Shown here one piece after another: positions 1 to 64,000 of a stretch of 64,000 nucleotides of DNA. A program made the position numbers and the translations under genes. Location of the stretch: NCBI RefSeq assembly GCF_000620145.1, contig NZ_KK211083.1, positions 186,001 to 250,000 on the forward strand. The letters are read 5' to 3'. Under the pieces are notes generated by a model. It searched no databases and was not told the DNA's origin. It saw only the letters and a list, made by a program, of their open reading frames with translations. The stretch is from Deefgea rivuli DSM 18356. Lineage in GTDB: Bacteria > Pseudomonadota > Gammaproteobacteria > Burkholderiales > Chitinibacteraceae. Numbering within the stretch: the first letter of the stretch is position 1; every line of letters starts with the position of its first letter.

Positions 1-107
1 CCCAAGCCCAAAAAGGCCATACTGCCGCCAATTAAGGCCATAATCATTAAAAATATAACGAGAGAGCGGCGCTTAATCGACCATTCGGAAAGATTTGGAC
101 CGATCAT
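1..107 (-). CDS. RND efflux pump inner-membrane transporter, N-terminal fragment (runs off the window)
   Basis: Only the first 35 codons are inside the window. The protein begins MIGPNLSEWSIKRRSL and runs into a hydrophobic first membrane helix (VIFLMIMALIGGSMAFLGLG). This is the usual start of HAE1-family (AcrB/MdtB-like) proton-driven multidrug transporters: a short amphipathic lead and then TM1. Its ATG (107-105) overlaps the TGA of the upstream adaptor gene (106-104) as ATGA, so translation is probably coupled and the two proteins form one efflux complex. Substrate cannot be told from this fragment. Confidence 0.8.
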   Translation of the reverse strand, partial: MIGPNLSEWSIKRRSLVIFLMIMALIGGSMAFLGL

Positions 108-1201
108 TTATCACCTCGAAGCAAGCTCACTTTTTGATTCGGGCGTAATGCTTGTACGCCAGCCGTAACGATAATATCGCCGGCGGCTAAGCCGTTCCCA
201 ATAATAACGTTTGAAATTCCGGAATGAAGGACTTCTACTTTTCGTAGGGAAACTTGTTCGGTTTTTTTATCGACTAACCAGACTGCAGCAGCGCCATCAC
301 CACGTGTCAGTGCTGTACTCGGGATCTCAAATCCTTTTGGTGCATCGATTTGCATACGTCCTGTTACCGTTGTGCCTAGACGCATGGCGGCAGGTGGATC
401 GATTAAGCCGACGCGAATACGGAATGAGCCTGTTGCTGGATCGGCGCGCGGCGAGACTTCACGGACACGACCTTCTACGGAAACGCTAGGGTCGGTAGCT
501 AAGCTGATTGTGATTTTTGGTGCAGCAGGAGCAACATCTTTGAGTTGTGCTGGAATATTGAAAATTGCATCACGGCCATCTTGCAGTGCAACTTCAACCA
601 CCATACGTCCACCTTGCACGACTTCGCCAGGTTCGGCACCTACAGCCGTGACTACGCCAGCGGCATCTGCAGTGAGTCGAGTGTAGCCTAGGCGATTACG
701 TGCGATGCTGGCATTGGCTTGTGCTGCATTGACTTGTGCTTGTGCGCTATTTGCTTGTTGTGTGATGCGATCAAAAGCCGCTTGAGAGATAAAATTCTGT
801 GAAAGCAGGTATCGATTACGTCTTTCATTGGCACGCGCTTCGATTAATAGTCCACGTGCGGCTTCTAAATTGGCTTCTGCGGCATTGACGCCGTTTTGCT
901 CATTGTCTGGGTTGAGTAGCGCGATTTCTTGCCCTGCTTTAACTGCATCGCCTACGTTGACAGATCGGCTCACCATTCGGCCATCAACGCGAAATGCCAA
1001 ATTGACTTGATTCTGCGCCTGTACAGTGCCAGAAAGTACAGTCAAATCCTTGCTGTCGGTTGCACCCACGGTCATTACTTTCACTGAGCGGATATCTACT
1101 GGGGCCGCTTCTTCTGCAGGTTTGCATGCAACGAGGAGTGTGAGCACTGCACCGAGTGCAAGCGTATTTCGCACTGAGGATTTTGTATCAATCAATGGCA
1201 T
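104..1201 (-). CDS. RND efflux system periplasmic adaptor (membrane fusion protein), lipoprotein
   Basis: The 365-residue protein begins with a lipoprotein signal peptide ending in LLVAC (Cys about residue 26), so it should be lipid-anchored in the periplasm. Next come a barrel-sandwich/lipoyl half-motif (GRMVSRSVNVGDAVKAGQ, about 74-91) and a Gln/Ala-rich coiled-coil hairpin (about 105-170). The second lipoyl half (RLTADAAGVVTAVGAEPGEV) and the beta-barrel region follow. This is the HlyD/AcrA family order; such adaptors bridge an RND pump to an outer-membrane channel. The gene overlaps the RND pump gene by ATGA. A TolC-like gene at 4678 may supply the outer channel, but it is on the other strand and separated by arcAD. 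The drug or metal specificity is not evident. Confidence 0.9.
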   Translation of the reverse strand: MPLIDTKSSVRNTLALGAVLTLLVACKPAEEAAPVDIRSVKVMTVGATDSKDLTVLSGTVQAQNQVNLAFRVDGRMVSRSVNVGDAVKAGQEIALLNPDNEQNGVNAAEANLEAARGLLIEARANERRNRYLLSQNFISQAAFDRITQQANSAQAQVNAAQANASIARNRLGYTRLTADAAGVVTAVGAEPGEVVQGGRMVVEVALQDGRDAIFNIPAQLKDVAPAAPKITISLATDPSVSVEGRVREVSPRADPATGSFRIRVGLIDPPAAMRLGTTVTGRMQIDAPKGFEIPSTALTRGDGAAAVWLVDKKTEQVSLRKVEVLHSGISNVIIGNGLAAGDIIVTAGVQALRPNQKVSLLRGDK

Positions 1202-1404
1202 AAACGGATTCCAATCAAAATTTACACAACATATAGGTAGTTAAAAACAGAGGGCTCATTTGAAGGAGCGAAGCCTTGTCTTTTCACACAAACCCATTCA
1301 AACGCTATAGTACGTTGACATTATTTAGAACCCCTATGGTTCACTTTATAGGGCTCAGTCTAGCGATACTTAATTACACTAATTGGCGAGTAGTTTTCGT
1401 ATAT

Positions 1405-1485
1405 AAATTTTATGGCAAGGCGTGAAAGTCATAGGCGGTACTGATTCGTACGACTAGGCGAGACAGCGATGCAAGAAAATTTTTG
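1405..1485. repeat. Hairpin module repeat (copy 1)
   Basis: This is an imperfect palindrome. The outer arms are AAATTTTATGGC and GCAAGAAAATTTTT, and an inner palindrome is centred on GGTACTGATTCGTACG. It shares blocks in the same order with the element at 35685-35768: GCAAGGCG, AAAGTC, GTAC..GTACG, GGCGAGAC and CGATGC. It also resembles the two modules inside the MITE at 21168-21438. It is non-coding, and its function is unknown. Confidence 0.6.
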
Positions 1486-1534
1486 TTGATCTACTTCCTT
1501 CAAATTGTTGGCCTAGAGGATCGGTTTACACAAG

Positions 1535-1571
1535 AAAACCCCATTCAGGGAGAGTGCCTGAATGAGGTTTC
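1535..1571 (-). terminator. Rho-independent terminator downstream of arcA
   Basis: On the minus strand a stem AAACCTCATTCAGG pairs, with one mismatch, with CCTGAATGGGGTTT. The loop is CACTCTC, and TTTTCTT follows. It lies 44 nt beyond the arcA stop codon. Confidence 0.8.
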
Positions 1572-1614
1572 TAATTTCTTGCCATTTTCAATTTATTTCA
1601 ATAATTTAATACGC

Positions 1615-2868
1615 TTAGAAATCAACTGCATCGCGTACGATTGGGCAAGTCATGCAGTGTCCACCACCACGTCCACGACCTAATTCAGCACCAACGATAG
1701 TGATAACTTCAACACCTTCTTTGCGTAACTGCGTATTTGTTTCTGTATTGCGGTCATAAGCAAATACAACGCCAGGAGATACCGCGACTAAGTTATTGCC
1801 ACTATCCCATTGCTGACGCTCAGAAGCATAATGATCGCCGCCAGTTTCAACGACACGCAATTTTTTGAAGTTTAGTGACTCTGCAACTACGTCAACAAAC
1901 GATTTTTTCTCAATCGTTGCTTCGATACCACTTGGTTTATCGCTTGGACGCAATGAAATTGCATGAACTTGATTCATAAACTCAGGTGAGAGCGTCACAA
2001 CATCACGATCTGCGAAAGTAAATACGGTATCCAAGTGCATTGCAGTACGTTTGCTTGGCATTGCCGCGATAATTACGCGTTCTGCTGCGCCTTTCTTAAA
2101 CAAGGCATTGGCTAATTGGCTAATACCTTGGCGCGAAGTACGTTCACTCATCCCGATTAACACAACGCCATTACCAATTGGCATCACATCGCCACCTTCA
2201 ACCGTTGCTGAGCCGAAGTTGGTGTCAGGATCGCCCCACCAGTATTCAAAGCTTGCGCTAGTAAATGTTGGGTGGAAACGGTAAATCGCGGTAGTCAGTA
2301 GTGTTTCTTCTTTGCGAGCTGGCCAATACAGTGGATTGAGCGTTACACCACCATAAATCCAGCACGTCGTATCACGTGTGTAGAGCGTGTTTGGTAATGG
2401 CGGCAATAGATACTCAGTCACACCATGAGATTCGCGCACCAAATCTAAATAGCCGCAGGTCGAGAATTCATCAGGCAAATCAAAAACAGAGATACCACCA
2501 ATCAATAGTTCAGCGAGTCGACGTGGCTCCAAGCTTTCTAAGTAGGCGCGAGTATCTTCAACTAGACCAGCACCCACATTATTGACTGTGACTTTGCGAT
2601 CCAAAATCCACGCTCGAGCTTCTGGGATCGCGACTGTTTCAGCCAGTAAATTGTGCATTTCAAGCACTTCAACGCCACGATCACGCATTTTGCTCATAAA
2701 GTCAAAATGGTCACGTTTGGCGTTTTGTACCCACATTACATCATCAAATAGTAGGGCGTCGTTGTTGCTAGGTGTCAGGCGAGTATGGGCTAGGCCTGGG
2801 GCGCAGACCATTACTTTACGCAAAATACCGACTTCAGAGTGAACACCGAAAGCATTTGTTGCAGTCAT
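1615..2868 (-). CDS. arcA: Arginine deiminase
   Basis: ArcA hydrolyses L-arginine to citrulline and ammonia, the first step of the anaerobic arginine deiminase pathway; it acts in the cytoplasm and also protects against acid. The 417-residue protein has the family's catalytic elements: TRDTT (Asp), [19 protein letters not shown] (the His and Asp pair) and the C-terminal [14 protein letters not shown] with the nucleophilic Cys. I chose the start MTATNAFG at 2868 because AAGGAGCT precedes it at good spacing; a longer frame to 2907 lacks a ribosome site. It follows arcD by 28 nt on the same strand and is probably cotranscribed. arcB and arcC are not adjacent, which is unusual. Confidence 0.96.
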
Positions 2869-2896
2869 TGATAGCTCCTTGTTAAACGAATCTTGC

Positions 2897-4327
2897 TTAG
2901 ATAGCAATTTGGCCGGTGATCAGTGCAAAGATTCCGATAACGGCACCGATTGATGTGGCCACAAATAACCCTTTTTCCGCTGGGTTAAATACGGTTTTTC
3001 CTTGCTCACGCTGGGCAAGAATGAACATGATTGAACCAGGCGCAAACAAAATGCACGCCAGTAGAATGTGTTTAAATCCCCCAGAGAACAACATGAACAA
3101 TGAGTAGAGTGTTGCAACAGCAGCGATTTTCATATCACTCGAGAGCGCTTTATCATCGGCTGCGTAGGTGTCACGTTTTAGGGTGAGTTTGAGAGCATAG
3201 GCAGCAACGAGCACATATGGGATTAAGGTCATTGCGCTGGTCATATCAAGCGCAAGATTGAATGCCTCTTGTGCAAACATCGTTGAGATTAAGAAGATTT
3301 GAACCAAACTATTGGTAACCCATAGCGCGGCAACAGGCACACCATTTTTGTTTTCGCGAGCCAAAAATTTCGGCACTAGTTTGCTTTTTGATGCTGAAAA
3401 TAAGACTTCGGCCGCTAGCAGTGACCAAGCCAGATAAGCACCCAGCACTGAAACAATCAGACCAATACTGACAAACCATGCACCCCAAGGTCCAACGATA
3501 TAAGCGAGTACACCCGCCATTGATGGCTGGCGTAAAGCGCCCAAATCATCGCGTAGCATGACGCCATAAGGAAGTAGTGTGACCATCACTAATAGGCAAA
3601 GCACACCAATGAAGCCCATTACGGTTGCCCAGCCCACATCCTCACGTTTTTTTGCAAAGCGTGAATAAACGCTGGCGCCTTCAATACCGATAAACACGAA
3701 TACCGTAACTAGCATCGTGCTACGAACTTGGTTAAATACATCGGTGAGGCTGTATGAGCCACCGCCCCAGAAGCTGGCGGCAAACATATCTTTTTGAAAG
3801 GCGAATATAAGGATGATAACAAAGAGAATAATCGGGATGATTTTGGCGACAGTCACGACTTGATTGATAAACGCAGCTTCTTTAATGCCGCGCAAAATCA
3901 TAAAGTGAACGCCCCATAAAATGATGGACGAGAAAAACACCGCCATGGGGGTATTGCCATCGCCAAACATCGGAACAATTGCGCCAATAGTGGATTTAAT
4001 CAGAATAAAATAAGTTGTATTCCCAAGGCAGGTACCTGCCCAGAAACCAAATGCAGCCATAAAACCGGCGTAGTTACCAAATCCGGCAGTGGCATAACCG
4101 TAAATACCTGTATCGATTTCTGGTTTACGCACCGCCAGAGATTGAAATACAAAAGCAAGCATCAGCATACCGCCGCCAGCGATAAGCCAAGACACAATCG
4201 CGCCAAATGGACCGGTTGCTACCCCAAAGCGAGCAGGAATTGAAAAAATCCCTGCGCCAACCATGGAGCCGACCACCATTGCGGTCAGCGCGAGGCGGGA
4301 TATTTTATGTTCTTCTGATGAACTCAT
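2897..4327 (-). CDS. arcD: Arginine/ornithine antiporter (APC family)
   Basis: The 476-residue polytopic membrane protein has about 12-13 predicted helices and the amino acid-polyamine-organocation N-terminal signature [15 protein letters not shown] (about residues 20-34). It is first gene of an arcD-arcA pair, which points to arginine uptake in exchange for ornithine (or citrulline) to feed the deiminase. In most species the exchange partner is ornithine made by ArcB. With arcB not adjacent here, the real counter-substrate is uncertain. Its start ATG (4327) is preceded by GGAGAGATC. Confidence 0.9.
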
Positions 4328-4677
4328 GATCTCTCCGAATTGAAAGTGTATTGGCGTATTTTTGTAGACTTACTAATTGTGTTGAGTAAGTTAGCGCAAA
4401 GTAAAAGTGCTGTCCAACAGAAAATTTCATGGCTCATTGGGTTTAGTAACAAAATGCTGACTAGCGTAGCTGCTACGCTGCTTGTATTTTAAATACTTAC
4501 TTGGTGTATTGTAGGCTTAAATTGGTAAGAGTTTGTGCTTGATCATTTGATTAAATACTGAATTTAAGCTGTCATAGGCTACAAGTGAATTGTGTGGCAC
4601 AATTTCACGCGACTAGAAGCGGCGCGGCCGACTGTAAGACAAATTGCTGTGTGACTTATTTAATATGGGAAACAATT
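4328..4677. promoter_or_regulatory. Divergent promoter region between arcD and tolC-like gene
   Basis: This 350-nt non-coding region separates two divergent genes and must hold both promoters. It has two perfect small palindromes: AGCGTAGC-T-GCTACGCT at 4463-4479 and GTATTT-T-AAATAC at 4484-4496. A TTGATCATTTGAT at about 4542 resembles half of an FNR/ANR site but does not fit the full TTGAT-N4-ATCAA pattern. Confidence 0.5.
4463..4479. promoter_or_regulatory. Candidate operator: perfect 8+1+8 inverted repeat
   Basis: AGCGTAGC and GCTACGCT are perfect reverse complements around a single T. The site lies about 135 nt upstream of arcD and 199 nt upstream of the tolC-like start. Size and symmetry fit a dimeric regulator site. 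No known regulator is recognised. Confidence 0.4.
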
Positions 4678-6018
4678 GTGAAACTAAAGCCTATCTTCTT
4701 TCTTTTCGCTTCGATTTTTGTGCTACCCGCGCATGCTGTCGATTTGCTGGATGCATGGCAAGCGGCAAAAAAATATGACGCTAATTTTTCTGCCGCCAAT
4801 TCAGCACGAATTGCAGGGCAAGAAAAAGCAGTTCAAGGTCGCTCTTTACTCTTACCGCAAATCGGTTTGGGCGCGAATGTGAATCATGCGCGAATTGATA
4901 GCTCGCCAGGCAATCCAACACCGAGTAATCCGCAGCTTGATAAATCCGGCCAAACTTATGGTTATAGTGTCAGGCTGACTCAGCCGATTTATCGGCAAGA
5001 GGCTTTTGTTGCTGCGGATCAGCTATCCAAACAAACCGAGTTGGCCGATTTACAATTTCGCGTGGCTGAGCAGTCATTGATTTTGCGCGTGGCGCAAAGT
5101 TATTTTGATGTTTTAACCGCGCAAGAAAACGTATTGTTATCGGCCGCTCAGCGGGATGCGGTTGCGCAGCAACTCGCATCAGCCAAGCGCTCATTTGATG
5201 TGGGATCAGCCAATATTAATGACGTGAATGCAGCACAAGCTCGCTATGACGGGATTGCAGCTAATGAGATTATCGCGGCGAATGATCTCGAAATTCGGCA
5301 AAACGCATTTCGATTCTTAACTAATTTGGAAGCGATGCAATTGGCAACGGCAGCCAATGCAATTGAGCCTACTTTGCCAGTGCCCAATGATTTAAAAGAA
5401 TGGCAGGCGCGCACAGAGACCGGCAGCTTTGATTTACTGGCTCAGCGCTTAAATCTGGAGATTGTTGGCAAAAATATTGAGCTTTACCGTTTACAAGATT
5501 CACCCACCTTGGATTTGGTCGCTAGCTACGGTCAGGCTTTTGATGGCAGCGGTTTATCCCGTAATGGCGGTACGGATCGATTGGGAACGGGTGTGATTGG
5601 CGTGCAGTTCTCTGTGCCTATTTTCACGGGCGGACGTCGTTCTTCACAACTTAGAGAAAGTTTGGCTAATCGTGATCAACAAGTTGATCGAGTTGAAGCA
5701 ACACGTCGCGATGCATTGCAAACTAATAAACAGGCTTTTTTGGGTGTTTCAGCGGGGGCGGCTCAGATTCGCGCGCTGCAGCAGGCTTTGACTTCTAGTA
5801 AGTCTTTGCTTGATTCAACCAAGTTAGGGCATGAAGTGGGCGTGAGTACCATGCTGGACGTATTGGATGCTAACCAGCGTTATTATGAAACGCGCTATCG
5901 CTTAGTCTTAGCCAAATACGCGTACATTTTCTCGACCTTGCAACTTGCTGCATCGACAGGTGTGTTGAATGAGCAAGTGCTACAGCATGCAAATCAATGG
6001 TTCAGTAGTAATTTATAG
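4678..6018 (+). CDS. TolC-family outer-membrane efflux protein
   Basis: This is a TolC-type trimeric outer-membrane channel that works with RND, ABC or MFS pumps or type I secretion. Starting at GTG 4678, the 446-residue product begins with a clear signal peptide (KLKPIFFLFASIFVLPAHA, then VD). GGGA lies about 8 nt upstream. A longer in-frame extension to 4585 is not signal-like. Two outer-membrane efflux repeats follow (about 20-210 and 235-430), rich in Ala/Gln heptads. The phrases LRVAQSYFDVLTAQENV and LGHEVGVSTMLDVLDANQRYYE are typical of the family. It is monocistronic with its own terminator. It may serve the RND pump at the left edge or others. Confidence 0.92.
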   Translation: MKLKPIFFLFASIFVLPAHAVDLLDAWQAAKKYDANFSAANSARIAGQEKAVQGRSLLLPQIGLGANVNHARIDSSPGNPTPSNPQLDKSGQTYGYSVRLTQPIYRQEAFVAADQLSKQTELADLQFRVAEQSLILRVAQSYFDVLTAQENVLLSAAQRDAVAQQLASAKRSFDVGSANINDVNAAQARYDGIAANEIIAANDLEIRQNAFRFLTNLEAMQLATAANAIEPTLPVPNDLKEWQARTETGSFDLLAQRLNLEIVGKNIELYRLQDSPTLDLVASYGQAFDGSGLSRNGGTDRLGTGVIGVQFSVPIFTGGRRSSQLRESLANRDQQVDRVEATRRDALQTNKQAFLGVSAGAAQIRALQQALTSSKSLLDSTKLGHEVGVSTMLDVLDANQRYYETRYRLVLAKYAYIFSTLQLAASTGVLNEQVLQHANQWFSSNL

Positions 6019-6034
6019 TCGTCATCTGTGAATT

Positions 6035-6067
6035 AAAGCCATCGGTGTCGCCACCGATGGCTTTTTT
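6035..6067 (+). terminator. Rho-independent terminator after tolC-like gene
   Basis: A perfect 10-bp stem, GCCATCGGTG/CACCGATGGC, has loop TCGC and is extended by AAA/TTT. It is followed by TTTTTT, 17 nt after the tolC-like stop. It may also act on the convergent GntP gene from the other side, although the T tract there is weaker. Confidence 0.88.
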
Positions 6068-6069
6068 AC

Positions 6070-7539
6070 TTAAAACGACCCAAACATCGTTCCCAGAACA
6101 ATCACCACCACCAACGCAATGATCGCGCCGACAATACAACTCATCACGATATCGAAATAGCTTTTACTATGCGTTGATCCGCATAGCGTTAACAAAGTCA
6201 CCACCGCGCCGTTATGCGGCAAGCTATCTAATGTGCCCGCGCCAATCACCGCAACGCGATGGAGCAAAGCTGGATCCATGCCGATTTCAGTTGCCAATTG
6301 CAAATAGTTAGCCCCCAGTGCTTCAAGAGCAATTGTCATACCACCCGATGCGGAGCCAGTGAGCGCAGCGAGAATATTGGTCGAAACGGCCAAAGAAACC
6401 AGCGGGCCGCCCTGAATCGACAATACCCATTCGGTAACCAGAGAAAACACCGGCATTGCAGCCACAACGGCACCAAAACCCACCAAACTGGCAACGCTGA
6501 GAATCGGCAAGCTGGATGCATTTGCACCCGCAGCCACGGTTTCGCGCAAATTGAGTAGGCGTTTACGATTGCCAATAATCAGCACCGTAATTGCAGACAA
6601 TAGCGCCACAATCACCGACCACACGCCACTCACTGAAGACAGGCTGATGCCACCCCATTGCGAATCGGCCAAAAAGCTCGTGTCCATTCTGGGTAAGATC
6701 ACCATCGACATAATGAAATTGACTGCAATCACGACCAAAAGCGGCAAAATAGCCATCAAAGTGCTTGGCGCTTGCGTGCTATGGCAGCCTGTGTGGATCT
6801 CATGCGGGTCGAATGCATCTGTTGTTGCTGCGCGTTCGCGAGTTAAAGCATTGTCGGCAAGTTCAGCAACTTCAGCGTTCACTTGTTCAATTTGGTCTTC
6901 GCGGCCATAGCCCTCACCAGCACGGCGCGCAGCAGCGGCGGCGCGTAGCAGCCACCACATACCAAATGAAAACATGACGGCAGACGCAATCATGCCCAAG
7001 CCCGGTGCGGCAAATGGCGTAGTGCCAAAAAATGGCATTGGAATCGCATTTTGCACCGCAGGTGTGCCCGGCATCGCCGACATGGTAAAGGTGAACGTGC
7101 CTAAACCAATCGCGGCAGGCATTAAGCGATAAGGAATATTTGCGGCACGGAACAAGCCTTGTGCCATCGGAACAATCACAAAAAAGGCGACAAATAAGCT
7201 CACGCCGCCATAAGTGACCAATGCGCCAGCCAAAACCACCGCCAAAATAGCGCGCTGAATACCGAGTTTTTCGGTCATAAAGCGCGTAATTTCGGTGACT
7301 GAGCCACTATCGTCCATCAACTTACCAAAGACGGCGCCGACCAAAAATAACGGAAAAAACTGCGCGACAAAACCGCCTGCCGCACCCATAAATGTTTGCG
7401 TCCAGTGCGCCAACATTGGCTCACCCGAAGCAATCGCGACAATCAGTGCTGCCAGCGGTGTCAGAACCAGTACGCTCCAGCCACGGAAGGACATCCAGAT
7501 TAAAAATCCCAGTCCCAGCAAAATACCGAGCAAACCCAT
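6070..7539 (-). CDS. GntP-family permease (gluconate or 3-hydroxybutyrate type)
   Basis: The 489-residue integral membrane protein has about 12 helices. GntP family signatures are LFLVGAVFGKLMDDSGSV, YGGVSLFVAFFVIVPMA and the C-terminal GTLDSLPHNGAVVTLLTLCG. GntP members are proton symporters for gluconate or related hydroxy acids. The patatin-like gene ends 3 nt before this gene's start, so the two are cotranscribed. GntP permeases paired with patatin-like proteins and 3-hydroxybutyrate dehydrogenase occur in other proteobacteria, so 3-hydroxybutyrate is a plausible substrate; that is inference, and no gluconate kinase is nearby. Confidence 0.85.
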   Translation of the reverse strand: MGLLGILLGLGFLIWMSFRGWSVLVLTPLAALIVAIASGEPMLAHWTQTFMGAAGGFVAQFFPLFLVGAVFGKLMDDSGSVTEITRFMTEKLGIQRAILAVVLAGALVTYGGVSLFVAFFVIVPMAQGLFRAANIPYRLMPAAIGLGTFTFTMSAMPGTPAVQNAIPMPFFGTTPFAAPGLGMIASAVMFSFGMWWLLRAAAAARRAGEGYGREDQIEQVNAEVAELADNALTRERAATTDAFDPHEIHTGCHSTQAPSTLMAILPLLVVIAVNFIMSMVILPRMDTSFLADSQWGGISLSSVSGVWSVIVALLSAITVLIIGNRKRLLNLRETVAAGANASSLPILSVASLVGFGAVVAAMPVFSLVTEWVLSIQGGPLVSLAVSTNILAALTGSASGGMTIALEALGANYLQLATEIGMDPALLHRVAVIGAGTLDSLPHNGAVVTLLTLCGSTHSKSYFDIVMSCIVGAIIALVVVIVLGTMFGSF

Positions 7540-7542
7540 TTC

Positions 7543-8610
7543 TTAAACCTCCGTGAGTAGGAAATCAATATCGAGTGTTGAGCGCACGCCAATGCTGTCG
7601 CCGTGCGTGGCTAAAAATTGCTCCGCAGCCTTGCGGCCTTCATCGCGCAACATGCAAAAGAAAGCCCATTCGGCCAGCATTTTTGATGAATAACCCAGTT
7701 GCAACATGATGGATTCACTTTCAACGCGGTGAATTCGCATTTTGGCCCAGTTCGCGCCTTCACCCGTGCTGTTTGGATCTGCCACTTTGCGCAACAGCGC
7801 CGCCATGCGTAGCTCTTTAATCAATGGCGAATTAAATGAAATTTCATTTAAGCGATTATTGATTTCGTTGGCAGTACGCGGTGTGCCGGGGCGGGAAACC
7901 GGATTGATTGAAACTAAAATCGTATCGTCCGAATCGCAATCGCGCACCAGAGGCGTGATCGTTGGATTGCCGGTAAAACCGCCGTCCCAATATGGTTCGC
8001 CATCAATTTCGACGGCTTTAAACATCGTTGGCAAACACGCCGATGCCATCAACACATCAGAACTGATTTCGGCATTGCGAAATACGCGGCCACGCCCAGA
8101 ATTCACATTGGTTGCAGTTACAAATAAGCGTGGCACTGTGGTTTTGGCCAAACGCTCAAAGTCGACGCAATCATTCAGAATTTTGCTGAGTGGATTTGCT
8201 CCGCCCATTGAGGTGTCATACGGCGAGCACAGGCGTGCCGATAAATCAGCAGCAACGAAGGCTGGGGAATAATCTAGCGTCCATTTACCGGTGAGCATCT
8301 CAATGGGGCCACGGCGAAACGGGCTAAGCAAAGCGGCGTCAGCAACGCTGCGCCAGAATTTTTCTAGCGCTTTTTTCGCGCCTTCACGACCGCCAGCGGC
8401 TAAGCCATCTGCCATCACTGCTGCGTTCATTGCGCCAGCGGATGTGCCGGAAATCCCGTCAAATTCCATCCATGTTTCTTCTAAGAATCGATCCAGTACA
8501 CCCCAAGTGTAAGCTCCATGCGAGCCGCCGCCTTGTAAAGCCAGATCAACTAATACTGTTTTACGCGTGCCAGCAGCTTGAGCTGCGGGTTTATCTTTTG
8601 CAATCGCCAT
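7543..8610 (-). CDS. Patatin-like phospholipase
   Basis: The 355-residue protein shows the patatin fold's catalytic elements. These are the oxyanion loop GGGSHGAYTWGVLD (about 28-41), the nucleophile elbow GISGTSAG with serine in G-x-S-x-G (about 53-60), and the aspartate in DGGFTGNP (about 209-216). The C-terminal part resembles the extra domain found on many bacterial patatins. It would hydrolyse acyl esters of lipids, or possibly act on storage polymer. Start MAIAKDKPAA at 8610 is preferred because AAGGG precedes it; the frame is open ten codons further. No signal peptide is seen, so it is cytoplasmic. Cotranscribed with the GntP permease. Confidence 0.88.
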   Translation of the reverse strand: MAIAKDKPAAQAAGTRKTVLVDLALQGGGSHGAYTWGVLDRFLEETWMEFDGISGTSAGAMNAAVMADGLAAGGREGAKKALEKFWRSVADAALLSPFRRGPIEMLTGKWTLDYSPAFVAADLSARLCSPYDTSMGGANPLSKILNDCVDFERLAKTTVPRLFVTATNVNSGRGRVFRNAEISSDVLMASACLPTMFKAVEIDGEPYWDGGFTGNPTITPLVRDCDSDDTILVSINPVSRPGTPRTANEINNRLNEISFNSPLIKELRMAALLRKVADPNSTGEGANWAKMRIHRVESESIMLQLGYSSKMLAEWAFFCMLRDEGRKAAEQFLATHGDSIGVRSTLDIDFLLTEV

Positions 8611-8705
8611 TTTGAAGCCCTTGTCTTGTAGATGAATCAATCCGTCGAGTGATGCAGCGAAAGTCTTATCTTGCTGCGATTTTTTCTTTATTACTTAGGT
8701 TTTAG

Positions 8706-8756
8706 ATGTATGTGAATGTAGGCCAATTAAAATATGGCTTGCAGGTGTATACCTAT
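8706..8756. repeat. 51-nt palindromic element, copy A
   Basis: It starts ATGTATGTGAATGTAGGC and ends GGCTTGCAGGTGTATACCTAT (last 21 positions, with GTATACCTAT outermost). Length and spacing of the outer TAT..ATACC blocks are identical to the other copies. It lies upstream of the patatin gene and downstream of the pglL-like gene. Confidence 0.75.
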
Positions 8757-8847
8757 ATATTGCTGCAATGCAGCACCAGCTGACTGCCTATCTTAGCGTA
8801 GCGCTTGCAAAAAGTAAGTTAATTTTGTTTGATTGCTGCAAATTGAC

Positions 8848-8876
8848 TAGGGTCTGTTGACGTTTGGTTTACGATC
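8848..8876. repeat. Solitary terminal repeat of the 21168-21438 MITE
   Basis: The 29 nt beginning CTAGGGTCTGTTGACGTTTG and ending GTTTACGATC are identical to the left terminus of the MITE at 21168. No matching right end was found before 9096, so this is a relic or solo terminus. Confidence 0.7.
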
Positions 8877-9096
8877 ACTTCGCCATGAGTTTTACAGTTG
8901 CATTGGAGCAGATTGTTTATGGCAACAGCATTTAGATCAGAAATTAAAGTGAGAACTGATTTAAGCAGATTGGATAGTGCCAAGATTTGATGCAGAGGGG
9001 AGCGTCCTTTGCGGACGTGTTTGATGCTTAAAACAAAAGATGAGAATTCATCATGAATGGGCGGCCCCTTCAAGGAAGTGAGCCGCCGCAGTGTGA

Positions 9097-10890
9097 TTAA
9101 GGTTTTTCTAAAGGCTCGCTACTGATTTTGTTTTCAGGGCGCTTGAGTTTGAAATCGAGTTTGCTATTGAAAAACTCGCGGCCTTCATCGACTTCTTTAA
9201 TGAGCGCGCGAACTTCAGACTCTTCAAAGCTAAATAGCGTTTCGTAGAAATAATCGTAACTTTCCGGATAGGCAAATGCGGCTTGGCGCATGAGAGTGTG
9301 GGCAATGGCCTGATTGCCACTGAGTGCTTCCATTACCGCTTGATCGGTCATTTGACCTGGATAAGGTCGAATTGCATTTAAGCGTCGTAAGATACCGAGC
9401 TTCCACGGCATTTCGCTGGTGCTGGCCACGATGTAATTGGATAAAGCAAAATCGGCGTAAAAATCGATCAGCGGGTTACTGCGTAGCCCTTCCAAGGTGT
9501 GAATTCGCTCGGCGTTGATTTTTTCCTCTTTGGCAGGATCCATGATGGGGTAGATTTTCAGGTAGAGCTGACCACCTAAAACGGCAATGGTTAATGCGAT
9601 GCCGGCCCAAATCGTCCAAATCATCCGCGCCGCACTGGCTGGTAGATTGAACTGGGGCGCGTCACTGCGTAGCAAAAATAATGCAATCGCAAACGGGCCA
9701 AGAAAATGGAAATACCAGAGCGGATATTCGACCAAACTGTGCAGTAGCGATACCACCGCGAGCGATGCGCCAAACACAACAATAGGGTTATTCCACTGCC
9801 GAAATAGATTACAAAATGCCCACAGAATGCCGCCAACGATAATGAGACTGCCAAAAAGACCCGTCTCAGCCAGTAGGTTGAGTACTGAGTTATGGGCATG
9901 GGTAAACAGCACGCTTTCGGACACGATGGCAAATTCAGGTCTTAGCTGTAACGCAATACTTTGCGATCCATACGCGCCCCAGCCTAAGCCGAGCCAAGGA
10001 TGATCCAAGAACGCGAGCCACGCTTTATGCCATTCAACCAAACGGCGTGAGCCATTTGAATCGATCCGATCTAGCCCTGTTGGCACTTCGTTTTTTGCTT
10101 TCAGCGCCGCTTGCAGCAATTCATTCACGACAGGTGCGATAAATTGCATGACGATAATCAGTACGGCAGCAATCGTTAAAGCCTTACCAAACTGGCGCAC
10201 AATGACGCCGCCACGCCACCACAGGAACAGCCCCGCAGGCAACCATGCAAACGCGTATAAGAACGGTGAGCGTGAACCGCAAAATGCCAAAGACAGTGCC
10301 AACCACGGCGCAACAATCCAGAACATCCAGCGTGGCAATTCGTCTTTTTGCGTCACCAAATAGGCTGCGCTGGCTAAGCCCCACGCCAGATAATGACCGT
10401 ACATATTTTTTTGGCCGATATTGCCAAAAATTAAGCGTGGGCCTTCTTGAATGAGCTGCATGATTTGCGGTACAGCCAGTCCCGAATTAAAGATCGCGCC
10501 TGCTAATAAACCCCATGCAAACATCGTGACCAATTCATTGCGGTCGTACACCGCGAATGCTCGCGATAAACCCCAAGCCACGCCACCTGCGCCGAGGGCA
10601 TAGATAATCGGGTAAACCACTTCGGTATTGTAATAAGGCTGAATAATCAATGCTTGCACGCCAATCAAAGCGGCAAAGCTAATCCAGATCAGGCTAGTCC
10701 ACGGTGGATTCGATTTTTCACCACGCTCATTCGGAATAAACGCGCAAGTGAGTGTGATCAGCACACACAGTACAAATGCGGCGAGTTCAGAAGGAAATAC
10801 CGGATTGGGATTCCAGCGAAAAGGAATGCCGCAGGGCACAGCGGCAAATAAAAATAATAAAGTCTGCAAGACGCGCAGTTGGATTGGCAT
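9097..10890 (-). CDS. PglL/Wzy_C-family O-oligosaccharide ligase (pilin or O-antigen ligase-like)
   Basis: The 597-residue membrane protein has about 12 helices up to residue 440, then a soluble tail (about 450-597). The large periplasmic loop holds SNGSRRLVEWHKAW and PWLGLGWGAYG, followed by LFTHAHNSVLNLLAETGLFG. The conserved His in H-x-H-N is the hallmark of the Wzy_C fold shared by WaaL O-antigen ligases and PglL protein O-glycosyltransferases. A long tail and this loop fit the PglL type, which moves lipid-linked glycan to pilin or other proteins in the periplasm. The polysaccharide cluster at 48-58 kb could make its donor. It is distinct from tatC downstream. Ligase versus polymerase cannot be settled by sequence alone. 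Confidence 0.8.
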   Translation of the reverse strand: MPIQLRVLQTLLFLFAAVPCGIPFRWNPNPVFPSELAAFVLCVLITLTCAFIPNERGEKSNPPWTSLIWISFAALIGVQALIIQPYYNTEVVYPIIYALGAGGVAWGLSRAFAVYDRNELVTMFAWGLLAGAIFNSGLAVPQIMQLIQEGPRLIFGNIGQKNMYGHYLAWGLASAAYLVTQKDELPRWMFWIVAPWLALSLAFCGSRSPFLYAFAWLPAGLFLWWRGGVIVRQFGKALTIAAVLIIVMQFIAPVVNELLQAALKAKNEVPTGLDRIDSNGSRRLVEWHKAWLAFLDHPWLGLGWGAYGSQSIALQLRPEFAIVSESVLFTHAHNSVLNLLAETGLFGSLIIVGGILWAFCNLFRQWNNPIVVFGASLAVVSLLHSLVEYPLWYFHFLGPFAIALFLLRSDAPQFNLPASAARMIWTIWAGIALTIAVLGGQLYLKIYPIMDPAKEEKINAERIHTLEGLRSNPLIDFYADFALSNYIVASTSEMPWKLGILRRLNAIRPYPGQMTDQAVMEALSGNQAIAHTLMRQAAFAYPESYDYFYETLFSFEESEVRALIKEVDEGREFFNSKLDFKLKRPENKISSEPLEKP

Positions 10891-11020
10891 AAGTCGCTCG
10901 GGAAAAAATCAATCAGAATGAATGAGGTAGATCAGTAAAAATGTTCTTGCTGCGTCGTTTCCTGAGTCGTGCTTGCTGTAGTGTCGGCGCAGCCTTTGCC
11001 ACAAATCGTTGTATACGCAC

Positions 11021-11743
11021 TTAGGTGGTTTTAGGGCGATACAGCAGAGAGGCAATCACCACGCCGGCTTCATAAAGTAGCCACAGTGGGATGGCAAGCA
11101 GCAGTTGCGATACAACATCTGGCGGCGTGACCACGGCAGCAATGACAAAAGCGCCGACAATCACATACGAGCGAATTTCACGTAGTTTTTCAATCGTGAC
11201 CACGCCGGTGCGAACCAGCACAATCACCGCAATCGGCACTTGAAATGTCACGCCAAACGCGAGAAACATCCCCATCGCGAAATCGAGGTATTCGCCGGAG
11301 TCGGGCAACCACTGCATGCTGGTGGGGACGACCGAAACGATAAACTTAAACACCACGCCAAACACCAGAAAATACGCAAATGCCATGCCTGCCATAAATA
11401 ATAAACTCGACGCAATAATCAGCGGCACGATGAGTTTTTTCTCATGCTGATACAGCCCCGGCGCAACAAAGGCCCAAACCTGAAACAGCGTATGCGGCAA
11501 TGTAGCGACCAAGGCAACCAGCGCGGCGATTTTCACTTGCACCATAAAAGGTGAGGCAATCCCGATGGTGACTAGCTTTTGCCCCGGCAACACATGCGCG
11601 AGTGGTGCAACCATGATGTCGTAAAGTTGGGCAGAAAATGCAAAGGCAATCCCGAAGCCAACGAGGAAAACGATCACGCCACGCACCAAGCGAGTACGCA
11701 GCTCTAATAAATGGCTAAATAAAGGCTGTAAATTATCGACCAT
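11021..11743 (-). CDS. tatC: Sec-independent protein translocase TatC
   Basis: TatC is the receptor of the twin-arginine pathway that exports folded proteins; it binds the RR signal peptide at its cytoplasmic face. The 240-residue protein has six helices. It carries the N-terminal motif PLFSHLLELRTRLVRG, the YQVWAFVAPGLY-like loop (FQVWAFVAPGLYQHEKK) and the C-terminal VTPPDVVSQLLLAIPLWLLYE. I chose MVDNLQPLF (11743) as start; the frame is open to 11779 but those extra residues are not conserved. It is third in tatA-tatB-tatC after hisE and HIT, an arrangement common in betaproteobacteria. Confidence 0.96.
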   Translation of the reverse strand: MVDNLQPLFSHLLELRTRLVRGVIVFLVGFGIAFAFSAQLYDIMVAPLAHVLPGQKLVTIGIASPFMVQVKIAALVALVATLPHTLFQVWAFVAPGLYQHEKKLIVPLIIASSLLFMAGMAFAYFLVFGVVFKFIVSVVPTSMQWLPDSGEYLDFAMGMFLAFGVTFQVPIAVIVLVRTGVVTIEKLREIRSYVIVGAFVIAAVVTPPDVVSQLLLAIPLWLLYEAGVVIASLLYRPKTT

Positions 11744-11833
11744 ATCTCGTTTCGTTGGCGGCCAAGCAAAGACGCGCAAAAAGCGCGCTGCGGCGGGGGT
11801 GGAGATGGGAAATATCAGGCGCTTGCATTTGGC

Positions 11834-12247
11834 TTAGCGTCGATCACGGTAGGCGCTGTTTGGTTGGCGCTGATCTTGTGCAAAAAAGTCGCGCTGTCCG
11901 TGTTGATCCTGAACGGGCTCGATGAAATGATCAGTTTCATCGGTCACCACATCTGCGGCGGGCGGCATTTGCGCGCCTTCAGCAAGCATATTGGCGGCAT
12001 CTGAAAAAGGCTGCTGAATGGCGTTGTGGATTTCATTTGTGCCTTCGCGCAACTCAGCTTCTAGCTTTGCCAATTCACCCATTTGCATTTCTTGTTGCAA
12101 TTCGGTTTTTACATTGGCAATAAAGCGTTGTAGACGACCCAGCAGCATCCCCGCCGTTCTCGCTACTTTGGGCATGCGTTCTGGGCCGACGACGATCAGC
12201 GTGACCGCACCGATGGTGAGTAGTTCGCCAAAGCTAATGTCAAACAC
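11834..12247 (-). CDS. tatB: Twin-arginine translocase subunit TatB
   Basis: The 137-residue protein has the TatB plan. A short N-terminal membrane helix (MFDISFGELLTIGAVTLIVV) is followed by the hinge GPERMP, an amphipathic helix and a charged, partly disordered tail. It forms the receptor complex with TatC. The gap of 200 nt to tatA is unusually long and holds a degraded partial copy of this gene's own 5' end (12320-12379). TatC follows 90 nt later. Confidence 0.95.
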   Translation of the reverse strand: MFDISFGELLTIGAVTLIVVGPERMPKVARTAGMLLGRLQRFIANVKTELQQEMQMGELAKLEAELREGTNEIHNAIQQPFSDAANMLAEGAQMPPAADVVTDETDHFIEPVQDQHGQRDFFAQDQRQPNSAYRDRR

Positions 12248-12319
12248 GGCGCCAACCTACAGCGTGAGCTGTCGCCCAGTTTAAATTCGGCATGCATCAC
12301 TCTTTGGGGATCTTATCAA

Positions 12320-12379
12320 TTCTGGGTCAACGACAATCAGTGTGACCGCACCGAGGGTGAGTAATTCGCCAAAGCTAAT
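12320..12379 (-). pseudogene. Relic of a duplicated tatB 5' end
   Basis: These 60 nt match tatB 12179-12238 at 54 of 60 positions. On the minus strand they still read ISFGELLTLGAVTLIVVDPE in the same frame. The start codon region is gone, the hinge GPE has become DPE, and the frame ends at a TAA soon after. It lies between tatA and tatB. It is best explained as a decayed tandem duplication of tatB (or of a tatAB block). Confidence 0.8.
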
Positions 12380-12447
12380 AACACGGGCGTTACCTGCGTT
12401 GTGCGGAAATGGCCACAGCGCTAGCGTGGTTCTGCAATGGCGCACGA

Positions 12448-12651
12448 TTAAGGTTTGTCGTTATCAATGACGCGGCCGACTTCTTTCTCGGCTGGTTTTT
12501 TGTCGGCGTCTTCGCCTTCTTTGATGCCGTCTTTAAAGCCTTTGACTGCCGAGCCTAAATCTTTACCTACTGAGCCGAGTTTTTTCGTACCAAAAACCAA
12601 AATAATAATGACTAATACCACTAGCCAATGCCAAATGCTAAATGAGCCCAT
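12448..12651 (-). CDS. tatA: Twin-arginine translocase subunit TatA
   Basis: The 67-residue protein has one N-terminal helix ([18 protein letters not shown]), the hinge FGTKKL, an amphipathic helix ([21 protein letters not shown]) and a short charged tail. TatA oligomerises to form the Tat pore. It is first of tatABC on the minus strand. AGGTGCATC precedes its ATG. Confidence 0.96.
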
Positions 12652-12710
12652 GATGCACCTCGATGAAAAAAGTGTCTTGCTGATGCAAGGAAATAAATCT
12701 AGTGACCTTT

Positions 12711-12761
12711 AGGTATATCTATGCAGGCTAACTAATATAATGCCTAGCATCAATTACCCTT
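12711..12761. repeat. 51-nt palindromic element, copy B
   Basis: It runs from AGGTATATCTATGCAGGC to GCATCAATTACCCTT. It overlaps the last codons of the HIT gene and supplies its TAA stop (12756-12754). It sits between the HIT gene and tatA. Confidence 0.75.
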
Positions 12762-13080
12762 GTGGGGTACCTAGTACGTGTAAATGCAGGTGAAAAACTT
12801 CCTGTCCGCCGGCCAGTCCGGTATTGATTGCCGTTTTAAATCCTTCGCCCAAACCTTGTTCGCGCGCGATGCTTGGCGCTAAAGCGAGCATTTTGCCCAG
12901 CAAGGCTTGATCTTGCTCGGTCGTGGTGAGCAAAGATTCAATATGCCGTTTTGGAATCAGCAAAAAATGCACCGGCGCGGCAGGGCGAATATCGTTAAAC
13001 GCCAGCACGTCATCATCCTGATAGACGATTTTCGCAGGGATCTCGCCGCGAACAATTTTGCAAAATAGGCAATCGCTCAT
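12754..13080 (-). CDS. HIT-family (HINT-type) nucleotide hydrolase
   Basis: The 108-residue protein has the HINT plan: CLFCKIVRGEIPAKIVYQDD, then PVHFLLIPKRHI, then the catalytic histidine triad in EVFHLHLHVLG. Family members hydrolyse nucleoside 5'-phosphoramidates. The start MSDCLFCK (13080) is preferred over an in-frame ATG at 13092 that touches the hisE stop. A C-terminus ending soon after HVLGTP is normal for neisserial homologues. Here the last two residues and the stop come from a 51-nt palindromic repeat. It lies between hisE and tatA and is probably cotranscribed. Confidence 0.93.
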   Translation of the reverse strand: MSDCLFCKIVRGEIPAKIVYQDDDVLAFNDIRPAAPVHFLLIPKRHIESLLTTTEQDQALLGKMLALAPSIAREQGLGEGFKTAINTGLAGGQEVFHLHLHVLGTPQG

Positions 13081-13092
13081 GATGTCATCCAA

Positions 13093-13413
13093 TTATTTGC
13101 GTGCGGCTTTTTCATCAATGCCGGAAATACCTTCTCGGCGCGCTAGCTCAGCCAATACATCTTCATGGCTCAAACCTTCATGCGCTAGTAGCACCAAAGT
13201 GTGAAACCATAAATCGGCGACTTCGCGCACGAGATGTAATTTGTCACCGTCTTTGGCGGCCATGATGGTTTCAACGGCTTCTTCGCCGATTTTCTTTAAG
13301 ATCTCATCCGTGCCTTTGTGATAGAGCTTGGCCACATACGATGATGACGGATCTGCCGAACGACGCTCAGCCAGCGTGGTAGATAGTCGTTCAAGAATTT
13401 CGGTTGAAACCAT
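13093..13413 (-). CDS. hisE: Phosphoribosyl-ATP diphosphatase
   Basis: HisE removes pyrophosphate from phosphoribosyl-ATP, the second step of histidine synthesis, in the cytoplasm. The 106-residue protein is an all-alpha MazG-like fold. It has [26 protein letters not shown] and [19 protein letters not shown]-type acidic metal-binding motifs (EEAVE, EVADL). The start [10 protein letters not shown] (13413) has AGGAGC at good spacing; the frame is open to 13518 but unsupported. It heads hisE-HIT-tatABC and is separated from hisI by three inserted plus-strand genes. Confidence 0.95.
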
Positions 13414-13682
13414 AGCAGCTCCTAAAAGCAGAGGATTATATTGCGTGTAGATGACACTTTCGTGGCTATTGTAACGCCGCAGGCGATTTATGTGTTTCTG
13501 CTGGATCAAATTATTCAATGCTGCGCTAACGAAGAATTTAAGAGCGGGCGCGATAAGGGGGCAAATATGTGTTCTTCTGATAAAAGCGAGGGTTCTCAGG
13601 TAAAATCAGCCTAAATCCTGATAATCAGGGTGCGATTAATGTAAGCGATAGATGAGCTTGTTGTTCAACTGGAGAAATTAAA

Positions 13683-15032
13683 ATGCAGCCCAGATTATTT
13701 CGCACTATGGCTTGTGGCCTAGCCGGTATCGCACTGTCGAGCATCGTTTTCGCGCAAGATGGCGCCGCGACCTTATTTCAGAATGTGCGAATTTATGATG
13801 GCAAAAGTAGTGCTTTGTCGGCAGCCAGCAATGTTTTGGTGAGGGGCAATCATATCGAGCGGATTTCAGCGCAGCCGATTGTGGCCGATGGCGCGACGGT
13901 GATTGCGGGCAATGGCCGTACTTTGATGCCCGGTTTAATTGACGCGCACTGGCACACGATGATGGTGCGGCCCAATCCGCTGCAAGCGATTGCCGCTGAT
14001 ATTGGTTACAGCAATTTGCTCGCCAGCGCAGAAGCGACAGCGACCTTGATGCGCGGTTTTACAACGGTGCGTGATTTGGGCGGCCCAGCGTTTGGTTTGA
14101 AGCAGGCGATTGATGATGGGTTGGTGATTGGGCCAAGGATTTATCCATCAGGCGCAATCATTTCGATTACCGGCGGACATGGTGATTTTCGGCAGTCTTT
14201 TGAAGTGCCGCGTGTAATCGGTGGTGGATTAAATCGGATGGAGCAAATTAACGGTACGATGATTGCTGACACGCCCGATGAGGTGCGGATTCGTACTCGC
14301 GAGCAACTCATGCTGGGGGCGAGTCAAATTAAACTCACTGCGGGCGGCGGAGTGGCGTCACCGCATAGTCCGCTAGATGCTTCGACCTTTACTGAAACCG
14401 AGCTGCGCGCCGCAGTGGAAGCGGCAGAAAACTGGGGCACGTATGTGGGCACGCATGCTTACACGCCAGTATCGATTCAGCGCGCGATTAAGGCGGGCGT
14501 GAAAGTGATTGAGCACGGGCATTTGATGGATGAAGCCAGCGCCAAGTTGATTGCTGAAAAAGGCATTTGGCTGAGTTTGCAGCCGTTTCTTGATGATAAG
14601 GATGCTGCGCCACTGCCTGCTGGATCAGTCAATCGCGAGCGGCAAATGCAAGTTTTTGCAGGTACGGATACTGCGTATGCCTTGGCTAAAAAATATAAAA
14701 TCAAAACTGCTTTTGGTACCGATATCTTATTTTCTCAAGCTTTAGCGCAGCGACAAGGCGCGCAGCTGGCCAAGCTCACGCGCTGGTATAAAGTGCCTGA
14801 GTTACTCAAAATGGCCACGTCGACCAATGGTGAGCTTTTGCTGTTGTCGGGGTTGCGCAATCCTTATCCGGGTCGTTTGGGCGTGGTGGAAGAGGGCGCT
14901 TTGGCTGATTTGCTGCTGGTGAACGGCAACCCTATCGAGAATATTAAATTGATCGAAGATCCACAAACTAACTTTGTCGTGATTATGAAAGACGGCAAAA
15001 TTTATAAAAACTTAGTTTCAGCCGATAAGTAG
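13683..15032 (+). CDS. Exported amidohydrolase-family metal-dependent hydrolase
   Basis: The 449-residue protein has a signal peptide (MQPRLFRTMACGLAGIALSSIVFA, then QD) and an imidazolonepropionase-like amidohydrolase barrel. Metal-site motifs are visible: DAHWH (about residue 80), QIKLTAGGG (Lys, about 216), THAY and EHGH (His residues, about 252 and 274) and FGTDILF (Asp, about 339). Family members include periplasmic dipeptidases and prolidase-like enzymes that cleave amides. The substrate is not predictable. It is followed after 12 nt by a DUF4105 gene, so the two are probably one unit. The pair has been placed, plus strand, between hisE and hisI. Confidence 0.85.
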   Translation: MQPRLFRTMACGLAGIALSSIVFAQDGAATLFQNVRIYDGKSSALSAASNVLVRGNHIERISAQPIVADGATVIAGNGRTLMPGLIDAHWHTMMVRPNPLQAIAADIGYSNLLASAEATATLMRGFTTVRDLGGPAFGLKQAIDDGLVIGPRIYPSGAIISITGGHGDFRQSFEVPRVIGGGLNRMEQINGTMIADTPDEVRIRTREQLMLGASQIKLTAGGGVASPHSPLDASTFTETELRAAVEAAENWGTYVGTHAYTPVSIQRAIKAGVKVIEHGHLMDEASAKLIAEKGIWLSLQPFLDDKDAAPLPAGSVNRERQMQVFAGTDTAYALAKKYKIKTAFGTDILFSQALAQRQGAQLAKLTRWYKVPELLKMATSTNGELLLLSGLRNPYPGRLGVVEEGALADLLLVNGNPIENIKLIEDPQTNFVVIMKDGKIYKNLVSADK

Positions 15033-15044
15033 CGGCTTTTTAAT

Positions 15045-16094
15045 ATGAAAATAATGCAATCACGCTTCGCCCAACGATTATTGACTTGGATTCATACGCC
15101 GACGTCTTGGTTGTTCGCTATCTTGGTTTTTCTATGTGCATTTGGTTTGGTGGCGTGGGGATCTTTGGCGCTGTATTGGTCGAATTTACCTTGGAGCGAA
15201 TTGCGCGTGGTGGCTGCGGCGGTGTTTGCGCTGTTTGGTATTTGGGCATTGTGGCTGACCTGCAAATCTAAAATGCGTTTTGTATTTGCTGCGCTGTTTT
15301 TATTGGTACTGGCCTATTGGTGGATGATTCCAGCATCGCATCAGCGGGAATGGCAAACTGATGTCGCTGTGATGCCGCGCGCGGTGATTGATGGTGATCG
15401 TGTACTGCTAAAAAACGTCCGCAACTTTCATTACACAGGGCGGGATGAGTTTACGGTGAAATATGAAGATCGAGAGGTATTGCTCTCCCACCTAACTGGC
15501 GTGGACTTCTTCATCTCATACTGGATGAAAGGCCCGGTGGGGCATACTTTTGTGAGCTTTATTTTTGATAATGCGCCGCCCGTTTCGATCTCGATTGAAA
15601 CGCGGCCAGAAACGCACGAAGGCTTCGATCCGCTCGCATCGATGTTTAAGCAATTTGAGCTGATTTATGTCGTTGGCGATGAGCGCGATATTGTCGGTGT
15701 GCGCACTAATCACCGTAAGGAAGACGTATTTTTGTATCCAGTGAAAGTGTCTGCCGAATCGGCGCGAGCGTTGTTTTTGGTGTATTTGGAGCGGATCAAT
15801 GAATTGGCCGACCGCCCAGAGTGGTACAACTTACTGAGTAATAATTGCACGCTGAATATTGTGCGTTATGCCAATCGTGTGGGGCGTGCGGATGATTTTA
15901 ATATTCGCCATCTGCTTAATGGTTGGATTGATGCTTATTTGTTTAATGCGGGATTTTTAGATACTGATTTGCCGTTTGATGAGTTTCGTCGACTCTCGCA
16001 TATTAATGAAGCCGCGCAAGCCGCAGAGGGTGCACCAGATTTTTCTGAGCGAATTCGTGCGCATTTACCAAGGCCGCCAGAGCGGGAAAAATAG
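15045..16094 (+). CDS. DUF4105 domain membrane protein
   Basis: The 349-residue protein has about three N-terminal helices (about 15-40, 48-65, 72-90), then a large extracytoplasmic domain. The DUF4105 (Lnb N-terminal, periplasmic) hallmarks are RNFHYTGRDEF, KGPVGHTFVSFIF, and the cysteine motif LLSNNCTLNIVRYANRV (about 262-278). The conserved Cys/His suggest a papain- or NlpC-like peptidase or transacylase, but function is not established. It is cotranscribed with the amidohydrolase upstream. Confidence 0.85.
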   Translation: MKIMQSRFAQRLLTWIHTPTSWLFAILVFLCAFGLVAWGSLALYWSNLPWSELRVVAAAVFALFGIWALWLTCKSKMRFVFAALFLLVLAYWWMIPASHQREWQTDVAVMPRAVIDGDRVLLKNVRNFHYTGRDEFTVKYEDREVLLSHLTGVDFFISYWMKGPVGHTFVSFIFDNAPPVSISIETRPETHEGFDPLASMFKQFELIYVVGDERDIVGVRTNHRKEDVFLYPVKVSAESARALFLVYLERINELADRPEWYNLLSNNCTLNIVRYANRVGRADDFNIRHLLNGWIDAYLFNAGFLDTDLPFDEFRRLSHINEAAQAAEGAPDFSERIRAHLPRPPEREK

Positions 16095-16289
16095 TCCTTG
16101 ATGACTTCGAACGGGACTAAGATGCGTTTGTTTTGCGTAGGTTTAGTGTAATCTCGACGTTGTATTGATTGCTGCGCAGCATTCATTTGGTTGATAATCA
16201 GTGCAATTCTGAAATTGCGCGTGCTATCTATGCTAGCTTGGTGTGAGCGCAGTTTTGCCCTTGAATTGAATCTATAGGAAGTCTTCAAT

Positions 16290-16856
16290 ATGCAACGTTC
16301 AAAAATGTGGCTACACGTGATTTCAGCAGCGGCTTTGCTGGCAATGACTAGCGTTTCTTTTGCTCACTCGACTGTGTCGTATGGTCGGATTACTGCGGTG
16401 AATGCCGCGACCGAAGGCAATGCCAATGCACAAGTGGCCGGCGCATTGGTTGGTGGTACTGTGGGTTTGGCATCGGGTTCTGGTCGATCTAGCAGCAACC
16501 GTGCTTTACGCGCCGTGGGCGGTGGATTTGCTGGGCAACAATTGACGCGTATGGCCACCAATTCACAGGTATTTGAATACACGATTCTGATGAATAATAA
16601 TCGCACCATTACGATGGTCATCGATCAAGCCGGCAAGCGCGTGGGTGACTGCGTTTCAGTTGAGCAAGGCGCATTTAATAATCTACGTCTCGCGGCGGAT
16701 TCTCGTTGTACTGGCCGTGCGCAAGCAACTGTGCCACGTAATGATGCCCGGAATGCGGATGCTTGCGATGAAGCTAAACAAGGCCTGTTGACAGCAACGA
16801 CCGATGCAGCGTTCGATCAAGCCGAGCGCCGCGTGCGTTTGTTGTGTGGAAATTAA
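16290..16856 (+). CDS. Exported glycine-zipper protein (SlyB-like)
   Basis: The 188-residue protein has a signal peptide (cleavage near SVSFAHS) and a glycine-zipper segment (VAGALVGGTVGLASGSG, then GGGFAGQQLTRMA). A small domain with FEYTILMNNNRTITMVIDQ follows. This resembles the SlyB/Pcp 17-kDa family, but there is no lipobox cysteine, so it should be periplasmic or peripheral to the outer membrane. The C-terminal about 40 residues contain paired cysteines (NADACDEAKQ and RLLCGN). Function unknown. It stands alone with a terminator. Confidence 0.75.
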   Translation: MQRSKMWLHVISAAALLAMTSVSFAHSTVSYGRITAVNAATEGNANAQVAGALVGGTVGLASGSGRSSSNRALRAVGGGFAGQQLTRMATNSQVFEYTILMNNNRTITMVIDQAGKRVGDCVSVEQGAFNNLRLAADSRCTGRAQATVPRNDARNADACDEAKQGLLTATTDAAFDQAERRVRLLCGN

Positions 16857-16879
16857 TCGATTAGTTTTAGTGCCGTAAA

Positions 16880-16913
16880 TAAAAAAACCACGCTGACTCG
16901 GCGTGGTTTTTTT
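16880..16913 (+). terminator. Bidirectional rho-independent terminator
   Basis: AAAAAACCACGC pairs with GCGTGGTTTTTT around loop TGACTCG, with T tracts on both strands. It separates the convergent glycine-zipper gene and hisI. Confidence 0.92.
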
Positions 16914-16930
16914 GTGATCCAGATTAAAAA

Positions 16931-17335
16931 TTAGTGCGAATGGCCAGCGCCATAAATAGCGCTCGGGTCTTTTAAGACTTCTTCAGTGACTTGCCATTGG
17001 CCATCCGTCAAGGTGCGGAAAAAGCAGCTTTCGCGGCCAGTATGGCAGGCGATGCCGCCTTCTTGGCGAATTTTATAAATCAGCACATCACCATCGCAAT
17101 CGAGCTGAATAGCCGATACATGTTGAAAATGCCCCGATTCTTCACCTTTATGCCACAGTTTTTGTCGTGAGCGCGTCCAGTAGTGTGCAGTATGCTTCTG
17201 TGCGGTAAGCGCTACGGCGTCTGCGTTTGCATACGCAAACATCATGACGCGGCCGGTGCTTTCATCTTGCGCGATCACTGGAACAAGGCCTTTGTCGTCC
17301 CACTTAATCTCAGCGAGCCATGTTGGCAGACTCAT
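16931..17335 (-). CDS. hisI: Phosphoribosyl-AMP cyclohydrolase
   Basis: HisI opens the adenine ring of phosphoribosyl-AMP, the third step of histidine synthesis. The 134-residue monofunctional form has the metal and zinc motifs [16 protein letters not shown] and [12 protein letters not shown]. Its ATG (17335-17333) overlaps the hisF TGA as ATGA, so it is translationally coupled. It is the last gene of hisB-H-A-x-F-I on the minus strand. Confidence 0.96.
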
Positions 17336-18099
17336 AAACGCACCTCGATGCCGGCTGCCTGCATCGCAAGCTTGGCTTCACGCACCGAATATTCGCCGAA
17401 GTGGAAAATACTCGCTGCGAGTACCGCATCGGCATGCCCTTGGGTAACGCCATCGACCAAATGCTGCAGATTGCCTACGCCACCTGAGGCGATCACTGGA
17501 ATACTGACTGCATCAGATACCGCACGCGTGAGCGGCAGGTTGAAACCGATCTTGGTGCCGTCTCTATCCATGCTGGTGAGCAAAATCTCACCCGCACCGA
17601 GTTGCTGCATTTTCAGTGCCCATTCCACCGCATCGAGCCCCGTCGCCCGGCGGCCACCATGCGTGAACACTTCCCAGCGGCTATTGGTTGCATCGGTTGC
17701 TTTGGCATCAATCGCCACCACAATCGCTTGGCTACCAAAACGGCTGGCGGCTTGTTCTACGACTTCGGGATTGGTCACTGCGGTGGTATTGATACTGACT
17801 TTATCCGCGCCCGCATTGAGCAGGCGGCGAACATCGTCTGGAACACGTACGCCACCACCGACGGTGAGCGGAATAAATACTTGCGAGGCGACGGCTTCGA
17901 TGACGTGCAGGATTAGATCGCGATTGTCGCTAGAGGCGGTAATGTCGAGGAAAGTGAGTTCATCCGCGCCTTGCGCATCGTAACGGCGGGCGATTTCAAC
18001 AGGGTCACCGGCATCACGTAGTTCGAGGAAATTGACACCTTTAACGACACGACCATTAGTCACATCAAGGCAGGGAATGATACGTTTAGCTAAAGGCAT
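17332..18099 (-). CDS. hisF: Imidazole glycerol phosphate synthase subunit HisF (cyclase)
   Basis: HisF is the (beta/alpha)8 cyclase half of IGP synthase. It uses ammonia from HisH to make imidazole glycerol phosphate and AICAR. The 255-residue protein has the catalytic aspartates in [15 protein letters not shown] and VVAIDAKA, and the phosphate loops GGGVRVPDD and ASGGVGNL. The start MPLAKRIIP (18099) has a GGAAAT site; the frame is open to 18222 but has no conserved residues. A 112-codon gene of unknown function lies between it and hisA. Confidence 0.96.
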
Positions 18100-18128
18100 T
18101 TTATTTCCGTGCGGTATTGCACCGCAGA

Positions 18129-18467
18129 TTATTCGAGTTGTTGCTGTTTCCAGGTTTCCCAGATTGCAGCGGCAGCTTCGGCATATTGGCTGCGGCCGCC
18201 GGCAAATTCGGGGGTAAACCATTGCGTGAAAACATTAAATATCAATTGCTGAACATCATCGACGCCCATGCACTGCGGCAGACTGCGCAAAATGCTGCCG
18301 ACTTCGGGCGCATAGCCAGCAGGCTCTTGGACGAGCGTCATCATCATCGGGTCGCAATCAAACAAAATTTGGCAAACTTGGGCAAACCATTCGGGATTAT
18401 TCGCGCGTATCCATTCGCCCGTTTTTTTCTCGTCGTTTGCCCAATCAAACCACTCTGGTTTTTCCAT
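18129..18467 (-). CDS. Conserved-looking hypothetical protein embedded between hisA and hisF
   Basis: The 112-residue, Trp-rich acidic protein ([19 protein letters not shown]...) has no signal peptide or membrane helix, so it should be cytoplasmic. It is tightly packed, 14 nt after hisA and 29 nt before hisF, on the same strand, so it is transcribed with the his operon. I do not recognise a family. Composition ([28 protein letters not shown]) suggests an all-helical fold. A role with HisA/HisF is possible but unproved. Confidence 0.75.
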
Positions 18468-18481
18468 GCGCCCTCGATTGA

Positions 18482-19222
18482 TTAGGCGGAAAGCTCATCC
18501 GCTAAATCTTGTGCTTTAGCAAAATCAATGGTGCCTTCGTAAATCGCACGGCCCGTAATCACGCCTTCGATGCCTTCATCGGCGACTTCGCATAATTTGC
18601 GAATATCATCCAGATCGGTCAAACCGCCCGAGGCAATTACCGGAATCGTCAATGCTTGTGCCAATTTAACGGTAGCTTCGATATTCACGCCAGACAGCAT
18701 GCCATCGCGGCCGATATCGGTGTAAATGATGCTTTCTACGCCGTAGCCTTCAAAGCGTTTGGCTAAATCAATCACATTGTGATCGGTGATTTTCGCCCAA
18801 CCATCAGTGGCTACCATGCCATCTTTGGCATCTAAACCCACAATAATATTGCCAGGGAAAGCGTCGCACGCTTCGTGCAAAAATCCCGGTTGCTTGATTG
18901 CCGCCGTGCCAATAATGACGTAATCGATGCCGGCATCAAGATACATTTCGATGGTTTCGAGTGAGCGAATCCCGCCACCCAATTGCACCGGCACTTCGCC
19001 TTTGATTTCAGCCAAAATGGCTTTTACCGCAGCTAAATTTTTTGGCTTACCTGCAAACGCACCGTTTAAATCTACCAAATGCATGCGGCGTGCGCCTTGG
19101 CCTAGCCAGTGGCTAACAAAACTTGCCGGATCATCGGAAAATACCGTTGCGCCTTCCATTTCACCTTGGCGCAGGCGGACGCACTGGCCATCTTTTAAAT
19201 CAATTGCAGGAATAATCAGCAT
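18482..19222 (-). CDS. hisA: ProFAR isomerase
   Basis: HisA converts ProFAR to PRFAR by an Amadori rearrangement, the fourth step of histidine synthesis. The 246-residue (beta/alpha)8 protein has the catalytic aspartates in [15 protein letters not shown] and [14 protein letters not shown], and the phosphate motifs LGGGIRS and ASGGLTD. There are 116 nt between it and hisH, longer than elsewhere in the operon. Confidence 0.97.
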
Positions 19223-19338
19223 GATATGAGCGTGTAAATAAGTGAGTCGTTAATGGGCTTAAAACTAAGTTGGCAGTATAGGTTAAATATTTACTACTTT
19301 ATGATTTCATTCGTTTTTCTGTAAAGAGAATATGTAGC

Positions 19339-19995
19339 TTAGTGCTTGCCGTTCCAATGCACAAAATTCTTTAATAATTGCAGGCCAGCAGTACTGCTTT
19401 TTTCTGGATGGCATTGAATCGCAAAAATATTGTCTTTCGCAATCGCCACGGCAAATCGATTTGGGTAACCCGTTTCAATAAAGGTATCGTGCGGCTCAGC
19501 GGGGGCGAAGTGGTAGCTGTGCACGAAATAAAAGCGTTCCGCATCGTTAATCCCCGCCCACAGCGGATGATCTTGCACGATGAACATTTCATTCCAGCCC
19601 ATGTGCGGTACTTTGAGTTTTTGCCCATTCGCATCATGCATATTTTCAGGTTTGAACTTAATCACATTGCCTTTGAATACGCCTAGGCAATCCATATCGC
19701 CTTCTTCGCTGTGTTCAAACAATAATTGTGCGCCAACGCAAATGCCTAAAAATGGCTTATTCGCAGCCGCATCGAGCACCGCTTGTTTCAGGCCGCTGGC
19801 TTCTAGTTCGCGCATACAGTCGGGCATCGCACCTTGGCCGGGAAAAACGACTTTATCTGCACTGGCCACAACGGCAGGGTCGGCGGTCAGAATCACTTCC
19901 GCGTTATTCTCGGCGACCAATTCAAACGCTTTGGTGACCGAATGTAAATTGCCCATGCCGTAATCGACGATCGCAATGATAGGTTTTTTTGTCAT
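19339..19995 (-). CDS. hisH: Imidazole glycerol phosphate synthase subunit HisH (glutaminase)
   Basis: HisH is the class I glutamine amidotransferase that supplies ammonia to HisF. The 218-residue protein has the nucleophile elbow LGICVGAQLLF (Cys about 86) and the His-Glu pair in QCHPEKS (about 198). PGQGAMPDC forms the oxyanion strand region. It follows hisB directly (1 nt gap). Confidence 0.97.
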   Translation of the reverse strand: MTKKPIIAIVDYGMGNLHSVTKAFELVAENNAEVILTADPAVVASADKVVFPGQGAMPDCMRELEASGLKQAVLDAAANKPFLGICVGAQLLFEHSEEGDMDCLGVFKGNVIKFKPENMHDANGQKLKVPHMGWNEMFIVQDHPLWAGINDAERFYFVHSYHFAPAEPHDTFIETGYPNRFAVAIAKDNIFAIQCHPEKSSTAGLQLLKNFVHWNGKH

Positions 19996-19996
19996 A

Positions 19997-20590
19997 TCAA
20001 CCTACCAGCGTGCCTTTGGTTGATGGCGTAATGCCTGCCATCCGTGGATCGAACTCTACCGCCATGCGCAGTGCGCGGCCCAAAGCTTTGAAAATCGTTT
20101 CGGCTTGGTGGTGGGCGTTTTTGCCTTTTAGATTGTCGATATGCAAGCTGATTGCGGCGTGATTGACAAAACCACGGAAAAATTCGCCGAACAGATCCAC
20201 ATCAAAACCGCCAATCATGGCGCGAGTGTATTCACAGTCGTATTCCAAACAGGGGCGGCCCGACAGATCGATAACGACGCGGCTCAGCGCTTCGTCGAGC
20301 GGCACATAGCTGTGACCGTAGCGAACGATGCCTTTTTTGTCGCCGACGGCTTTAGCAAAAGCCTGACCTAGTGTGATGCCGACGTCTTCAACCGTGTGAT
20401 GCGCATCGATATGTAAATCGCCAACGGCTTTGATTTCAATATCAAACAGACCGTGGCGCGCCACTTGGTCGAGCATATGTTCAAAAAACGGCACGCCAGT
20501 ATCAAATTTACTCACGCCCGTTCCGTCGAGGTTCAGCGTAATGGTGATTTGAGTTTCTAGCGTATTGCGGGTCACAGTAACTTGGCGCAT
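19997..20590 (-). CDS. hisB: Imidazoleglycerol-phosphate dehydratase
   Basis: HisB dehydrates IGP to imidazole acetol phosphate. This is the 197-residue monofunctional form without the phosphatase domain. It has the manganese-binding histidine clusters [27 protein letters not shown], and [19 protein letters not shown]. It heads the hisB-H-A-x-F-I block. hisC, normally next in the pathway and often upstream, is not found here. Confidence 0.97.
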
Positions 20591-20755
20591 GAGTCAGTTC
20601 TCGGTATTTGGAGCGGAACGGCGCTTATTCTTATCCTGATTCAAATCTGAAATGTCGGCTTCGCGCCATCTTTGATTCAGAACGTGGACTAATACAGCGC
20701 GTTCACAGCAATAGACGCTTATTTTCTAACAGAAACCGCTCTACGGGAAGCTTTG

Positions 20756-21118
20756 TTAGCGTTTCTCTGTATTGCGACTGGATTTCTTCGGCGCGCGCAG
20801 CGCTGTGGCGATGCCTTCTTTGGCCCAATCGATCAGCTCGCTGGGTGTTTCTAGCGCGGATTCTGGCAGCGGATAGTAGCTCATGCTTTGCTGGCGACCA
20901 TCTTTCATTGCATAAGTAAACGGCGCGAGTTGGGCGGCGATAAAGCGTGGGCGATTCAAATCATCGACTTTGACGTAGAAAATATCGTCGACGACGATGG
21001 CAAAAAATAGCTCGTCGCAATACACGCCAAAACCACCAAACATGGCTTTGGCGCGCAGTGTACCGAGCGGCGCGAGCTCGCCCAATAGATAATCGACGTA
21101 CTCGCTGCGCTTAGCCAT
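20756..21118 (-). CDS. TfoX/Sxy N-terminal domain protein
   Basis: The 120-residue protein matches the TfoX N-terminal fold: YVDYLLGELAPLGTLRAKAMFGGFGVYCDELFFA with the conserved MFGG. A Lys/Arg-rich tail (PKKSSRNTEKR) follows. Full-length TfoX/Sxy controls competence genes, but stand-alone N-domains of this size are common and of unknown role. It is separated from hisB by 165 nt and bordered upstream by the MITE. Confidence 0.85.
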   Translation of the reverse strand: MAKRSEYVDYLLGELAPLGTLRAKAMFGGFGVYCDELFFAIVVDDIFYVKVDDLNRPRFIAAQLAPFTYAMKDGRQQSMSYYPLPESALETPSELIDWAKEGIATALRAPKKSSRNTEKR

Positions 21119-21167
21119 GATGAGTTAATCCAAAATGTCTTTGCATCGTGTCTTGCCTCGCCGTGTG

Positions 21168-21438
21168 CTAGGGTCTGTTGACGTTTGGTTTACGATCGCG
21201 CTGGAGCGATTTTCGCGGCAGATCAAGGCATTTCGTGCGAAGCATAGCCAGCTATTCGAGCACGGAATAACGCAGAGATGCCGCGAAAATCGCCCAGCCC
21301 TTCGGGTTTGGCTGCTTTTGGCCTGACCCTGCGTTACAAAACGCTGGCATAGAATGACTATGCGACGCGTCTTGTGCCTTGTTTCAGGCCAAAATCAGCA
21401 CAAACGCGATTCGCAAACCAAACGCCAATAGACCCTAG
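21168..21438. mobile_element. MITE-like element with terminal inverted repeats and two internal hairpin modules
   Basis: The 271-bp non-coding element is bounded by CTAG at both ends. Its left terminus, CTAGGGTCTGTTGACGTTTG(GTTTACGA), pairs with the right terminus with three mismatches over 28 positions. Inside are two further hairpins: GCGATTTTCGCGGCA (21206-21220) perfectly complements 21279-21293, and TTTTGGCCTGA (21316-21326) perfectly complements 21384-21394. Both have CAAGGCA and AACGCAG blocks and a CATAG..CTATG core, in opposite orientation. CTAG could be a target duplication of the YTAR type used by some IS5-like transposases; no transposase is in the window. It ends 4 nt from the CREST gene's stop and fills the 324-nt gap. 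Confidence 0.8.
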
Positions 21439-21442
21439 ACCG

Positions 21443-22165
21443 CTATTTGTAGTAGCGGCTACGCGTGGTTTGCACTAAGTGGTAAATAATCGTGCCTGCT
21501 GCCAGTGTTGAGAGCAAATGTTTCAGCGTGTGGCCGCTCATAAAACCAAGGACGGCGTAAATTTGATGGTCGGCCAGTTCGGCGACTTTGGCGAGTACAT
21601 ATAAAGCAATTGCCGCCGCAAATGCGATGCGAGTGCTTTTCGGTGCATGCCATTGCCAGATCGGGATTAGCAGCAGCGGCAAGGCTTGTAAGCCTAGATA
21701 CAAGCGCAAGTCGCCGCTAAAGTGCCAGTACACGACGCCCCCGATGGCAAAAACGCTGAGTGCGATGACTAAAGGCCATTGATTTTTGTGCGCTGAAAAA
21801 TTCTGCCAAACGCCTGCCAACAAGCCTGCGCAGGCCAATGAAATCGGCATGCGATCCCAAACGAGACGCTCGTCGTTTGGCGACCAGTGGTAATAGCCCG
21901 AGCCTATCGCAGTCAGGAAAATAGCGATAACAAACAGCGTGAAGCCTAAATTAAGCTGCTGACGCTCTGGCCATAGACGCAACATGCCCCACAGCGCGAC
22001 CAGTGCAAAACCAGCATTGGACAGTACATCGCCGCAATTGATAATGCCAAAACGCAGCAACTGATCAGCAAATGAATGATAGCCTTCAAGCTGGGCAATC
22101 GGCCCGTGAACCAGCATGCCGATCAAAATCGCCAGCAAAACCAAGATAGTTAACAGCTTTTGCAT
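21443..22165 (-). CDS. CREST-superfamily membrane hydrolase (alkaline ceramidase-like)
   Basis: The 240-residue protein has about seven membrane helices. It carries the spaced CREST motifs: NCGDVLSNAGFALVALWG (Asp-Ser-Asn), GSGYYHWSPNDERLVWDRMP (Ser, His, Asp) and ELADH followed by GHTLKHLLSTL (His residues). This superfamily includes alkaline ceramidase, PAQR receptors and Per1; the His/Asp residues form a zinc hydrolase site. A lipid amide substrate is likely but unproved. Found alone on the minus strand between two his blocks. Confidence 0.82.
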   Translation of the reverse strand: MQKLLTILVLLAILIGMLVHGPIAQLEGYHSFADQLLRFGIINCGDVLSNAGFALVALWGMLRLWPERQQLNLGFTLFVIAIFLTAIGSGYYHWSPNDERLVWDRMPISLACAGLLAGVWQNFSAHKNQWPLVIALSVFAIGGVVYWHFSGDLRLYLGLQALPLLLIPIWQWHAPKSTRIAFAAAIALYVLAKVAELADHQIYAVLGFMSGHTLKHLLSTLAAGTIIYHLVQTTRSRYYK

Positions 22166-22523
22166 ACAAAACCTTGGGTACAGAAAGAGGTAGGGCAGCT
22201 TAGCATAAATGCACTAATTTGGCCTTGGGTGTGAATTGATGTTGGGGTATTTAAATCTAGGCTTTATTTATTAATGGCTGCATTTGTATACCTATGGTTT
22301 TTAATCTTTCATCCATTGCTGAAAGAACACTGTTCCAGCGGGTTAAGCTCACTGCTAGAAACCTTAGAAATTGAATTTTACTACTGAGATGCTGCGATTC
22401 AGTAGTTGATTGCATCACACGGGCTTGGTTCTGCAAATGGTAGGAACTTTCGCTGTGCCTTTGTCTTGGCGCAAATTGACTTTGCTGCGTATGCTTAATT
22501 TTTATGTAGGAGTTAAATAGTCG
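22166..22523. other. Divergent intergenic region, CREST gene / TPR gene
   Basis: 358 nt without a supported gene. It must hold two divergent promoters and contains a copy of the 51-nt palindrome (22245-22295). A long minus-strand frame here (22257-22685) overlaps the TPR gene and is judged spurious. Confidence 0.6.
22245..22295. repeat. 51-nt palindromic element, copy C
   Basis: It begins GGGTATTTAAATCTAGGC, has loop TTTATTTATTAAT, and ends GGCTGCATTTGTATACCTAT. It is among the copies closest to the consensus and lies between divergent genes. Confidence 0.8.
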
Positions 22524-23555
22524 ATGGTTGATGCAGTCAAATCCGACGTGCATAGCGCTCAGCTCAAAGCGGTTGAGCAGCTGATTTTTACCGAGCCTGT
22601 GTTGGCGCGGCAGAAATGCCTCGCCGTGCTGGCTGGCGCTCGGCAGGCATTTGATGCGCCAACGTTGATTGCCGCCGCTTTGCAATTGTCTTTAATTGAA
22701 GACCAATTGGGCGATTTGGAGAGCGCAATTGCGGTGCTGTCTGAGGCGTTGGTATTTGCCGAGGAATTTAAATTGCAGCAGCGTTTGCCCCAATTGTTAG
22801 AGCAAATTGGACGTTGCTATTATTCGCAAGCGCGCTACCCGCAAGCTTTGGAGTTTTGGCACCAATGTGCGGTGCTCTGCGGGAATGATGCTGATTTTAT
22901 TGCAACGCGTGGTCTGGCTCTGATGGGGCTTGGGCAAATTTGCGATGCTTGTGGTGAAAATAGCCAAGCGATTACTTTGCATCAGCGGGCTCACACTTTA
23001 CTGGCCGGCATCAATGATTGTTTTTTGCTGACGATGGCGAAAATTAATTGGGCCGTGAATTTACAGAAAACAGGGCAAAACGATGCCGCTGAATTCATTT
23101 TGCAGGATGCTTTGCAATTAAGTCTGACGCACCAATTACCTCATCATGCGGCGGAAAGCTATTTCCGTTTGGCTGAGATTGCAATTGTAAAGCAGCATTG
23201 GGATCAAGCAGAACGCTTGCTGGAAGAAGGTTTGTTAACCTTGGCGACAACGCCTTATCATTGGTGTGAAGTGAATCTGCTGGCGCTGTGGGCGACGGTT
23301 GCGGCACAGCAGCAGCGGCTAGCCCAAGCACTCGAAAGCGTAAAACGTGGTCTATTAATTGCTGAGCAGGATGGTTTGCGGCATTTGGAAATGCGCCTGA
23401 ATCAGCAAGCGTCGCAATATGCGCGTGCGATGGGGCTGGATGATCAGGCGGAAGAATTTTTGCGTAAAAGTCATTTTATCGAAATTCATTTAAATACGGC
23501 ATTCGCACCAACCACGCTGTTGAATTTCAGTGCACTGAGCGATTTGCTGATTTAG
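22524..23555 (+). CDS. Tetratricopeptide-repeat protein (first of a tandem pair)
   Basis: The 343-residue all-helical protein is built of about six TPR-like units. It has no signal peptide, membrane helix or catalytic domain. Examples are LLEQIGRCYYSQARYPQALEFW, MAKINWAVNLQKTGQNDAAE and LEESLLTLATTPYHW-type segments. It is the tandem paralogue of the gene at 23706 over its whole length. Similar TPR arrays sit in front of GGDEF or adenylate cyclase domains in related bacteria; here the frame ends after the array (FSALSDLL). It is probably a scaffold. Its function is unknown. Confidence 0.85.
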   Translation: MVDAVKSDVHSAQLKAVEQLIFTEPVLARQKCLAVLAGARQAFDAPTLIAAALQLSLIEDQLGDLESAIAVLSEALVFAEEFKLQQRLPQLLEQIGRCYYSQARYPQALEFWHQCAVLCGNDADFIATRGLALMGLGQICDACGENSQAITLHQRAHTLLAGINDCFLLTMAKINWAVNLQKTGQNDAAEFILQDALQLSLTHQLPHHAAESYFRLAEIAIVKQHWDQAERLLEEGLLTLATTPYHWCEVNLLALWATVAAQQQRLAQALESVKRGLLIAEQDGLRHLEMRLNQQASQYARAMGLDDQAEEFLRKSHFIEIHLNTAFAPTTLLNFSALSDLLI

Positions 23556-23705
23556 TTGCTTCGCTATTTCGCCTATGATGGCTATGGTTTGACGCAAAAT
23601 AATTAAAATCATGATTCCAATCTCAAACACCACCGCGCTGCGCCTCTGCATGCTCGGAGTCTCCTTGCCTAGGCTCGGTATTTTACGAATTAAGGCGAAT
23701 CGATA

Positions 23706-24734
23706 ATGCCCATGATTGAGCCGCAGCCTCGTCAATCTCAATTAGATGCGATTCAAGCGCTCTTGTTTACTGAGCCGGTGCGCGCACGCGAGCTTTGCTT
23801 GGCGCTGCTTGCTCAAACGCGGCAAACTTTTGATGCGAAAACATTTATTGCAGCGGCTTTGCAACTTTCGCAAATTGAAGATCAGCTTGGGGATTTAACG
23901 AGCGCAATTAATCAGTTATTCGAAGCAATGGTTTTTGCTGAGGAATTCAAACAAAGCCAGTGTCGACCTGAAATTCTCGAGCAAATTGGCCGCTGTTATT
24001 ACACTCAAGCTTGCTACCCGCAAGCGCTAGAGCATTGGCTGCAATGTGTGGTTTTATGTGGCAAAGATGCCGAATTTTTGAAAACCCGTAGTTTGGCTTT
24101 AATGGGCTTGGGGCAGATTTGTGATGTGTGGGGCGATCATGCCTTGGCGGTCAGAATGCATGCGTCAGCGCATCAATTGCTGCTTGATACTGGCGATGTG
24201 TTTTTGCGTGTTAAAGCCAAAATTAATTGGGCAGTGAATTTGCAAAAAACCGGCGATTTGATTGGCGCGAAAGAATTATTACGCCGCTCCTTAACTTTAT
24301 GTTTGCAGCATCAGCTCCCGCATTACGCCGCCACCAGCTCGTATCGGCTGGCTGAAATTGAATTGATGAATGGGCATTTAGAGGCGAGTGAATGCTTAAT
24401 TGAAGAGGGTTTGGCGATTGTCGCTATTACGCCTTACCATTGGGCCGAAGTCAATTTACTGGCGCTTTGGGCGCAATTGATGGAGAAGCGCGGGCAAAGT
24501 CAACAGGCCTTAGACATTGTTCAGCGTGGTTTGCAAATCGCGCAGCAAGACGGCTTTCGCCATCAGGAAATGCGTTTGGCCGATCAGGCCGAGCGCTATG
24601 CGCGTGCAATTGGCAAAATCGATCTGGCTGACGATTATGCTCGGAAAGTAAACTTTATTATGCTGCATTTAAATACCACGACCACTCCGCAATTTGCACC
24701 GAATTTATCGAGCTTAAGTGATTTATTAGAGTAA
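23706..24734 (+). CDS. Tetratricopeptide-repeat protein (second of a tandem pair)
   Basis: The 342-residue protein is a clear paralogue of the preceding gene. It shares LEQIGRCYYTQACYPQALE, SLALMGLGQICDVWG, KINWAVNLQKTGD and the same end LSSLSDLL. The two lie head to tail 150 nt apart, so a gene duplication is the simple explanation; divergence in the middle repeats suggests it is not very recent. No effector domain. A 51-nt repeat starts directly after its stop, followed by a terminator. Confidence 0.85.
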   Translation: MPMIEPQPRQSQLDAIQALLFTEPVRARELCLALLAQTRQTFDAKTFIAAALQLSQIEDQLGDLTSAINQLFEAMVFAEEFKQSQCRPEILEQIGRCYYTQACYPQALEHWLQCVVLCGKDAEFLKTRSLALMGLGQICDVWGDHALAVRMHASAHQLLLDTGDVFLRVKAKINWAVNLQKTGDLIGAKELLRRSLTLCLQHQLPHYAATSSYRLAEIELMNGHLEASECLIEEGLAIVAITPYHWAEVNLLALWAQLMEKRGQSQQALDIVQRGLQIAQQDGFRHQEMRLADQAERYARAIGKIDLADDYARKVNFIMLHLNTTTTPQFAPNLSSLSDLLE

Positions 24735-24785
24735 GGGTATAGACCCGTAGCTTAATATTGGCGAGCGCTGCATTTATATAAATAA
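24735..24785. repeat. 51-nt palindromic element, copy L
   Basis: It begins GGGTATAGACCCGTAGCTTA directly after the TAA of the TPR gene and contains GCGCTGCATTTATATAAAT in register with copy C. The right outer arm is decayed (AAAT instead of ACCT). It merges into the adjacent terminator. Confidence 0.65.
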
Positions 24786-24787
24786 AT

Positions 24788-24816
24788 AAAAAATCCGCAA
24801 TAAAGCGGATTTTTTT
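24788..24816 (+). terminator. Bidirectional rho-independent terminator
   Basis: AAAAATCCGC pairs with GCGGATTTTT around loop AATAAA, with T or A tracts on both sides. It separates the convergent TPR gene and hisD. Confidence 0.92.
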
Positions 24817-24839
24817 ATGGTTAACGATTTCAAATCGGC

Positions 24840-26135
24840 TTATTGATCTAAGCGCATTTCTGCTGCATTGGCATGTGCCGTCAAACCTTCGCCGTGCGCC
24901 AAGATGCTGGCGATTTTGCCGAGCTTTTGTGCGCCAGCTTGCGAGACTTTAATCAGGCTAGAGCGTTTTTGGAAATCGTACACCCCAAGAGGACTAGAGA
25001 AGCGCGCGCTGCGGGCGGTTGGCAATACGTGGTTGGGGCCGGCGCAATAGTCGCCCAAACTTTCCGAAGTGAATTGCCCCATAAAAATCGCGCCAGCGTG
25101 GCGAATTTGCGGCAGAAGCGCGTCAGGATCGGCGACTGACAATTCCAAATGCTCGGGTGCGATGTAATTGCTGATTTCACACGCCTCAGCCAAGTCTTTA
25201 ACCAGAATCAGTGCGCCGCGATTGGCGAGCGAGGCGCTGATAATGTCTTTGCGCGGTTGGCTTGGTAGTAGTTTAGCGATGCTGGCTTCAACTTCAGCCA
25301 AGTAAGCGGCGTCGGTACAGAGCAAGATCGATTGCGCGATTTCGTCGTGTTCGGCTTGGCTAAATAGATCCATCGCCACCCAATCGGCTGGCGTTGTGCC
25401 GTCGGCAATCACCAAAATTTCGGATGGGCCAGCGACCATATCGATGCCGACAATCCCAAATACCGCGCGTTTGGCGGCGGCGACGTAGGCGTTGCCTGGT
25501 CCGGTGATTTTGTCGACTTGCGGAATCGTTTGCGTACCAAACGCTAGCGCGCCAATCGCTTGCGCGCCGCCAATCGTAAACGCGCGCGACACGCCAGCGA
25601 CATACGCCGCACCGAGCACCATATCATTGCGCTCGCCACGCGGCGTTGGTACGACCATGATGATCTCGGCCACGCCCGCAACGTGCGCCGGAATCGCGTT
25701 CATCAAGACGGACGAAGGATAAGTCGCTTTGCCGCCCGGCACGTAAATGCCAACGCGATCGAGTGCAGTGACTTGCTGGCCGAGCAGCGTGCCGTCTTCG
25801 TCTTCGTACGACCACGATGCCATTTTTTGTTTTTCATGAAAGCTACGCACGCGGGTCGCAGCGGCTTGCAGCGCGCCAGCTTGATCTGCTGGCAAGCGCT
25901 CGAATGCGGCTTTGAGTTCAGCCTGCGTGAGTTCTAAATCTGCCATCGATTGGGCGGATGTGCCGTCAAACTGATTGGTATACGCAATCACCGCGTCGTC
26001 GCCACGCGCTTTCACATCGGCCAAAATGGCGGTAACGCGAACATCGACTTGCGGGTCTTGTGAGGTTTCAAACGCCAGCAGCGCGGCGAGTTCAGATTGA
26101 AAATCGTTCGAGGTGGAATCAAGACGGCGAATCAT
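24840..26135 (-). CDS. hisD: Histidinol dehydrogenase
   Basis: HisD oxidises histidinol to histidine in two NAD-dependent steps. The 431-residue protein has [15 protein letters not shown] (NAD region), [10 protein letters not shown] (zinc ligands), [12 protein letters not shown] (catalytic Glu-His) and [20 protein letters not shown]. The start [10 protein letters not shown] at 26135 fits the family; a TTG-initiated extension to 26153 is possible but unsupported. It stands apart from hisG (about 2.8 kb) and hisB (about 4.2 kb), unlike the usual hisGDC(B) order, and is flanked by repeats. Confidence 0.96.
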
Positions 26136-26314
26136 GGCGTAGACCCAAGGCAATAAAAGTTACGCTGATTATACCCTGACTTACGGGGGTGACTGCAGTG
26201 CTGCGGCATTGATCTGCGTAATATCAGAGCACTAGGGTCTTGTGGATGGTTGACCGGGTTTTTGCTGCGCGGGGTGTGATGCTGATGTGTTTTAAAGGTT
26301 GAATTTATTTTTAT

Positions 26315-26365
26315 AGGTATTGCCATCTAGGCTTTATTCTCAAATGGCTAGATGGCAATACCTAT
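26315..26365. repeat. 51-nt palindromic element, copy D (perfect arms)
   Basis: The arms ATAGGTATTGCCATCTAG (26313-26330) and CTAGATGGCAATACCTAT (26348-26365) are perfectly complementary over 18 bp, with a 17-nt loop. It lies between hisD's start and the yqhA-like gene, ending 3 nt before the latter's stop codon. Confidence 0.9.
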
Positions 26366-26368
26366 TGG

Positions 26369-26905
26369 TTAGTGCTTTTGGTCTGAGACCGAATGCAGTA
26401 GTTTGTCGGTGTAGGCGAGCGCGGCTGCGGAGATGAGGAAGGTCAGATGAATCGTCACCTGCCATTTTATCGTCGCTTCTGGAATTTGGGACGCGTTGAT
26501 AAAGGTTTGCAATAAATGAATCGACGAGATACTGATAATCGCCATCGAGAGTTTAACTTTCAGCACCGTGGCATTCACGTGGCTGAGCCATTCAGGTTGA
26601 TCAGGATCGTTATCAAGACGCAAACGCGAGACAAATGTTTCATAGCCACCCATTGTGACCATGAGCAGCAAATTCGCAATCATCACCACATCAATTAAGC
26701 CCAATACCGTGAGCATCACGTCCGTTTCTGACATCGACGTGAGGTTCATCAGCATCCGCGTCAGTGCCGCTAGAAATTTATACGCGTAAACGCCTTGAAC
26801 GATAATAAGGCCAAGATAAATCGGCAGTTGTAACCAGCGGCTATTAAAAATAACCTTCGCCAGTAGCGTGGTTTTTTTCGGATTGGCATTAGTAGGGGGC
26901 AGCAT
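26369..26905 (-). CDS. UPF0114 (YqhA) family membrane protein
   Basis: The 178-residue protein has about four helices and the family pattern. It has [50 protein letters not shown], a short charged segment [16 protein letters not shown], then [15 protein letters not shown] and [19 protein letters not shown]. coli YqhA shares these blocks; its function is unknown. I chose [11 protein letters not shown] (26905), which has AAAGAG upstream; the frame is open to 26968. A decayed fragment of a second family member lies at 28345-28458. Confidence 0.88.
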
Positions 26906-27000
26906 AGGCTCTTTGTGTTGCGTTGCAAATGGGCTTAAATTGTCTCTGTTCTGGCGGCTGTTTGGCAAGTGACTTTATAAATACGGGGGATTTGAAAGTA

Positions 27001-27033
27001 TAAAAAAGCCGCTGGTGCATCGCACAAGCGGCT
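27001..27033 (-). terminator. Rho-independent terminator after the DUF805 gene
   Basis: On the minus strand AGCCGCT-t-GTGC pairs with GCAC-c-AGCGGCT around GAT, followed by TTTTTTA. It lies 34 nt past the stop codon at 27067. Confidence 0.9.
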
Positions 27034-27066
27034 GGAGTAGCCCGTGTTTTTACTGGAGCCGGATGG

Positions 27067-28305
27067 TTACTGAGCTGGGCAGTCGCGCTGTAATTCGGCC
27101 AGTTTTTTTCGCAGGATTTCATCCATTTGTTCTTGGCTCATACTCAAACCTATTTTACTCATTTCGGCCTGTATGGCAGAGACCATTTCACTGCGTTCTG
27201 CCGCTGTTATTTCTCGGCATGGATCTTTTTTCGCTACTATTTCGTTATCGCTGGATTCTTCTGCGTCGATGGTTTCAGTTTCATCGTTATTTGCTGCTTC
27301 GGCTTCTGCATCTATTTTATTGTGTTGTGATAGGGCGTTAAAATCAGTTTTTTCAAAAGCAGAAGGCAGGCTGAGTAAGGAAATGACAATGCCGATACTG
27401 CCAGCAATGATAATAAATAGCGTGGGTGGTTCGGCAGGAAGACCATAATCATTTTCACCTGCATTACCCTCAAGGCTCATTAGCGCGAGTGAGCCCAGCA
27501 TCATCAGGCCATAAAATATGGCCCCAAGTCGGGCGTCGATGAAATACGCCACAATCACCGCGAGGCAGCTCCACGCGACCCAACTGCCAGGTTTATTTAA
27601 GTCGTGCAGGCGTAATACGGCAATTCTCAGACACTGTGCTACTGCAAATAGGCTGGCTAGTCCTGCAAGAATTAATAGCGGTTTGAACGTACTCAAGAAA
27701 ATCATTAGCAGCGCGCCAATGAAGATCACTAGCGTCATTAAAACGCTTTGCGCCAGATAACGCATTCGCCCAAGTCGCCCTTGGAAGCTCAATTCAAATA
27801 AGGCTGGGGTGGCAAATTCTTCGTCATTTTCGATGGGCGCAGCGGTTCGAGCCGTAGTGTTGTTTCGATTGACCGTGCTGATGATAGGCTCTGGTATCGC
27901 TTGTGCGGCTAAAACGCGTGGCATGTCGCAACCGCAGCCTAGGCATAGCGTGCGTTTGGGCTGTTGGCGGCCGCAGCTGGGGCAAGCGATGGTTTCTACT
28001 TCAGCGATTACCATCACGGGAGCTACTGCTAATGGGGGGATTTCGCTGGGTACTTTTGGCTTGGCTACTGGCGGAGTAATCGCTTCTGCGCGTACTTCAA
28101 CGCCGACTTTACCGAGTAAGCTTAAATAAGTATCTAGCTGCGCTTTGGGAAGCTCTTTTTTGATAATGCTGGGAGCGCTTGCGAGTAAATGAGCGGCTTT
28201 GGCGTAATCGAGCTTGAGGAGTTGTGCGAGCGATTGGGTTGCATTTTCAGGGCTCACGCCTGGTAAAAAATTGCCAGTCAGCACCAGACGGATTGTATCG
28301 CTCAT
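27067..28305 (-). CDS. DUF805 membrane protein with zinc ribbon
   Basis: The 412-residue multidomain protein has four parts. An N-terminal helical domain (about 1-75, GNFLPGVSPENATQSLAQLL) resembles the regulator domain fused to other DUF805 proteins. A zinc ribbon follows (CPSCGRQQPKRTLCLGCGC, about 108-126). The DUF805 region has four helices (about 170-290, beginning FELSFQGRLGRMRYL and containing RLHDLNKPGSW). The C-terminal tail is acidic with a predicted amphipathic end. Function unknown; DUF805 proteins are inner-membrane proteins. It follows the K+ channel-like gene at distance and has its own terminator. Confidence 0.83.
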   Translation of the reverse strand: MSDTIRLVLTGNFLPGVSPENATQSLAQLLKLDYAKAAHLLASAPSIIKKELPKAQLDTYLSLLGKVGVEVRAEAITPPVAKPKVPSEIPPLAVAPVMVIAEVETIACPSCGRQQPKRTLCLGCGCDMPRVLAAQAIPEPIISTVNRNNTTARTAAPIENDEEFATPALFELSFQGRLGRMRYLAQSVLMTLVIFIGALLMIFLSTFKPLLILAGLASLFAVAQCLRIAVLRLHDLNKPGSWVAWSCLAVIVAYFIDARLGAIFYGLMMLGSLALMSLEGNAGENDYGLPAEPPTLFIIIAGSIGIVISLLSLPSAFEKTDFNALSQHNKIDAEAEAANNDETETIDAEESSDNEIVAKKDPCREITAAERSEMVSAIQAEMSKIGLSMSQEQMDEILRKKLAELQRDCPAQ

Positions 28306-28344
28306 GATTAAGCCAGATAAGAATAGCCGATCATCATATTTAAA

Positions 28345-28458
28345 TTACTTCTTGATTGCAATTTTATTCAGGTGTGTTGGTTGTTGTCTTGAGGAACGCG
28401 GTTGGTATTGAAAATGAATGTGCGAAATAAAAGTTTCATAGCCAACCACGGTGAACAT
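28345..28458 (-). pseudogene. Relic of a second UPF0114 (yqhA-like) gene
   Basis: A 37-codon minus-strand frame reads MFTVVGYETFISHIHFQYQP, then about ten residues, then PTHLNKIAIKK. It matches the intact yqhA-like protein block by block: [20 protein letters not shown] ... [14 protein letters not shown]. The neighbouring nucleotides around GTTTCATAGCCA also match 26638 onward. Upstream and downstream parts of the gene are gone. It is best read as the remains of a diverged or duplicated copy. Confidence 0.6.
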
Positions 28459-28473
28459 CGGCGGTTATTAAGA

Positions 28474-28977
28474 TTAGGCTTTGCTCGGGAAAATAACACG
28501 GCTAAATATCAGCGTGATGAAAATCCCGAAATGGGTCGAGCCAATAATTGATTCGGCGATAAATAGCGTTTTGCCATGGGCATTGCAGGGCAGAAAGTCG
28601 CCAAAGCCAACGGTGGCAAAGATCGTCGTCGAGAAGTACAGCGAATCCAGAAAGTCGCTGCTATTGTTGCAACCCGCACTAGTGCCATACACATCAAAAA
28701 CCTGCCAGCCGGCCGCAAAGGTCAGGATCAGCAAAATATTACTCAGCAGAAACAGCCAGACCGCTTGCGCCGGATGCAGCCCCGTTTGCATGCGCTGGCC
28801 GTAGGCAATGCTGAAAATAAATGACAGATAATTGAGATAGGTGAAGGCAATAAACCAATACAGCGTATTGCCGCCGGGATCTAAAATTCTCAACCTAACC
28901 AGAAACGGCCAGACGAACATAAACAGCAGCGTATACAGCGGTACATGCCGCCAATTTATGTTCTTTAACATCATCAT
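28474..28977 (-). CDS. Two-helix potassium channel-like protein
   Basis: The 167-residue protein has about four hydrophobic segments. The pore loop and selectivity filter are TIFATVGFGDFLPCNAHGK (TVGFGD), with a preceding SLYFSTTIF pore helix. This is the Ion_trans_2 pattern of bacterial K+ channels. No RCK/TrkA regulatory domain follows, so it is a bare channel module. Its ATG overlaps the hisG TGA as TGATG, and three ATG codons are in a row. Translation is therefore likely coupled to hisG, an odd partner. Confidence 0.85.
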   Translation of the reverse strand: MMMLKNINWRHVPLYTLLFMFVWPFLVRLRILDPGGNTLYWFIAFTYLNYLSFIFSIAYGQRMQTGLHPAQAVWLFLLSNILLILTFAAGWQVFDVYGTSAGCNNSSDFLDSLYFSTTIFATVGFGDFLPCNAHGKTLFIAESIIGSTHFGIFITLIFSRVIFPSKA

Positions 28978-29624
28978 CAGGCGTGACGGCTTGCCACGGT
29001 GGCGTTAAAGGCATCGAGCATCGGTTGCAGGCGTTCGTGCTTGAGTTTCAGCGCGGATTGATTGATCACCAAGCGGCTAGAAATATCGCGGATATGTTCG
29101 ACGGCGACCAGATTATTCGCTTTCAGTGTGCCGCCCGTTGAAACCAAGTCAACAATCGCATCGGCCAAGCCAACCAGCGGTGCCAATTCCATCGAGCCGT
29201 AGAGTTTAATTAGGTCGACATACACGCCTTTGCTGGCGAAATGCTCTTTCGCTTGTTCGGTGTATTTGGTGGCAATGCGTAAACGTGCGCCTTGTTTGAC
29301 TGCGCCTTCGTAATCAAAACCATTTTGCACCGCGACCATCAGCTGGCATTTCGCAATTTCAAGGTCGAGCGGCTGGTACAGACCTTGGCCGCCGTGCTCG
29401 ATCAAGACGTCTTTACCGGCCACGCCGATGTCGGCTGCGCCGTATTGCACATACGTTGGCACGTCGGACGCGCGCACGATAATGAGCTGCACATCAGGCT
29501 GATTGGTGCCAATGATGAGTTTACGCGTGCTTTCTGGCGCTTCGCTCGGCACAATGCCAGCGGCGGCGAGGAGCGGCAGCGTTTCTTCAAAAATCCGGCC
29601 TTTGGATAGAGCAATCGTAATCAT
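28977..29624 (-). CDS. hisG: ATP phosphoribosyltransferase catalytic subunit, short form
   Basis: HisG joins PRPP and ATP, the committed step of histidine synthesis. The 215-residue short form lacks the C-terminal regulatory domain and normally needs HisZ, which is not in this window. Motifs are [38 protein letters not shown], and the PRPP loop [14 protein letters not shown]. It follows murA and a DUF4870 gene, as in related Neisseriales, but hisD does not follow directly. Confidence 0.96.
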
Positions 29625-29662
29625 GTTGTTTCCAGTAGGGCACGCCAGCGGCGTGCGACAGC

Positions 29663-30066
29663 TTATTTAAATAATTTAATGCCTGCTGGGTATTTTGAAG
29701 CCCAGCCGTTCATGGCTTTAGCCGCTTCCCAGACCGAAAATAGTGCAGCGCCAATGGCGACCCACCACACAAACAAGGGTGTTCCGAACATAATCGTTGC
29801 CAGCAAGGAAAGGGCATAAAAGCAGCCCATCAGCATTTGAAAGTTGGCAGCTTGCACTGCATGCTGTTCGACAAACTCAGAATGCACGCGAGCAAACTGC
29901 AGGCCTAAAAATGGAATAATCAGCGCCAAAATCGGCAGCGGCACAATCGGCAACCAGCAAAGACCGGACAAATGAATAATTACCGCGCAGGTTTTTTCGC
30001 CTTGGCTTGGTGGTTTAAGTTTGCCGTCGCTATCTTCACCTGCAGGTTTTGGATTGATCGTTAGCA

Positions 30067-30067
<1 letters not shown>
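29663..30067 (-). CDS. DUF4870-like membrane protein
   Basis: The 134-residue protein resembles DUF4870 family members: [21 protein letters not shown], a second helix, then [14 protein letters not shown], where family members have a conserved E-(H)-x-x-x-A-x-N-F-Q. Two more helices follow. The ATG overlaps the murA TAA (TAATG), so it is translationally coupled to murA. It has about four helices. Function unknown. Confidence 0.78.
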
Positions 30068-31374
<1,307 letters not shown>

Positions 31375-31560
31375 TTATTTAAAGTAAGCCCACCAGACCC
31401 AAGCGACGATGCCGATCAGCCACGGCACATTCGTTAGCGCGACTAAGCGGCCGACACTGCGGCGATCTTGCGGTTTTCTAGCGTCGATTTTGGCCTGCTC
31501 GATGATGGCTTTTTGGTCATCAATCGCGGATAAATCAAAACGCTTATCGGGTTTGCTCAT
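31375..31560 (-). CDS. Small single-helix membrane protein
   Basis: The 61-residue protein has a charged N-terminal half (MSKPDKRFDLSAIDDQKAII...) and a C-terminal helix (ALTNVPWLIGIVAWVWWAYF). Its ATG overlaps the ibaG stop by ATGA, which supports it as a real gene in the operon. I do not recognise a family. Confidence 0.75.
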   Translation of the reverse strand: MSKPDKRFDLSAIDDQKAIIEQAKIDARKPQDRRSVGRLVALTNVPWLIGIVAWVWWAYFK

Positions 31561-31799
31561 TGGCGCAGCGCGAATTCGGCGGGCGTTAGCGTGGCGCGCA
31601 TCGAAATGGCGTGCAGCTCGCCTGAGTCGATATACGATTTTAAGCCGTCGTTAATCAGACGATGACGCGCCAGCAAGCCCATGCCTTCAAATTGGCTAGA
31701 CACGATGGTGGCGTAAAAATGATGGCCGTCGCCTTCAACATCTAATTGCGTACAGGGCAGAATGTTGGCGATTAGGGCTTGTACTTGTTCTGGCGTCAT
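31557..31799 (-). CDS. BolA/IbaG family protein
   Basis: The 80-residue protein has the BolA fold: QVQALIANILPCTQLDVEGDGHHFYATIVSSQFEGMGLLARHRLINDGL with a C-terminal helix. It is the IbaG (YrbA)-like subtype by its position next to murA and the Mla genes. These proteins bind [2Fe-2S] glutaredoxins; IbaG has been tied to envelope stress. Start MTPEQVQALI (31799) fits the family. Confidence 0.9.
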   Translation of the reverse strand: MTPEQVQALIANILPCTQLDVEGDGHHFYATIVSSQFEGMGLLARHRLINDGLKSYIDSGELHAISMRATLTPAEFALRQ

Positions 31800-31851
31800 G
31801 GTGTCTTCTAAATAACGGAGCGTGCGGACTGAAAAGGAGTTCACAAAAATG

Positions 31852-31883
31852 AGAAAAGCACAAAATTAAAAAGTGCTTTTTCT
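31852..31883. terminator. Hairpin with T tract between yadH and ibaG
   Basis: AGAAAAGCAC pairs with GTGCTTTTTCT around a loop of about 11 A-rich nt. T-rich sides exist on both strands. It may end transcripts from yadH, or attenuate entry into ibaG-murA. Confidence 0.55.
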
Positions 31884-31884
31884 T

Positions 31885-31935
31885 GGGTATGTGAGTGTGG
31901 CGCTTATCTAATATTGCCTGCACTCATATACCCAT
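31885..31935. repeat. 51-nt palindromic element, copy E
   Basis: It begins GGGTATGTGAGTG, has core GGCGCTTATCTAATATTGCC, and ends CACTCATATACCCAT. The arms GGGTATGTGAGTG and CACTCATATACCC pair with one mismatch. It sits in the yadH-ibaG gap directly next to the hairpin at 31852. Confidence 0.85.
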
Positions 31936-32024
31936 CAAGGCGATTGGTTTTCAAATTAATGCAGCATAATTTGATACTCGCGCCTTGCTGGGTTTTTATG
32001 GACAAAGTCTTTGTTACTAATGCC

Positions 32025-32777
32025 TTAGCGGCGAATTTTGTAGCCGGATTTTATCAAACTGAGCGCCAGTGCGGCGAGAATAAGTAAACTAAATCCGACG
32101 ACGGACAAAGAAAGCCAAGGATTTACATCGCTTTGGCCGAAAAAGCCGTAGCGAAAGCCGTCGATCATATAAAAAACAGGGTTGAAATGCGATACGTTTT
32201 GCCAGAAAACCGGCAAGCTATGGATGGAATAAAACACGCCAGATAAAAACGTCAGCGGCATAATCAGGAAGTTTTGAAACGCCGCGAGCTGATCGAATTT
32301 CTCCGCCCAAATCCCTGCGATCATGCCCAATACAGCCATCAAGCCGCAGCCTAGAATCGCAAAAATGATAATCCACAATGGGTATGTGATGGGCGGCATT
32401 GCAAATATTAATGCAGTGACTGATACCCCAAGGCCTACTACCAAGCCACGCACAATCGCCGCCAGCGTATAGGCGGTGAAAAATTCAAAATGTGACAGCG
32501 GTGGTAGCAACACAAACACCATGCTGCCGGTGATTTTGGATTGAATAATGCTGGAGCTGGTATTGGCAAATGCGTTTTGCAACATGCTCATCATCATCAA
32601 ACCCGGAATCAAAAACGCTGTATAGCTGACACCCGGAAACGGCTGTACATGCTCGGCCAATACATGCGCAAAAATCAGCAAATACATCAGCGCAGTGAGT
32701 ACGGGCGCACAGACGGTTTGGAAGCCAACTTTCCAAAAGCGCAGAATTTCTTTGTAAAACAGCGTGTAAAAACCCAT
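32025..32777 (-). CDS. yadH: ABC-2 type transporter permease (YadH-like)
   Basis: The 250-residue protein has six helices and the ABC-2 membrane domain plan. It has the N-terminal amphipathic GFYTLFYKEILRFWKVGFQT, FLIPGLMMMSMLQNAFANTSSSI, and LPLTFLSGVFYSIHSLPVFWQ. It should pair with the ATPase YadG encoded upstream. The YadGH substrate is unknown. The 156-nt gap to yadG holds a long imperfect palindrome (32868-32916). Confidence 0.88.
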   Translation of the reverse strand: MGFYTLFYKEILRFWKVGFQTVCAPVLTALMYLLIFAHVLAEHVQPFPGVSYTAFLIPGLMMMSMLQNAFANTSSSIIQSKITGSMVFVLLPPLSHFEFFTAYTLAAIVRGLVVGLGVSVTALIFAMPPITYPLWIIIFAILGCGLMAVLGMIAGIWAEKFDQLAAFQNFLIMPLTFLSGVFYSIHSLPVFWQNVSHFNPVFYMIDGFRYGFFGQSDVNPWLSLSVVGFSLLILAALALSLIKSGYKIRR

Positions 32778-32867
32778 GGTGTGTGAGGTGTTCGGCGTGA
32801 TGAGGCGGTGTAAAATCTACCGACTCAATCGCTTGAACACATCTCCTTATCAGTGATTGTTGTGGGG

Positions 32868-32916
32868 TCGTAGGTTGGAATTCACCCCGACAATCGGCTT
32901 GAAATCCGACCTACGA
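32868..32916. repeat. 49-nt imperfect palindrome between yadG and yadH
   Basis: TCGTAGGTTGGAATTCA pairs with TTGAAATCCGACCTACGA around CCCCGACAATCGG, which itself pairs CCGA/TCGG. It resembles the GTAGGTCGGA type dispersed intergenic palindromes of many proteobacteria and is unlike the window's other repeats. Confidence 0.75.
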
Positions 32917-32933
32917 ATCAGCCGTATTGGCGA

Positions 32934-33824
32934 CTAGCGCATCATTTGAACGAAAATTTCTTCTAAATCCGGCTGTGAAATTTCGATGTCTTTGAGCTGA
33001 ATCTGCGCTTGGCGTAGCGTCGCCAAGATGCTTTCTAGCCCGTTGCAATCAGCCAGTTTCAGCTCGAACCCGCCGTCACGCTCTTGCAGTAGCAAGCTCG
33101 AAAGTTCTGTCGGCAATTGCGCTGGTTTGAGTTTCAGAAACACGCTGCGCGCTGCGCCACGGCTCATGATTTGATCTTTGTCTTCCAGCGCCAGCAAGCG
33201 GCCTTGTTTGAGCATCGCGATGCGATTGCACAAGGTTTCGGCTTCTTCGAGGTAATGCGTGGTCAGTACGATCGTGTGGCCGTCGCTATTGAGGCGGCGA
33301 ATAAACGCCCATAAAGTCTGGCGCAATTCGACATCGACGCCAGCAGTCGGTTCATCCAAAACAATGACTGGGGGTTTGTGCACCAAGGCTTGAGCGACCA
33401 TGACGCGGCGCTTCATACCCCCAGATAGCGAACGCATATTGGCATCCGCTTTGCTGGTTAATCCGAGGTTTTCTAGAATCTCGGCTATCCAAGCTTGGTT
33501 GTTTTTAATGCCGAAATAACCCGATTGAAATTGCAGTGTTTCACGCACGGTAAAAAATGGATCGAACACCAATTCTTGCGGCACGATACCGACGGCGCGG
33601 CGGGCTTGGCGATAATCGTTTTGCACGTCAAAACCCATGACCGTGGTTCGACCCGATGTCGCTTTGCTTAAACCCGCCAAAATTGAAATCAGCGTGGTTT
33701 TACCTGCGCCGTTTGGCCCCAGTAAAGCGAAGAAATCACCTTCGGCGACTTCAAAACGAATGTCATTGAGCGCCGTGAAATCGCCAAATTGCTTGCTCAC
33801 GCCATCAAAAACAATTGCACTCAT
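32934..33824 (-). CDS. yadG: ABC transporter ATP-binding protein (YadG-like)
   Basis: The 296-residue ATPase has Walker A GPNGAGKTTLIS (about 36-47), Q-loop PQELVFDP, signature LSGGMKRRVMVAQAL, Walker B VIVLDEPTAGVD and the switch His in TTHYLEEAE. A C-terminal extension (about 220-296) is typical of exporters of this group. Its ATG overlaps the mlaA TGA (ATGA). It acts with YadH in the inner membrane. Confidence 0.9.
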   Translation of the reverse strand: MSAIVFDGVSKQFGDFTALNDIRFEVAEGDFFALLGPNGAGKTTLISILAGLSKATSGRTTVMGFDVQNDYRQARRAVGIVPQELVFDPFFTVRETLQFQSGYFGIKNNQAWIAEILENLGLTSKADANMRSLSGGMKRRVMVAQALVHKPPVIVLDEPTAGVDVELRQTLWAFIRRLNSDGHTIVLTTHYLEEAETLCNRIAMLKQGRLLALEDKDQIMSRGAARSVFLKLKPAQLPTELSSLLLQERDGGFELKLADCNGLESILATLRQAQIQLKDIEISQPDLEEIFVQMMR

Positions 33825-34648
33825 GGTGTTGCCTCGGTCGGCGTGCTGGCTGCGATAGCAGGCTTATTATCATGTTCGGGCGCGTCATTATCACTTCTCA
33901 TCGGCTGCGGATTAACGGCCGTGGATTGACGTGCTGCGGGTTTAATTTCTAGCTCATCTTCTTCATCACCCATCGGCAAAGGATGCGGTGGATTGCCATC
34001 GTGAATTTTGAACCAGCGGCGCTGCAAATAGCTATCGCGGATAAATGCATACGGGTCGGCTTGCTCTTTCAGCATTGCATCGAGTGGCAGCAATTGTGAG
34101 CGCGCATTGATGATAAAGACGGAGTAATAAGCAATTTGCCCCGATAAATCATCGATATAGTCAATCGGTCCCCACGCTAGCCGTACTAAAGGATCGGCAC
34201 TGTCTCGCAGTGTGAGCGGCCCATAAAATGGCACCATCAGGAAGGGGCCGGATGGTACGCCCCACACGCCTAAAGTTTGGCCAAAGTCATTTTCTTGTTT
34301 TTCAATCGGCAAATCACTGGCCCAATCAATCAAGCCGCCCACGCCTACTGTGCTGTTCACCAAGATACGGCCAAAACTTTTTGACGCGGGCGTGGCTTTG
34401 CCTTGCAGCAGTGCTGCTGGGATGGCAAAGAGATCGTCGATATTCTCAAAGAAATTATCCACGCCTTTACGCAGTGGTGGCGGCACAAAGCGCGTGTAGC
34501 CTGTGGCAACAGGCCGTAGCACGGTATCGTCGATGGCTTTGTTAACCGCAAATACAGGGCGATTAATGGCTTCAAGCGGGTCGTAATTGTTTTGTGGAGT
34601 CGCACAAGCGACCAGCAATAAAAGTGGTAAAACAATGAGACGGCGCAT
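33821..34648 (-). CDS. mlaA: MlaA family outer-membrane lipoprotein (VacJ)
   Basis: MlaA removes misplaced phospholipids from the outer leaflet of the outer membrane and hands them to MlaC. The 275-residue protein has a lipobox LLLVAC (Cys about 14). The VacJ core has YDPLEAINRPVFAVN, VRP-type helix, LVNSTVGVGGLIDWAS, ENDFGQTLGVWGVPSGPFLMVPFYGP and RDSADPL. A disordered Pro/Ala tail (about 225-275) follows. The start MRRLIVLPL (34648) gives the signal peptide. It is coupled to yadG by ATGA and follows mlaB. Confidence 0.95.
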   Translation of the reverse strand: MRRLIVLPLLLLVACATPQNNYDPLEAINRPVFAVNKAIDDTVLRPVATGYTRFVPPPLRKGVDNFFENIDDLFAIPAALLQGKATPASKSFGRILVNSTVGVGGLIDWASDLPIEKQENDFGQTLGVWGVPSGPFLMVPFYGPLTLRDSADPLVRLAWGPIDYIDDLSGQIAYYSVFIINARSQLLPLDAMLKEQADPYAFIRDSYLQRRWFKIHDGNPPHPLPMGDEEDELEIKPAARQSTAVNPQPMRSDNDAPEHDNKPAIAASTPTEATP

Positions 34649-34710
34649 GATGGCTACTCGAGAAAAACGTACAGATATCAATTATATAGGGAGTAGGGAG
34701 GGTCTGTTAC

Positions 34711-34744
34711 CTTTACTGAGTCACCGTTGGCGGCTCAGTAAAAG
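34711..34744. other. Stem-loop between mlaB and mlaA
   Basis: CTTTACTGAG and CTCAGTAAAAG pair (about 10 bp) around a 13-nt loop with its own CCG/CGG pairs. No T tract follows in the minus direction, so it looks like an mRNA-processing or stability hairpin inside the operon rather than a terminator. Confidence 0.5.
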
Positions 34745-34746
34745 TC

Positions 34747-35025
34747 TTAAGTTGTCGCGTCAGCCGTACCCAGTAGGGCACTTAAACCGTACACCGCAAT
34801 CAACTGCTGCAAATTGCTCGGTAAATGCATAAAACGTAACTGGCAGCCTGCCGCTTTGGCGCGGCGTTGCCATTCGAGCAAAACTGCAACTGCGCTCGAA
34901 TCAACGATTTCAAGCGCAGCGCAGTTGATGCTGAGTTCAGTTTGCGCTAAAGCCCCATCGAGCAAAGACAGCGCGGCGGGGCTATTGGCAAAGGTCAGTT
35001 CACGAGCGAGGATGATTTCGTTCAT
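34747..35025 (-). CDS. mlaB: Mla system STAS-domain protein MlaB
   Basis: The 92-residue STAS domain (LTFANSPAALSLLDGAL; INCAALEIVDSSAVAVLLEWQRRAK with the conserved DSSAV) is the cytoplasmic partner that stabilises the MlaEF ATPase complex. It follows mlaC by 11 nt in the mla operon. Confidence 0.9.
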   Translation of the reverse strand: MNEIILARELTFANSPAALSLLDGALAQTELSINCAALEIVDSSAVAVLLEWQRRAKAAGCQLRFMHLPSNLQQLIAVYGLSALLGTADATT

Positions 35026-35036
35026 TTGGATTTCAT

Positions 35037-35645
35037 TTATTTGCTTTGGCGTGAGCTGTTATTTCTTTCCATCAGGCTTTTAATCAGGCCATCGATGCCG
35101 TCTTTACGAATCTCTGCGCCAAATTGGTTGCGGTGATTATTTATAAAGCTAATCCCTTCAACGGTAATGTCGTAAACCTTCCAGTCGTTGCCCGTTTTTT
35201 CAAAACTAAAATCAAGTGGGATCGGTTTTTGGCTTGGTAAAGTGACTTCGGTGCGCACGGTTTGTTCGTTTGCATCATTGCCAGCGCGCGTACCTTTCAC
35301 ATTGATCTGCGCATTTTTATATAAAGTCAGCGCTGATAAATAAGTGCGTACCATCATCGTGCGAAATTCTTTGGTCAACGCGTCTTGCTGCGCTGGTGTG
35401 GCGCTTTTCCAGTAACGGCCCACAGCCAGTGATGTCATGCGTTCGTAATCGGCCAATGGAGAGAGGCGTTGATCGACTAGTTCGCGGGTTTTGGCTGGGT
35501 CTTTATCATTTTTTTTAATAATATCGAGTACGTCTTTGCTGGTTGCGCGGACGATTTGCTCAGGACTGTCGTTGGCCGCCAAACTTGCGCCGCTCATTAA
35601 GCCTAAAGTGGTGACGAGCAAAAGCTGTCGTAAAACGTGAAGCAT
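35037..35645 (-). CDS. mlaC: Periplasmic phospholipid carrier MlaC
   Basis: The 202-residue protein has a signal peptide (MLHVLRQLLLVTTLGLMSGASLA). The MlaC (Ttg2D) core follows with RLSPLADYERMTSLAVGRYWKSATPAQQDALTKEF-type helices and VYDITVEGISFINNHRNQFG. It ferries phospholipid between MlaA and the MlaFEDB complex. A hairpin repeat (35685-35768) sits in the 124-nt gap to mlaD. Confidence 0.95.
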   Translation of the reverse strand: MLHVLRQLLLVTTLGLMSGASLAANDSPEQIVRATSKDVLDIIKKNDKDPAKTRELVDQRLSPLADYERMTSLAVGRYWKSATPAQQDALTKEFRTMMVRTYLSALTLYKNAQINVKGTRAGNDANEQTVRTEVTLPSQKPIPLDFSFEKTGNDWKVYDITVEGISFINNHRNQFGAEIRKDGIDGLIKSLMERNNSSRQSK

Positions 35646-35684
35646 GATTTATTTCTCCGATGAAGTTTGTTTTGAAGTCGCCGT

Positions 35685-35768
35685 ACAAAAGTTTTCACGC
35701 AAGGCGCAAAGTCGAAGACAGTACAAATTGTACGGCGAGACGAAGCAACGATGCGTGGGAGCTTTTGT
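35685..35768. repeat. Hairpin module repeat (copy 2), inside the mla operon
   Basis: The arms ACAAAAGTTTTCACGC and GCGTGGGAGCTTTTGT are largely complementary. The core is AGTACAAATTGTAC. The blocks CGCAAGGCG, AAAGTCG, GGCGAGACG and ACGATGCG are shared with 1405-1485. It ends 2 nt from the mlaD stop codon and could stabilise the mlaFED part of the mRNA. Confidence 0.7.
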
Positions 35769-35769
35769 C

Positions 35770-36228
35770 TTATTTTTTATCGTCTTGGCTAAATAAGAAG
35801 CGACTAATTAATTGTTCTAAAACGATGGCTGATGAAGTGACTTTAAAAGTATCACCAGCGGCTAGATTTTTTTCTTCGGCGCCGGGCGTGATGCCGATGT
35901 ATTGTTCGCCAAGCAGACCCGAGGTCAGAATCTCGGCGGAGCTGTCTCGGCTAAAATGATAACGGCTATCCAGTGCCATCTCGACGCGCGCCACATAGCG
36001 TTCGCCATCCAGCGTGATATTGGTCACACGACCAACGACCACGCCCGCACTTTTAATCGGTGCGCGCGGTTTTAGCCCGCCAATATTCTCAAAATTGGCG
36101 ACCAACTCGTAGCTGGATGTGGCGGGTAAAGAACTTGAGCTGCTGACTTGTAAAGCCAGAAACAACAGTGCCGCTAAGCCGGCGGCAGCGAATAAGCCCA
36201 CCCAAAAATCGATCATTCCCCGTTTCAC
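35770..36228 (-). CDS. mlaD: Mla substrate-binding MCE protein MlaD
   Basis: The 152-residue protein has one N-terminal membrane helix (DFWVGLFAAAGLAALLFLALQ) and one MCE domain (YELVANFENIGGLKPRAPIKSAGVVVGRV; SGLLGEQYIGITPG). It forms a hexameric ring on MlaFE that holds phospholipid. It follows mlaE by 3 nt. Confidence 0.96.
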   Translation of the reverse strand: MKRGMIDFWVGLFAAAGLAALLFLALQVSSSSSLPATSSYELVANFENIGGLKPRAPIKSAGVVVGRVTNITLDGERYVARVEMALDSRYHFSRDSSAEILTSGLLGEQYIGITPGAEEKNLAAGDTFKVTSSAIVLEQLISRFLFSQDDKK

Positions 36229-36231
36229 TAT

Positions 36232-37017
36232 TTAAACTCCTCTGAACATAAACGCGGTCAGGATAAAATCCAGCGCCAGAATAACTAAAGAACTCGTCAC
36301 TACAGTACGCGTCGTCGCGCGGGAAATGCCTTCTGCAGTGGGCGGTGCGTCAAAACCTTCAAACACGGCAATTAGCGATATGGCAAAGCCAAAGAACACG
36401 CTTTTAATCACGCCATTCATCACATCAAGCCTAAAATCCACTGAGCCCTGCATTTGCGACCAGAAACTGCCATCATCCAGTCCAAGTAGTTTCACACCGA
36501 CTAAATAACCGCCAAAAATACCCATCGCGCTAAAAATAGCGGCCAGTAGTGGCATTGAAATCACGCCACCCCAAAAACGCGGCGCCACAACGCGGGCGAT
36601 GGGATTGACGGCCATCATTTCCATTGCGGAGAGCTGTTCGGTGACTTTCATCAAGCCAATTTCGGCGGTAATCGCACTGCCAGCGCGGCTGGCAAACAAT
36701 AGCGCCGCGACAACGGGACCGAGTTCACGCACGAGTGACAGTGCGACCAAAATCCCCAGCGAGCTGGAGGCGCCAAAGCGTTGCAGCGTGTCGTAACCTT
36801 GCAAAGCCAAGACCATGCCGACGAACAGTCCTGATACTGAGATAATCAAGACGGATAACACGCCTGCAAACCAGATTTCGCGCAGCGTGAGATGCGGGCG
36901 CAGTAGGCTAGTGCCGGAGTGCCGTAAGATCGCCACCAAAAATCGGCAAGCGAAACCCAACTTGATGAGGGTATTGGTGAGTGGTGCGCCTACGCGGCTA
37001 AAAAAATTAAATAGCAC
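36232..37017 (-). CDS. mlaE: Phospholipid ABC permease MlaE
   Basis: The 261-residue permease of the MlaE family has [18 protein letters not shown]-type signature ([29 protein letters not shown], split here) and [23 protein letters not shown] near its C-terminus. It forms the inner-membrane channel of MlaFEDB. It starts 26 nt after mlaF. Confidence 0.96.
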
Positions 37018-37043
37018 GGTGCTCCTTGGGGATCAATTTCATA

Positions 37044-37844
37044 TTACAGCCCCAACTGTTCAGCGTAAGGCTGTGCTGGTTTATGAAACGGTAAAGGGCC
37101 ATCCGGACGCGCATTGATAAATTGCTGTACATAAGGATGTTCTGAGGCGCGCACTTCGTCGGGTGTGCCGTGGGCAACGATCACACCGTCGGCCAGAAAG
37201 TAGATGTAATCAACAATCGCGAGCGATTCGGCCACATCGTGCGTGACGATAATCGAAGCTGTGCCGAGCGCATCGTTGAGTTCACGAATCAGCTTGCCCA
37301 CCGTCGCTAGGGAAATGGGATCAAGCCCAGTGAATGGCTCGTCGTAGAGCATCACCGCTGGATCGAGTGCAATGGCTCGCGCCAAAGCGACGCGACGCGC
37401 CATACCGCCGGATAATTCATGCGGCATTTGCTGCGCCGCACCGCGTAAACCCACCGCTTCGAGCTTCATCAACACCAAGTCTCGAATCATGGATTCAGGC
37501 AATTTTGTGCGTTCGCGCAGTGGAAAGGCGACATTATCAAACACCGATAAATCGGTGAATAAAGCGCCAAATTGAAACAACATGCCTAGCTTGCGGCGCA
37601 TCTGATACAGCGCACTTTCATTCATCGAGCCGACGTTTTCGCCATCAAGTAACACCGCGCCTTGCTGCGCTTGGAGCTGGCCGCCGATCAGTTTGAGTAA
37701 GGTGGTTTTACCCGAGCCAGAGCCACCCATAATCGCCACAACTTGCCCGCGCTGGATGGTTAAAGACACATCGCGCAGGATGGGATTCTCGCTAACGTTC
37801 TCGCCATAGGCAAAGCTGACATTTTGAAATTCAAGCAGGTTCAT
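37044..37844 (-). CDS. mlaF: Phospholipid ABC transporter ATP-binding protein MlaF
   Basis: The 266-residue ATPase has Walker A GGSGSGKTTLLKL (about 36-48), signature LSGGMARRVALARAI, Walker B VMLYDEPFTGLDPI and His-switch VTHDVAES. The MlaF-type C-terminal tail (YVQQFINARPDGPLPFH) is present. It is first gene of mlaFEDCB on the minus strand, divergent from the msh locus. Confidence 0.96.
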   Translation of the reverse strand: MNLLEFQNVSFAYGENVSENPILRDVSLTIQRGQVVAIMGGSGSGKTTLLKLIGGQLQAQQGAVLLDGENVGSMNESALYQMRRKLGMLFQFGALFTDLSVFDNVAFPLRERTKLPESMIRDLVLMKLEAVGLRGAAQQMPHELSGGMARRVALARAIALDPAVMLYDEPFTGLDPISLATVGKLIRELNDALGTASIIVTHDVAESLAIVDYIYFLADGVIVAHGTPDEVRASEHPYVQQFINARPDGPLPFHKPAQPYAEQLGL

Positions 37845-38218
37845 GGATTGAGGGGTCGTAGTTAAGGGTGGATTTTAGGGCTTTCCGCCTTTGCACGCTA
37901 GAGATATACGGCTTTGTTGCGATGCAATATAACAGCATGCATGCATTTTAGAGGCCTTGCATTGCCTGCGTGTGATGAGTGGCGCGCTTTATTGTTCTCA
38001 TTTTTATTCAGTGTCGTCATTTGTGGACAGATTAATTATTGATGTATTTATCTATAGCCCTTGATATAAATAGCCTGCATGGAAATACCCATGGTTAATT
38101 TGCTATGAATATGGCTTGCACTAGCCTTTATTACGCTTTTGATTGTTGAAAGGTATGATGTTTTTGGGTGTTGGTGTACTTTTACCCTTGCTTAATTTCA
38201 CATCATGAGGTCGACGAC
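37845..38218. other. Divergent intergenic region mlaF / mshM
   Basis: 374 nt without a gene. It should hold the promoters for both the mla and msh operons. It contains a copy of the 51-nt palindrome (38042-38092) and a short GCATGCATGC run near 37936. No clear regulator site recognised. Confidence 0.6.
38042..38092. repeat. 51-nt palindromic element, copy F
   Basis: It begins ATGTATTTATCTATAGCC, has loop CTTGATATAAATA, and ends GCCTGCATGGAAATACCCAT. It lies 127 nt upstream of mshM between two divergent operons. Confidence 0.78.
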
Positions 38219-39535
38219 TTGTACCTTGCTTTTTTTGGATTAAAAAGTCCGCCTTTTCGCCTAACTGCGCATCCCGATTTTTTCTTTAGTGGCGCAGGTC
38301 GTGGCGCTTTGCTCGATGCTTTGCTGTATGCGATTGAATCGGGCGAGGGTTTAATTAAAGTCACTGCAGAAGTTGGCGCAGGGAAAACGATGTTGTGCCG
38401 AATGCTGCTTGAGCGCTTACCTCAGAAGATTGATGCGATTTTCTTACCGAATCCCCTGTTGCGCGAAGATGAATTGTTGCTCACTTTGGCGGATGAATTG
38501 CAGATCGAATTTCGCTCTGATCGGGCAACGCAAAAAATTCGCCTGATCGAAGAGGCATTGATCGCTAAATACGCAGCGGGTCGTCAAGTGGTGCTGCTGA
38601 TCGACGAAGCGCACGCGATGCCTGATGCGACGCTGGAGCTGATTCGTTTGTTATCGAATTTGGATGCGGGTCATCATAAATTATTGCAAATCGTGCTGTT
38701 TGCTCAGCCTGAATTAGATGAAAAACTGAAACAAACTGAGCTTCGTGCGCTGCGCGAGCGCGTCAGTTATAGCCTCAATCTGCCTTTACTGAATCCTGCT
38801 GAAGTGGGGGATTATTTATCCTGCCGGTTGTTTGCTGCGGGGCATACAGGTAATGCAATCTTCTCGGCTGCGGCGGTTGAGCATATTGCGACTGTGGCGC
38901 AGGGTTTGAGTCGCCGCGTGAATGTACTGGCCGATAAAGCGCTGTTGGCCGCGTTTGCCGAAAGCGCTCCGGTGGTGAGTGTGAAGCATGCCAAGTTGGC
39001 CGAGATCGAATGTGATTATCAGTCGCCATCGTCGCATAAAAAATATGCCGTCTTGGCTTTGCTGGCGCTACTTTTTGTGGCGGCATACTGGCATTTTTAC
39101 CCACGCCCCGCCAGTAGCACGGCGCAAGTGAGCGTCAGCCCGCCGTCCGTTGAGCTGAATGTTTTGGCGAGCCATGCCGCGGTGAAAATGCAGGCGATGC
39201 CTTTTAGCGATTTACTGTTGTTGTCGCGGCAGAAATTGATTGCTGCAGAAGCCAGTAGCGTGACGGTGCTGGTTTCCAAGATTCCACGCACGCAAAACGA
39301 GCGATTGCAGTTATTAGTGGCTGAAATCGAAGCGCGGATTGGCCCCGGCCGCGTGATTGTGTACCCAACGCGCAGCAAAGGTGTTTTGGCATGGGGCGTG
39401 CTAGCGGGTCTCTATCCCGATCGGCAACACGCGCAATTGGCAAATATTGAATTGCTGCAAGGCAGCAAATTGCGCGGGACACAAGTGCAAACGATAGGCG
39501 TGTTAAGGGACGATATGTTGTTGTCACGCGACTAG
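38219..39535 (+). CDS. mshM: MSHA-type pilus ExeA/MshM-family AAA ATPase
   Basis: The 438-residue protein starts at TTG 38219, giving M-YLAFFGLKSPPFRL, the usual MshM/ExeA opening. GAGG lies 8 nt upstream; an upstream in-frame GTG at 38168 is less likely. It has Walker A AEVGAGKTMLCR, Walker B VVLLIDEAHAMP, a sensor region and RVSYSLNLPLL. A membrane helix lies near residues 285-303 (KYAVLALLALLFVAAYW), and a periplasmic SPOR-like tail follows. ExeA-like ATPases help assemble the secretin in the cell wall. It is first gene of the msh operon. Confidence 0.88.
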   Translation: MYLAFFGLKSPPFRLTAHPDFFFSGAGRGALLDALLYAIESGEGLIKVTAEVGAGKTMLCRMLLERLPQKIDAIFLPNPLLREDELLLTLADELQIEFRSDRATQKIRLIEEALIAKYAAGRQVVLLIDEAHAMPDATLELIRLLSNLDAGHHKLLQIVLFAQPELDEKLKQTELRALRERVSYSLNLPLLNPAEVGDYLSCRLFAAGHTGNAIFSAAAVEHIATVAQGLSRRVNVLADKALLAAFAESAPVVSVKHAKLAEIECDYQSPSSHKKYAVLALLALLFVAAYWHFYPRPASSTAQVSVSPPSVELNVLASHAAVKMQAMPFSDLLLLSRQKLIAAEASSVTVLVSKIPRTQNERLQLLVAEIEARIGPGRVIVYPTRSKGVLAWGVLAGLYPDRQHAQLANIELLQGSKLRGTQVQTIGVLRDDMLLSRD

Positions 39536-39626
39536 AGTTGTGTGATTAGGTAAGAAAGAGGCAAGAAAACGGGTTTTTTTCTTTGCTGTGCTAAGTTGAG
39601 ATAGGTTTATTTTTTGAAAACGATAA

Positions 39627-41477
39627 ATGAATAATTTAGCTCTTGCCGTATTGTGTACCGCGCTGTTGTTGACTGGATGTGCAACTTCGAATGGTTTAGC
39701 ACCATTAGCGTCCGGCCATATCACCGCGCCAGCTGCAGTTGCTTCCTCTGTGAGTTCAGCTATCCCACCTTTAGCCCGCCCCATTCCGGTGCTGGCCAAG
39801 CCCAATGGATCACCCAAATTAGAAACCTATAGCGTGGTCGTGAGCCAGCTCGACGTGCATGATCTGCTATTTGCGCTAGCACGCGACGCACGAATTAATG
39901 TCGATGTGAGCCCCGGCGTGACGGGCGTCGTGACATTGAATGCAATCAATCAAACGCTACCGCAGATTCTGGATCGAATTACCCGCCAAGTCGATTTGCG
40001 CTGGACGATGGAAAACGGCGTGTTAAATATCACACCGGATTTGCCTGTCGTTAAAATTTACCATGTCGATTATTTTAATTTATCGCGAAATATGAAATCG
40101 ACACTGAATATTCTCAATTCAGTGAAATCGGCTTCTGAGGGATCTGGCAGTGGTAGTGCGGGTAGTACATCATTTTCATCGATTGAAAGTGAATCACAAA
40201 ACCAGTTTTGGAAACGTCTTGAAGCTAATTTGAAAGAGATTTTAGACGTTAAAACGGATGCACCGCAGGCGCAAACGGCAGTGAATACCAGTAAAAATGC
40301 GCAAATAGCTCAGGATGCCGCGCAGAAGATCGCCGCAACAAGCACGGATGCGTCTGCGGTTTTGGCCGCTGTCGATAAAGTGGCTAAATTAGATAAAACC
40401 TTGGCGCAAACTGAAAAAGTTCAAGCTGAAACGGCCGTATTGCAAACAAGATCTACTAGGGCTGATTCTCGGCCAGTTGATGCCAATTTTGTCGTTGTCC
40501 ATCCAGAAAGCGGCACGATCACGATTCGTGCGAGCAATAAAGCACAAAACAAAGCGGCTGAATTTTTAGCGTCTATCCAAGCCTCGTCGCAACGGCAAGT
40601 ATTGATTGAAGCAACGATTGTCGAAGTGGTATTGAGCGATCAATATCAAGCCGGTGTGGATTGGGCTCAAATTGCCAGCGGCGCGGGGTGGAGTTTTGGG
40701 CAAAGTGTGTTGGGAAGTAACTTGGCTGCAGCGCCTTTAAGTTTGATTTCATACAAAAGCACTAATTTCAATGCCACTGTAAAAATGCTAGAGCAATTTG
40801 GTAAAACGAGAGTGCTTTCCAGCCCGAAAATTACCGCCTTGAATAATCAGACCGCCGTGATGAAAGTGGTTGAAGAACTGGTTTACTTCACCATCAACGT
40901 GACTCAGGCAACATCAAATAGTAATGGCAATACGCCAGCAACATACGAAAGTGAGTTGCATACGGTGCCTGTGGGTTTGGTGATGCAAGTCACGCCGCAA
41001 ATTTCTGAATCGGGTGCGATTTCAATGAGTGTTCGCCCAACAATTACGAATGTTAGCGGCTATGTTGCAGACCCAGTTGTCGCTATTTTGGCTGCGCAAA
41101 ACAACACTCCGGTACAAAGTTTAGTACCTGAATTGCAGGTACGAGAATTTGACTCCACCTTAAAAATTGCCAGTGGGCAAGTGGCTGTATTGGGGGGCTT
41201 GATTCAAGACAAGCAAATGAATAAACGCCAAGGCGTGCCAGGTTTATCGCGCATCCCTTGGGTGGGTGATGCATTCAGTTATCGCGATGACAAAGTCAGC
41301 AAAATAGAATTGGTGATCTTTTTGCGGCCGATTGTGGTCAAAGACAAAACGCAGGAAAACATGGGTGGTTTTGAGCTACCCACTGATAATTTCTTTAATC
41401 TTGCCAAAGATCAGGATTTATCGGCATTTCAAAGTGGTTTGATTCCGCTGCCTAGCCAAGCAGGGGCGCGGCAATGA
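39627..41477 (+). CDS. mshL: MSHA-type pilus secretin MshL
   Basis: The 616-residue outer-membrane lipoprotein has lipobox LLLTGC (Cys 18) and an STN-like N-domain (VVVSQLDVHDLLFALARDA). A long Ser/Ala-rich insert (about 170-280) follows, then the secretin domain (VLIEATIVEVVLSDQYQAGVDW; LSSPKITALNNQTAVMKVV; VAVLGGLIQDKQ; PGLSRIPWVGDAF). It forms the pilus exit pore. Its stop overlaps mshN by ATGA. Confidence 0.92.
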   Translation: MNNLALAVLCTALLLTGCATSNGLAPLASGHITAPAAVASSVSSAIPPLARPIPVLAKPNGSPKLETYSVVVSQLDVHDLLFALARDARINVDVSPGVTGVVTLNAINQTLPQILDRITRQVDLRWTMENGVLNITPDLPVVKIYHVDYFNLSRNMKSTLNILNSVKSASEGSGSGSAGSTSFSSIESESQNQFWKRLEANLKEILDVKTDAPQAQTAVNTSKNAQIAQDAAQKIAATSTDASAVLAAVDKVAKLDKTLAQTEKVQAETAVLQTRSTRADSRPVDANFVVVHPESGTITIRASNKAQNKAAEFLASIQASSQRQVLIEATIVEVVLSDQYQAGVDWAQIASGAGWSFGQSVLGSNLAAAPLSLISYKSTNFNATVKMLEQFGKTRVLSSPKITALNNQTAVMKVVEELVYFTINVTQATSNSNGNTPATYESELHTVPVGLVMQVTPQISESGAISMSVRPTITNVSGYVADPVVAILAAQNNTPVQSLVPELQVREFDSTLKIASGQVAVLGGLIQDKQMNKRQGVPGLSRIPWVGDAFSYRDDKVSKIELVIFLRPIVVKDKTQENMGGFELPTDNFFNLAKDQDLSAFQSGLIPLPSQAGARQ

Positions 41478-42871
41478 GTTTGTTGTTGCAAGCTTTAAAA
41501 AAGGCTGAAGAAGACAAACGCCGTCGTGCTGCGTTAGCTCAGTCTGAGCCCCCCTTGGCGGAAGTTGAGTTCCCTACTTTAAATTTGGTTGAAGAGGTGG
41601 TGGAAGATGCTGTTGAGATCCCCATGCTTGAGATCGCAGCGGAGGACGCTGCATCTGCTGCAACGAACATCCAGTTAGCCGAAGAATTCATGCCCTTAGT
41701 AGAGGCAGAAACGGAGATTCCAATCGAGATCGTGCAGATGGAGTCGCCAGCACCAAGCGCCGCGCCCGAAGAAGCCATTCAGCCGATAATTACTTCGACC
41801 ATTTCATCTCAACCACCAAAGTCAGCACCTGAGTCGCCAGCGGCTGAGCCTGTCAAACCTGTGCCGATTCCCGCTCCGCAAAATGCACCGCAGGCTTTGG
41901 CAAAAAGCATGTTTGCTAAACGCCCGCGCCCACAAGGACGTGGGCTTTTGCCGTGGTTGGTTTTGGGGGCGAGTTTGCTTTTGGCTGGGATGCTCGCTTG
42001 GTTTACTTGGCAATATCGACAACTCACGCAGCCCATCCCCAGTGTCGTCGTTAATCCTGCAGCATCAGCGCCGGCCGTGCAAAATCATAGTGATGGGTAT
42101 GTGAATGAAACTTCTGCTACTGAAGCTCTACACGAAGATACCCTATCTAATGATGTGGCGACGACGACTGTTGCTCCTGCCGCAGCTATTAAGCCTATAG
42201 AGAGTGCACCTACAAATCCGAATAAACCAAATCAGCCCGCGCCGCGCGTTCTCAATGAAGGTGGCGAATTTAACTTGCCGCCTAAATTTATCCGCCACAC
42301 CGCTAATTTGTCCGCAGCCGAGCCGGTATTGCTGGCGTGGCAAGCGTACCAGAGCGGTGATTTTGTGCAGGCCGAGCGAATTTATCGCAAAGTATTAGTG
42401 GCGGATCCTCGGCAGCGCGATGCTTTATTGGGTTTGGCGGCGATAGCACAGCAGCGTGGTGATTTGGCCGATGCAGAAAGTTTATATCGGCGCTTGCTGC
42501 GGTTTAACCCGCAAGATGAGGCTGCTAAAGCCGCTTTGTTGGGTTTAAATTCGGCGCAAATGCCAGAAAAAGACGCGGTGCAGCTAGAGCAAACCGGCAA
42601 GGCTGATCCGCTGGTGCTGGGACATTACTTTGCCGCGCAGCAGCGCTGGAGCCAAGCGCAAGAGCAATTTTTCTTGGCCTACACGGCCAATCCAAACAAC
42701 GCGGATGCGGCGCTCAATTTAGCGGTGAGTCTGGATCATCTGAACCAAACAGCGCTGGCGCGAAGCTATTACCGCAAAGCCTTGCAAGCCAAAGAGCAAA
42801 TCAATTTTGACCGTAGCAAAGTCGAGCAGCGGCTTTTAGAGTTAGATGCGGCGGCGGAGCAAAAATCATGA
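41474..42871 (+). CDS. mshN: MSHA biogenesis TPR protein MshN
   Basis: The 465-residue protein opens MSLLLQALKKAEEDKRRR, as MshN does. A long acidic Pro/Ala-rich linker follows, then one membrane helix (GLLPWLVLGASLLLAGMLAWFTW, about 156-178). A second low-complexity linker (about 190-275) contains a probable copy of the 51-nt palindrome in frame. The C-terminal TPR array (about 280-455; AWQAYQSGDFVQAERIYRKVL) completes it. It presumably organises the assembly platform in the inner membrane. Overlaps mshE by ATGA. Confidence 0.88.
   Translation: MSLLLQALKKAEEDKRRRAALAQSEPPLAEVEFPTLNLVEEVVEDAVEIPMLEIAAEDAASAATNIQLAEEFMPLVEAETEIPIEIVQMESPAPSAAPEEAIQPIITSTISSQPPKSAPESPAAEPVKPVPIPAPQNAPQALAKSMFAKRPRPQGRGLLPWLVLGASLLLAGMLAWFTWQYRQLTQPIPSVVVNPAASAPAVQNHSDGYVNETSATEALHEDTLSNDVATTTVAPAAAIKPIESAPTNPNKPNQPAPRVLNEGGEFNLPPKFIRHTANLSAAEPVLLAWQAYQSGDFVQAERIYRKVLVADPRQRDALLGLAAIAQQRGDLADAESLYRRLLRFNPQDEAAKAALLGLNSAQMPEKDAVQLEQTGKADPLVLGHYFAAQQRWSQAQEQFFLAYTANPNNADAALNLAVSLDHLNQTALARSYYRKALQAKEQINFDRSKVEQRLLELDAAAEQKS
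42095..42145. repeat. Probable 51-nt palindromic element inside mshN, copy M
   Basis: GGGTATGTGAATG (as in copy A) is followed at exactly the family spacing by GATACCCTA. The middle part does not match the consensus. It is translated within the mshN linker, where sequence is free to vary. Confidence 0.5.
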
Positions 42872-44574
42872 GCGCGCCCAGCCGGAATAAGCTGCCGCTG
42901 GGTGAATTGCTGGTCGCCAAAGGGCTGATTACCGACGATCAATTACGAATTGCACTGTTGGAGCAGCGCCGCTCTGGCACGCAGCTCGGCAAATTGATTG
43001 TGGCGCTGGGCTTTGTTTCTGAGAATGTGCTGCGTGAAGCGCTGTCGGAAAATCTGGGCCAAGAAAGTGTTGATCTTAGCCGCGTCATTGCTGATGTACA
43101 GACGATACGCTTGGTGCCCAAAGAGATGGCCAAGCGCCTGCTGGTGCTGCCAATTGGACTGAATATTGAGACCAAGCGCCTCACTGTCGCGATGGCCAAT
43201 CCCAATAATTTGCTCGCGCTCGATCAACTGCGTTTACAAACTAAAGATCAGTTTGAAATCGAAACGCTGCTGGCCGCGGAATCGGATATTGTTCGCGCAA
43301 TCGATCAATATTATGGTTTTGAGCTGTCGATTGATGGCATTTTGCGCGAAATCGAAACCGGTGAAATCGATTACGCCAGCCTCGCTAATGCCGAAGCCGA
43401 GTACAGCCAACCCGTCGTGCGCTTGATTGATGCGCTGCTCGCTGATGCAGTAACGCGCGGCGCATCCGACGTGCATTTTGAGCCCGAGCAATCCTTTGTG
43501 CGGATTCGTTATCGGATTGACGGCGTGCTGCGGCAAATTCGTGCGCTGCATAAAACTTATTGGCCAGCGATGGTGGTGCGGCTCAAAGTATTGGCAACGA
43601 TGAATATCGCCGAAACCCGCGCGCCGCAAGATGGCCGAATTTCGCTGACTTTATCGGGTCGCCCGCTGGATTTTCGCGTTTCGGCTCAGCCGACGACGTG
43701 GGGTGAAAATATTGTTTTACGGATTTTAGATCGGCAAAAAGGCCTTGTTCCGCTCGATCAGCTCGGGTTGACCAGTGAAAATCTCGATGTGCTGCGCTTA
43801 ATGATTGCGCGCCCCGAAGGGATTATTTTGGTTACGGGTCCAACCGGATCGGGCAAAACGACGACGTTGTATTCCATTTTGAATCACATCAACTCGGTTG
43901 AAGTGAACATCATGACCTTGGAAGATCCGGTCGAATATCCGATTCCACAAATTCGGCAAACTTCAGTTAGTGATGCGTCCAAAATGGATTTTGCTAATGG
44001 CATACGTTCGATGATGCGGCAAGATCCCGATGTCATTTTGATTGGTGAAGTGCGTGATAGAGATACCGCCGAAATGGCGTTTCGCGCTGCGATGACCGGC
44101 CACCAAGTGTATTCGACGCTGCATACCAATTCGGCGATTGGCGCTTTGCCACGCTTGCTGGATATTGGCGTGCTGCCGGATATTTTGTCCGGCAATATGA
44201 TAGGGATTATTGCGCAGCGTTTAGTGCGCACCGTATGCACGTTTTGTCGTGAGGAGTATAGCCCTGACGAGTTTGAAAAACGTTTGCTACAGGTCGATAC
44301 CCTATCCGACATTAAAATCTATCGCGCTGTCGGTTGCCCAAAATGTGAGCATCAAGGTTATAAGGGCCGCATGACCGTCATGGAGATTTTAAAGCTCGAT
44401 GCTGATTTAGATGAGTTGATCGCGCGACGCGCAACGATGCGAGAGATTCGCCAGCATGCTTTAGAAAAAGGCTTCGTACCGCTGGCCGTTGATGCTTGCC
44501 GCCGTGTTTTAGAAGGCCGTACCACGATTGACGAGATCGCTCGCGTGGTCGATTTAACAGATCGAGTGGCCTAA
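42868..44574 (+). CDS. mshE: MSHA-type pilus extension ATPase MshE
   Basis: The 568-residue GspE/PilB family ATPase has an N-terminal MshEN domain with two tandem motifs (PLGELLVAKGLITDDQL and QLGKLIVALGFVSENVL, about 9-65), known in Vibrio MshE to bind cyclic-di-GMP. It has Walker A GPTGSGKTTT (about 324-333), Asp box MTLEDPVEYP, Walker B PDVILIGEVRD, His box THQVYSTLHTN-like (GHQVYSTLHTNS) and the zinc motif CTFCREEY...CPKCEHQG. It powers pilus extension. The usual Arg at the first motif's start reads Pro here. Confidence 0.95.
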   Translation: MSAPSRNKLPLGELLVAKGLITDDQLRIALLEQRRSGTQLGKLIVALGFVSENVLREALSENLGQESVDLSRVIADVQTIRLVPKEMAKRLLVLPIGLNIETKRLTVAMANPNNLLALDQLRLQTKDQFEIETLLAAESDIVRAIDQYYGFELSIDGILREIETGEIDYASLANAEAEYSQPVVRLIDALLADAVTRGASDVHFEPEQSFVRIRYRIDGVLRQIRALHKTYWPAMVVRLKVLATMNIAETRAPQDGRISLTLSGRPLDFRVSAQPTTWGENIVLRILDRQKGLVPLDQLGLTSENLDVLRLMIARPEGIILVTGPTGSGKTTTLYSILNHINSVEVNIMTLEDPVEYPIPQIRQTSVSDASKMDFANGIRSMMRQDPDVILIGEVRDRDTAEMAFRAAMTGHQVYSTLHTNSAIGALPRLLDIGVLPDILSGNMIGIIAQRLVRTVCTFCREEYSPDEFEKRLLQVDTLSDIKIYRAVGCPKCEHQGYKGRMTVMEILKLDADLDELIARRATMREIRQHALEKGFVPLAVDACRRVLEGRTTIDEIARVVDLTDRVA

Positions 44575-45767
44575 TGCGTTTTGCGTATCGAGCTGCTGAT
44601 GCTCAAGGCCGCGTTCAGCAAGGGCAAATCGAAGCGGCAAATATGGCCGATTTAGAGCTGCGGCTCGGTCGGCTCGGCTTAACCTTGATTCATGGCAAAA
44701 GCAGCAATTCAGATTTATTTGGTCGCAGGAAAATCAGCCGCCGTGAACTGATTACGTTTACGTTTCATCTAGAGCAATTGACTCGTGCTGGCGTGCCGCT
44801 GCTAGAAGGCCTCGCTGATCTGCGCGATAGCATTGATCATCCAGTGTTTCGCGAGGTGATTGCCAATGTCATTGAAGACATCGAAGGCGGTAGTCTGTTG
44901 TCGCAAGCGCTGTCGGCGCATCCCAAAGTATTTGACGTGGTGTTTGTGAATTTGATTCGCGCCGGAGAAGCCAGTGGTGAATTGTCTGAAGTGCTGAGAA
45001 ACCTCACTGAATCGATCAAGTGGCAGGATGAATTGATCGCACAAGCGAAAAAAGTTGTCATGTATCCGATGTTTGTCGGGGTGCTGGTGTTTTGCGTCGT
45101 GGCATTTTTGATGGTGTATCTGGTGCCGCAATTGGTGGATTTTATTAAATCAATGAAGCAAGAAATTCCGCTGAATACACGAATTTTGCTGTGGATTTCA
45201 GACTTTTTTGTGCATTTTTGGTGGCTTATTATCCTGACTCCGCCAGTGGTGTTTGCTTTTATTCGCTGGCGCGTTAAAACCGATCCCGCGTTCCGCTTTA
45301 AAGTCGACGGCTGGAAATTGCGTGTTCCAGCGGTGGGCAGCATTGTGCATAAAATCATTTTGGCGCGCTTTGCGAATTTCTTTGCGCTGCTGTATGGCGC
45401 AGGGATTCCGATTCTCGATTGCATCAAAATTACGCAAGGGATTGTGAATAACGCCGTGATTGTCGATGCGCTGCAGCGCGTAGAGGCGCAAATCCGCGAA
45501 GGCCAAGGCGTGAGCGCCAGTTTTGAGCGTGTCGGTATGTTCCCGCCTTTGGTGCTGCGTATGCTGCGCGTCGGTGAAAACACCGGTCAACTTGATCATG
45601 CGCTGCTGAACGTGTCATATTTTTATAATCGCGATATTAAAGAAGCCATCGAGCGTGTACAGGCGCTCGTCGAGCCGACGATGACGGTGGTGCTGGGCTT
45701 GATTTTGGCGTGGATTATGTCGTCGGTCTTGGGGCCGATTTTCGATACGATCAGTAAGTTGCGATAG
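44574..45767 (+). CDS. mshG: MSHA-type pilus inner-membrane platform protein MshG
   Basis: The 397-residue GspF/PilC family protein opens FAYRAADAQGRVQQGQIEA. It has two repeats of the T2SSF fold, each with TFHLEQLTRAGVPLLEGL and FANFFALLYGAGIPILDCI-type helices. Three membrane helices sit at about 167-190, 210-228 and 370-390. It anchors the platform to MshE. The ATG overlaps the mshE TAA (TAATG). Confidence 0.95.
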   Translation: MRFAYRAADAQGRVQQGQIEAANMADLELRLGRLGLTLIHGKSSNSDLFGRRKISRRELITFTFHLEQLTRAGVPLLEGLADLRDSIDHPVFREVIANVIEDIEGGSLLSQALSAHPKVFDVVFVNLIRAGEASGELSEVLRNLTESIKWQDELIAQAKKVVMYPMFVGVLVFCVVAFLMVYLVPQLVDFIKSMKQEIPLNTRILLWISDFFVHFWWLIILTPPVVFAFIRWRVKTDPAFRFKVDGWKLRVPAVGSIVHKIILARFANFFALLYGAGIPILDCIKITQGIVNNAVIVDALQRVEAQIREGQGVSASFERVGMFPPLVLRMLRVGENTGQLDHALLNVSYFYNRDIKEAIERVQALVEPTMTVVLGLILAWIMSSVLGPIFDTISKLR

Positions 45768-47336
45768 ATGAAAAAAATTGTCCTGCTCTTAACGCACACG
45801 CATCTGGCGGCAATGACATGGTCGGCGCAAGGCGCGCGGCCGTTGATGCATTTTGCGCACGATGCACAAGGCAATGCAGACTTGGCGGAGTTTGTGCAGC
45901 GGCATCAAAGTGCGCAATTTTATGTGCTGACTGATTTGGTCGAGGAAGATTTTCAGCGTGATGTGGTGCCACATTTGTCTGCACGCGATCAAGCACAATT
46001 ATTGAGGCGCAAGCTCGATCAACTGTTCCGCGCAACGCCTTATCGGCGTGCCGTGGTGCAAACCAAAGGTAAGCGCGGGCAGCAAGATCAATTGCAATTA
46101 TCCGCGATTATCAATCGTGAGTTGCTCGACAATATTGTTGAAACATTATTGGCCGCGCGCTGCGCTTTGCATGGCATTTATTCGGTCGCCTTATTAACGC
46201 AAGAAATGCTACGCAAGCTCAAACTCGATGCGCCGCATTTATTGCTGATGTCGTCTTCTTGTGCCGGTACTTTGCGGCAAAGCTATTTTACGCCCGCGGG
46301 TTTGCAGTTTTCGCGGCTTGGTGCGTTTGATGCGATGCAAAGCATCACGGCACAAGGGCTTTTGATTGCGAGTGAAATCCGCCGTGCACGGCAATACTTA
46401 AGCACGATGCGTCTGATGGGGCGAGACGATCAATTGCAGATTGTCGCTCTATTTGATACCAGCATGGCTGAGCAATTGACCTTGATTGCTCAAGAGTTAA
46501 AAGAAGATGCGGTGCAATTACAGCTGGATCTGGAATCTGGCTTGTCTCGCTTTATTCAAAAGCTCAAATTACCGGCCTGCTGTTCAACGTGGCAGGATGT
46601 ATTACTGGCAACATTACTGCACAGCAAAACGCCAAATCAATATGCGCAGCCTGATATGTTGCGCTATGCGCGTTTATATCATTTTGGCTTGGGTATGCAG
46701 TGGGCTGCAGCGGCAATATTCAGCTTGGGGCTGATACTGTCTGGCATTGGTCTGCTGCAGGGTGATCAAATTCAGCAGCAGCTCAAGCTCGCCAATACGC
46801 AAATTCAGCATGAACAATCCCGTTTGCGTGAATTGAATCAAAAACTCAAATTAGCCAATGCCGGTAATCCGGCACAAATTCAGGCTGCCGTTGAATTGTA
46901 TCAACGAGATCTGGCGCAATGGCCCAGCGCTGAAGCGGCCGCAAAACGCTTTAGCCAAGTATTTAGTGATTTTCCACGGCTGACTTTAGAGCAATTTCAG
47001 TGGCAAGTGGGCGGCATGAATCTTGCCGTCGCCGAAGGGCAGGCCAGCCCTGCCACTGAGACAAGCTTGGCGCGGAGCGCGCAGCAGTTAACGATCGTTG
47101 GGCGGGTCAGTGATCCAGCGGCTTATCGGCAGGCCTTATCGGATGTTAATCGCTTGGCCGAGCAATTGCGGCAATGGCCCAATGCCAGCGTTAAAATTGT
47201 GAAGCGTCCTTTAGATACTCGGCCTGAAGCGGCAATCGATACGCAAGCACAGGCAAGCACTGAAAAAAACCGCGTTGATTTTGCATTGCAAGTGGATTTA
47301 GCCCCTTCTTTATCGGCGCAAGGGGAGGCAAAATGA
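45768..47336 (+). CDS. mshI: MSHA-type biogenesis protein, MshI-like (PilM/PilN-like)
   Basis: The 522-residue protein starts directly after mshG. The N-terminal 300 residues look like an actin-like PilM/MshI cytoplasmic domain, with little recognisable sequence similarity. One membrane helix (MQWAAAAIFSLGLILSGIGLLQG, about 310-332) and a coiled coil (QQQLKLANTQIQHEQSRLRELNQKL, split by Gly at the end) follow. The periplasmic PilN-like part (about 360-522) ends the protein. The assignment rests mainly on position and topology. Confidence 0.7.
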   Translation: MKKIVLLLTHTHLAAMTWSAQGARPLMHFAHDAQGNADLAEFVQRHQSAQFYVLTDLVEEDFQRDVVPHLSARDQAQLLRRKLDQLFRATPYRRAVVQTKGKRGQQDQLQLSAIINRELLDNIVETLLAARCALHGIYSVALLTQEMLRKLKLDAPHLLLMSSSCAGTLRQSYFTPAGLQFSRLGAFDAMQSITAQGLLIASEIRRARQYLSTMRLMGRDDQLQIVALFDTSMAEQLTLIAQELKEDAVQLQLDLESGLSRFIQKLKLPACCSTWQDVLLATLLHSKTPNQYAQPDMLRYARLYHFGLGMQWAAAAIFSLGLILSGIGLLQGDQIQQQLKLANTQIQHEQSRLRELNQKLKLANAGNPAQIQAAVELYQRDLAQWPSAEAAAKRFSQVFSDFPRLTLEQFQWQVGGMNLAVAEGQASPATETSLARSAQQLTIVGRVSDPAAYRQALSDVNRLAEQLRQWPNASVKIVKRPLDTRPEAAIDTQAQASTEKNRVDFALQVDLAPSLSAQGEAK

Positions 47337-47926
47337 ATTTTTCAATTTACACGCGGCAAGATTGGCTCTTGATTCGCAGCGCGATTGTTTGGTTGGGCAG
47401 CGCCATGTTACTCGCTGGCGTGCTGCTGCTGGGCACGCAAATTTACTTATATTTTAGTGAGCAAGAGCAACGCAGTCTGCGCGAACAATTGCAGCAAGTC
47501 CGTAGTCGCGCAGATGCTGCGCAAATGTCATGGCAAAGCGTGCGTGAGCATCATGCACAATTTAATTTATTGCAAAAGCGTAGTATTTTTGGCGAAGAGC
47601 GTCGCTTAGATTGGATTGAAGCTTTAGCTAATAAAGCCAAAATGCAGCCCGATATGCAGTTGCAATACCAATTTTCTCCCCAAAAAGCGCTGCCGCAATC
47701 TGCACCGCTGCATGATTTACAAATCTACGCGAGCATGATGCGGATTAATTTCTTGGCGCGCAATGAGTTGGGTTTTTCCGATTTCACGCAATGGCTCGCT
47801 ACTTTACCGGGTTATGCCGCGCCCACTTCATGCCTACTGCGCCGAGCAGAGAGTGCAGGTTTAGTGATCAATTGCGAATACGCTTGGCTGACTATTTCGC
47901 CTGTGAAAGCGGAGGTTGCACCATGA
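47333..47926 (+). CDS. mshJ: MSHA-type biogenesis protein, MshJ-like (PilO-like)
   Basis: The 197-residue protein has one N-terminal helix (IVWLGSAMLLAGVLLLGTQIYLYF, about 18-41), a Gln-rich coiled coil, and a small periplasmic domain. This is the bitopic PilO/MshJ plan. The gene overlaps both neighbours by ATGA. Two cysteines near the end (SCLLRRA...INCEYA) could pair. Named by position and topology. Confidence 0.68.
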   Translation: MNFSIYTRQDWLLIRSAIVWLGSAMLLAGVLLLGTQIYLYFSEQEQRSLREQLQQVRSRADAAQMSWQSVREHHAQFNLLQKRSIFGEERRLDWIEALANKAKMQPDMQLQYQFSPQKALPQSAPLHDLQIYASMMRINFLARNELGFSDFTQWLATLPGYAAPTSCLLRRAESAGLVINCEYAWLTISPVKAEVAP

Positions 47927-48174
47927 AATTACAAATGATTTGCTGTCTGTTGATTGCAATGCCAGTTCAGGCCAATGAATGGGGGCGCTTATTTTTTACG
48001 CAGCAAGAGCGCCAAGAAGGCGTGAGCGCGCCAGCTGCCGCTGATCACACGCTAGTTTCTGCGCGGCGCTTTGACGGCGAGCTGCAAACGCCGCGCGGCA
48101 AAGTGCGTTGGGTGAACGGTGAGAAAGCGCAGCCACCCGCTGGCAAAAAGCCGGGGGATATTTGGCAAGAGTAA
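47923..48174 (+). CDS. mshK: Small exported MshK-like protein
   Basis: The 83-residue protein has a signal peptide (MKLQMICCLLIAMPVQA, then NEWGRLFFTQQER). Its C-terminal segment is FDGELQTPRGKVRWVNGEKAQ, like the MshK/PilP small-protein pattern. The start at 47923 has a strong GGAGG and overlaps the mshJ stop by ATGA. A longer in-frame ORF from 47791 is spurious. It is the last gene of the operon. Confidence 0.72.
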   Translation: MKLQMICCLLIAMPVQANEWGRLFFTQQERQEGVSAPAAADHTLVSARRFDGELQTPRGKVRWVNGEKAQPPAGKKPGDIWQE

Positions 48175-48195
48175 CTGGCGTTGAGATTTGTTTTA

Positions 48196-48246
48196 GGGTA
48201 TTTGCTCGTAGCCTTTTATTTATAATGCTTGCATTGATATACCAAT
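48196..48246. repeat. 51-nt palindromic element, copy G
   Basis: It begins GGGTATTTGCTCGTAGCC, has loop TTTTATTTATAATGC, and ends TTGCATTGATATACCAAT. It starts 22 nt after the mshK stop, ahead of the terminator. Confidence 0.78.
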
Positions 48247-48295
48247 AAATTTTTACTTTGTTGAACCATCGCCGCTGCTGGCAAATCGATGATAC

Positions 48296-48330
48296 AAACG
48301 CTGTAAACACTGTGTTACAGCGTTTTTTTA
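48296..48330 (+). terminator. Rho-independent terminator of the msh operon
   Basis: AACGCTGTAA and TTACAGCGTT form a perfect 10-bp stem around ACACTGTG, followed by TTTTTA. Confidence 0.9.
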
Positions 48331-48380
48331 TTGAGCGCGTAAAATGGCCAGATTGTTGCCGCTGTGGCTGAGGGATTTGT

Positions 48381-49691
48381 GTGTTTGATGCGCGTTTGCG
48401 TTCTAATATTTTTGCCTTGTACTTGGTGCAAGGGCTCAATTACGTTGTTTCATTCGTAACTTTCCCTTTTTTGCTGGTTCAGTTGGGTACAGAGGGCTTT
48501 GGCGTGATGAATTACGCCTTTGCCGCCATTCAATACGGTGTGTTGCTGACGGATTTTGGTTTTAATTTATCGGCGGTGCGCGATGTGGCGCAAGTGCGCG
48601 ACGACCCCAAGGCGGCGGCGCGGATTTTCTGGCGTGTAACTTGGGCAAAAACGCTACTGATGGTGGCTTCCAGTCTGATTTTGCTGGTGCTGACTTTCAC
48701 GCTGGGTAGCTGGCAAGAACACGCGAATGTGTTTTTGTGGAGCCAGCTCTATATTCTGAGCTCGGTGTTATTCCCGATCTGGTATTTCCAAGGTTTTGAA
48801 AAACTTCAGCTCGCCTCAGGGCTAATGGTTTTGGCGCGCGCGTTGACGCTGGGCTTTTTGCTGCTGTGGATTAGCGGCCCAGACGACGTGGCGCTGGCCG
48901 TGATTTTACAGGCAACACCGCAAATTCTGGCTGGATTACTGTGGTGGTTTACCGGTTGGGGTGTTGCCAAACCAGAATGGGTAAAAATCCAGTTTTCCGA
49001 GCTGAAAGCCGCGCTTAAAGCCAGTTCGCCGTTTTTTCTGTCGGCGATTTCGACCAGCTTGTATACAACGTCCACCACGGTCTTGCTCGGCCTGTTTGCC
49101 GCGCCGCTGCAAGTGGGTTTGTTTGCTGCGGCTTATAAGCTGGTGTATATCGCCCAAGGCCTGATCGGCCCTTTGGTGCAAGCGATGTACCCACGGATTG
49201 CACAATTGGCGGTGACTGATAAGCCTGCGGCGATTCGTTTAATTCATAAAGCATTTTATATTCAAGGCGCAGTGGGCTTGGCGATGACACTCGCTTTGGC
49301 GCTGGCTTTACCTTTGTTTACACCGTTGAGCGTCGCATGGTTTGGTGCTGATTTTTCCGTATCGCGCGCTTTTCTAGCGTTGAGCAACTCGCAGGACGTC
49401 ATGTTTTGGTTGTCGCCGGTGATTGTGCTGGGTGCATTGTCGGTAGTGTATGGCCAGCAAACACTGTTGGTATTTGGTTTCGAGCGCTACTTTGCGCGCA
49501 TTTTGGTTGCGGCGGGCGTACTGAATATTGCGTTAATGTGTTGGTGGGTGCCGGGCTCAAGCCATGCAGGCGTGCGTGCGGCGCAAAGTGTGTTGAGCGT
49601 AGAATTATTCATCGTATTGGCATTTTGGTGGCGAGCGCAGCAGATTTTCCGCGAAGCGCGTTCCAGTGAAAAAAGTGGAAATCACCTATGA
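48381..49691 (+). CDS. Polysaccharide flippase (Wzx/MATE-like, polysaccharide biosynthesis family)
   Basis: The 436-residue protein has about 12-13 helices. The Wzx-type opening is LRSNIFALYLVQGLNYVVSFVTFPFLLVQLGTEGFG (broken by charged residues), with conserved VRD and YILSSVLFPIWYFQGFE. GAGGG lies 6 nt before the GTG start (48381). It flips undecaprenyl-linked oligosaccharide across the inner membrane. First gene of the polysaccharide cluster and overlaps the next by ATGA. Confidence 0.88.
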   Translation: MFDARLRSNIFALYLVQGLNYVVSFVTFPFLLVQLGTEGFGVMNYAFAAIQYGVLLTDFGFNLSAVRDVAQVRDDPKAAARIFWRVTWAKTLLMVASSLILLVLTFTLGSWQEHANVFLWSQLYILSSVLFPIWYFQGFEKLQLASGLMVLARALTLGFLLLWISGPDDVALAVILQATPQILAGLLWWFTGWGVAKPEWVKIQFSELKAALKASSPFFLSAISTSLYTTSTTVLLGLFAAPLQVGLFAAAYKLVYIAQGLIGPLVQAMYPRIAQLAVTDKPAAIRLIHKAFYIQGAVGLAMTLALALALPLFTPLSVAWFGADFSVSRAFLALSNSQDVMFWLSPVIVLGALSVVYGQQTLLVFGFERYFARILVAAGVLNIALMCWWVPGSSHAGVRAAQSVLSVELFIVLAFWWRAQQIFREARSSEKSGNHL

Positions 49692-50689
49692 CTTTAGTTT
49701 CCTTCTTATTGCCCTGCTTTAACTCTGAAGCGTATCTACAGCAAACATTGGATTCTATTTGCGCACAGAGCTATACCCACTGGGAATGTATCACCATTGA
49801 TGATGGCTCGACGGATGGCACTTTAGATATTTTACAAGCCGCCGCCGCGCGCGATCCGCGCTTTATCGTCATTAGCCGCGAAAATCGCGGATTGATTTCG
49901 ACATTGAATGAAGCGATAGCCGTTGCGCGCGGTGAATGGTTGGCGCGGATTGATGCGGATGATATTTGCACGCCGGATCGCCTAGATAAGCAACTCGCCC
50001 GCCTCATAGAAACCGGCGCGGATGTGTGCGGCGCGTGGGTGCGTTTTATCGGTGATCGTTCAGGTGTTTGGCAAACGCAAAGTAGCGATGGGGCGATTAA
50101 AGCGGGATTATTGTTCAATTCAACGTTGGCGCATCCCACCGTCATGCTACGCGCGAGCTTAGTGAAAGATCAAGGCTACGACGCAGCGGCGCTGCATGCG
50201 GAAGATTATGCGCTGTGGTGTCGCCTCGCGAAAAACGGGGCGATCTTTACTGGCGTCGCTGAAGTGTTGCTGGAGTATCGCTGCCATGCAGGGCAAATTA
50301 CGCAGTCGAAAAAAGAGCAATTGCGCGCCACCGCGCAGAAAATCCGTCTGGATTACGCAAGCCATGCGCTACCTTTGCCCTTGCAACCCGTCGCTAGCGA
50401 ATTTGCCGAACTGGCTGAACCGGGGCGAATCTTGACCGTCATCGAGTGCCGCAGCCTGTTTACGATTTATCTGCAATTGGCGCAGCTCTGGCCAGAAAGC
50501 CGTGCTGCCTTGGGCGAAGTGTGGCTGGATACTTTGCAGCGAACTCAAGGTATTTCTATGGGTATGTTAATGGATTCTTTGGTAATAAAGACCAAGCTAC
50601 CAATACCCATTGCTGAAAAAAATAAGTGGCGCAAGCAATTGTTGCGGATGTTAGTTAGCGACCGCGTTTGGCAGCGTTTAAAGCGATGA
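49688..50689 (+). CDS. Family 2 glycosyltransferase
   Basis: The 333-residue GT-A fold enzyme opens LVSFLLPCFNSEAYLQQTLDSI. It carries DDGSTDGTLDIL (nucleotide site), RIDADDICTPDRLDKQ (D-x-D metal site) and HAEDYALWCRLAK (acceptor/base region). The C-terminal 90 residues are less typical; a 51-nt palindrome (50560-50610) is translated there as MGMLMDSLVIKTKLPIP. It adds a sugar to the glycan lipid. Coupled to its neighbours by ATGA on both sides. Confidence 0.9.
   Translation: MTLVSFLLPCFNSEAYLQQTLDSICAQSYTHWECITIDDGSTDGTLDILQAAAARDPRFIVISRENRGLISTLNEAIAVARGEWLARIDADDICTPDRLDKQLARLIETGADVCGAWVRFIGDRSGVWQTQSSDGAIKAGLLFNSTLAHPTVMLRASLVKDQGYDAAALHAEDYALWCRLAKNGAIFTGVAEVLLEYRCHAGQITQSKKEQLRATAQKIRLDYASHALPLPLQPVASEFAELAEPGRILTVIECRSLFTIYLQLAQLWPESRAALGEVWLDTLQRTQGISMGMLMDSLVIKTKLPIPIAEKNKWRKQLLRMLVSDRVWQRLKR
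50560..50610. repeat. 51-nt palindromic element inside a glycosyltransferase gene, copy H
   Basis: ATGGGTAT (50558-50565) and ATACCCAT (50603-50610) are the outer arms at exact family spacing. The middle, TGGATTCTTTGGTAATAAAG, is AT-rich, unlike the flanks. It adds 17 codons without breaking the frame. Confidence 0.75.
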
Positions 50690-51168
50690 ATGATTTTCAA
50701 GTTCGCAGAGCCGATGCCTCAGATGTTGCGAGTATCGCCGCGCTGGGAATCCAAGTTTGGCTCGATACCTATACCGAGGGCGTGAGTGCCTTGTGTGCCG
50801 ATTTTGTACTGCAAGAGTTTGCGGTGGCACGCGTGCAAGCAAGTATTGCGCAGCATGATTATTGGGTTGCGGTGCAAAATGAGCTTTTGCTGGGTTATAT
50901 CGTGGTTGATCCGAGTTGCGTTGCGCCTTGGGGCGCAGAAGTTTGTAAATTGTATGTGCAAGCACGCTGGCAAGGTAAAGGGGTTGGCGTGGCGTTATTG
51001 GCGATGGCGAAGCAAAATTTCCCGCAATTCTGGCTTTCGGTTTATCACGCGAATGCAAAAGCGATTCAATTTTATCAAGGGCAGGGGCTGTCGCAGGTGG
51101 GGAAAACTGATTTTATGATGGGCAATCAGCGGCATGAAAATTATATATTTGCACTGGCCTCAGCATGA
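50686..51168 (+). CDS. GNAT-family N-acetyltransferase
   Basis: The 160-residue protein has the GNAT fold: VRRADASDVASIAALG, then KLYVQARWQGKGVGVALLAMA (acetyl-CoA loop Q-x-x-G-x-G), then VYHANAKAIQFYQGQGL. Its ATG (50686) overlaps the upstream stop by ATGA, so a longer start at 50668 is rejected. Substrate unknown; by position it could acetylate an amino sugar, or be a passenger. Confidence 0.85.
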   Translation: MNDFQVRRADASDVASIAALGIQVWLDTYTEGVSALCADFVLQEFAVARVQASIAQHDYWVAVQNELLLGYIVVDPSCVAPWGAEVCKLYVQARWQGKGVGVALLAMAKQNFPQFWLSVYHANAKAIQFYQGQGLSQVGKTDFMMGNQRHENYIFALASA

Positions 51169-52262
51169 AAATCGCTATTTTCCTGCGTGATTTAGGTTTA
51201 GGTGGCGTTGAGCGTTGTGCGGTCTTGGTCGGCGAAGCGCTGGCCGCGCGTGGCTTTGCGGTGACGCTGGTGCTGCTGGGCGGTCATCGCAATTTGTGGA
51301 CATCGCGAATTCACCAAGTTCAAGTCGTTGATTTATCCAATGCGTGGCAGCCACTCAAACCGTGGACGTGGTTGGCCGGTTGGCGCGCCGCCCGCCGTAT
51401 TGCGCGTGAACACGATGTCGTTATTGCTGGAACATTTTTGCTGCCGCTGTATATGGCGTATGCGGCGACGCGTGGACTCAAAAAACGCGTGATTGGCTGG
51501 GTGCATGGGCCGTTCTATGAGCTAGATCAATTTGCCAAAATGAACCCGGTGCATCGAGCGGCGTGCCAGTTTGCGTATCGGCGTTTGGATGAGCTGATTT
51601 TTGTTTCTAATCATGCCAAAGATTCGATGGCACGCTGGTTGAAATGCTCGGCCAAAGACGCTTGGCAAGTGCTGCCCAACTTCGTCGATGCCGCGCAAAG
51701 CATTCCTACTGCGGTGCCGCGAATCAGCAATTCGCCGCTGCGCATCGTTTTTATTGGCCGCATCGCAACAGAAAAACAGCCGCATCTCTGGCTGGATACG
51801 CTGGCTGCGCTGAATGCTAAAAAGGTCGCAGCCTATCTGACCATCGTCGGCGATGGCCCTTTGGAAGATTGGCTAAAGAAAGAGGTCGAACAACGCGGCC
51901 TGAGCGAACAAATCACCTTTGCAGGTCGGCAAGAAAACGTCAGCAGCTACCTCGGAGAAGCCGATGTCTTGCTTTTAACTTCTAGTTTTGAAGGTTGTCC
52001 TTTGGTTGTATTGGAGGCTATGCCAATAGGTGTATTGCTTGCAAGCACAAACGCTGGTGGAGTATATGAGTTATTCGCTGAGCGCCGCGATGAGTTTGTT
52101 GTGGATGAAGCCAGCGGAGATGCACTCGCCAACTTAATCATTGCGCAGCAAACGCATGCGGCAGAATTAAGCGTATGGCTAAAACAGCGCGCCGAGCACT
52201 ATTCGCAAGCCGCACTGATTGAGCGTTGGGTGGCCTTGCTTGAGGATGCGGGCGATGTTTGA
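51165..52262 (+). CDS. Family 4 glycosyltransferase
   Basis: The 365-residue GT-B protein opens MKIAIFLRDLGLGGVERCAV (donor-loop GG). It carries IVFIGRIATEKQPHLWLDTLAAL, TIVGDGPLEDWLK, and the C-terminal nucleotide-sugar motif SSFEGCPLVVLEAMPIG with E-x7-E. The DNA encoding that motif (about 51968-52078) is richer in A+T codons than the rest of the gene. It starts by ATGA overlap. Confidence 0.9.
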   Translation: MKIAIFLRDLGLGGVERCAVLVGEALAARGFAVTLVLLGGHRNLWTSRIHQVQVVDLSNAWQPLKPWTWLAGWRAARRIAREHDVVIAGTFLLPLYMAYAATRGLKKRVIGWVHGPFYELDQFAKMNPVHRAACQFAYRRLDELIFVSNHAKDSMARWLKCSAKDAWQVLPNFVDAAQSIPTAVPRISNSPLRIVFIGRIATEKQPHLWLDTLAALNAKKVAAYLTIVGDGPLEDWLKKEVEQRGLSEQITFAGRQENVSSYLGEADVLLLTSSFEGCPLVVLEAMPIGVLLASTNAGGVYELFAERRDEFVVDEASGDALANLIIAQQTHAAELSVWLKQRAEHYSQAALIERWVALLEDAGDV

Positions 52263-52884
52263 ACTCGACCACATTTTTGTTCTATGCGAGCCAGGTGCGC
52301 CAGAGGCGGATGAACTCGTCGCGGTTGGGTTGATTGAGGGGCGAGGCGGCTCGCATCGCGGGCAGGGAACGAGCAATCGTGTGTTTTTCTTTCAGGACGT
52401 CTATCTGGAATTTTTGTGGGTACACGACGAAGTCGAGGCACGCTCTAGCCGCACTGCGCCAACGCAATTGTGGGAGCGTTGGTCGCAACGCCAGCGCGGG
52501 GCATCGTCATTTGGTCTTTGTTTTCGCCCATCGCAGCCGCAGTTTTCTGAACAAAAACCATTTGCAGGCTTTGATTATCGGCCCGCGTATTTCCCAGATA
52601 CGTATTCGATTTGGCTGGCAAAGCAGCCGATCACGCAAGCGATGATGTTCTATTTATCATTTGCTCGCCCGCCGATTCACTCAATGCCTGATGCACCATT
52701 GAACCGGCTGGCGACTGAATTAATTCAACTGCAGCTAGCCTCACCAGTGTTCATTGAGACCGCACATTGGCCAGTAAAAATGCAATTGGAAAATCATTCC
52801 TCTGAACAAATGACTTTGCGATTAAACGGCTATGCGCAACGTAGTGTGGCGTTATCAAGCTTGCCGTTGACGATTTACTACTAG
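52255..52884 (+). CDS. Glyoxalase-like (VOC-type) domain protein
   Basis: The 209-residue protein opens FELDHIFVLCEPGAPEADELVAVGLIEGRGG, the opening of Glyoxalase_3-like (VOC superfamily) domains. RVFFFQDVYLEFLWVHDE follows. The metal-site His/Glu pair is suggested by DHIF and LEFLW. It overlaps the glycosyltransferase gene by 8 nt. VOC proteins include lyases and dioxygenases; a sugar-modifying role is only a guess from context. Confidence 0.75.
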   Translation: MFELDHIFVLCEPGAPEADELVAVGLIEGRGGSHRGQGTSNRVFFFQDVYLEFLWVHDEVEARSSRTAPTQLWERWSQRQRGASSFGLCFRPSQPQFSEQKPFAGFDYRPAYFPDTYSIWLAKQPITQAMMFYLSFARPPIHSMPDAPLNRLATELIQLQLASPVFIETAHWPVKMQLENHSSEQMTLRLNGYAQRSVALSSLPLTIYY

Positions 52885-53016
52885 GAATAATCTTTAAACA
52901 TAAATTGGATTTGAAGCTCTGCACCGCGCTCAAACCTTTCGACATCTTGTTACGCCCACAATCGCGCAATCCCGCTAGAAACCGTTAAAATAAGCGGTCA
53001 CTTTATAAAGACTGCC

Positions 53017-53823
53017 ATGAATCGCGCTGCATTGTTAATCCCCCATTTTAATAATCCGCAAGGCCTTGCGACATCGCTCGCATCGGTCGGTGTGGATGAG
53101 TGCGTTGATGCGGTGATTGTTGACGATGGCAGCGTGCGCGCTCCGCTCGACGAAGCGCTGTGCCGCGCCGCATGGCGCGCGAAAGGCGATTTGAAATTTT
53201 ATTATTTGCCGCACAATTGCGGCATTGAGTACGCGCTCAATACGGGGCTGGAAGCGATTCTGGCGGCAGATTACGAATTTGTGGCGCGGCTCGATTGTGA
53301 TGATCTGTGTGTATCTGACCGTATCGCTCGCCAAATCAGCTTTCTGGACCAATACCCCGAGGTTTATTTGCTCGGCAGCGCAGTGACTTTTTTTGATGCG
53401 TCGGGTGATCGCTTTACCTTGAACCAGCCGCAAACGCATGCTGAGATCGTGCAGCAAATGCACAAAGACAACGCGTTTACGCACCCGAGCGTAATGTTCC
53501 GTACCGCTGGCGTGCGCGAAATCGGTCTGTATCCAATGGATTGTATTGCCGCCGAAGATTTTGCTTATTTTTGGAAGTTTGTTGATCGCTACCAAACGGC
53601 GAATTTAGCCGATGTTCTGACCAAAAGTGAATACAACGACAGCGGCATTTCGCTGAGCCGCCGTCGCCAGCAGCAAGCAATGCGCATCAAAATCCTCGCG
53701 CGCTACTTTGATTGGCGGCCACGGTCGCTGCTCAATATCGGCAAGGCGGCGGCATCATTCGCATTGCCAGTGTCATTCACACGCAAAATTAAACGTCTTT
53801 TAGGGGTCGGCAAATGGAATTAA
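53017..53823 (+). CDS. Family 2 glycosyltransferase (tandem paralogue 1)
   Basis: The 268-residue GT-A enzyme has LIPHFNNPQGLATSLASV, VIVDDGSVRAPLDEAL, NCGIEYALNTGL, ARLDCDDLCVSDRIARQ (D-x-D region) and AAEDFAYFWKFV. It is paralogous over its whole length to the gene at 54323, with a shared run GTATCTGACCGTATCGCTCG identical in DNA. A 132-nt gap upstream suggests its own promoter. Overlaps the next gene by 10 nt. Confidence 0.9.
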   Translation: MNRAALLIPHFNNPQGLATSLASVGVDECVDAVIVDDGSVRAPLDEALCRAAWRAKGDLKFYYLPHNCGIEYALNTGLEAILAADYEFVARLDCDDLCVSDRIARQISFLDQYPEVYLLGSAVTFFDASGDRFTLNQPQTHAEIVQQMHKDNAFTHPSVMFRTAGVREIGLYPMDCIAAEDFAYFWKFVDRYQTANLADVLTKSEYNDSGISLSRRRQQQAMRIKILARYFDWRPRSLLNIGKAAASFALPVSFTRKIKRLLGVGKWN

Positions 53824-54323
53824 GCATTCAAGTAGAGCAAGCCGCCGACGTTGAAGCCGTCGAGAATTTGATGTTGCAGGCGTTTGCCAATCATCCGCAT
53901 AGTAATAATCAGGAATATAAATTGGTGAACGCTTTGCGTGTCGCGGGTGCATGTGCTGTGGCCTTGCTGGCAAAGAAAGATGGTGCGTTGTGTGGCGCGG
54001 TGTACGCCTCACTCATTCAGCTCAATGGCGTTGAAGACGGCTGGTATTGTATTGCACCGGTTGCGGTATCGCCAGCTGAGCAAAAGCAAGGCATCGGCCA
54101 AGCGTTGATGCGCGCCGCGTTGCATCAATTGCAGCAATTGGGCGCGAAAGGCTGTGTCATTGTTGGCGATCCCGCGTACTACAGTCGCTTTGGTTTTGCA
54201 CGGCATGAAGGGCTGGTTTCTCCGGGTATTCCTGATGAATACGTGATGGGTCTGGCCTTTGCTGATGCCAAGCCGCAAGGCCGCATCGATTATCATGCTG
54301 CGTTTTTGGCGATGGAGGCTTGA
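53814..54323 (+). CDS. GNAT-family N-acetyltransferase (YhbS-like)
   Basis: The 169-residue protein has MELSIQVEQAADVEAVENLMLQAF, then APVAVSPAEQKQGIGQALMRAAL (acetyl-CoA site), then CVIVGDPAYYSRFGFARHEGL. The last is the YhbS pattern. It sits between two paralogous glycosyltransferases with overlaps on both sides. An N-acyl modification of an amino sugar is possible, but YhbS-type proteins also occur as free-standing enzymes. Confidence 0.85.
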   Translation: MELSIQVEQAADVEAVENLMLQAFANHPHSNNQEYKLVNALRVAGACAVALLAKKDGALCGAVYASLIQLNGVEDGWYCIAPVAVSPAEQKQGIGQALMRAALHQLQQLGAKGCVIVGDPAYYSRFGFARHEGLVSPGIPDEYVMGLAFADAKPQGRIDYHAAFLAMEA

Positions 54324-55153
54324 TGGATCAGCCCGTACAGCATTCGGTTTTACTGCTTATTCCGCACTACAACAATCCTGAAGCCTTGGTGAAATCGCTG
54401 GTGAGCATCGGTCGTGATGAGCCGTGTGATGTGTTGGTCGTGGACGATGGTAGCGTGCGTGCGCCGATTGAGATGGCGGCTGCGAATGCAGCGTTCCGTG
54501 GCTGCGGCACTTTGCGCGTGTTGAATTTGCCGCAAAATAAAGGCATCGAAGGCGCGCTCAATGCAGGTTTAGCGTGGGCGAAATCGCGTGGCTACGAGTG
54601 GATCGCGCGGCTCGATTGTGGTGATGAGAATGTATCTGACCGTATCGCTCGTCAAATGGCGTTTCTAGAGCAATACCCTGATGTAGTATTGTTGGGCGGT
54701 GCGGCGAGTTTTGTCGATCAAAATGGCGTTGAGCAATTTGTGTTGCGGCACCCAACTGCGCAAGCGGATATTTTGCAGGCCATGAAGAAAAACTCGGCGT
54801 ATATCCATCCCAGCGTGATGTTTAAATTGTCAGCGGCCGATACAGTAGGGATGTATCCTTTGGACTTTCCAGCCGCCGAAGATTACGCGCTATTTTGGGC
54901 GATGGCGCGGCAATTCAAAGTCGCCAATCTGCCCGATGTATTGATTAAGTATGAACTTGATCCGAACGGTATTTCGCTGGGTAAGCGCAAAACGCAGCTC
55001 AAATCACGGCTGCTTGTACAGCGCAAATACTTCGATGGCAGCCCAGCGGCGATTGCTGGTATCGCATGCACACTGGCCTTGTTGGCAATGCCATATGAGT
55101 TGGCGTTTAAACTCAAAACAAAACTCCGTGGGAGCGGGCTTGCCCGCGAATAG
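54323..55153 (+). CDS. Family 2 glycosyltransferase (tandem paralogue 2), with REP-derived C-terminus
   Basis: The 276-residue paralogue of the gene at 53017 has LIPHYNNPEALVKSLVSI, VVDDGSVRAPIEMA, NKGIEGALNAGL, ARLDCGDENVSDRIARQ and AAEDYALFWAMA. Its D-x-D region reads CGD where the paralogue has CDD. ATG 54323 overlaps the GNAT stop (TGATG). The last nine residues, LRGSGLARE, and the stop come from the REP at 55128-55150, so the original end was replaced or extended when the REP arrived. Confidence 0.88.
   Translation: MDQPVQHSVLLLIPHYNNPEALVKSLVSIGRDEPCDVLVVDDGSVRAPIEMAAANAAFRGCGTLRVLNLPQNKGIEGALNAGLAWAKSRGYEWIARLDCGDENVSDRIARQMAFLEQYPDVVLLGGAASFVDQNGVEQFVLRHPTAQADILQAMKKNSAYIHPSVMFKLSAADTVGMYPLDFPAAEDYALFWAMARQFKVANLPDVLIKYELDPNGISLGKRKTQLKSRLLVQRKYFDGSPAAIAGIACTLALLAMPYELAFKLKTKLRGSGLARE
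55128..55150. repeat. REP upstream of RAYT
   Basis: GTGGGAGCGGG-CTTG-CCCGCGAA is a classic REP palindrome. It encodes the end of the glycosyltransferase and lies 6 nt before the RAYT start codon. Confidence 0.9.
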
Positions 55154-55155
55154 CG

Positions 55156-55611
55156 ATGCCAGCCCATTCCGCTGATTTGCGTAAAGGGCGAATGTCTGCA
55201 ATCGGGCAAGCGTATGTGATTACCAGTATCTGTTCGCAACGGCAGCCGTTTCTTAGCGATTTATATGCGGCGCGCTGTGTGGTGAATGGATTCAAATCTT
55301 GCGATGAATTGGGCTTGAGCCAAACCTTAGCTTTTGTAGTGATGCCGGATCATTTTCATTGGTTGTTGATTTTGCAAAAAGAGGGGCTTGATTCGCTTGT
55401 TAGGCGGTTAAAATCAAGCACCGCGATTGAGTTAAATCGAAACGCTGGCACAGTGGGACGAACGGTTTGGCAGACTAGTTTTCATGATCACGCGGTGCGC
55501 TATGACGAAGATGTGCAAGCGATTGCTCGGTATATCGTGGCGAATCCTGTTCGCGCTGGCTTGGTGCAGAAAGTGGGTAGTTACTCTTATTGGGATGCGT
55601 GTTGGCTATGA
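55156..55611 (+). mobile_element. REP-associated tyrosine transposase (RAYT), intact coding sequence
   Basis: The 151-residue Y1 transposase has the HUH metal site in VVMPDHFHWLL (H-F-H). It has RLKSSTAIELNRNAG, VWQTSFHDHAVRYDEDV, and the candidate catalytic Tyr in ARYIVANPVRAGL. The N-terminus (DLRKGRMSAIGQAYVITSI) and the end (YWDACWL) match Pseudomonas-type RAYTs. RAYTs are single-copy housekeeping-like enzymes that mobilise REP/REPIN sequences; the flanking REPs here are the expected partners. The frame is complete and looks functional. It has inserted into the polysaccharide cluster in the same direction as its genes. Confidence 0.93.
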
Positions 55612-55644
55612 ATTAATGCAAGAAGTTGTTAAGAAAAAGGCTTT

Positions 55645-55713
55645 TCGTGGGAGTGGGCTTGTCCACGAAAGCGATCTAATGAGCAGAGCATTCGCGGGCA
55701 AGCCCGCTCCCAC
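55645..55713. repeat. REPIN: two REPs in inverted orientation downstream of RAYT
   Basis: The first REP (about 55645-55669) is GTGGGAGTGGG-CTTG-TCCACGAA. The second (55691-55713) is TTCGCGGGCAAGCCCGCTCC then CAC, inverted, about 21 nt apart. Together with 55128 they bracket the RAYT. The second REP ends 10 nt before the next glycosyltransferase start. Confidence 0.9.
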
Positions 55714-55722
55714 AGGTGAACA

Positions 55723-56838
55723 ATGGCTTTAATTATCCACGTAGTCGAATCGTTTGGTGCGGGCACGCTGTCTATGGTGTCGGCGATGGCGAACCGCCAG
55801 TCGCAAGATGGGCATTCCGTCACTGTGATTCATTCGGTGCGTGAGGAAACGCCGGAAAATTGGCGCGCGCTGTTTGCGGAGGCCGTGCAGTGCATCCATT
55901 TGCCGATGCAGCGCGCGATCCATCCGCTGAATGATTTTCGCACTGGCCGCGCCTTGCTGAAATGGATTAAAGAACTGTCGCCCGATGTCGTGCATTTGCA
56001 TTCGAGTAAAGCTGGGGCAGTGGGGCGTTTGGTGAGCTTGGCTTGGGCGGGTAAATCGGACGGGCCGCGCTGGTTTTTTTCGCCGCATGGCTTGTCGTTT
56101 TTGCAGCGCGCTGAAGGTCGGCTCAAAAATAGCGTATTTTTAGCGATTGAAAAATTACTCGCTGGCGTGCCAGTGACGTTTATTGCGTGTTCACCATCTG
56201 AAGGCGAAGAAATCCGGTCACATTTATCCAGCAATGTCGTCGTCGTGAATAATGCGGTCGATTTAGCTGCGATTCCACCGGCATTGAGCTTGCCTGCGGC
56301 AGGGCGAAAATTGCGGATTGGCACGGTAGGTCGCGTGTGTTTAGCGCGTAATCCTGAGTTTTTCGCCGAAGTTGCCGTTAAAATGGCAGACGATAACCTC
56401 GAGTTTGTGTGGGTTGGCGGCGGTGATGAAAGCGGCGAAGCGGCATTGAAAGCTGCGAATGTTGTGGTGAGCGGCTGGTGTGATCGCAGCGTAGCGTTGG
56501 CGCAGCTGGCGACGCTGGATATTTATATTCAAACCAGCCGCTGGGAAGGTTTACCAGTGGCGGTGATTGAAGCCATGGCGGCAGGTTTGCCGGTGGTGGC
56601 GACCAATGTGGTGGGTAATCGAGATTTGGTGCAAGAAGGCGAGAATGGCTACTTGGCGCAAACGCCCGATGAGTTTGTGACGCACTTAAAAGCGCTGATT
56701 GATGACGCCGATTTGCGCGCCAAACTGGGTCAACAAGCGCGCGCGTTTGCGCGCGAGTTTTATTCACTCGATCAAATGATGACAACTTTGTATGCGGCGT
56801 ATGGCTTAAAGCCTGCTAGCGAGCTGGGCGAAAAATAA
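55723..56838 (+). CDS. Family 4 glycosyltransferase
   Basis: The 371-residue GT-B protein has VVESFGAGTLSMVSAMAN, DVVHLHSSKAGAVGRL, RIGTVGRVCLARNPEFFAEV, and the donor motif SRWEGLPVAVIEAMAAGLPVV. The latter resembles RfaB/PimB-type transferases. It lies directly after the REPIN, so its ribosome site region (CACAGGTGAACA) is partly REP-derived. Its TAA overlaps the next ATG (TAATG). Confidence 0.9.
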   Translation: MALIIHVVESFGAGTLSMVSAMANRQSQDGHSVTVIHSVREETPENWRALFAEAVQCIHLPMQRAIHPLNDFRTGRALLKWIKELSPDVVHLHSSKAGAVGRLVSLAWAGKSDGPRWFFSPHGLSFLQRAEGRLKNSVFLAIEKLLAGVPVTFIACSPSEGEEIRSHLSSNVVVVNNAVDLAAIPPALSLPAAGRKLRIGTVGRVCLARNPEFFAEVAVKMADDNLEFVWVGGGDESGEAALKAANVVVSGWCDRSVALAQLATLDIYIQTSRWEGLPVAVIEAMAAGLPVVATNVVGNRDLVQEGENGYLAQTPDEFVTHLKALIDDADLRAKLGQQARAFAREFYSLDQMMTTLYAAYGLKPASELGEK

Positions 56839-58298
56839 TGAAGCAAGAAAAACATTTACAAGCCGAGCGAGCCAAATCGTGGCTGGCTTTGGCTGATTTT
56901 TCAGCGCTGGCGCTGTCGTTCGGTATAGCGATGTTGCTGCTGTGGATTTTTCGCTATGACCGAATTTCGGCGAGTTTTGAGCTGTGGTGGGCTTGGGAAG
57001 GACGGCAACAGGGTTTGGCATTTTTGGGTTTGTCGCTGATTACGGTGATTAACTTTTGGTGGCGCGGGCATTACAGTTTGCGCCTGCCGTTTTGGGATGA
57101 ATTGCTCGAAGTGCTGCGCGCCCTGCTGCTGGCGGCATTGCTCAATGGCATGCTGGTGCTGCTGGGTAAATTTACCGTATCGCGTTTCTTGTGGCCGGTA
57201 TCCTGGGGTATGGCTTTGCTGCTGTTGCCGTATTTTCGCAGCATGATGCGCGACGTTCTGCTCAGAAAGCGCATTTGGCAATTGCCAACGGTGATTATTG
57301 GTGCCGGTGTGAATGCGGTTGAAGCGTATCGTGCGATGTATAGCGAGCGGCAATTGGGCTTTGAAGTGCAGGCGTTTTTGTCGGTCGATCAGGATGCGCC
57401 AGCCGAATTATTGATTAATGGCGATGTGTTGCCGGTGGTGCGTTTGCCGCGTGAAGAATTGTTGGCATGGTTGACCGCGAATGGTCGCCCACATGTGGTC
57501 ATTGCGGTGAATGAGGATGAATTGCGCCAATTGGAAAATCAGATTGAGCAGCTTTCCCTTCGATATAAAGACCTGCACATTATTCCGCCGATTGCGGGTT
57601 TACCGTTGTTTGGCGTCGTGCCGCATCACTTTTTCAGCCACGAAGTTTTGCTGCTGCGCGTACGTAATAATCTGCTGGTAAAACCACTGATTTTACTCAA
57701 GCGCGCTTTTGATTTGTTCGGTGCGATTTGCGGTCTGCTGGTGCTCAGCCCATTGCTGACTTACGTGATGTGGCGAATTAAACAGGAAGGCGGCCCGGGC
57801 GCGATTTTCTTTGGCCATGTTCGTGTCGGCATGAATGGCGTGCCGTTTAAGTGCTGGAAATTCAGAACCATGGTGCACAATTCGCAAGAGGTGCTTGATC
57901 ACTTGCTGGCGACTGACCCACAAGCGCGGGTTGAATGGGATACTGATTTCAAGCTTAAAAACGACCCACGTATTACCAAAATTGGCGCGTTTTTACGCAA
58001 GACCAGCCTCGATGAAATCCCGCAATTATGGAATGTGATTTGTGCTGAGATGTCGTTGGTAGGGCCACGACCCATTATTGATGCGGAGCTGGAACGCTAC
58101 GGCGATAAAGTCGATTTTTATCTGGAAGCGCGGCCGGGGCTTACGGGTTTGTGGCAGGTATCGGGTCGCAATGACACCAGTTATGCTGAGCGCGTAGCGC
58201 TGGATGCTTGGTATGTAAAGAATTGGAATTTATGGTACGACATTGCGATTGTCTGCAAAACGATTAAAACCGTGGTGAGCGGGCATGGTGCTTACTAA
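56838..58298 (+). CDS. Polyprenyl glycosylphosphotransferase (WbaP type)
   Basis: This enzyme starts glycan assembly by moving a sugar-1-phosphate to undecaprenyl phosphate. The 486-residue protein has an N-terminal domain with about four helices (about 15-130) and a Rossmann-like domain (about 145-260, VIIGAGVNAVEAYRAM). The catalytic C-domain has RAFDLFGAICGLLVLSPLL, FKCWKFRTMV, TSLDEIPQLWNV, SLVGPRP and RPGLTGLWQVSGRN. Galactose-1-phosphate is the usual WbaP substrate, but the sugar is not certain. Last plus-strand gene of the cluster. Confidence 0.92.
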   Translation: MKQEKHLQAERAKSWLALADFSALALSFGIAMLLLWIFRYDRISASFELWWAWEGRQQGLAFLGLSLITVINFWWRGHYSLRLPFWDELLEVLRALLLAALLNGMLVLLGKFTVSRFLWPVSWGMALLLLPYFRSMMRDVLLRKRIWQLPTVIIGAGVNAVEAYRAMYSERQLGFEVQAFLSVDQDAPAELLINGDVLPVVRLPREELLAWLTANGRPHVVIAVNEDELRQLENQIEQLSLRYKDLHIIPPIAGLPLFGVVPHHFFSHEVLLLRVRNNLLVKPLILLKRAFDLFGAICGLLVLSPLLTYVMWRIKQEGGPGAIFFGHVRVGMNGVPFKCWKFRTMVHNSQEVLDHLLATDPQARVEWDTDFKLKNDPRITKIGAFLRKTSLDEIPQLWNVICAEMSLVGPRPIIDAELERYGDKVDFYLEARPGLTGLWQVSGRNDTSYAERVALDAWYVKNWNLWYDIAIVCKTIKTVVSGHGAY

Positions 58299-58304
58299 CG
58301 CGGA

Positions 58305-58814
58305 TTAAAATTTGAATTGGTAAGCGGCGATAATGATTTCGCAGCCGGGATTTTGTTCGGCAAGGCCAGCGTTGGACCAGTGATAAACATTGAGGCGCAA
58401 GCTGTGATGGTCTTGCCAGTGGTATTGCACGCCGATGCTGGTTTCAAAGTTGAAATCGCTGCCTAGATCGTGTTCTGTCGTGATGTTGCGGTCGTTAAGC
58501 ACTACGCCGCCCCAAGCGAATTCGATTTTCCAGCGCTCGTTCACGCTGTATTGCGCGCCGACTCCAGCGCCGACAGCAAAATGGCTACCATCATCGTTAT
58601 GCCAAGCATTGCCGTTGGCTTGCCAGTAGCCGTGTAGATTGTCGCTGATGGCTGTAAGCCATTCGTCGGGTATCGGCGTGCGGCCTTCAATACGTAGCAG
58701 TGCGCCACCGCTGCTGGGGCGAGCGATTGCGCCTAGGCCGAGGGCGATTTCTGCGGCATTAGCTATGCTGGCGCTGCAGGCGAGGAACAAAAATGTGCTG
58801 TAGATGAGTTTCAT
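58305..58814 (-). CDS. PagL-like lipid A 3-O-deacylase (acyloxyacyl hydrolase)
   Basis: PagL is an outer-membrane beta-barrel that removes the 3-O acyl chain of lipid A. The 169-residue protein has a signal peptide (LIYSTFLFLACSASIANA) and a small barrel. It carries the catalytic His-Ser-Glu signature: NVYHWSNAGLAEQNPGCEI has the H, S and E at PagL spacing. The start MKLIYSTF (58814) is chosen; longer frames are not signal-like. It is convergent to wbaP with 6 nt between stops. It would tune lipopolysaccharide, but needs lipid A with a 3-O chain. Confidence 0.85.
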   Translation of the reverse strand: MKLIYSTFLFLACSASIANAAEIALGLGAIARPSSGGALLRIEGRTPIPDEWLTAISDNLHGYWQANGNAWHNDDGSHFAVGAGVGAQYSVNERWKIEFAWGGVVLNDRNITTEHDLGSDFNFETSIGVQYHWQDHHSLRLNVYHWSNAGLAEQNPGCEIIIAAYQFKF

Positions 58815-58996
58815 GGCGGCTCTCATGCAAGTGGATGAGGCGTTAAGTAAAAATGGCCTTGTTGAGCATCGTGTTTTTGATTGCCTGCTCTCAAACGTTG
58901 GCATGGACACTGAGTACTTATCTTCAATCTAGTGAGCGAATGCCGCAGACGCCAAAGATTGAAGATTAAAAATAAATACCAAACCTTGCTCATGAT

Positions 58997-59047
58997 AGGT
59001 ATATGGTTGTATCGCTTATAATAAATAATGTTCTTACCAATACCCGT
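58997..59047. repeat. 51-nt palindromic element, copy J
   Basis: It begins AGGTATATGGTTGTATCGC, has loop TTATAATAAATAATG, and ends TTCTTACCAATACCCGT. It lies 22 nt upstream of argA, so it is likely in its 5' untranslated region. Confidence 0.72.
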
Positions 59048-59069
59048 GCAGGGTATTTGAGAGGCTCAG

Positions 59070-60380
59070 ATGCAAGATTTTGTTCAATGGTTCCGCCAAG
59101 CTGCGCCGTATATTCATGCCTTTCGTGGCCGTACTTTCGTGATTGCACTCGGTGGCGAAGTGGTGCGTGATGGTAAGTTTGCGACGCTGACGCACGACAT
59201 TAATTTGCTGACCAGCTTGGGTGTGCGGCTGATTGTGGTACACGGCGCGCGGCCTCAAATTGAGGCACGGATTGCCGAGCGTGGTATTGAAGGGCGCTAC
59301 CTGAATGGGATTCGCGTCACCGACTTGCCGACACTGGAATGCGTGATTCAAGCGGCGGGGCATGTGCGCGTTGAGATTGAATCGTGGCTGTCGATGGGTT
59401 TGCCAAATTCTCCGATGGCGAATGCCGATATTCGCGTTTCGGCAGGTAATTTTATTACCGCGCAGCCGATGGGCGTGCGCGATGGCGTCGATCTGCAATA
59501 CACCGGCGAAGTGCGCAAAGTCGATACGACGGCGATTAATTACCGCATGGATGATGGCGAGCTGGTGTTGATCTCGACGATTGGCTATTCGCCAACCGGT
59601 GAAATTTTTAATCTGACTTTGGAAGACGTGGCGACGACGACGGCTACAGCGCTCAAAGCCGATAAATTACTGTTTTTGTTTGGCCAATCGGGCGTCGTTA
59701 ACGATGCTGGCGAGTTGCAAACCGAGCTGACGGCATCGGAAGCTGAGCAGTTTTTGGCAGCGCATCCCGATGCCAACGATGATGTGTCACTTTACTTGCC
59801 CTGTGCGGTGCGTGCGGTGCGTAATGGCGTACAGCGGGCGCATTTGATTAGTAATAATGTCGACGGTAGCTTGTTGATGGAGCTATTTACGCATGATGGT
59901 ATCGGCACGATGGTGTCGCGCGAGCCGCTCGAAACCTTGCGCCAAGCAACGATTGACGACATTGGCCGAATGTTGGCGCTGATTGAGCCGCTGGAAGATC
60001 AAGGCGTACTGGTGAAACGTGGCCGTGAATTGTTAGAGCGCGAAGTGCATCGTTATTCGGTGCTGGAGCATGATGGTAAAACCATCGGTATTGTCGCGAT
60101 TCATCCGTTCCCGAATAGTAAAATGGCTGAATTAGCGTGCTTGGTGATTCATCCCGATTATCGCGATGAAGATCGTGGTGCTGATTTGTTGCGCCACGTC
60201 GAGCAACAAGCGCGTGGTTTGGGCATCGAAAAACTCTTCGCACTGACGACGCGAACCAGCCATTGGTTTGTCGAACGCGGTTTTAAGCAAGCGTCGGTTG
60301 AGGATTTGCCGATGGAGAAAAAAGAGCTGTATAACTATCAGCGGCGCTCTAAAGTATTTATTAAGCTATTGCAGCGTTAA
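59070..60380 (+). CDS. argA: N-acetylglutamate synthase
   Basis: ArgA acetylates glutamate, the first step of arginine synthesis. The 436-residue classical fusion has an amino-acid-kinase domain (about 1-285; VIALGGEVVRDGKFATLTHDINLLTSLG, VVHGARPQIEARI) that carries arginine feedback. A GNAT domain follows (about 290-436; MAELACLVIHPDYRDEDRGADLLRH with the acetyl-CoA loop). The ribosome site GAGAGGCTC precedes the ATG. Stands alone. Confidence 0.95.
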   Translation: MQDFVQWFRQAAPYIHAFRGRTFVIALGGEVVRDGKFATLTHDINLLTSLGVRLIVVHGARPQIEARIAERGIEGRYLNGIRVTDLPTLECVIQAAGHVRVEIESWLSMGLPNSPMANADIRVSAGNFITAQPMGVRDGVDLQYTGEVRKVDTTAINYRMDDGELVLISTIGYSPTGEIFNLTLEDVATTTATALKADKLLFLFGQSGVVNDAGELQTELTASEAEQFLAAHPDANDDVSLYLPCAVRAVRNGVQRAHLISNNVDGSLLMELFTHDGIGTMVSREPLETLRQATIDDIGRMLALIEPLEDQGVLVKRGRELLEREVHRYSVLEHDGKTIGIVAIHPFPNSKMAELACLVIHPDYRDEDRGADLLRHVEQQARGLGIEKLFALTTRTSHWFVERGFKQASVEDLPMEKKELYNYQRRSKVFIKLLQR

Positions 60381-60464
60381 TAGATCTGGGTGGCGGTGTC
60401 GCGTTTAATGCGACAGCCCGTGTGTTTTTCTAATGCTGGATTTTAAGAGATAGTAAGCTCTGTC

Positions 60465-63278
60465 ATGTCCTTATTTTCCTTCTCCCCTCGTTCGCGTTTT
60501 ATTGCGATCAGCGTTGCGCTGCAAGTGCTGCTGCTGGCTGCTTTGGCTTTTAATGCGCATCGCATTTGGGCTGAAATGGCGCAGCAGGAAACCGAGCTGC
60601 ACGTTCAGGCTTTGTCTCGGCTACTTAAATCCTCTTTTATGCCCGCCATGGTGGCCGGCAATCGCGTTAAAGCGGCTGATTTGCTCGATAGCTTGCAGGC
60701 GGCCGATGGTATTGATTATCTGGTGCTGCTCGACGCGCATCAGCAAGTGATTGCCGCACGCGGTTGGGATGTTTCAAAAAAATTACCTCCAAGTGATGTG
60801 AGTTTTGAATCCGCTATGGCGGCAGGTCGCGTGATGCATGCGCGTACGCCGTTGGAGTTTGGCGGTGAGCAATTGGGTGAGTTGCGTTTTGGCGTGTCAG
60901 CAGATGTGTTACGGAGCGGGTTTGAGCGCTTGATTTGGCAAAATGGCCTTATTTTACTGGCCGGATTTTTGCTTTCAGCGGCCTTGTTAATCTATGCCGG
61001 ATTGTGGATTTCTCGACATTTATATCGTGTGATTGAAGCCACCGAAACGTCCTTGACCGGCTATTTTGAACCGATTGAGGTTCCGGCTGGTTCAGACGAA
61101 ATCGCTAAAATTTCGCGGCGTTTTAATGAGATGGCCAGAACGATTAAATCGTATATTTTGGCACTCAATCAGAGTGAGGCAAAATATCAGGCGATTGCCG
61201 ACTCATCTAATAGCGCCGAGCTGTGGCTTAATCCAGAAGGGCGGCTGGTTTGGGCGAATGCGTCCGTCGTGCGTGTGACGGGCTATTCGGTCAATGAATG
61301 TCTGCTGCTGCCCGATTTTCCATTAACGATTGCCACGCCCGAAGAGCGTTTGCGCGTTGAAGAAACTTTTCGCATTGCATTACAGCAGCAATCGTCCGAG
61401 CAAGATTACGAATTTCGTGCGATGCGCCGTGACGGCAGCCTATTTTGGGCCGCGGCGAGCTGGCAGCCCATGCTTGATGTGAATCACAGCTATCAAGGTT
61501 TGCGGCTGAGCATTCGCGATAATTCCGAAATTAAAGACGAGCGTTTGGCATTGCGTAAATCGGTGATTGAATTGCGCCAAATTCAATCCTTGGGCCAAAG
61601 CTATTTACAGCACGCTGAATCCGAGCGAGCGCGCATGCTGGCTTTGTTGGCAGCGATGCGATTTGGGGTGTTGTTTGTTGATAATGACAATCGGATTGTG
61701 TTTTTTAACCCCGCATTTTGCGAAATGTGGGGTTTGTCTTCGCAGAAAATGATGATTGGTCGCCCGATTGGGCAGATTTTGCAGTTGGCGGATAATCGCC
61801 CAGCGAAAGGCGATGTGCTGTCGTATTACTTGGAAGAATTGGCGTCGCTGGAAGAGCGCGTTGATTTTGGTGAAGTGACGCTGAATGACAATCGCGTTAT
61901 TTTGCAAAGCTGCTATCGCGTGACCGACCCGCAAGGCGAAACCAATGGCCGTATGTGGGTTTACGAAGATGTGACGCAGCAACGGCAGATTGCCGAGCGC
62001 ATGGTGAGTTTGGCCGAGCGCGATGCGTTGACGGGCTTATTTAACCGCCATCGTTTCCAGCAAGAACTCAATCGCATGGTGTCTGAAGCGGATCGTCGGC
62101 AAACGACGATGGCTTTGGTGTTTTTTGATTTGGATGAGTTTAAGTTGGTCAACGATAGTTTTGGCCATACCGTCGGCGATGAATTACTCAAAAGCATCGC
62201 GCGTGAGATCAGCAAGCAAGTGCGCTTACATGAAGTGTTTGCCCGCTTGGGCGGCGATGAGTTTGCGGTACTGCTGCCTGAATGCGATGAGTTTGAAGTT
62301 AGTAAACTCGCTGATCGGATTGTGCAAACCGTGATGCAAACGCAGTTTGTTGCGGGTAATCATTTAATGCGGCCTTCGACCTCGGTGGGTGTCGCGATTT
62401 ATCCCTTGCACGCCAATTCGCCGGATCAATTGGTCGCCCATGCCGATACGGCGATGTATCAGGCCAAAGCGGCCGGCAAAGGCACGTGGCGCGTGTACCG
62501 CCCTGATTCGGATCATTCGCGCAGCGAGTTGAATCGCCTGTCGTGGAAAGAGCGGATTGTTGATGCGCTGGAGAATGATGGTTTCGAGCTGCATTACCAA
62601 GGGATTTACCACACGACAGATCGCAGCCTCGCGCATTTAGAAGCGCTGGTTCGGATGAAAGATGCGGATAGTCCGGGCGGCATTATTATGCCGGGGCAGT
62701 TTATTCCGCATGCCGAAAAAACGGGCAAAATCGTCGATCTGGATCGCTGGGTGATTAAAGAAGTGATTCGCTTGCTTGCTCATTACCCTGATTGCCCATC
62801 GATTGCAGTCAATGTTTCGGGGCGCTCGTTTGATGAGCCTGAGTTGCCGCTGTATATCGCCAGCCTGCTGGAGCACTACAAAGTGAATCCAAAACGGCTA
62901 TTGGTCGAGTTGACTGAAACCTCGGCGGTGTCAGATTTATCCGATGCACAGCGCTTTATTGATGCATTGCGCTCAACGGGTTGCGTGGTGTGTTTGGATG
63001 ACTTTGGCGTGGGTTTTGCGTCGTTTGCTTATTTGAAACAGCTCAAAGCCGATGTATTGAAAATCGACGGCCTGTTTATTCGCGATTTGCCGAATGATAG
63101 AGACAGCCAGATTTTCGTGCGCGGCATGGTCAGTATCGCGCACGATATGGGCAAAACGACGATTGCCGAGTTTGTCGAAAGTGAAACGATTTTTAATATG
63201 CTGGTTGAATTTGGTGTGGATCAAGTGCAAGGTTATTGGCTAGATAAACCGCAAAAAGATCACCCAGGATTAAAGTAG
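60465..63278 (+). CDS. Membrane sensor with HAMP, PAS, GGDEF and EAL domains (c-di-GMP turnover)
   Basis: The 937-residue protein has two N-terminal helices (about 13-30 and 159-182) around a periplasmic sensor. A HAMP-like linker follows (to about 232), then a PAS domain (about 240-365), and a second PAS-like domain (about 395-505). The GGDEF domain (RLGGDEFAVLLPE, about 590-602) is intact, with a degenerate I-site (RLHE for RxxD). The EAL domain is also complete: EALVR, VNVSGRS, LTETSAVSDL, CLDDFGVGFASF, KIDGLFIRDL and GVDQVQGYW. It can be a cyclase, a phosphodiesterase, or switch between both. Its stop codon is shared with a 51-nt repeat. It could control MshE through c-di-GMP. Confidence 0.93.
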   Translation: MSLFSFSPRSRFIAISVALQVLLLAALAFNAHRIWAEMAQQETELHVQALSRLLKSSFMPAMVAGNRVKAADLLDSLQAADGIDYLVLLDAHQQVIAARGWDVSKKLPPSDVSFESAMAAGRVMHARTPLEFGGEQLGELRFGVSADVLRSGFERLIWQNGLILLAGFLLSAALLIYAGLWISRHLYRVIEATETSLTGYFEPIEVPAGSDEIAKISRRFNEMARTIKSYILALNQSEAKYQAIADSSNSAELWLNPEGRLVWANASVVRVTGYSVNECLLLPDFPLTIATPEERLRVEETFRIALQQQSSEQDYEFRAMRRDGSLFWAAASWQPMLDVNHSYQGLRLSIRDNSEIKDERLALRKSVIELRQIQSLGQSYLQHAESERARMLALLAAMRFGVLFVDNDNRIVFFNPAFCEMWGLSSQKMMIGRPIGQILQLADNRPAKGDVLSYYLEELASLEERVDFGEVTLNDNRVILQSCYRVTDPQGETNGRMWVYEDVTQQRQIAERMVSLAERDALTGLFNRHRFQQELNRMVSEADRRQTTMALVFFDLDEFKLVNDSFGHTVGDELLKSIAREISKQVRLHEVFARLGGDEFAVLLPECDEFEVSKLADRIVQTVMQTQFVAGNHLMRPSTSVGVAIYPLHANSPDQLVAHADTAMYQAKAAGKGTWRVYRPDSDHSRSELNRLSWKERIVDALENDGFELHYQGIYHTTDRSLAHLEALVRMKDADSPGGIIMPGQFIPHAEKTGKIVDLDRWVIKEVIRLLAHYPDCPSIAVNVSGRSFDEPELPLYIASLLEHYKVNPKRLLVELTETSAVSDLSDAQRFIDALRSTGCVVCLDDFGVGFASFAYLKQLKADVLKIDGLFIRDLPNDRDSQIFVRGMVSIAHDMGKTTIAEFVESETIFNMLVEFGVDQVQGYWLDKPQKDHPGLK

Positions 63279-63326
63279 TATTGCCACCTAAGTATTGTTT
63301 AGTAATCCATAGATGGCAATACCCTA
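63276..63326. repeat. 51-nt palindromic element, copy K, spanning stop to stop
   Basis: It begins with the TAG stop of the GGDEF-EAL gene (63276-63278) and ends with the TAG stop of the convergent rlpA gene (63326-63324). TAGTATTGCCACCTA pairs with TAGATGGCAATACCCTA. Its length is exactly that of the family. Confidence 0.82.
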
Positions 63327-64000
63327 CTGAGCGATCACCGCTTTGATATTGTTATCGCCAGTCACTCGGCTAATCACTTGCAAAGCATCATTCCGACTGG
63401 CAAACGGCCCTAAGCGGACGCGGTATAGATTGTTATTGCTTTGAATACTCAGTTTATTGGCATCATTATCCAATTCACGCGCTACGTGCGCTCTGAAATT
63501 CTCGGCATTGCTTTGCGAAGCAAAAGCGCCTAATTGCACATACACGACACCATTGCTCTCTGCGACCGGAATCGGGCGGGGTGCGCTGCTGACTGCTACT
63601 GGAGTACGCACAGGCTGCGGTGCAACGGCCAGCATGTCCTTCGGTGTATCGCCTGCTTGCAGGCTTTCGACGATGACTTCAGCGCTGCCATTATTGGCGT
63701 AGCCTAAGCGGCAAGCGGCCAGAAAAGATAAATCCATCACGCGGCCTTTGTGAAACGGACCTCGATCATTGACGCGAACAATCACGCTGCGGCCATTTTT
63801 TACATTGGTCACGCGTGCATAGCTTGGAATCGGCAAAGTAGGATGCGCGGCGGTCATTTGAAACATATCGTAGGTTTCGCCGATACTGGTTTTCTGGCCA
63901 TGAAACTTGCGGCCATACCAGCTCGCCATGCCTTGCTCAGGGCCATTTAGCGGCTGCGGTGTAAATGATAGACCCAGCACGGTATATGGGCGATTCGCCC
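63324..64000 (-). CDS. rlpA: Septal ring lytic transglycosylase-like RlpA, C-terminal part (runs off the window)
   Basis: The visible 226 residues begin NRPYTVLGLSFTPQPL. The double-psi beta-barrel follows (GMASWYGRKFHGQKTSIGETYDM; VRVNDRGPFHKGRVMDLS), then a Pro/Ala linker and a C-terminal SPOR domain (VYVQLGAFASQSNAENFRAHV; YRVRLGPFASRNDALQV). RlpA cleaves naked glycan strands at the septum; SPOR targets it there. The reading frame stays open to the window edge, so the internal start-like codon at 63980 is not the gene's start. The stop is within a 51-nt repeat. Confidence 0.93.
   Translation of the reverse strand, partial: ANRPYTVLGLSFTPQPLNGPEQGMASWYGRKFHGQKTSIGETYDMFQMTAAHPTLPIPSYARVTNVKNGRSVIVRVNDRGPFHKGRVMDLSFLAACRLGYANNGSAEVIVESLQAGDTPKDMLAVAPQPVRTPVAVSSAPRPIPVAESNGVVYVQLGAFASQSNAENFRAHVARELDNDANKLSIQSNNNLYRVRLGPFASRNDALQVISRVTGDNNIKAVIAQ

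Follow-up and report, generated by a model that had tools for sequence, protein, structure and literature searches.

A 265-bp MITE with IS5-type ends in Deefgea rivuli has a folded two-module core that recurs with other ends across much of its class

REP and REPIN sequences consist of paired inverted hairpin units without coding capacity; they are short palindromes tagged with GTAG/CGTC that go with a RAYT tyrosine transposase, and they lack terminal inverted repeats (TIRs) and a target duplication of the kind described below. The element of Deefgea rivuli reported here resembles them in spreading inverted hairpin pairs without coding capacity, but does not belong to them, having TIRs, a TA duplication and ends like those of IS5 (TA or TNA). 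The Correia or NEMIS sequence of Neisseria is a small folding MITE of related bacteria and of another size; its described ends differ from those of our element, and it is not known to carry CAAGGC/AACGC modules. Transcripts of Correia/NEMIS sequences are reported to be RNase III substrates in work cited by a review (PMC10969869).

Two MITEs of Coxiella, QMITE1 (300–400 bp) and QMITE2 (150–190 bp), generate other duplications, and their authors found no orthologues of QMITE1 in other genomes (PMC5896051). Both are non-autonomous, multicopy and strongly folding, as is the Deefgea element, but neither a conserved module nor a class-wide spread was reported for them (PMC5896051). MITEPsy1 of Pseudomonas syringae, 100 bp long with a reported 4-bp duplication, has IS5-related ends and a CTAG/YTAA target in common with our element, whereas no two-module core was described (PMC3189936). 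An equivalent element was found neither in Rfam nor in the open papers searched; an earlier description may exist in a paper on a Polaromonas JS666 MITE, which the same review (PMC10969869) cites. The end sequences appeared only in papers that, judged by title, concern unrelated subjects.

The element lies in a 64-kb window (the whole stretch of DNA analysed, 64,000 nucleotides), between the stop codon of a minus-strand gene at 21443–22165, called ceramidase-like from a weak Pfam match below cut-off, and the start of a minus-strand TfoX_N gene (20756–21118). The region 21168..21438 comprises the 265-bp MITE proper (21171..21435, no strand assigned) and the flanking target bases C-TA and TA-G, the duplicated TA dinucleotides being at 21169..21170 (context C-TA-G) and 21436..21437. 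The left TIR, GGGTCTGTTGACGTTTGGTTTACGA (21171..21195, plus strand), begins with the 16 bp that form the TIR of an IS5-family IS, and the right TIR (21411..21435, minus strand) is an imperfect copy. No ORF of at least 80 aa lies within the element, and its length is well under the 500-bp limit for MITEs.

The preliminary description of the locus had read it as a MITE-like arrangement of TIR, hairpin, inverted hairpin and TIR, and the architecture is as it stated. The imperfect 28-bp terminal repeats are present as arms of 28 nt (21168–21195 / 21411–21438) that are 89% complementary. Hairpin module 1 (21200..21298), in sense on the plus strand, has the perfect 15-bp outer stem (21206–21220 / 21279–21293), a conserved CAAGGC / AACGCAG internal loop and an inner stem ATAG..CTAT. 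Hairpin module 2 (21306..21405), in sense on the minus strand, is its inverted homologue, and the perfect 11-bp stem noted there is a run inside a longer stem of 16 nt (94%; 21311–21326 / 21384–21399). A small central hairpin, CCC-loop-GGG (21298..21307, plus strand), links both modules. The common block order in opposite orientation is real, in that the left module aligns end to end over ~ 100 nt with the reverse complement of the right one. A covariance model built from the hairpin module, the E-values of which are rough, matched 21200–21298 on the plus strand (100 bits) and 21306–21405 on the minus strand (107 bits), and in the 64-kb window nothing further at E ≤ 10 except the complements of those two. 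Folding 21160–21445 as single-stranded DNA yielded −86.3 kcal/mol, compared with −45.9 ± 4.0 kcal/mol for shuffled sequences (z = −10.2).

Two other features of the window were recorded. A second family of interspersed repeats, 46–55 nt long with the pattern GGTAT..TAGGC..ATGGCTGCA..ATACC, has six or seven diverged copies in the 64 kb (8707–8761, 22246–22300, 26316–26370, 31886–31940, 38043–38097 and 48197–48251, and inverted at 63278–63323), with no visible relation to the MITE. The genes at 22524–23555 and 23706–24734 are adjacent paralogues of ~ 343 aa, TPR-like by eye, in a tandem duplication.

The suggestion that CTAG at both ends is a 4-bp target duplication was wrong. In 70 full MITE copies the outer base next to the TA is C or T in 67/70 cases on the left and G or A in 64/70 on the right, whereas the inner bases are nearly always fixed. 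The outer base varies independently on each side, in these copies as in 12 IS copies with identical ends, and among the latter combinations such as TTA..TAG and CTA..TAA make the TA duplication directly visible, free of mutational decay. A 4-bp duplication would moreover require a T at the right of the 18 MITE copies with T on the left, but nearly all have C there. Variation of the outer base on the one hand rules out the 4-bp duplication, the inner base being fixed, and together with the empty sites given below it establishes a 2-bp TA duplication at a YTAR target, of which CTAG is merely the preferred form. TIRs and a target site duplication, as expected of a MITE, are thus both present.

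The host genome contains 12 copies, 10 near-full-length and 2 with one hairpin, as well as several solo ends; the copies are mostly intergenic. Full copies are only 75–95% identical in pairwise comparison (mean 84%), so the element family is not young in this host. Copies also occur in 6/6 other Deefgea genomes and in further genera of the bacterial family (Chitinibacteraceae), and an exact-pattern scan for the end sequence, with one genome per species, returned Deefgea and Chitinibacter only. Empty sites, which the preliminary description had proposed to look for in relatives, were found in sister species: the site of one copy (L010) reads GACAC-TA-GACACT with a single TA in sister genomes, and that of another (L006) reads GGAC-TACAGTATCC. 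A 24-bp TIR–TIR scar is retained at L006 in another species, and a deleted derivative of roughly 100 bp is found at L010 in four species. Dispersed copies and empty sites in relatives both mark the element as mobile. Two observations named in advance as telling against mobility, ends unique in the genome and a region conserved and syntenic, were not made, since the ends recur in the genome and the element is no fixed syntenic feature. We have very little doubt that it is a TA-duplicating MITE with IS5-type ends.

Several partial forms were also observed. In the window, a solo end at 8847..8876 (plus strand) reproduces the left TIR and CTAG exactly over 30 bp and continues into unrelated sequence; no right end was found for it. 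Solo ends in Deefgea were considered as halves of a long IS, and this was rejected because one 1.4-kb pair (L092) has no long transposase-like ORF between its ends. Loci L159 (G006:C22), L274, L276, L277 and L279 are minimal derivatives of 24–74 bp, barely more than two TIRs, in which the hairpins were lost repeatedly between intact ends. Another locus (L278, G003:C1:287300–287570) is a composite, 119 bp long, in which MITE ends are nested inside each other.

Beyond what the preliminary description contained, the main point is that the same module pair occurs with different ends through much of the class. The covariance model matched 38/43 genomes of the family and, at E ≤ 1e-5, 74/300 sampled genomes of the order and 96/369 of the class. 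Inspected loci mostly have the same layout of TIR, sense hairpin, antisense hairpin and TIR in 264–270 bp. The full layout was present at 18/28 class loci, and at least 5 of the remainder are short, incomplete loci. Total length was 264–270 bp in 44 elements from many families, the search for those at class level having allowed 255–295 bp. On this layout we found the ends GGGTCTGTTGACGTTTCATTC, GGGCCTGTTAACACTTATTTC, GAGCCTGTTCAAAGTCTTTTC, GGGCTCGTTAATGAATAACTTGG, GAGCCTATTTCAGTAGATTTC, GAACCCATCTCAATAATACC and GAGTGCCTAACATAATG, among others. The duplication follows the ends: TA is duplicated with GGG-type ends and TNA with GAGCC-type ends (TTA/TTA, TGA/TGA, TCA/TCA). One genome carries 24 elements of 261–266 bp with identical ends, which is a recent burst. 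Named carriers are plasmid pAcX50f of Azotobacter chroococcum, Halomonas sp. PA16-9 and Methylophaga frappieri, in which one module was found; the alphaproteobacterium Ca. Magnetococcus massalia has a 202-bp one-hairpin derivative. The window element itself had no match in phage records or in plasmid records, the latter containing other members with the same chassis. Three loci in other families of the class (L407, L409 and L410, around 1500–1600) are apparent single-hairpin elements with the same module and are possible monomeric relatives; the flanks of L409 resemble, by eye, TIRs of a different kind.

An alignment of 54 copies contains the TIR stem, the two long hairpins and the small central hairpin. 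Pairing is retained in 96.7% of its cells, compared with 87.2% after shuffling and about 33–44% when slid, and cells changed on both sides number 469 against 142, with 51 pairs changed on both sides. By parsimony, double changes arose independently 37 and 38 times in the two modules and 30 times in the TIR stem. When 25 elements were aligned across orders, pairing held in 92% of cells, and 84/93 pairs occurred as at least two Watson–Crick types. Although the stem sequence changes, conservation extends to CAAGGC, AACGC and the central CCC/GGG, and few positions are better conserved than the unpaired CAAGGC and AACGC. It is accordingly very probable that the core is homologous throughout the class and selected for its structure. 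No Rfam family matched the window region above its gathering score, and ten related loci gave only sub-threshold matches to plant miRNAs, outside the elements. A dif-like recombination site in the apical loop was considered and rejected, as the loop sequence varies between genera and only the pairing is kept.

The modules are also polar. With 88 modules read in sense and only pairs predicted on both strands considered, 103 G.T wobbles were counted against 48 A.C (p 9e-6; 56:28 in left modules, 47:20 in right ones), although these polarity counts are not fully independent. On the plus strand of the elements from Deefgea and relatives the ratios are 21:14 in the first hairpin and 7:30 in the second, and the TIR stem, as a control, is symmetric (19:20). 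G.T pairs form in single-stranded DNA too, and the polarity is therefore no proof of RNA. The folded single strand of the module appears from these comparisons to be under selection, probably as RNA.

Paired changes can arise without selection, by correction of palindromes, and the element might be an ordinary MITE with functionless hairpins whose arms stay complementary through intrastrand template switching at quasi-palindromes. The double changes in the TIR stem are what such a process would leave, selection for TIR–TIR pairing not being expected, and the process is consistent with the many copies whose intact ends now enclose only one hairpin or none. However, correction predicts neither the high conservation of the unpaired CAAGGC and AACGC, nor the constant 264–270 bp of elements from many families, nor wobbles that are polar in the modules and symmetric in the TIR stem. 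We regard functionless hairpins as unlikely, and selection on one folded strand as the better account because the polarity and the conserved unpaired motifs are not predicted by palindrome correction.

It is equally unlikely, in our estimate, that the hairpins act in transposition. In that case the modules, together with the central hairpin, would give the element a compact, junction-like fold in single-stranded or cruciform DNA, bringing both TIRs within reach of the transposase. The predicted fold does run from the TIR stem directly into the modules, and a junction of this kind would account for the constant length and for independence from a particular transposase. Strand polarity within each module is nevertheless unexpected if the whole strand folds, and copies with one hairpin or none are present at several sites. 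IS5 transposases, furthermore, act on double-stranded ends.

Among the IS types of the bacterial family that were checked, one has matching ends. This IS of 857 bp, with the TIR GGGTCTGTTGACGTTTCA, is present as the 12 copies with identical ends in one Chitinibacteraceae genome and as 858-bp copies in another genome of the same genus. Its protein belongs to the IS5 family (NCBIfam NF033580, E 5e-78; DUF4096 plus DDE_Tnp_1). An example of the NF033580-type ISs of the IS5 family (ISPa67-like), it agrees with the MITE in the first 16 TIR bp (16/16 identical), in the YTAR target and in the TA duplication, and the MITE TIRs are of the type GGGTCTGTTGACGTTT found in IS5-family ISs. The identity stops after the TIR: the IS has a transposase gene and no hairpin module, whereas the MITE has two modules and no gene. 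The covariance model detected no module in the IS loci searched (L113, L115 and L391). The preliminary description had called for a transposase with the same ends; one exists in the same bacterial family, but no intact matching IS was found in Deefgea genomes by a PF01609 search, so the MITE is not currently being mobilised there. This IS type has left a right-end remnant at G000:C6:320991. Several other IS types from the bacterial family, with TIRs such as GGCTTTGTTGCACAAA and ATGCCGTTCACTTAAG, do not match in their ends and were rejected. An IS630/Tc1 transposase, suggested by the TA duplication, was likewise rejected because the host genome contains no PF13358.

IS relatives on plasmids of Aeromonas, Halomonas, Azotobacter, Methylomonas and Raoultella have the ends GGG[T/G/C]CTGTTG[A/C]C, and the MITE subfamilies GGGTC, GGGGC, GGTTC and GGCTC vary at the same positions. 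Azotobacter chroococcum NCIMB 8003 carries on plasmid pAcX50f a 265-bp element together with a matching IS5-family IS (L350, L422), a natural test pair in a convenient non-pathogenic host. One Halomonas element has its end in common with a Halomonas IS, and a plasmid-borne Xanthomonas IS with an IS5-family annotation, the end GAGCCTGTTCAAAGTC and a TTA duplication matches the GAGCC-type TNA ends. No matching IS was found for several of the alternative ends (GGGCTCGTTAATG, CTATTTCAGTAG). It is fairly probable, from sequence comparison, that the ends were exchanged to fit resident transposases.

Inverted homologous modules just inside the TIRs have the look of symmetric transposon ends, and the element could be a deletion derivative of a larger, unseen autonomous transposon, each end being a TIR plus hairpin and the gene between them lost. 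Among the loci examined, we noticed none with a gene flanked by two modules; modules are also absent from the ISs that share these TIRs, and the length is the same in many families, which makes such an origin improbable. A simple internal deletion of a resident IS5-family IS shares with the MITE the 16-bp ends and the target, but has almost no probability left, as the covariance model matches nothing in the IS loci and IS identity ends after the TIR; the earlier remark that the element is more than a deleted IS was correct.

The best overall explanation, which we consider probable, is an IS5-type MITE with a structured core of class-wide distribution. The element is non-autonomous and gene-free and would be mobilised in trans by IS5 transposases. 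Its core, the inverted pair of ~ 100-nt modules joined by the small hairpin, has been inherited or spread horizontally through the class. The ends differ among lineages, as does the duplication type that goes with them (TA or TNA), and would have been exchanged to suit the resident transposase. We infer a function for the hairpins from their sequences: the modules may be kept since their sense strand folds singly, with RNA from read-through of flanking genes as the likeliest form, and a host factor or nuclease of wide conservation may recognise the folded hairpin. Action at the level of RNA rather than DNA is itself a tentative proposal, at slightly less than even chance. Because the module copies are inverted, a transcript entering from either side always has one sense hairpin. 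The element would consequently behave alike in both orientations, and intergenic insertion would be easier to tolerate.

More speculatively still, an ancient hairpin chassis may persist across much of the class by changing transposase, its inverted 100-nt module being under selection for a folded form, in RNA (or in single-stranded DNA), that a conserved host factor binds, and its ends being repeatedly replaced to follow the resident IS5-type transposase. MITEs are usually seen as decayed copies of one IS and defined by their ends; here the ends vary, and what is conserved is the folded core, in many families and with two or more duplication types. The element is an unusually old and well-preserved gene-free genomic hitch-hiker. 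If the proposal is true, a mobile element may owe its identity to an RNA-like core rather than to its ends, MITEs could outlive their transposases through end change, and one structured element, unnamed in Rfam, would be common to the whole class. From the inversion and strand polarity of the modules, a single-strand function independent of orientation is predicted, which would offer a direct test of why bacterial MITEs fold.
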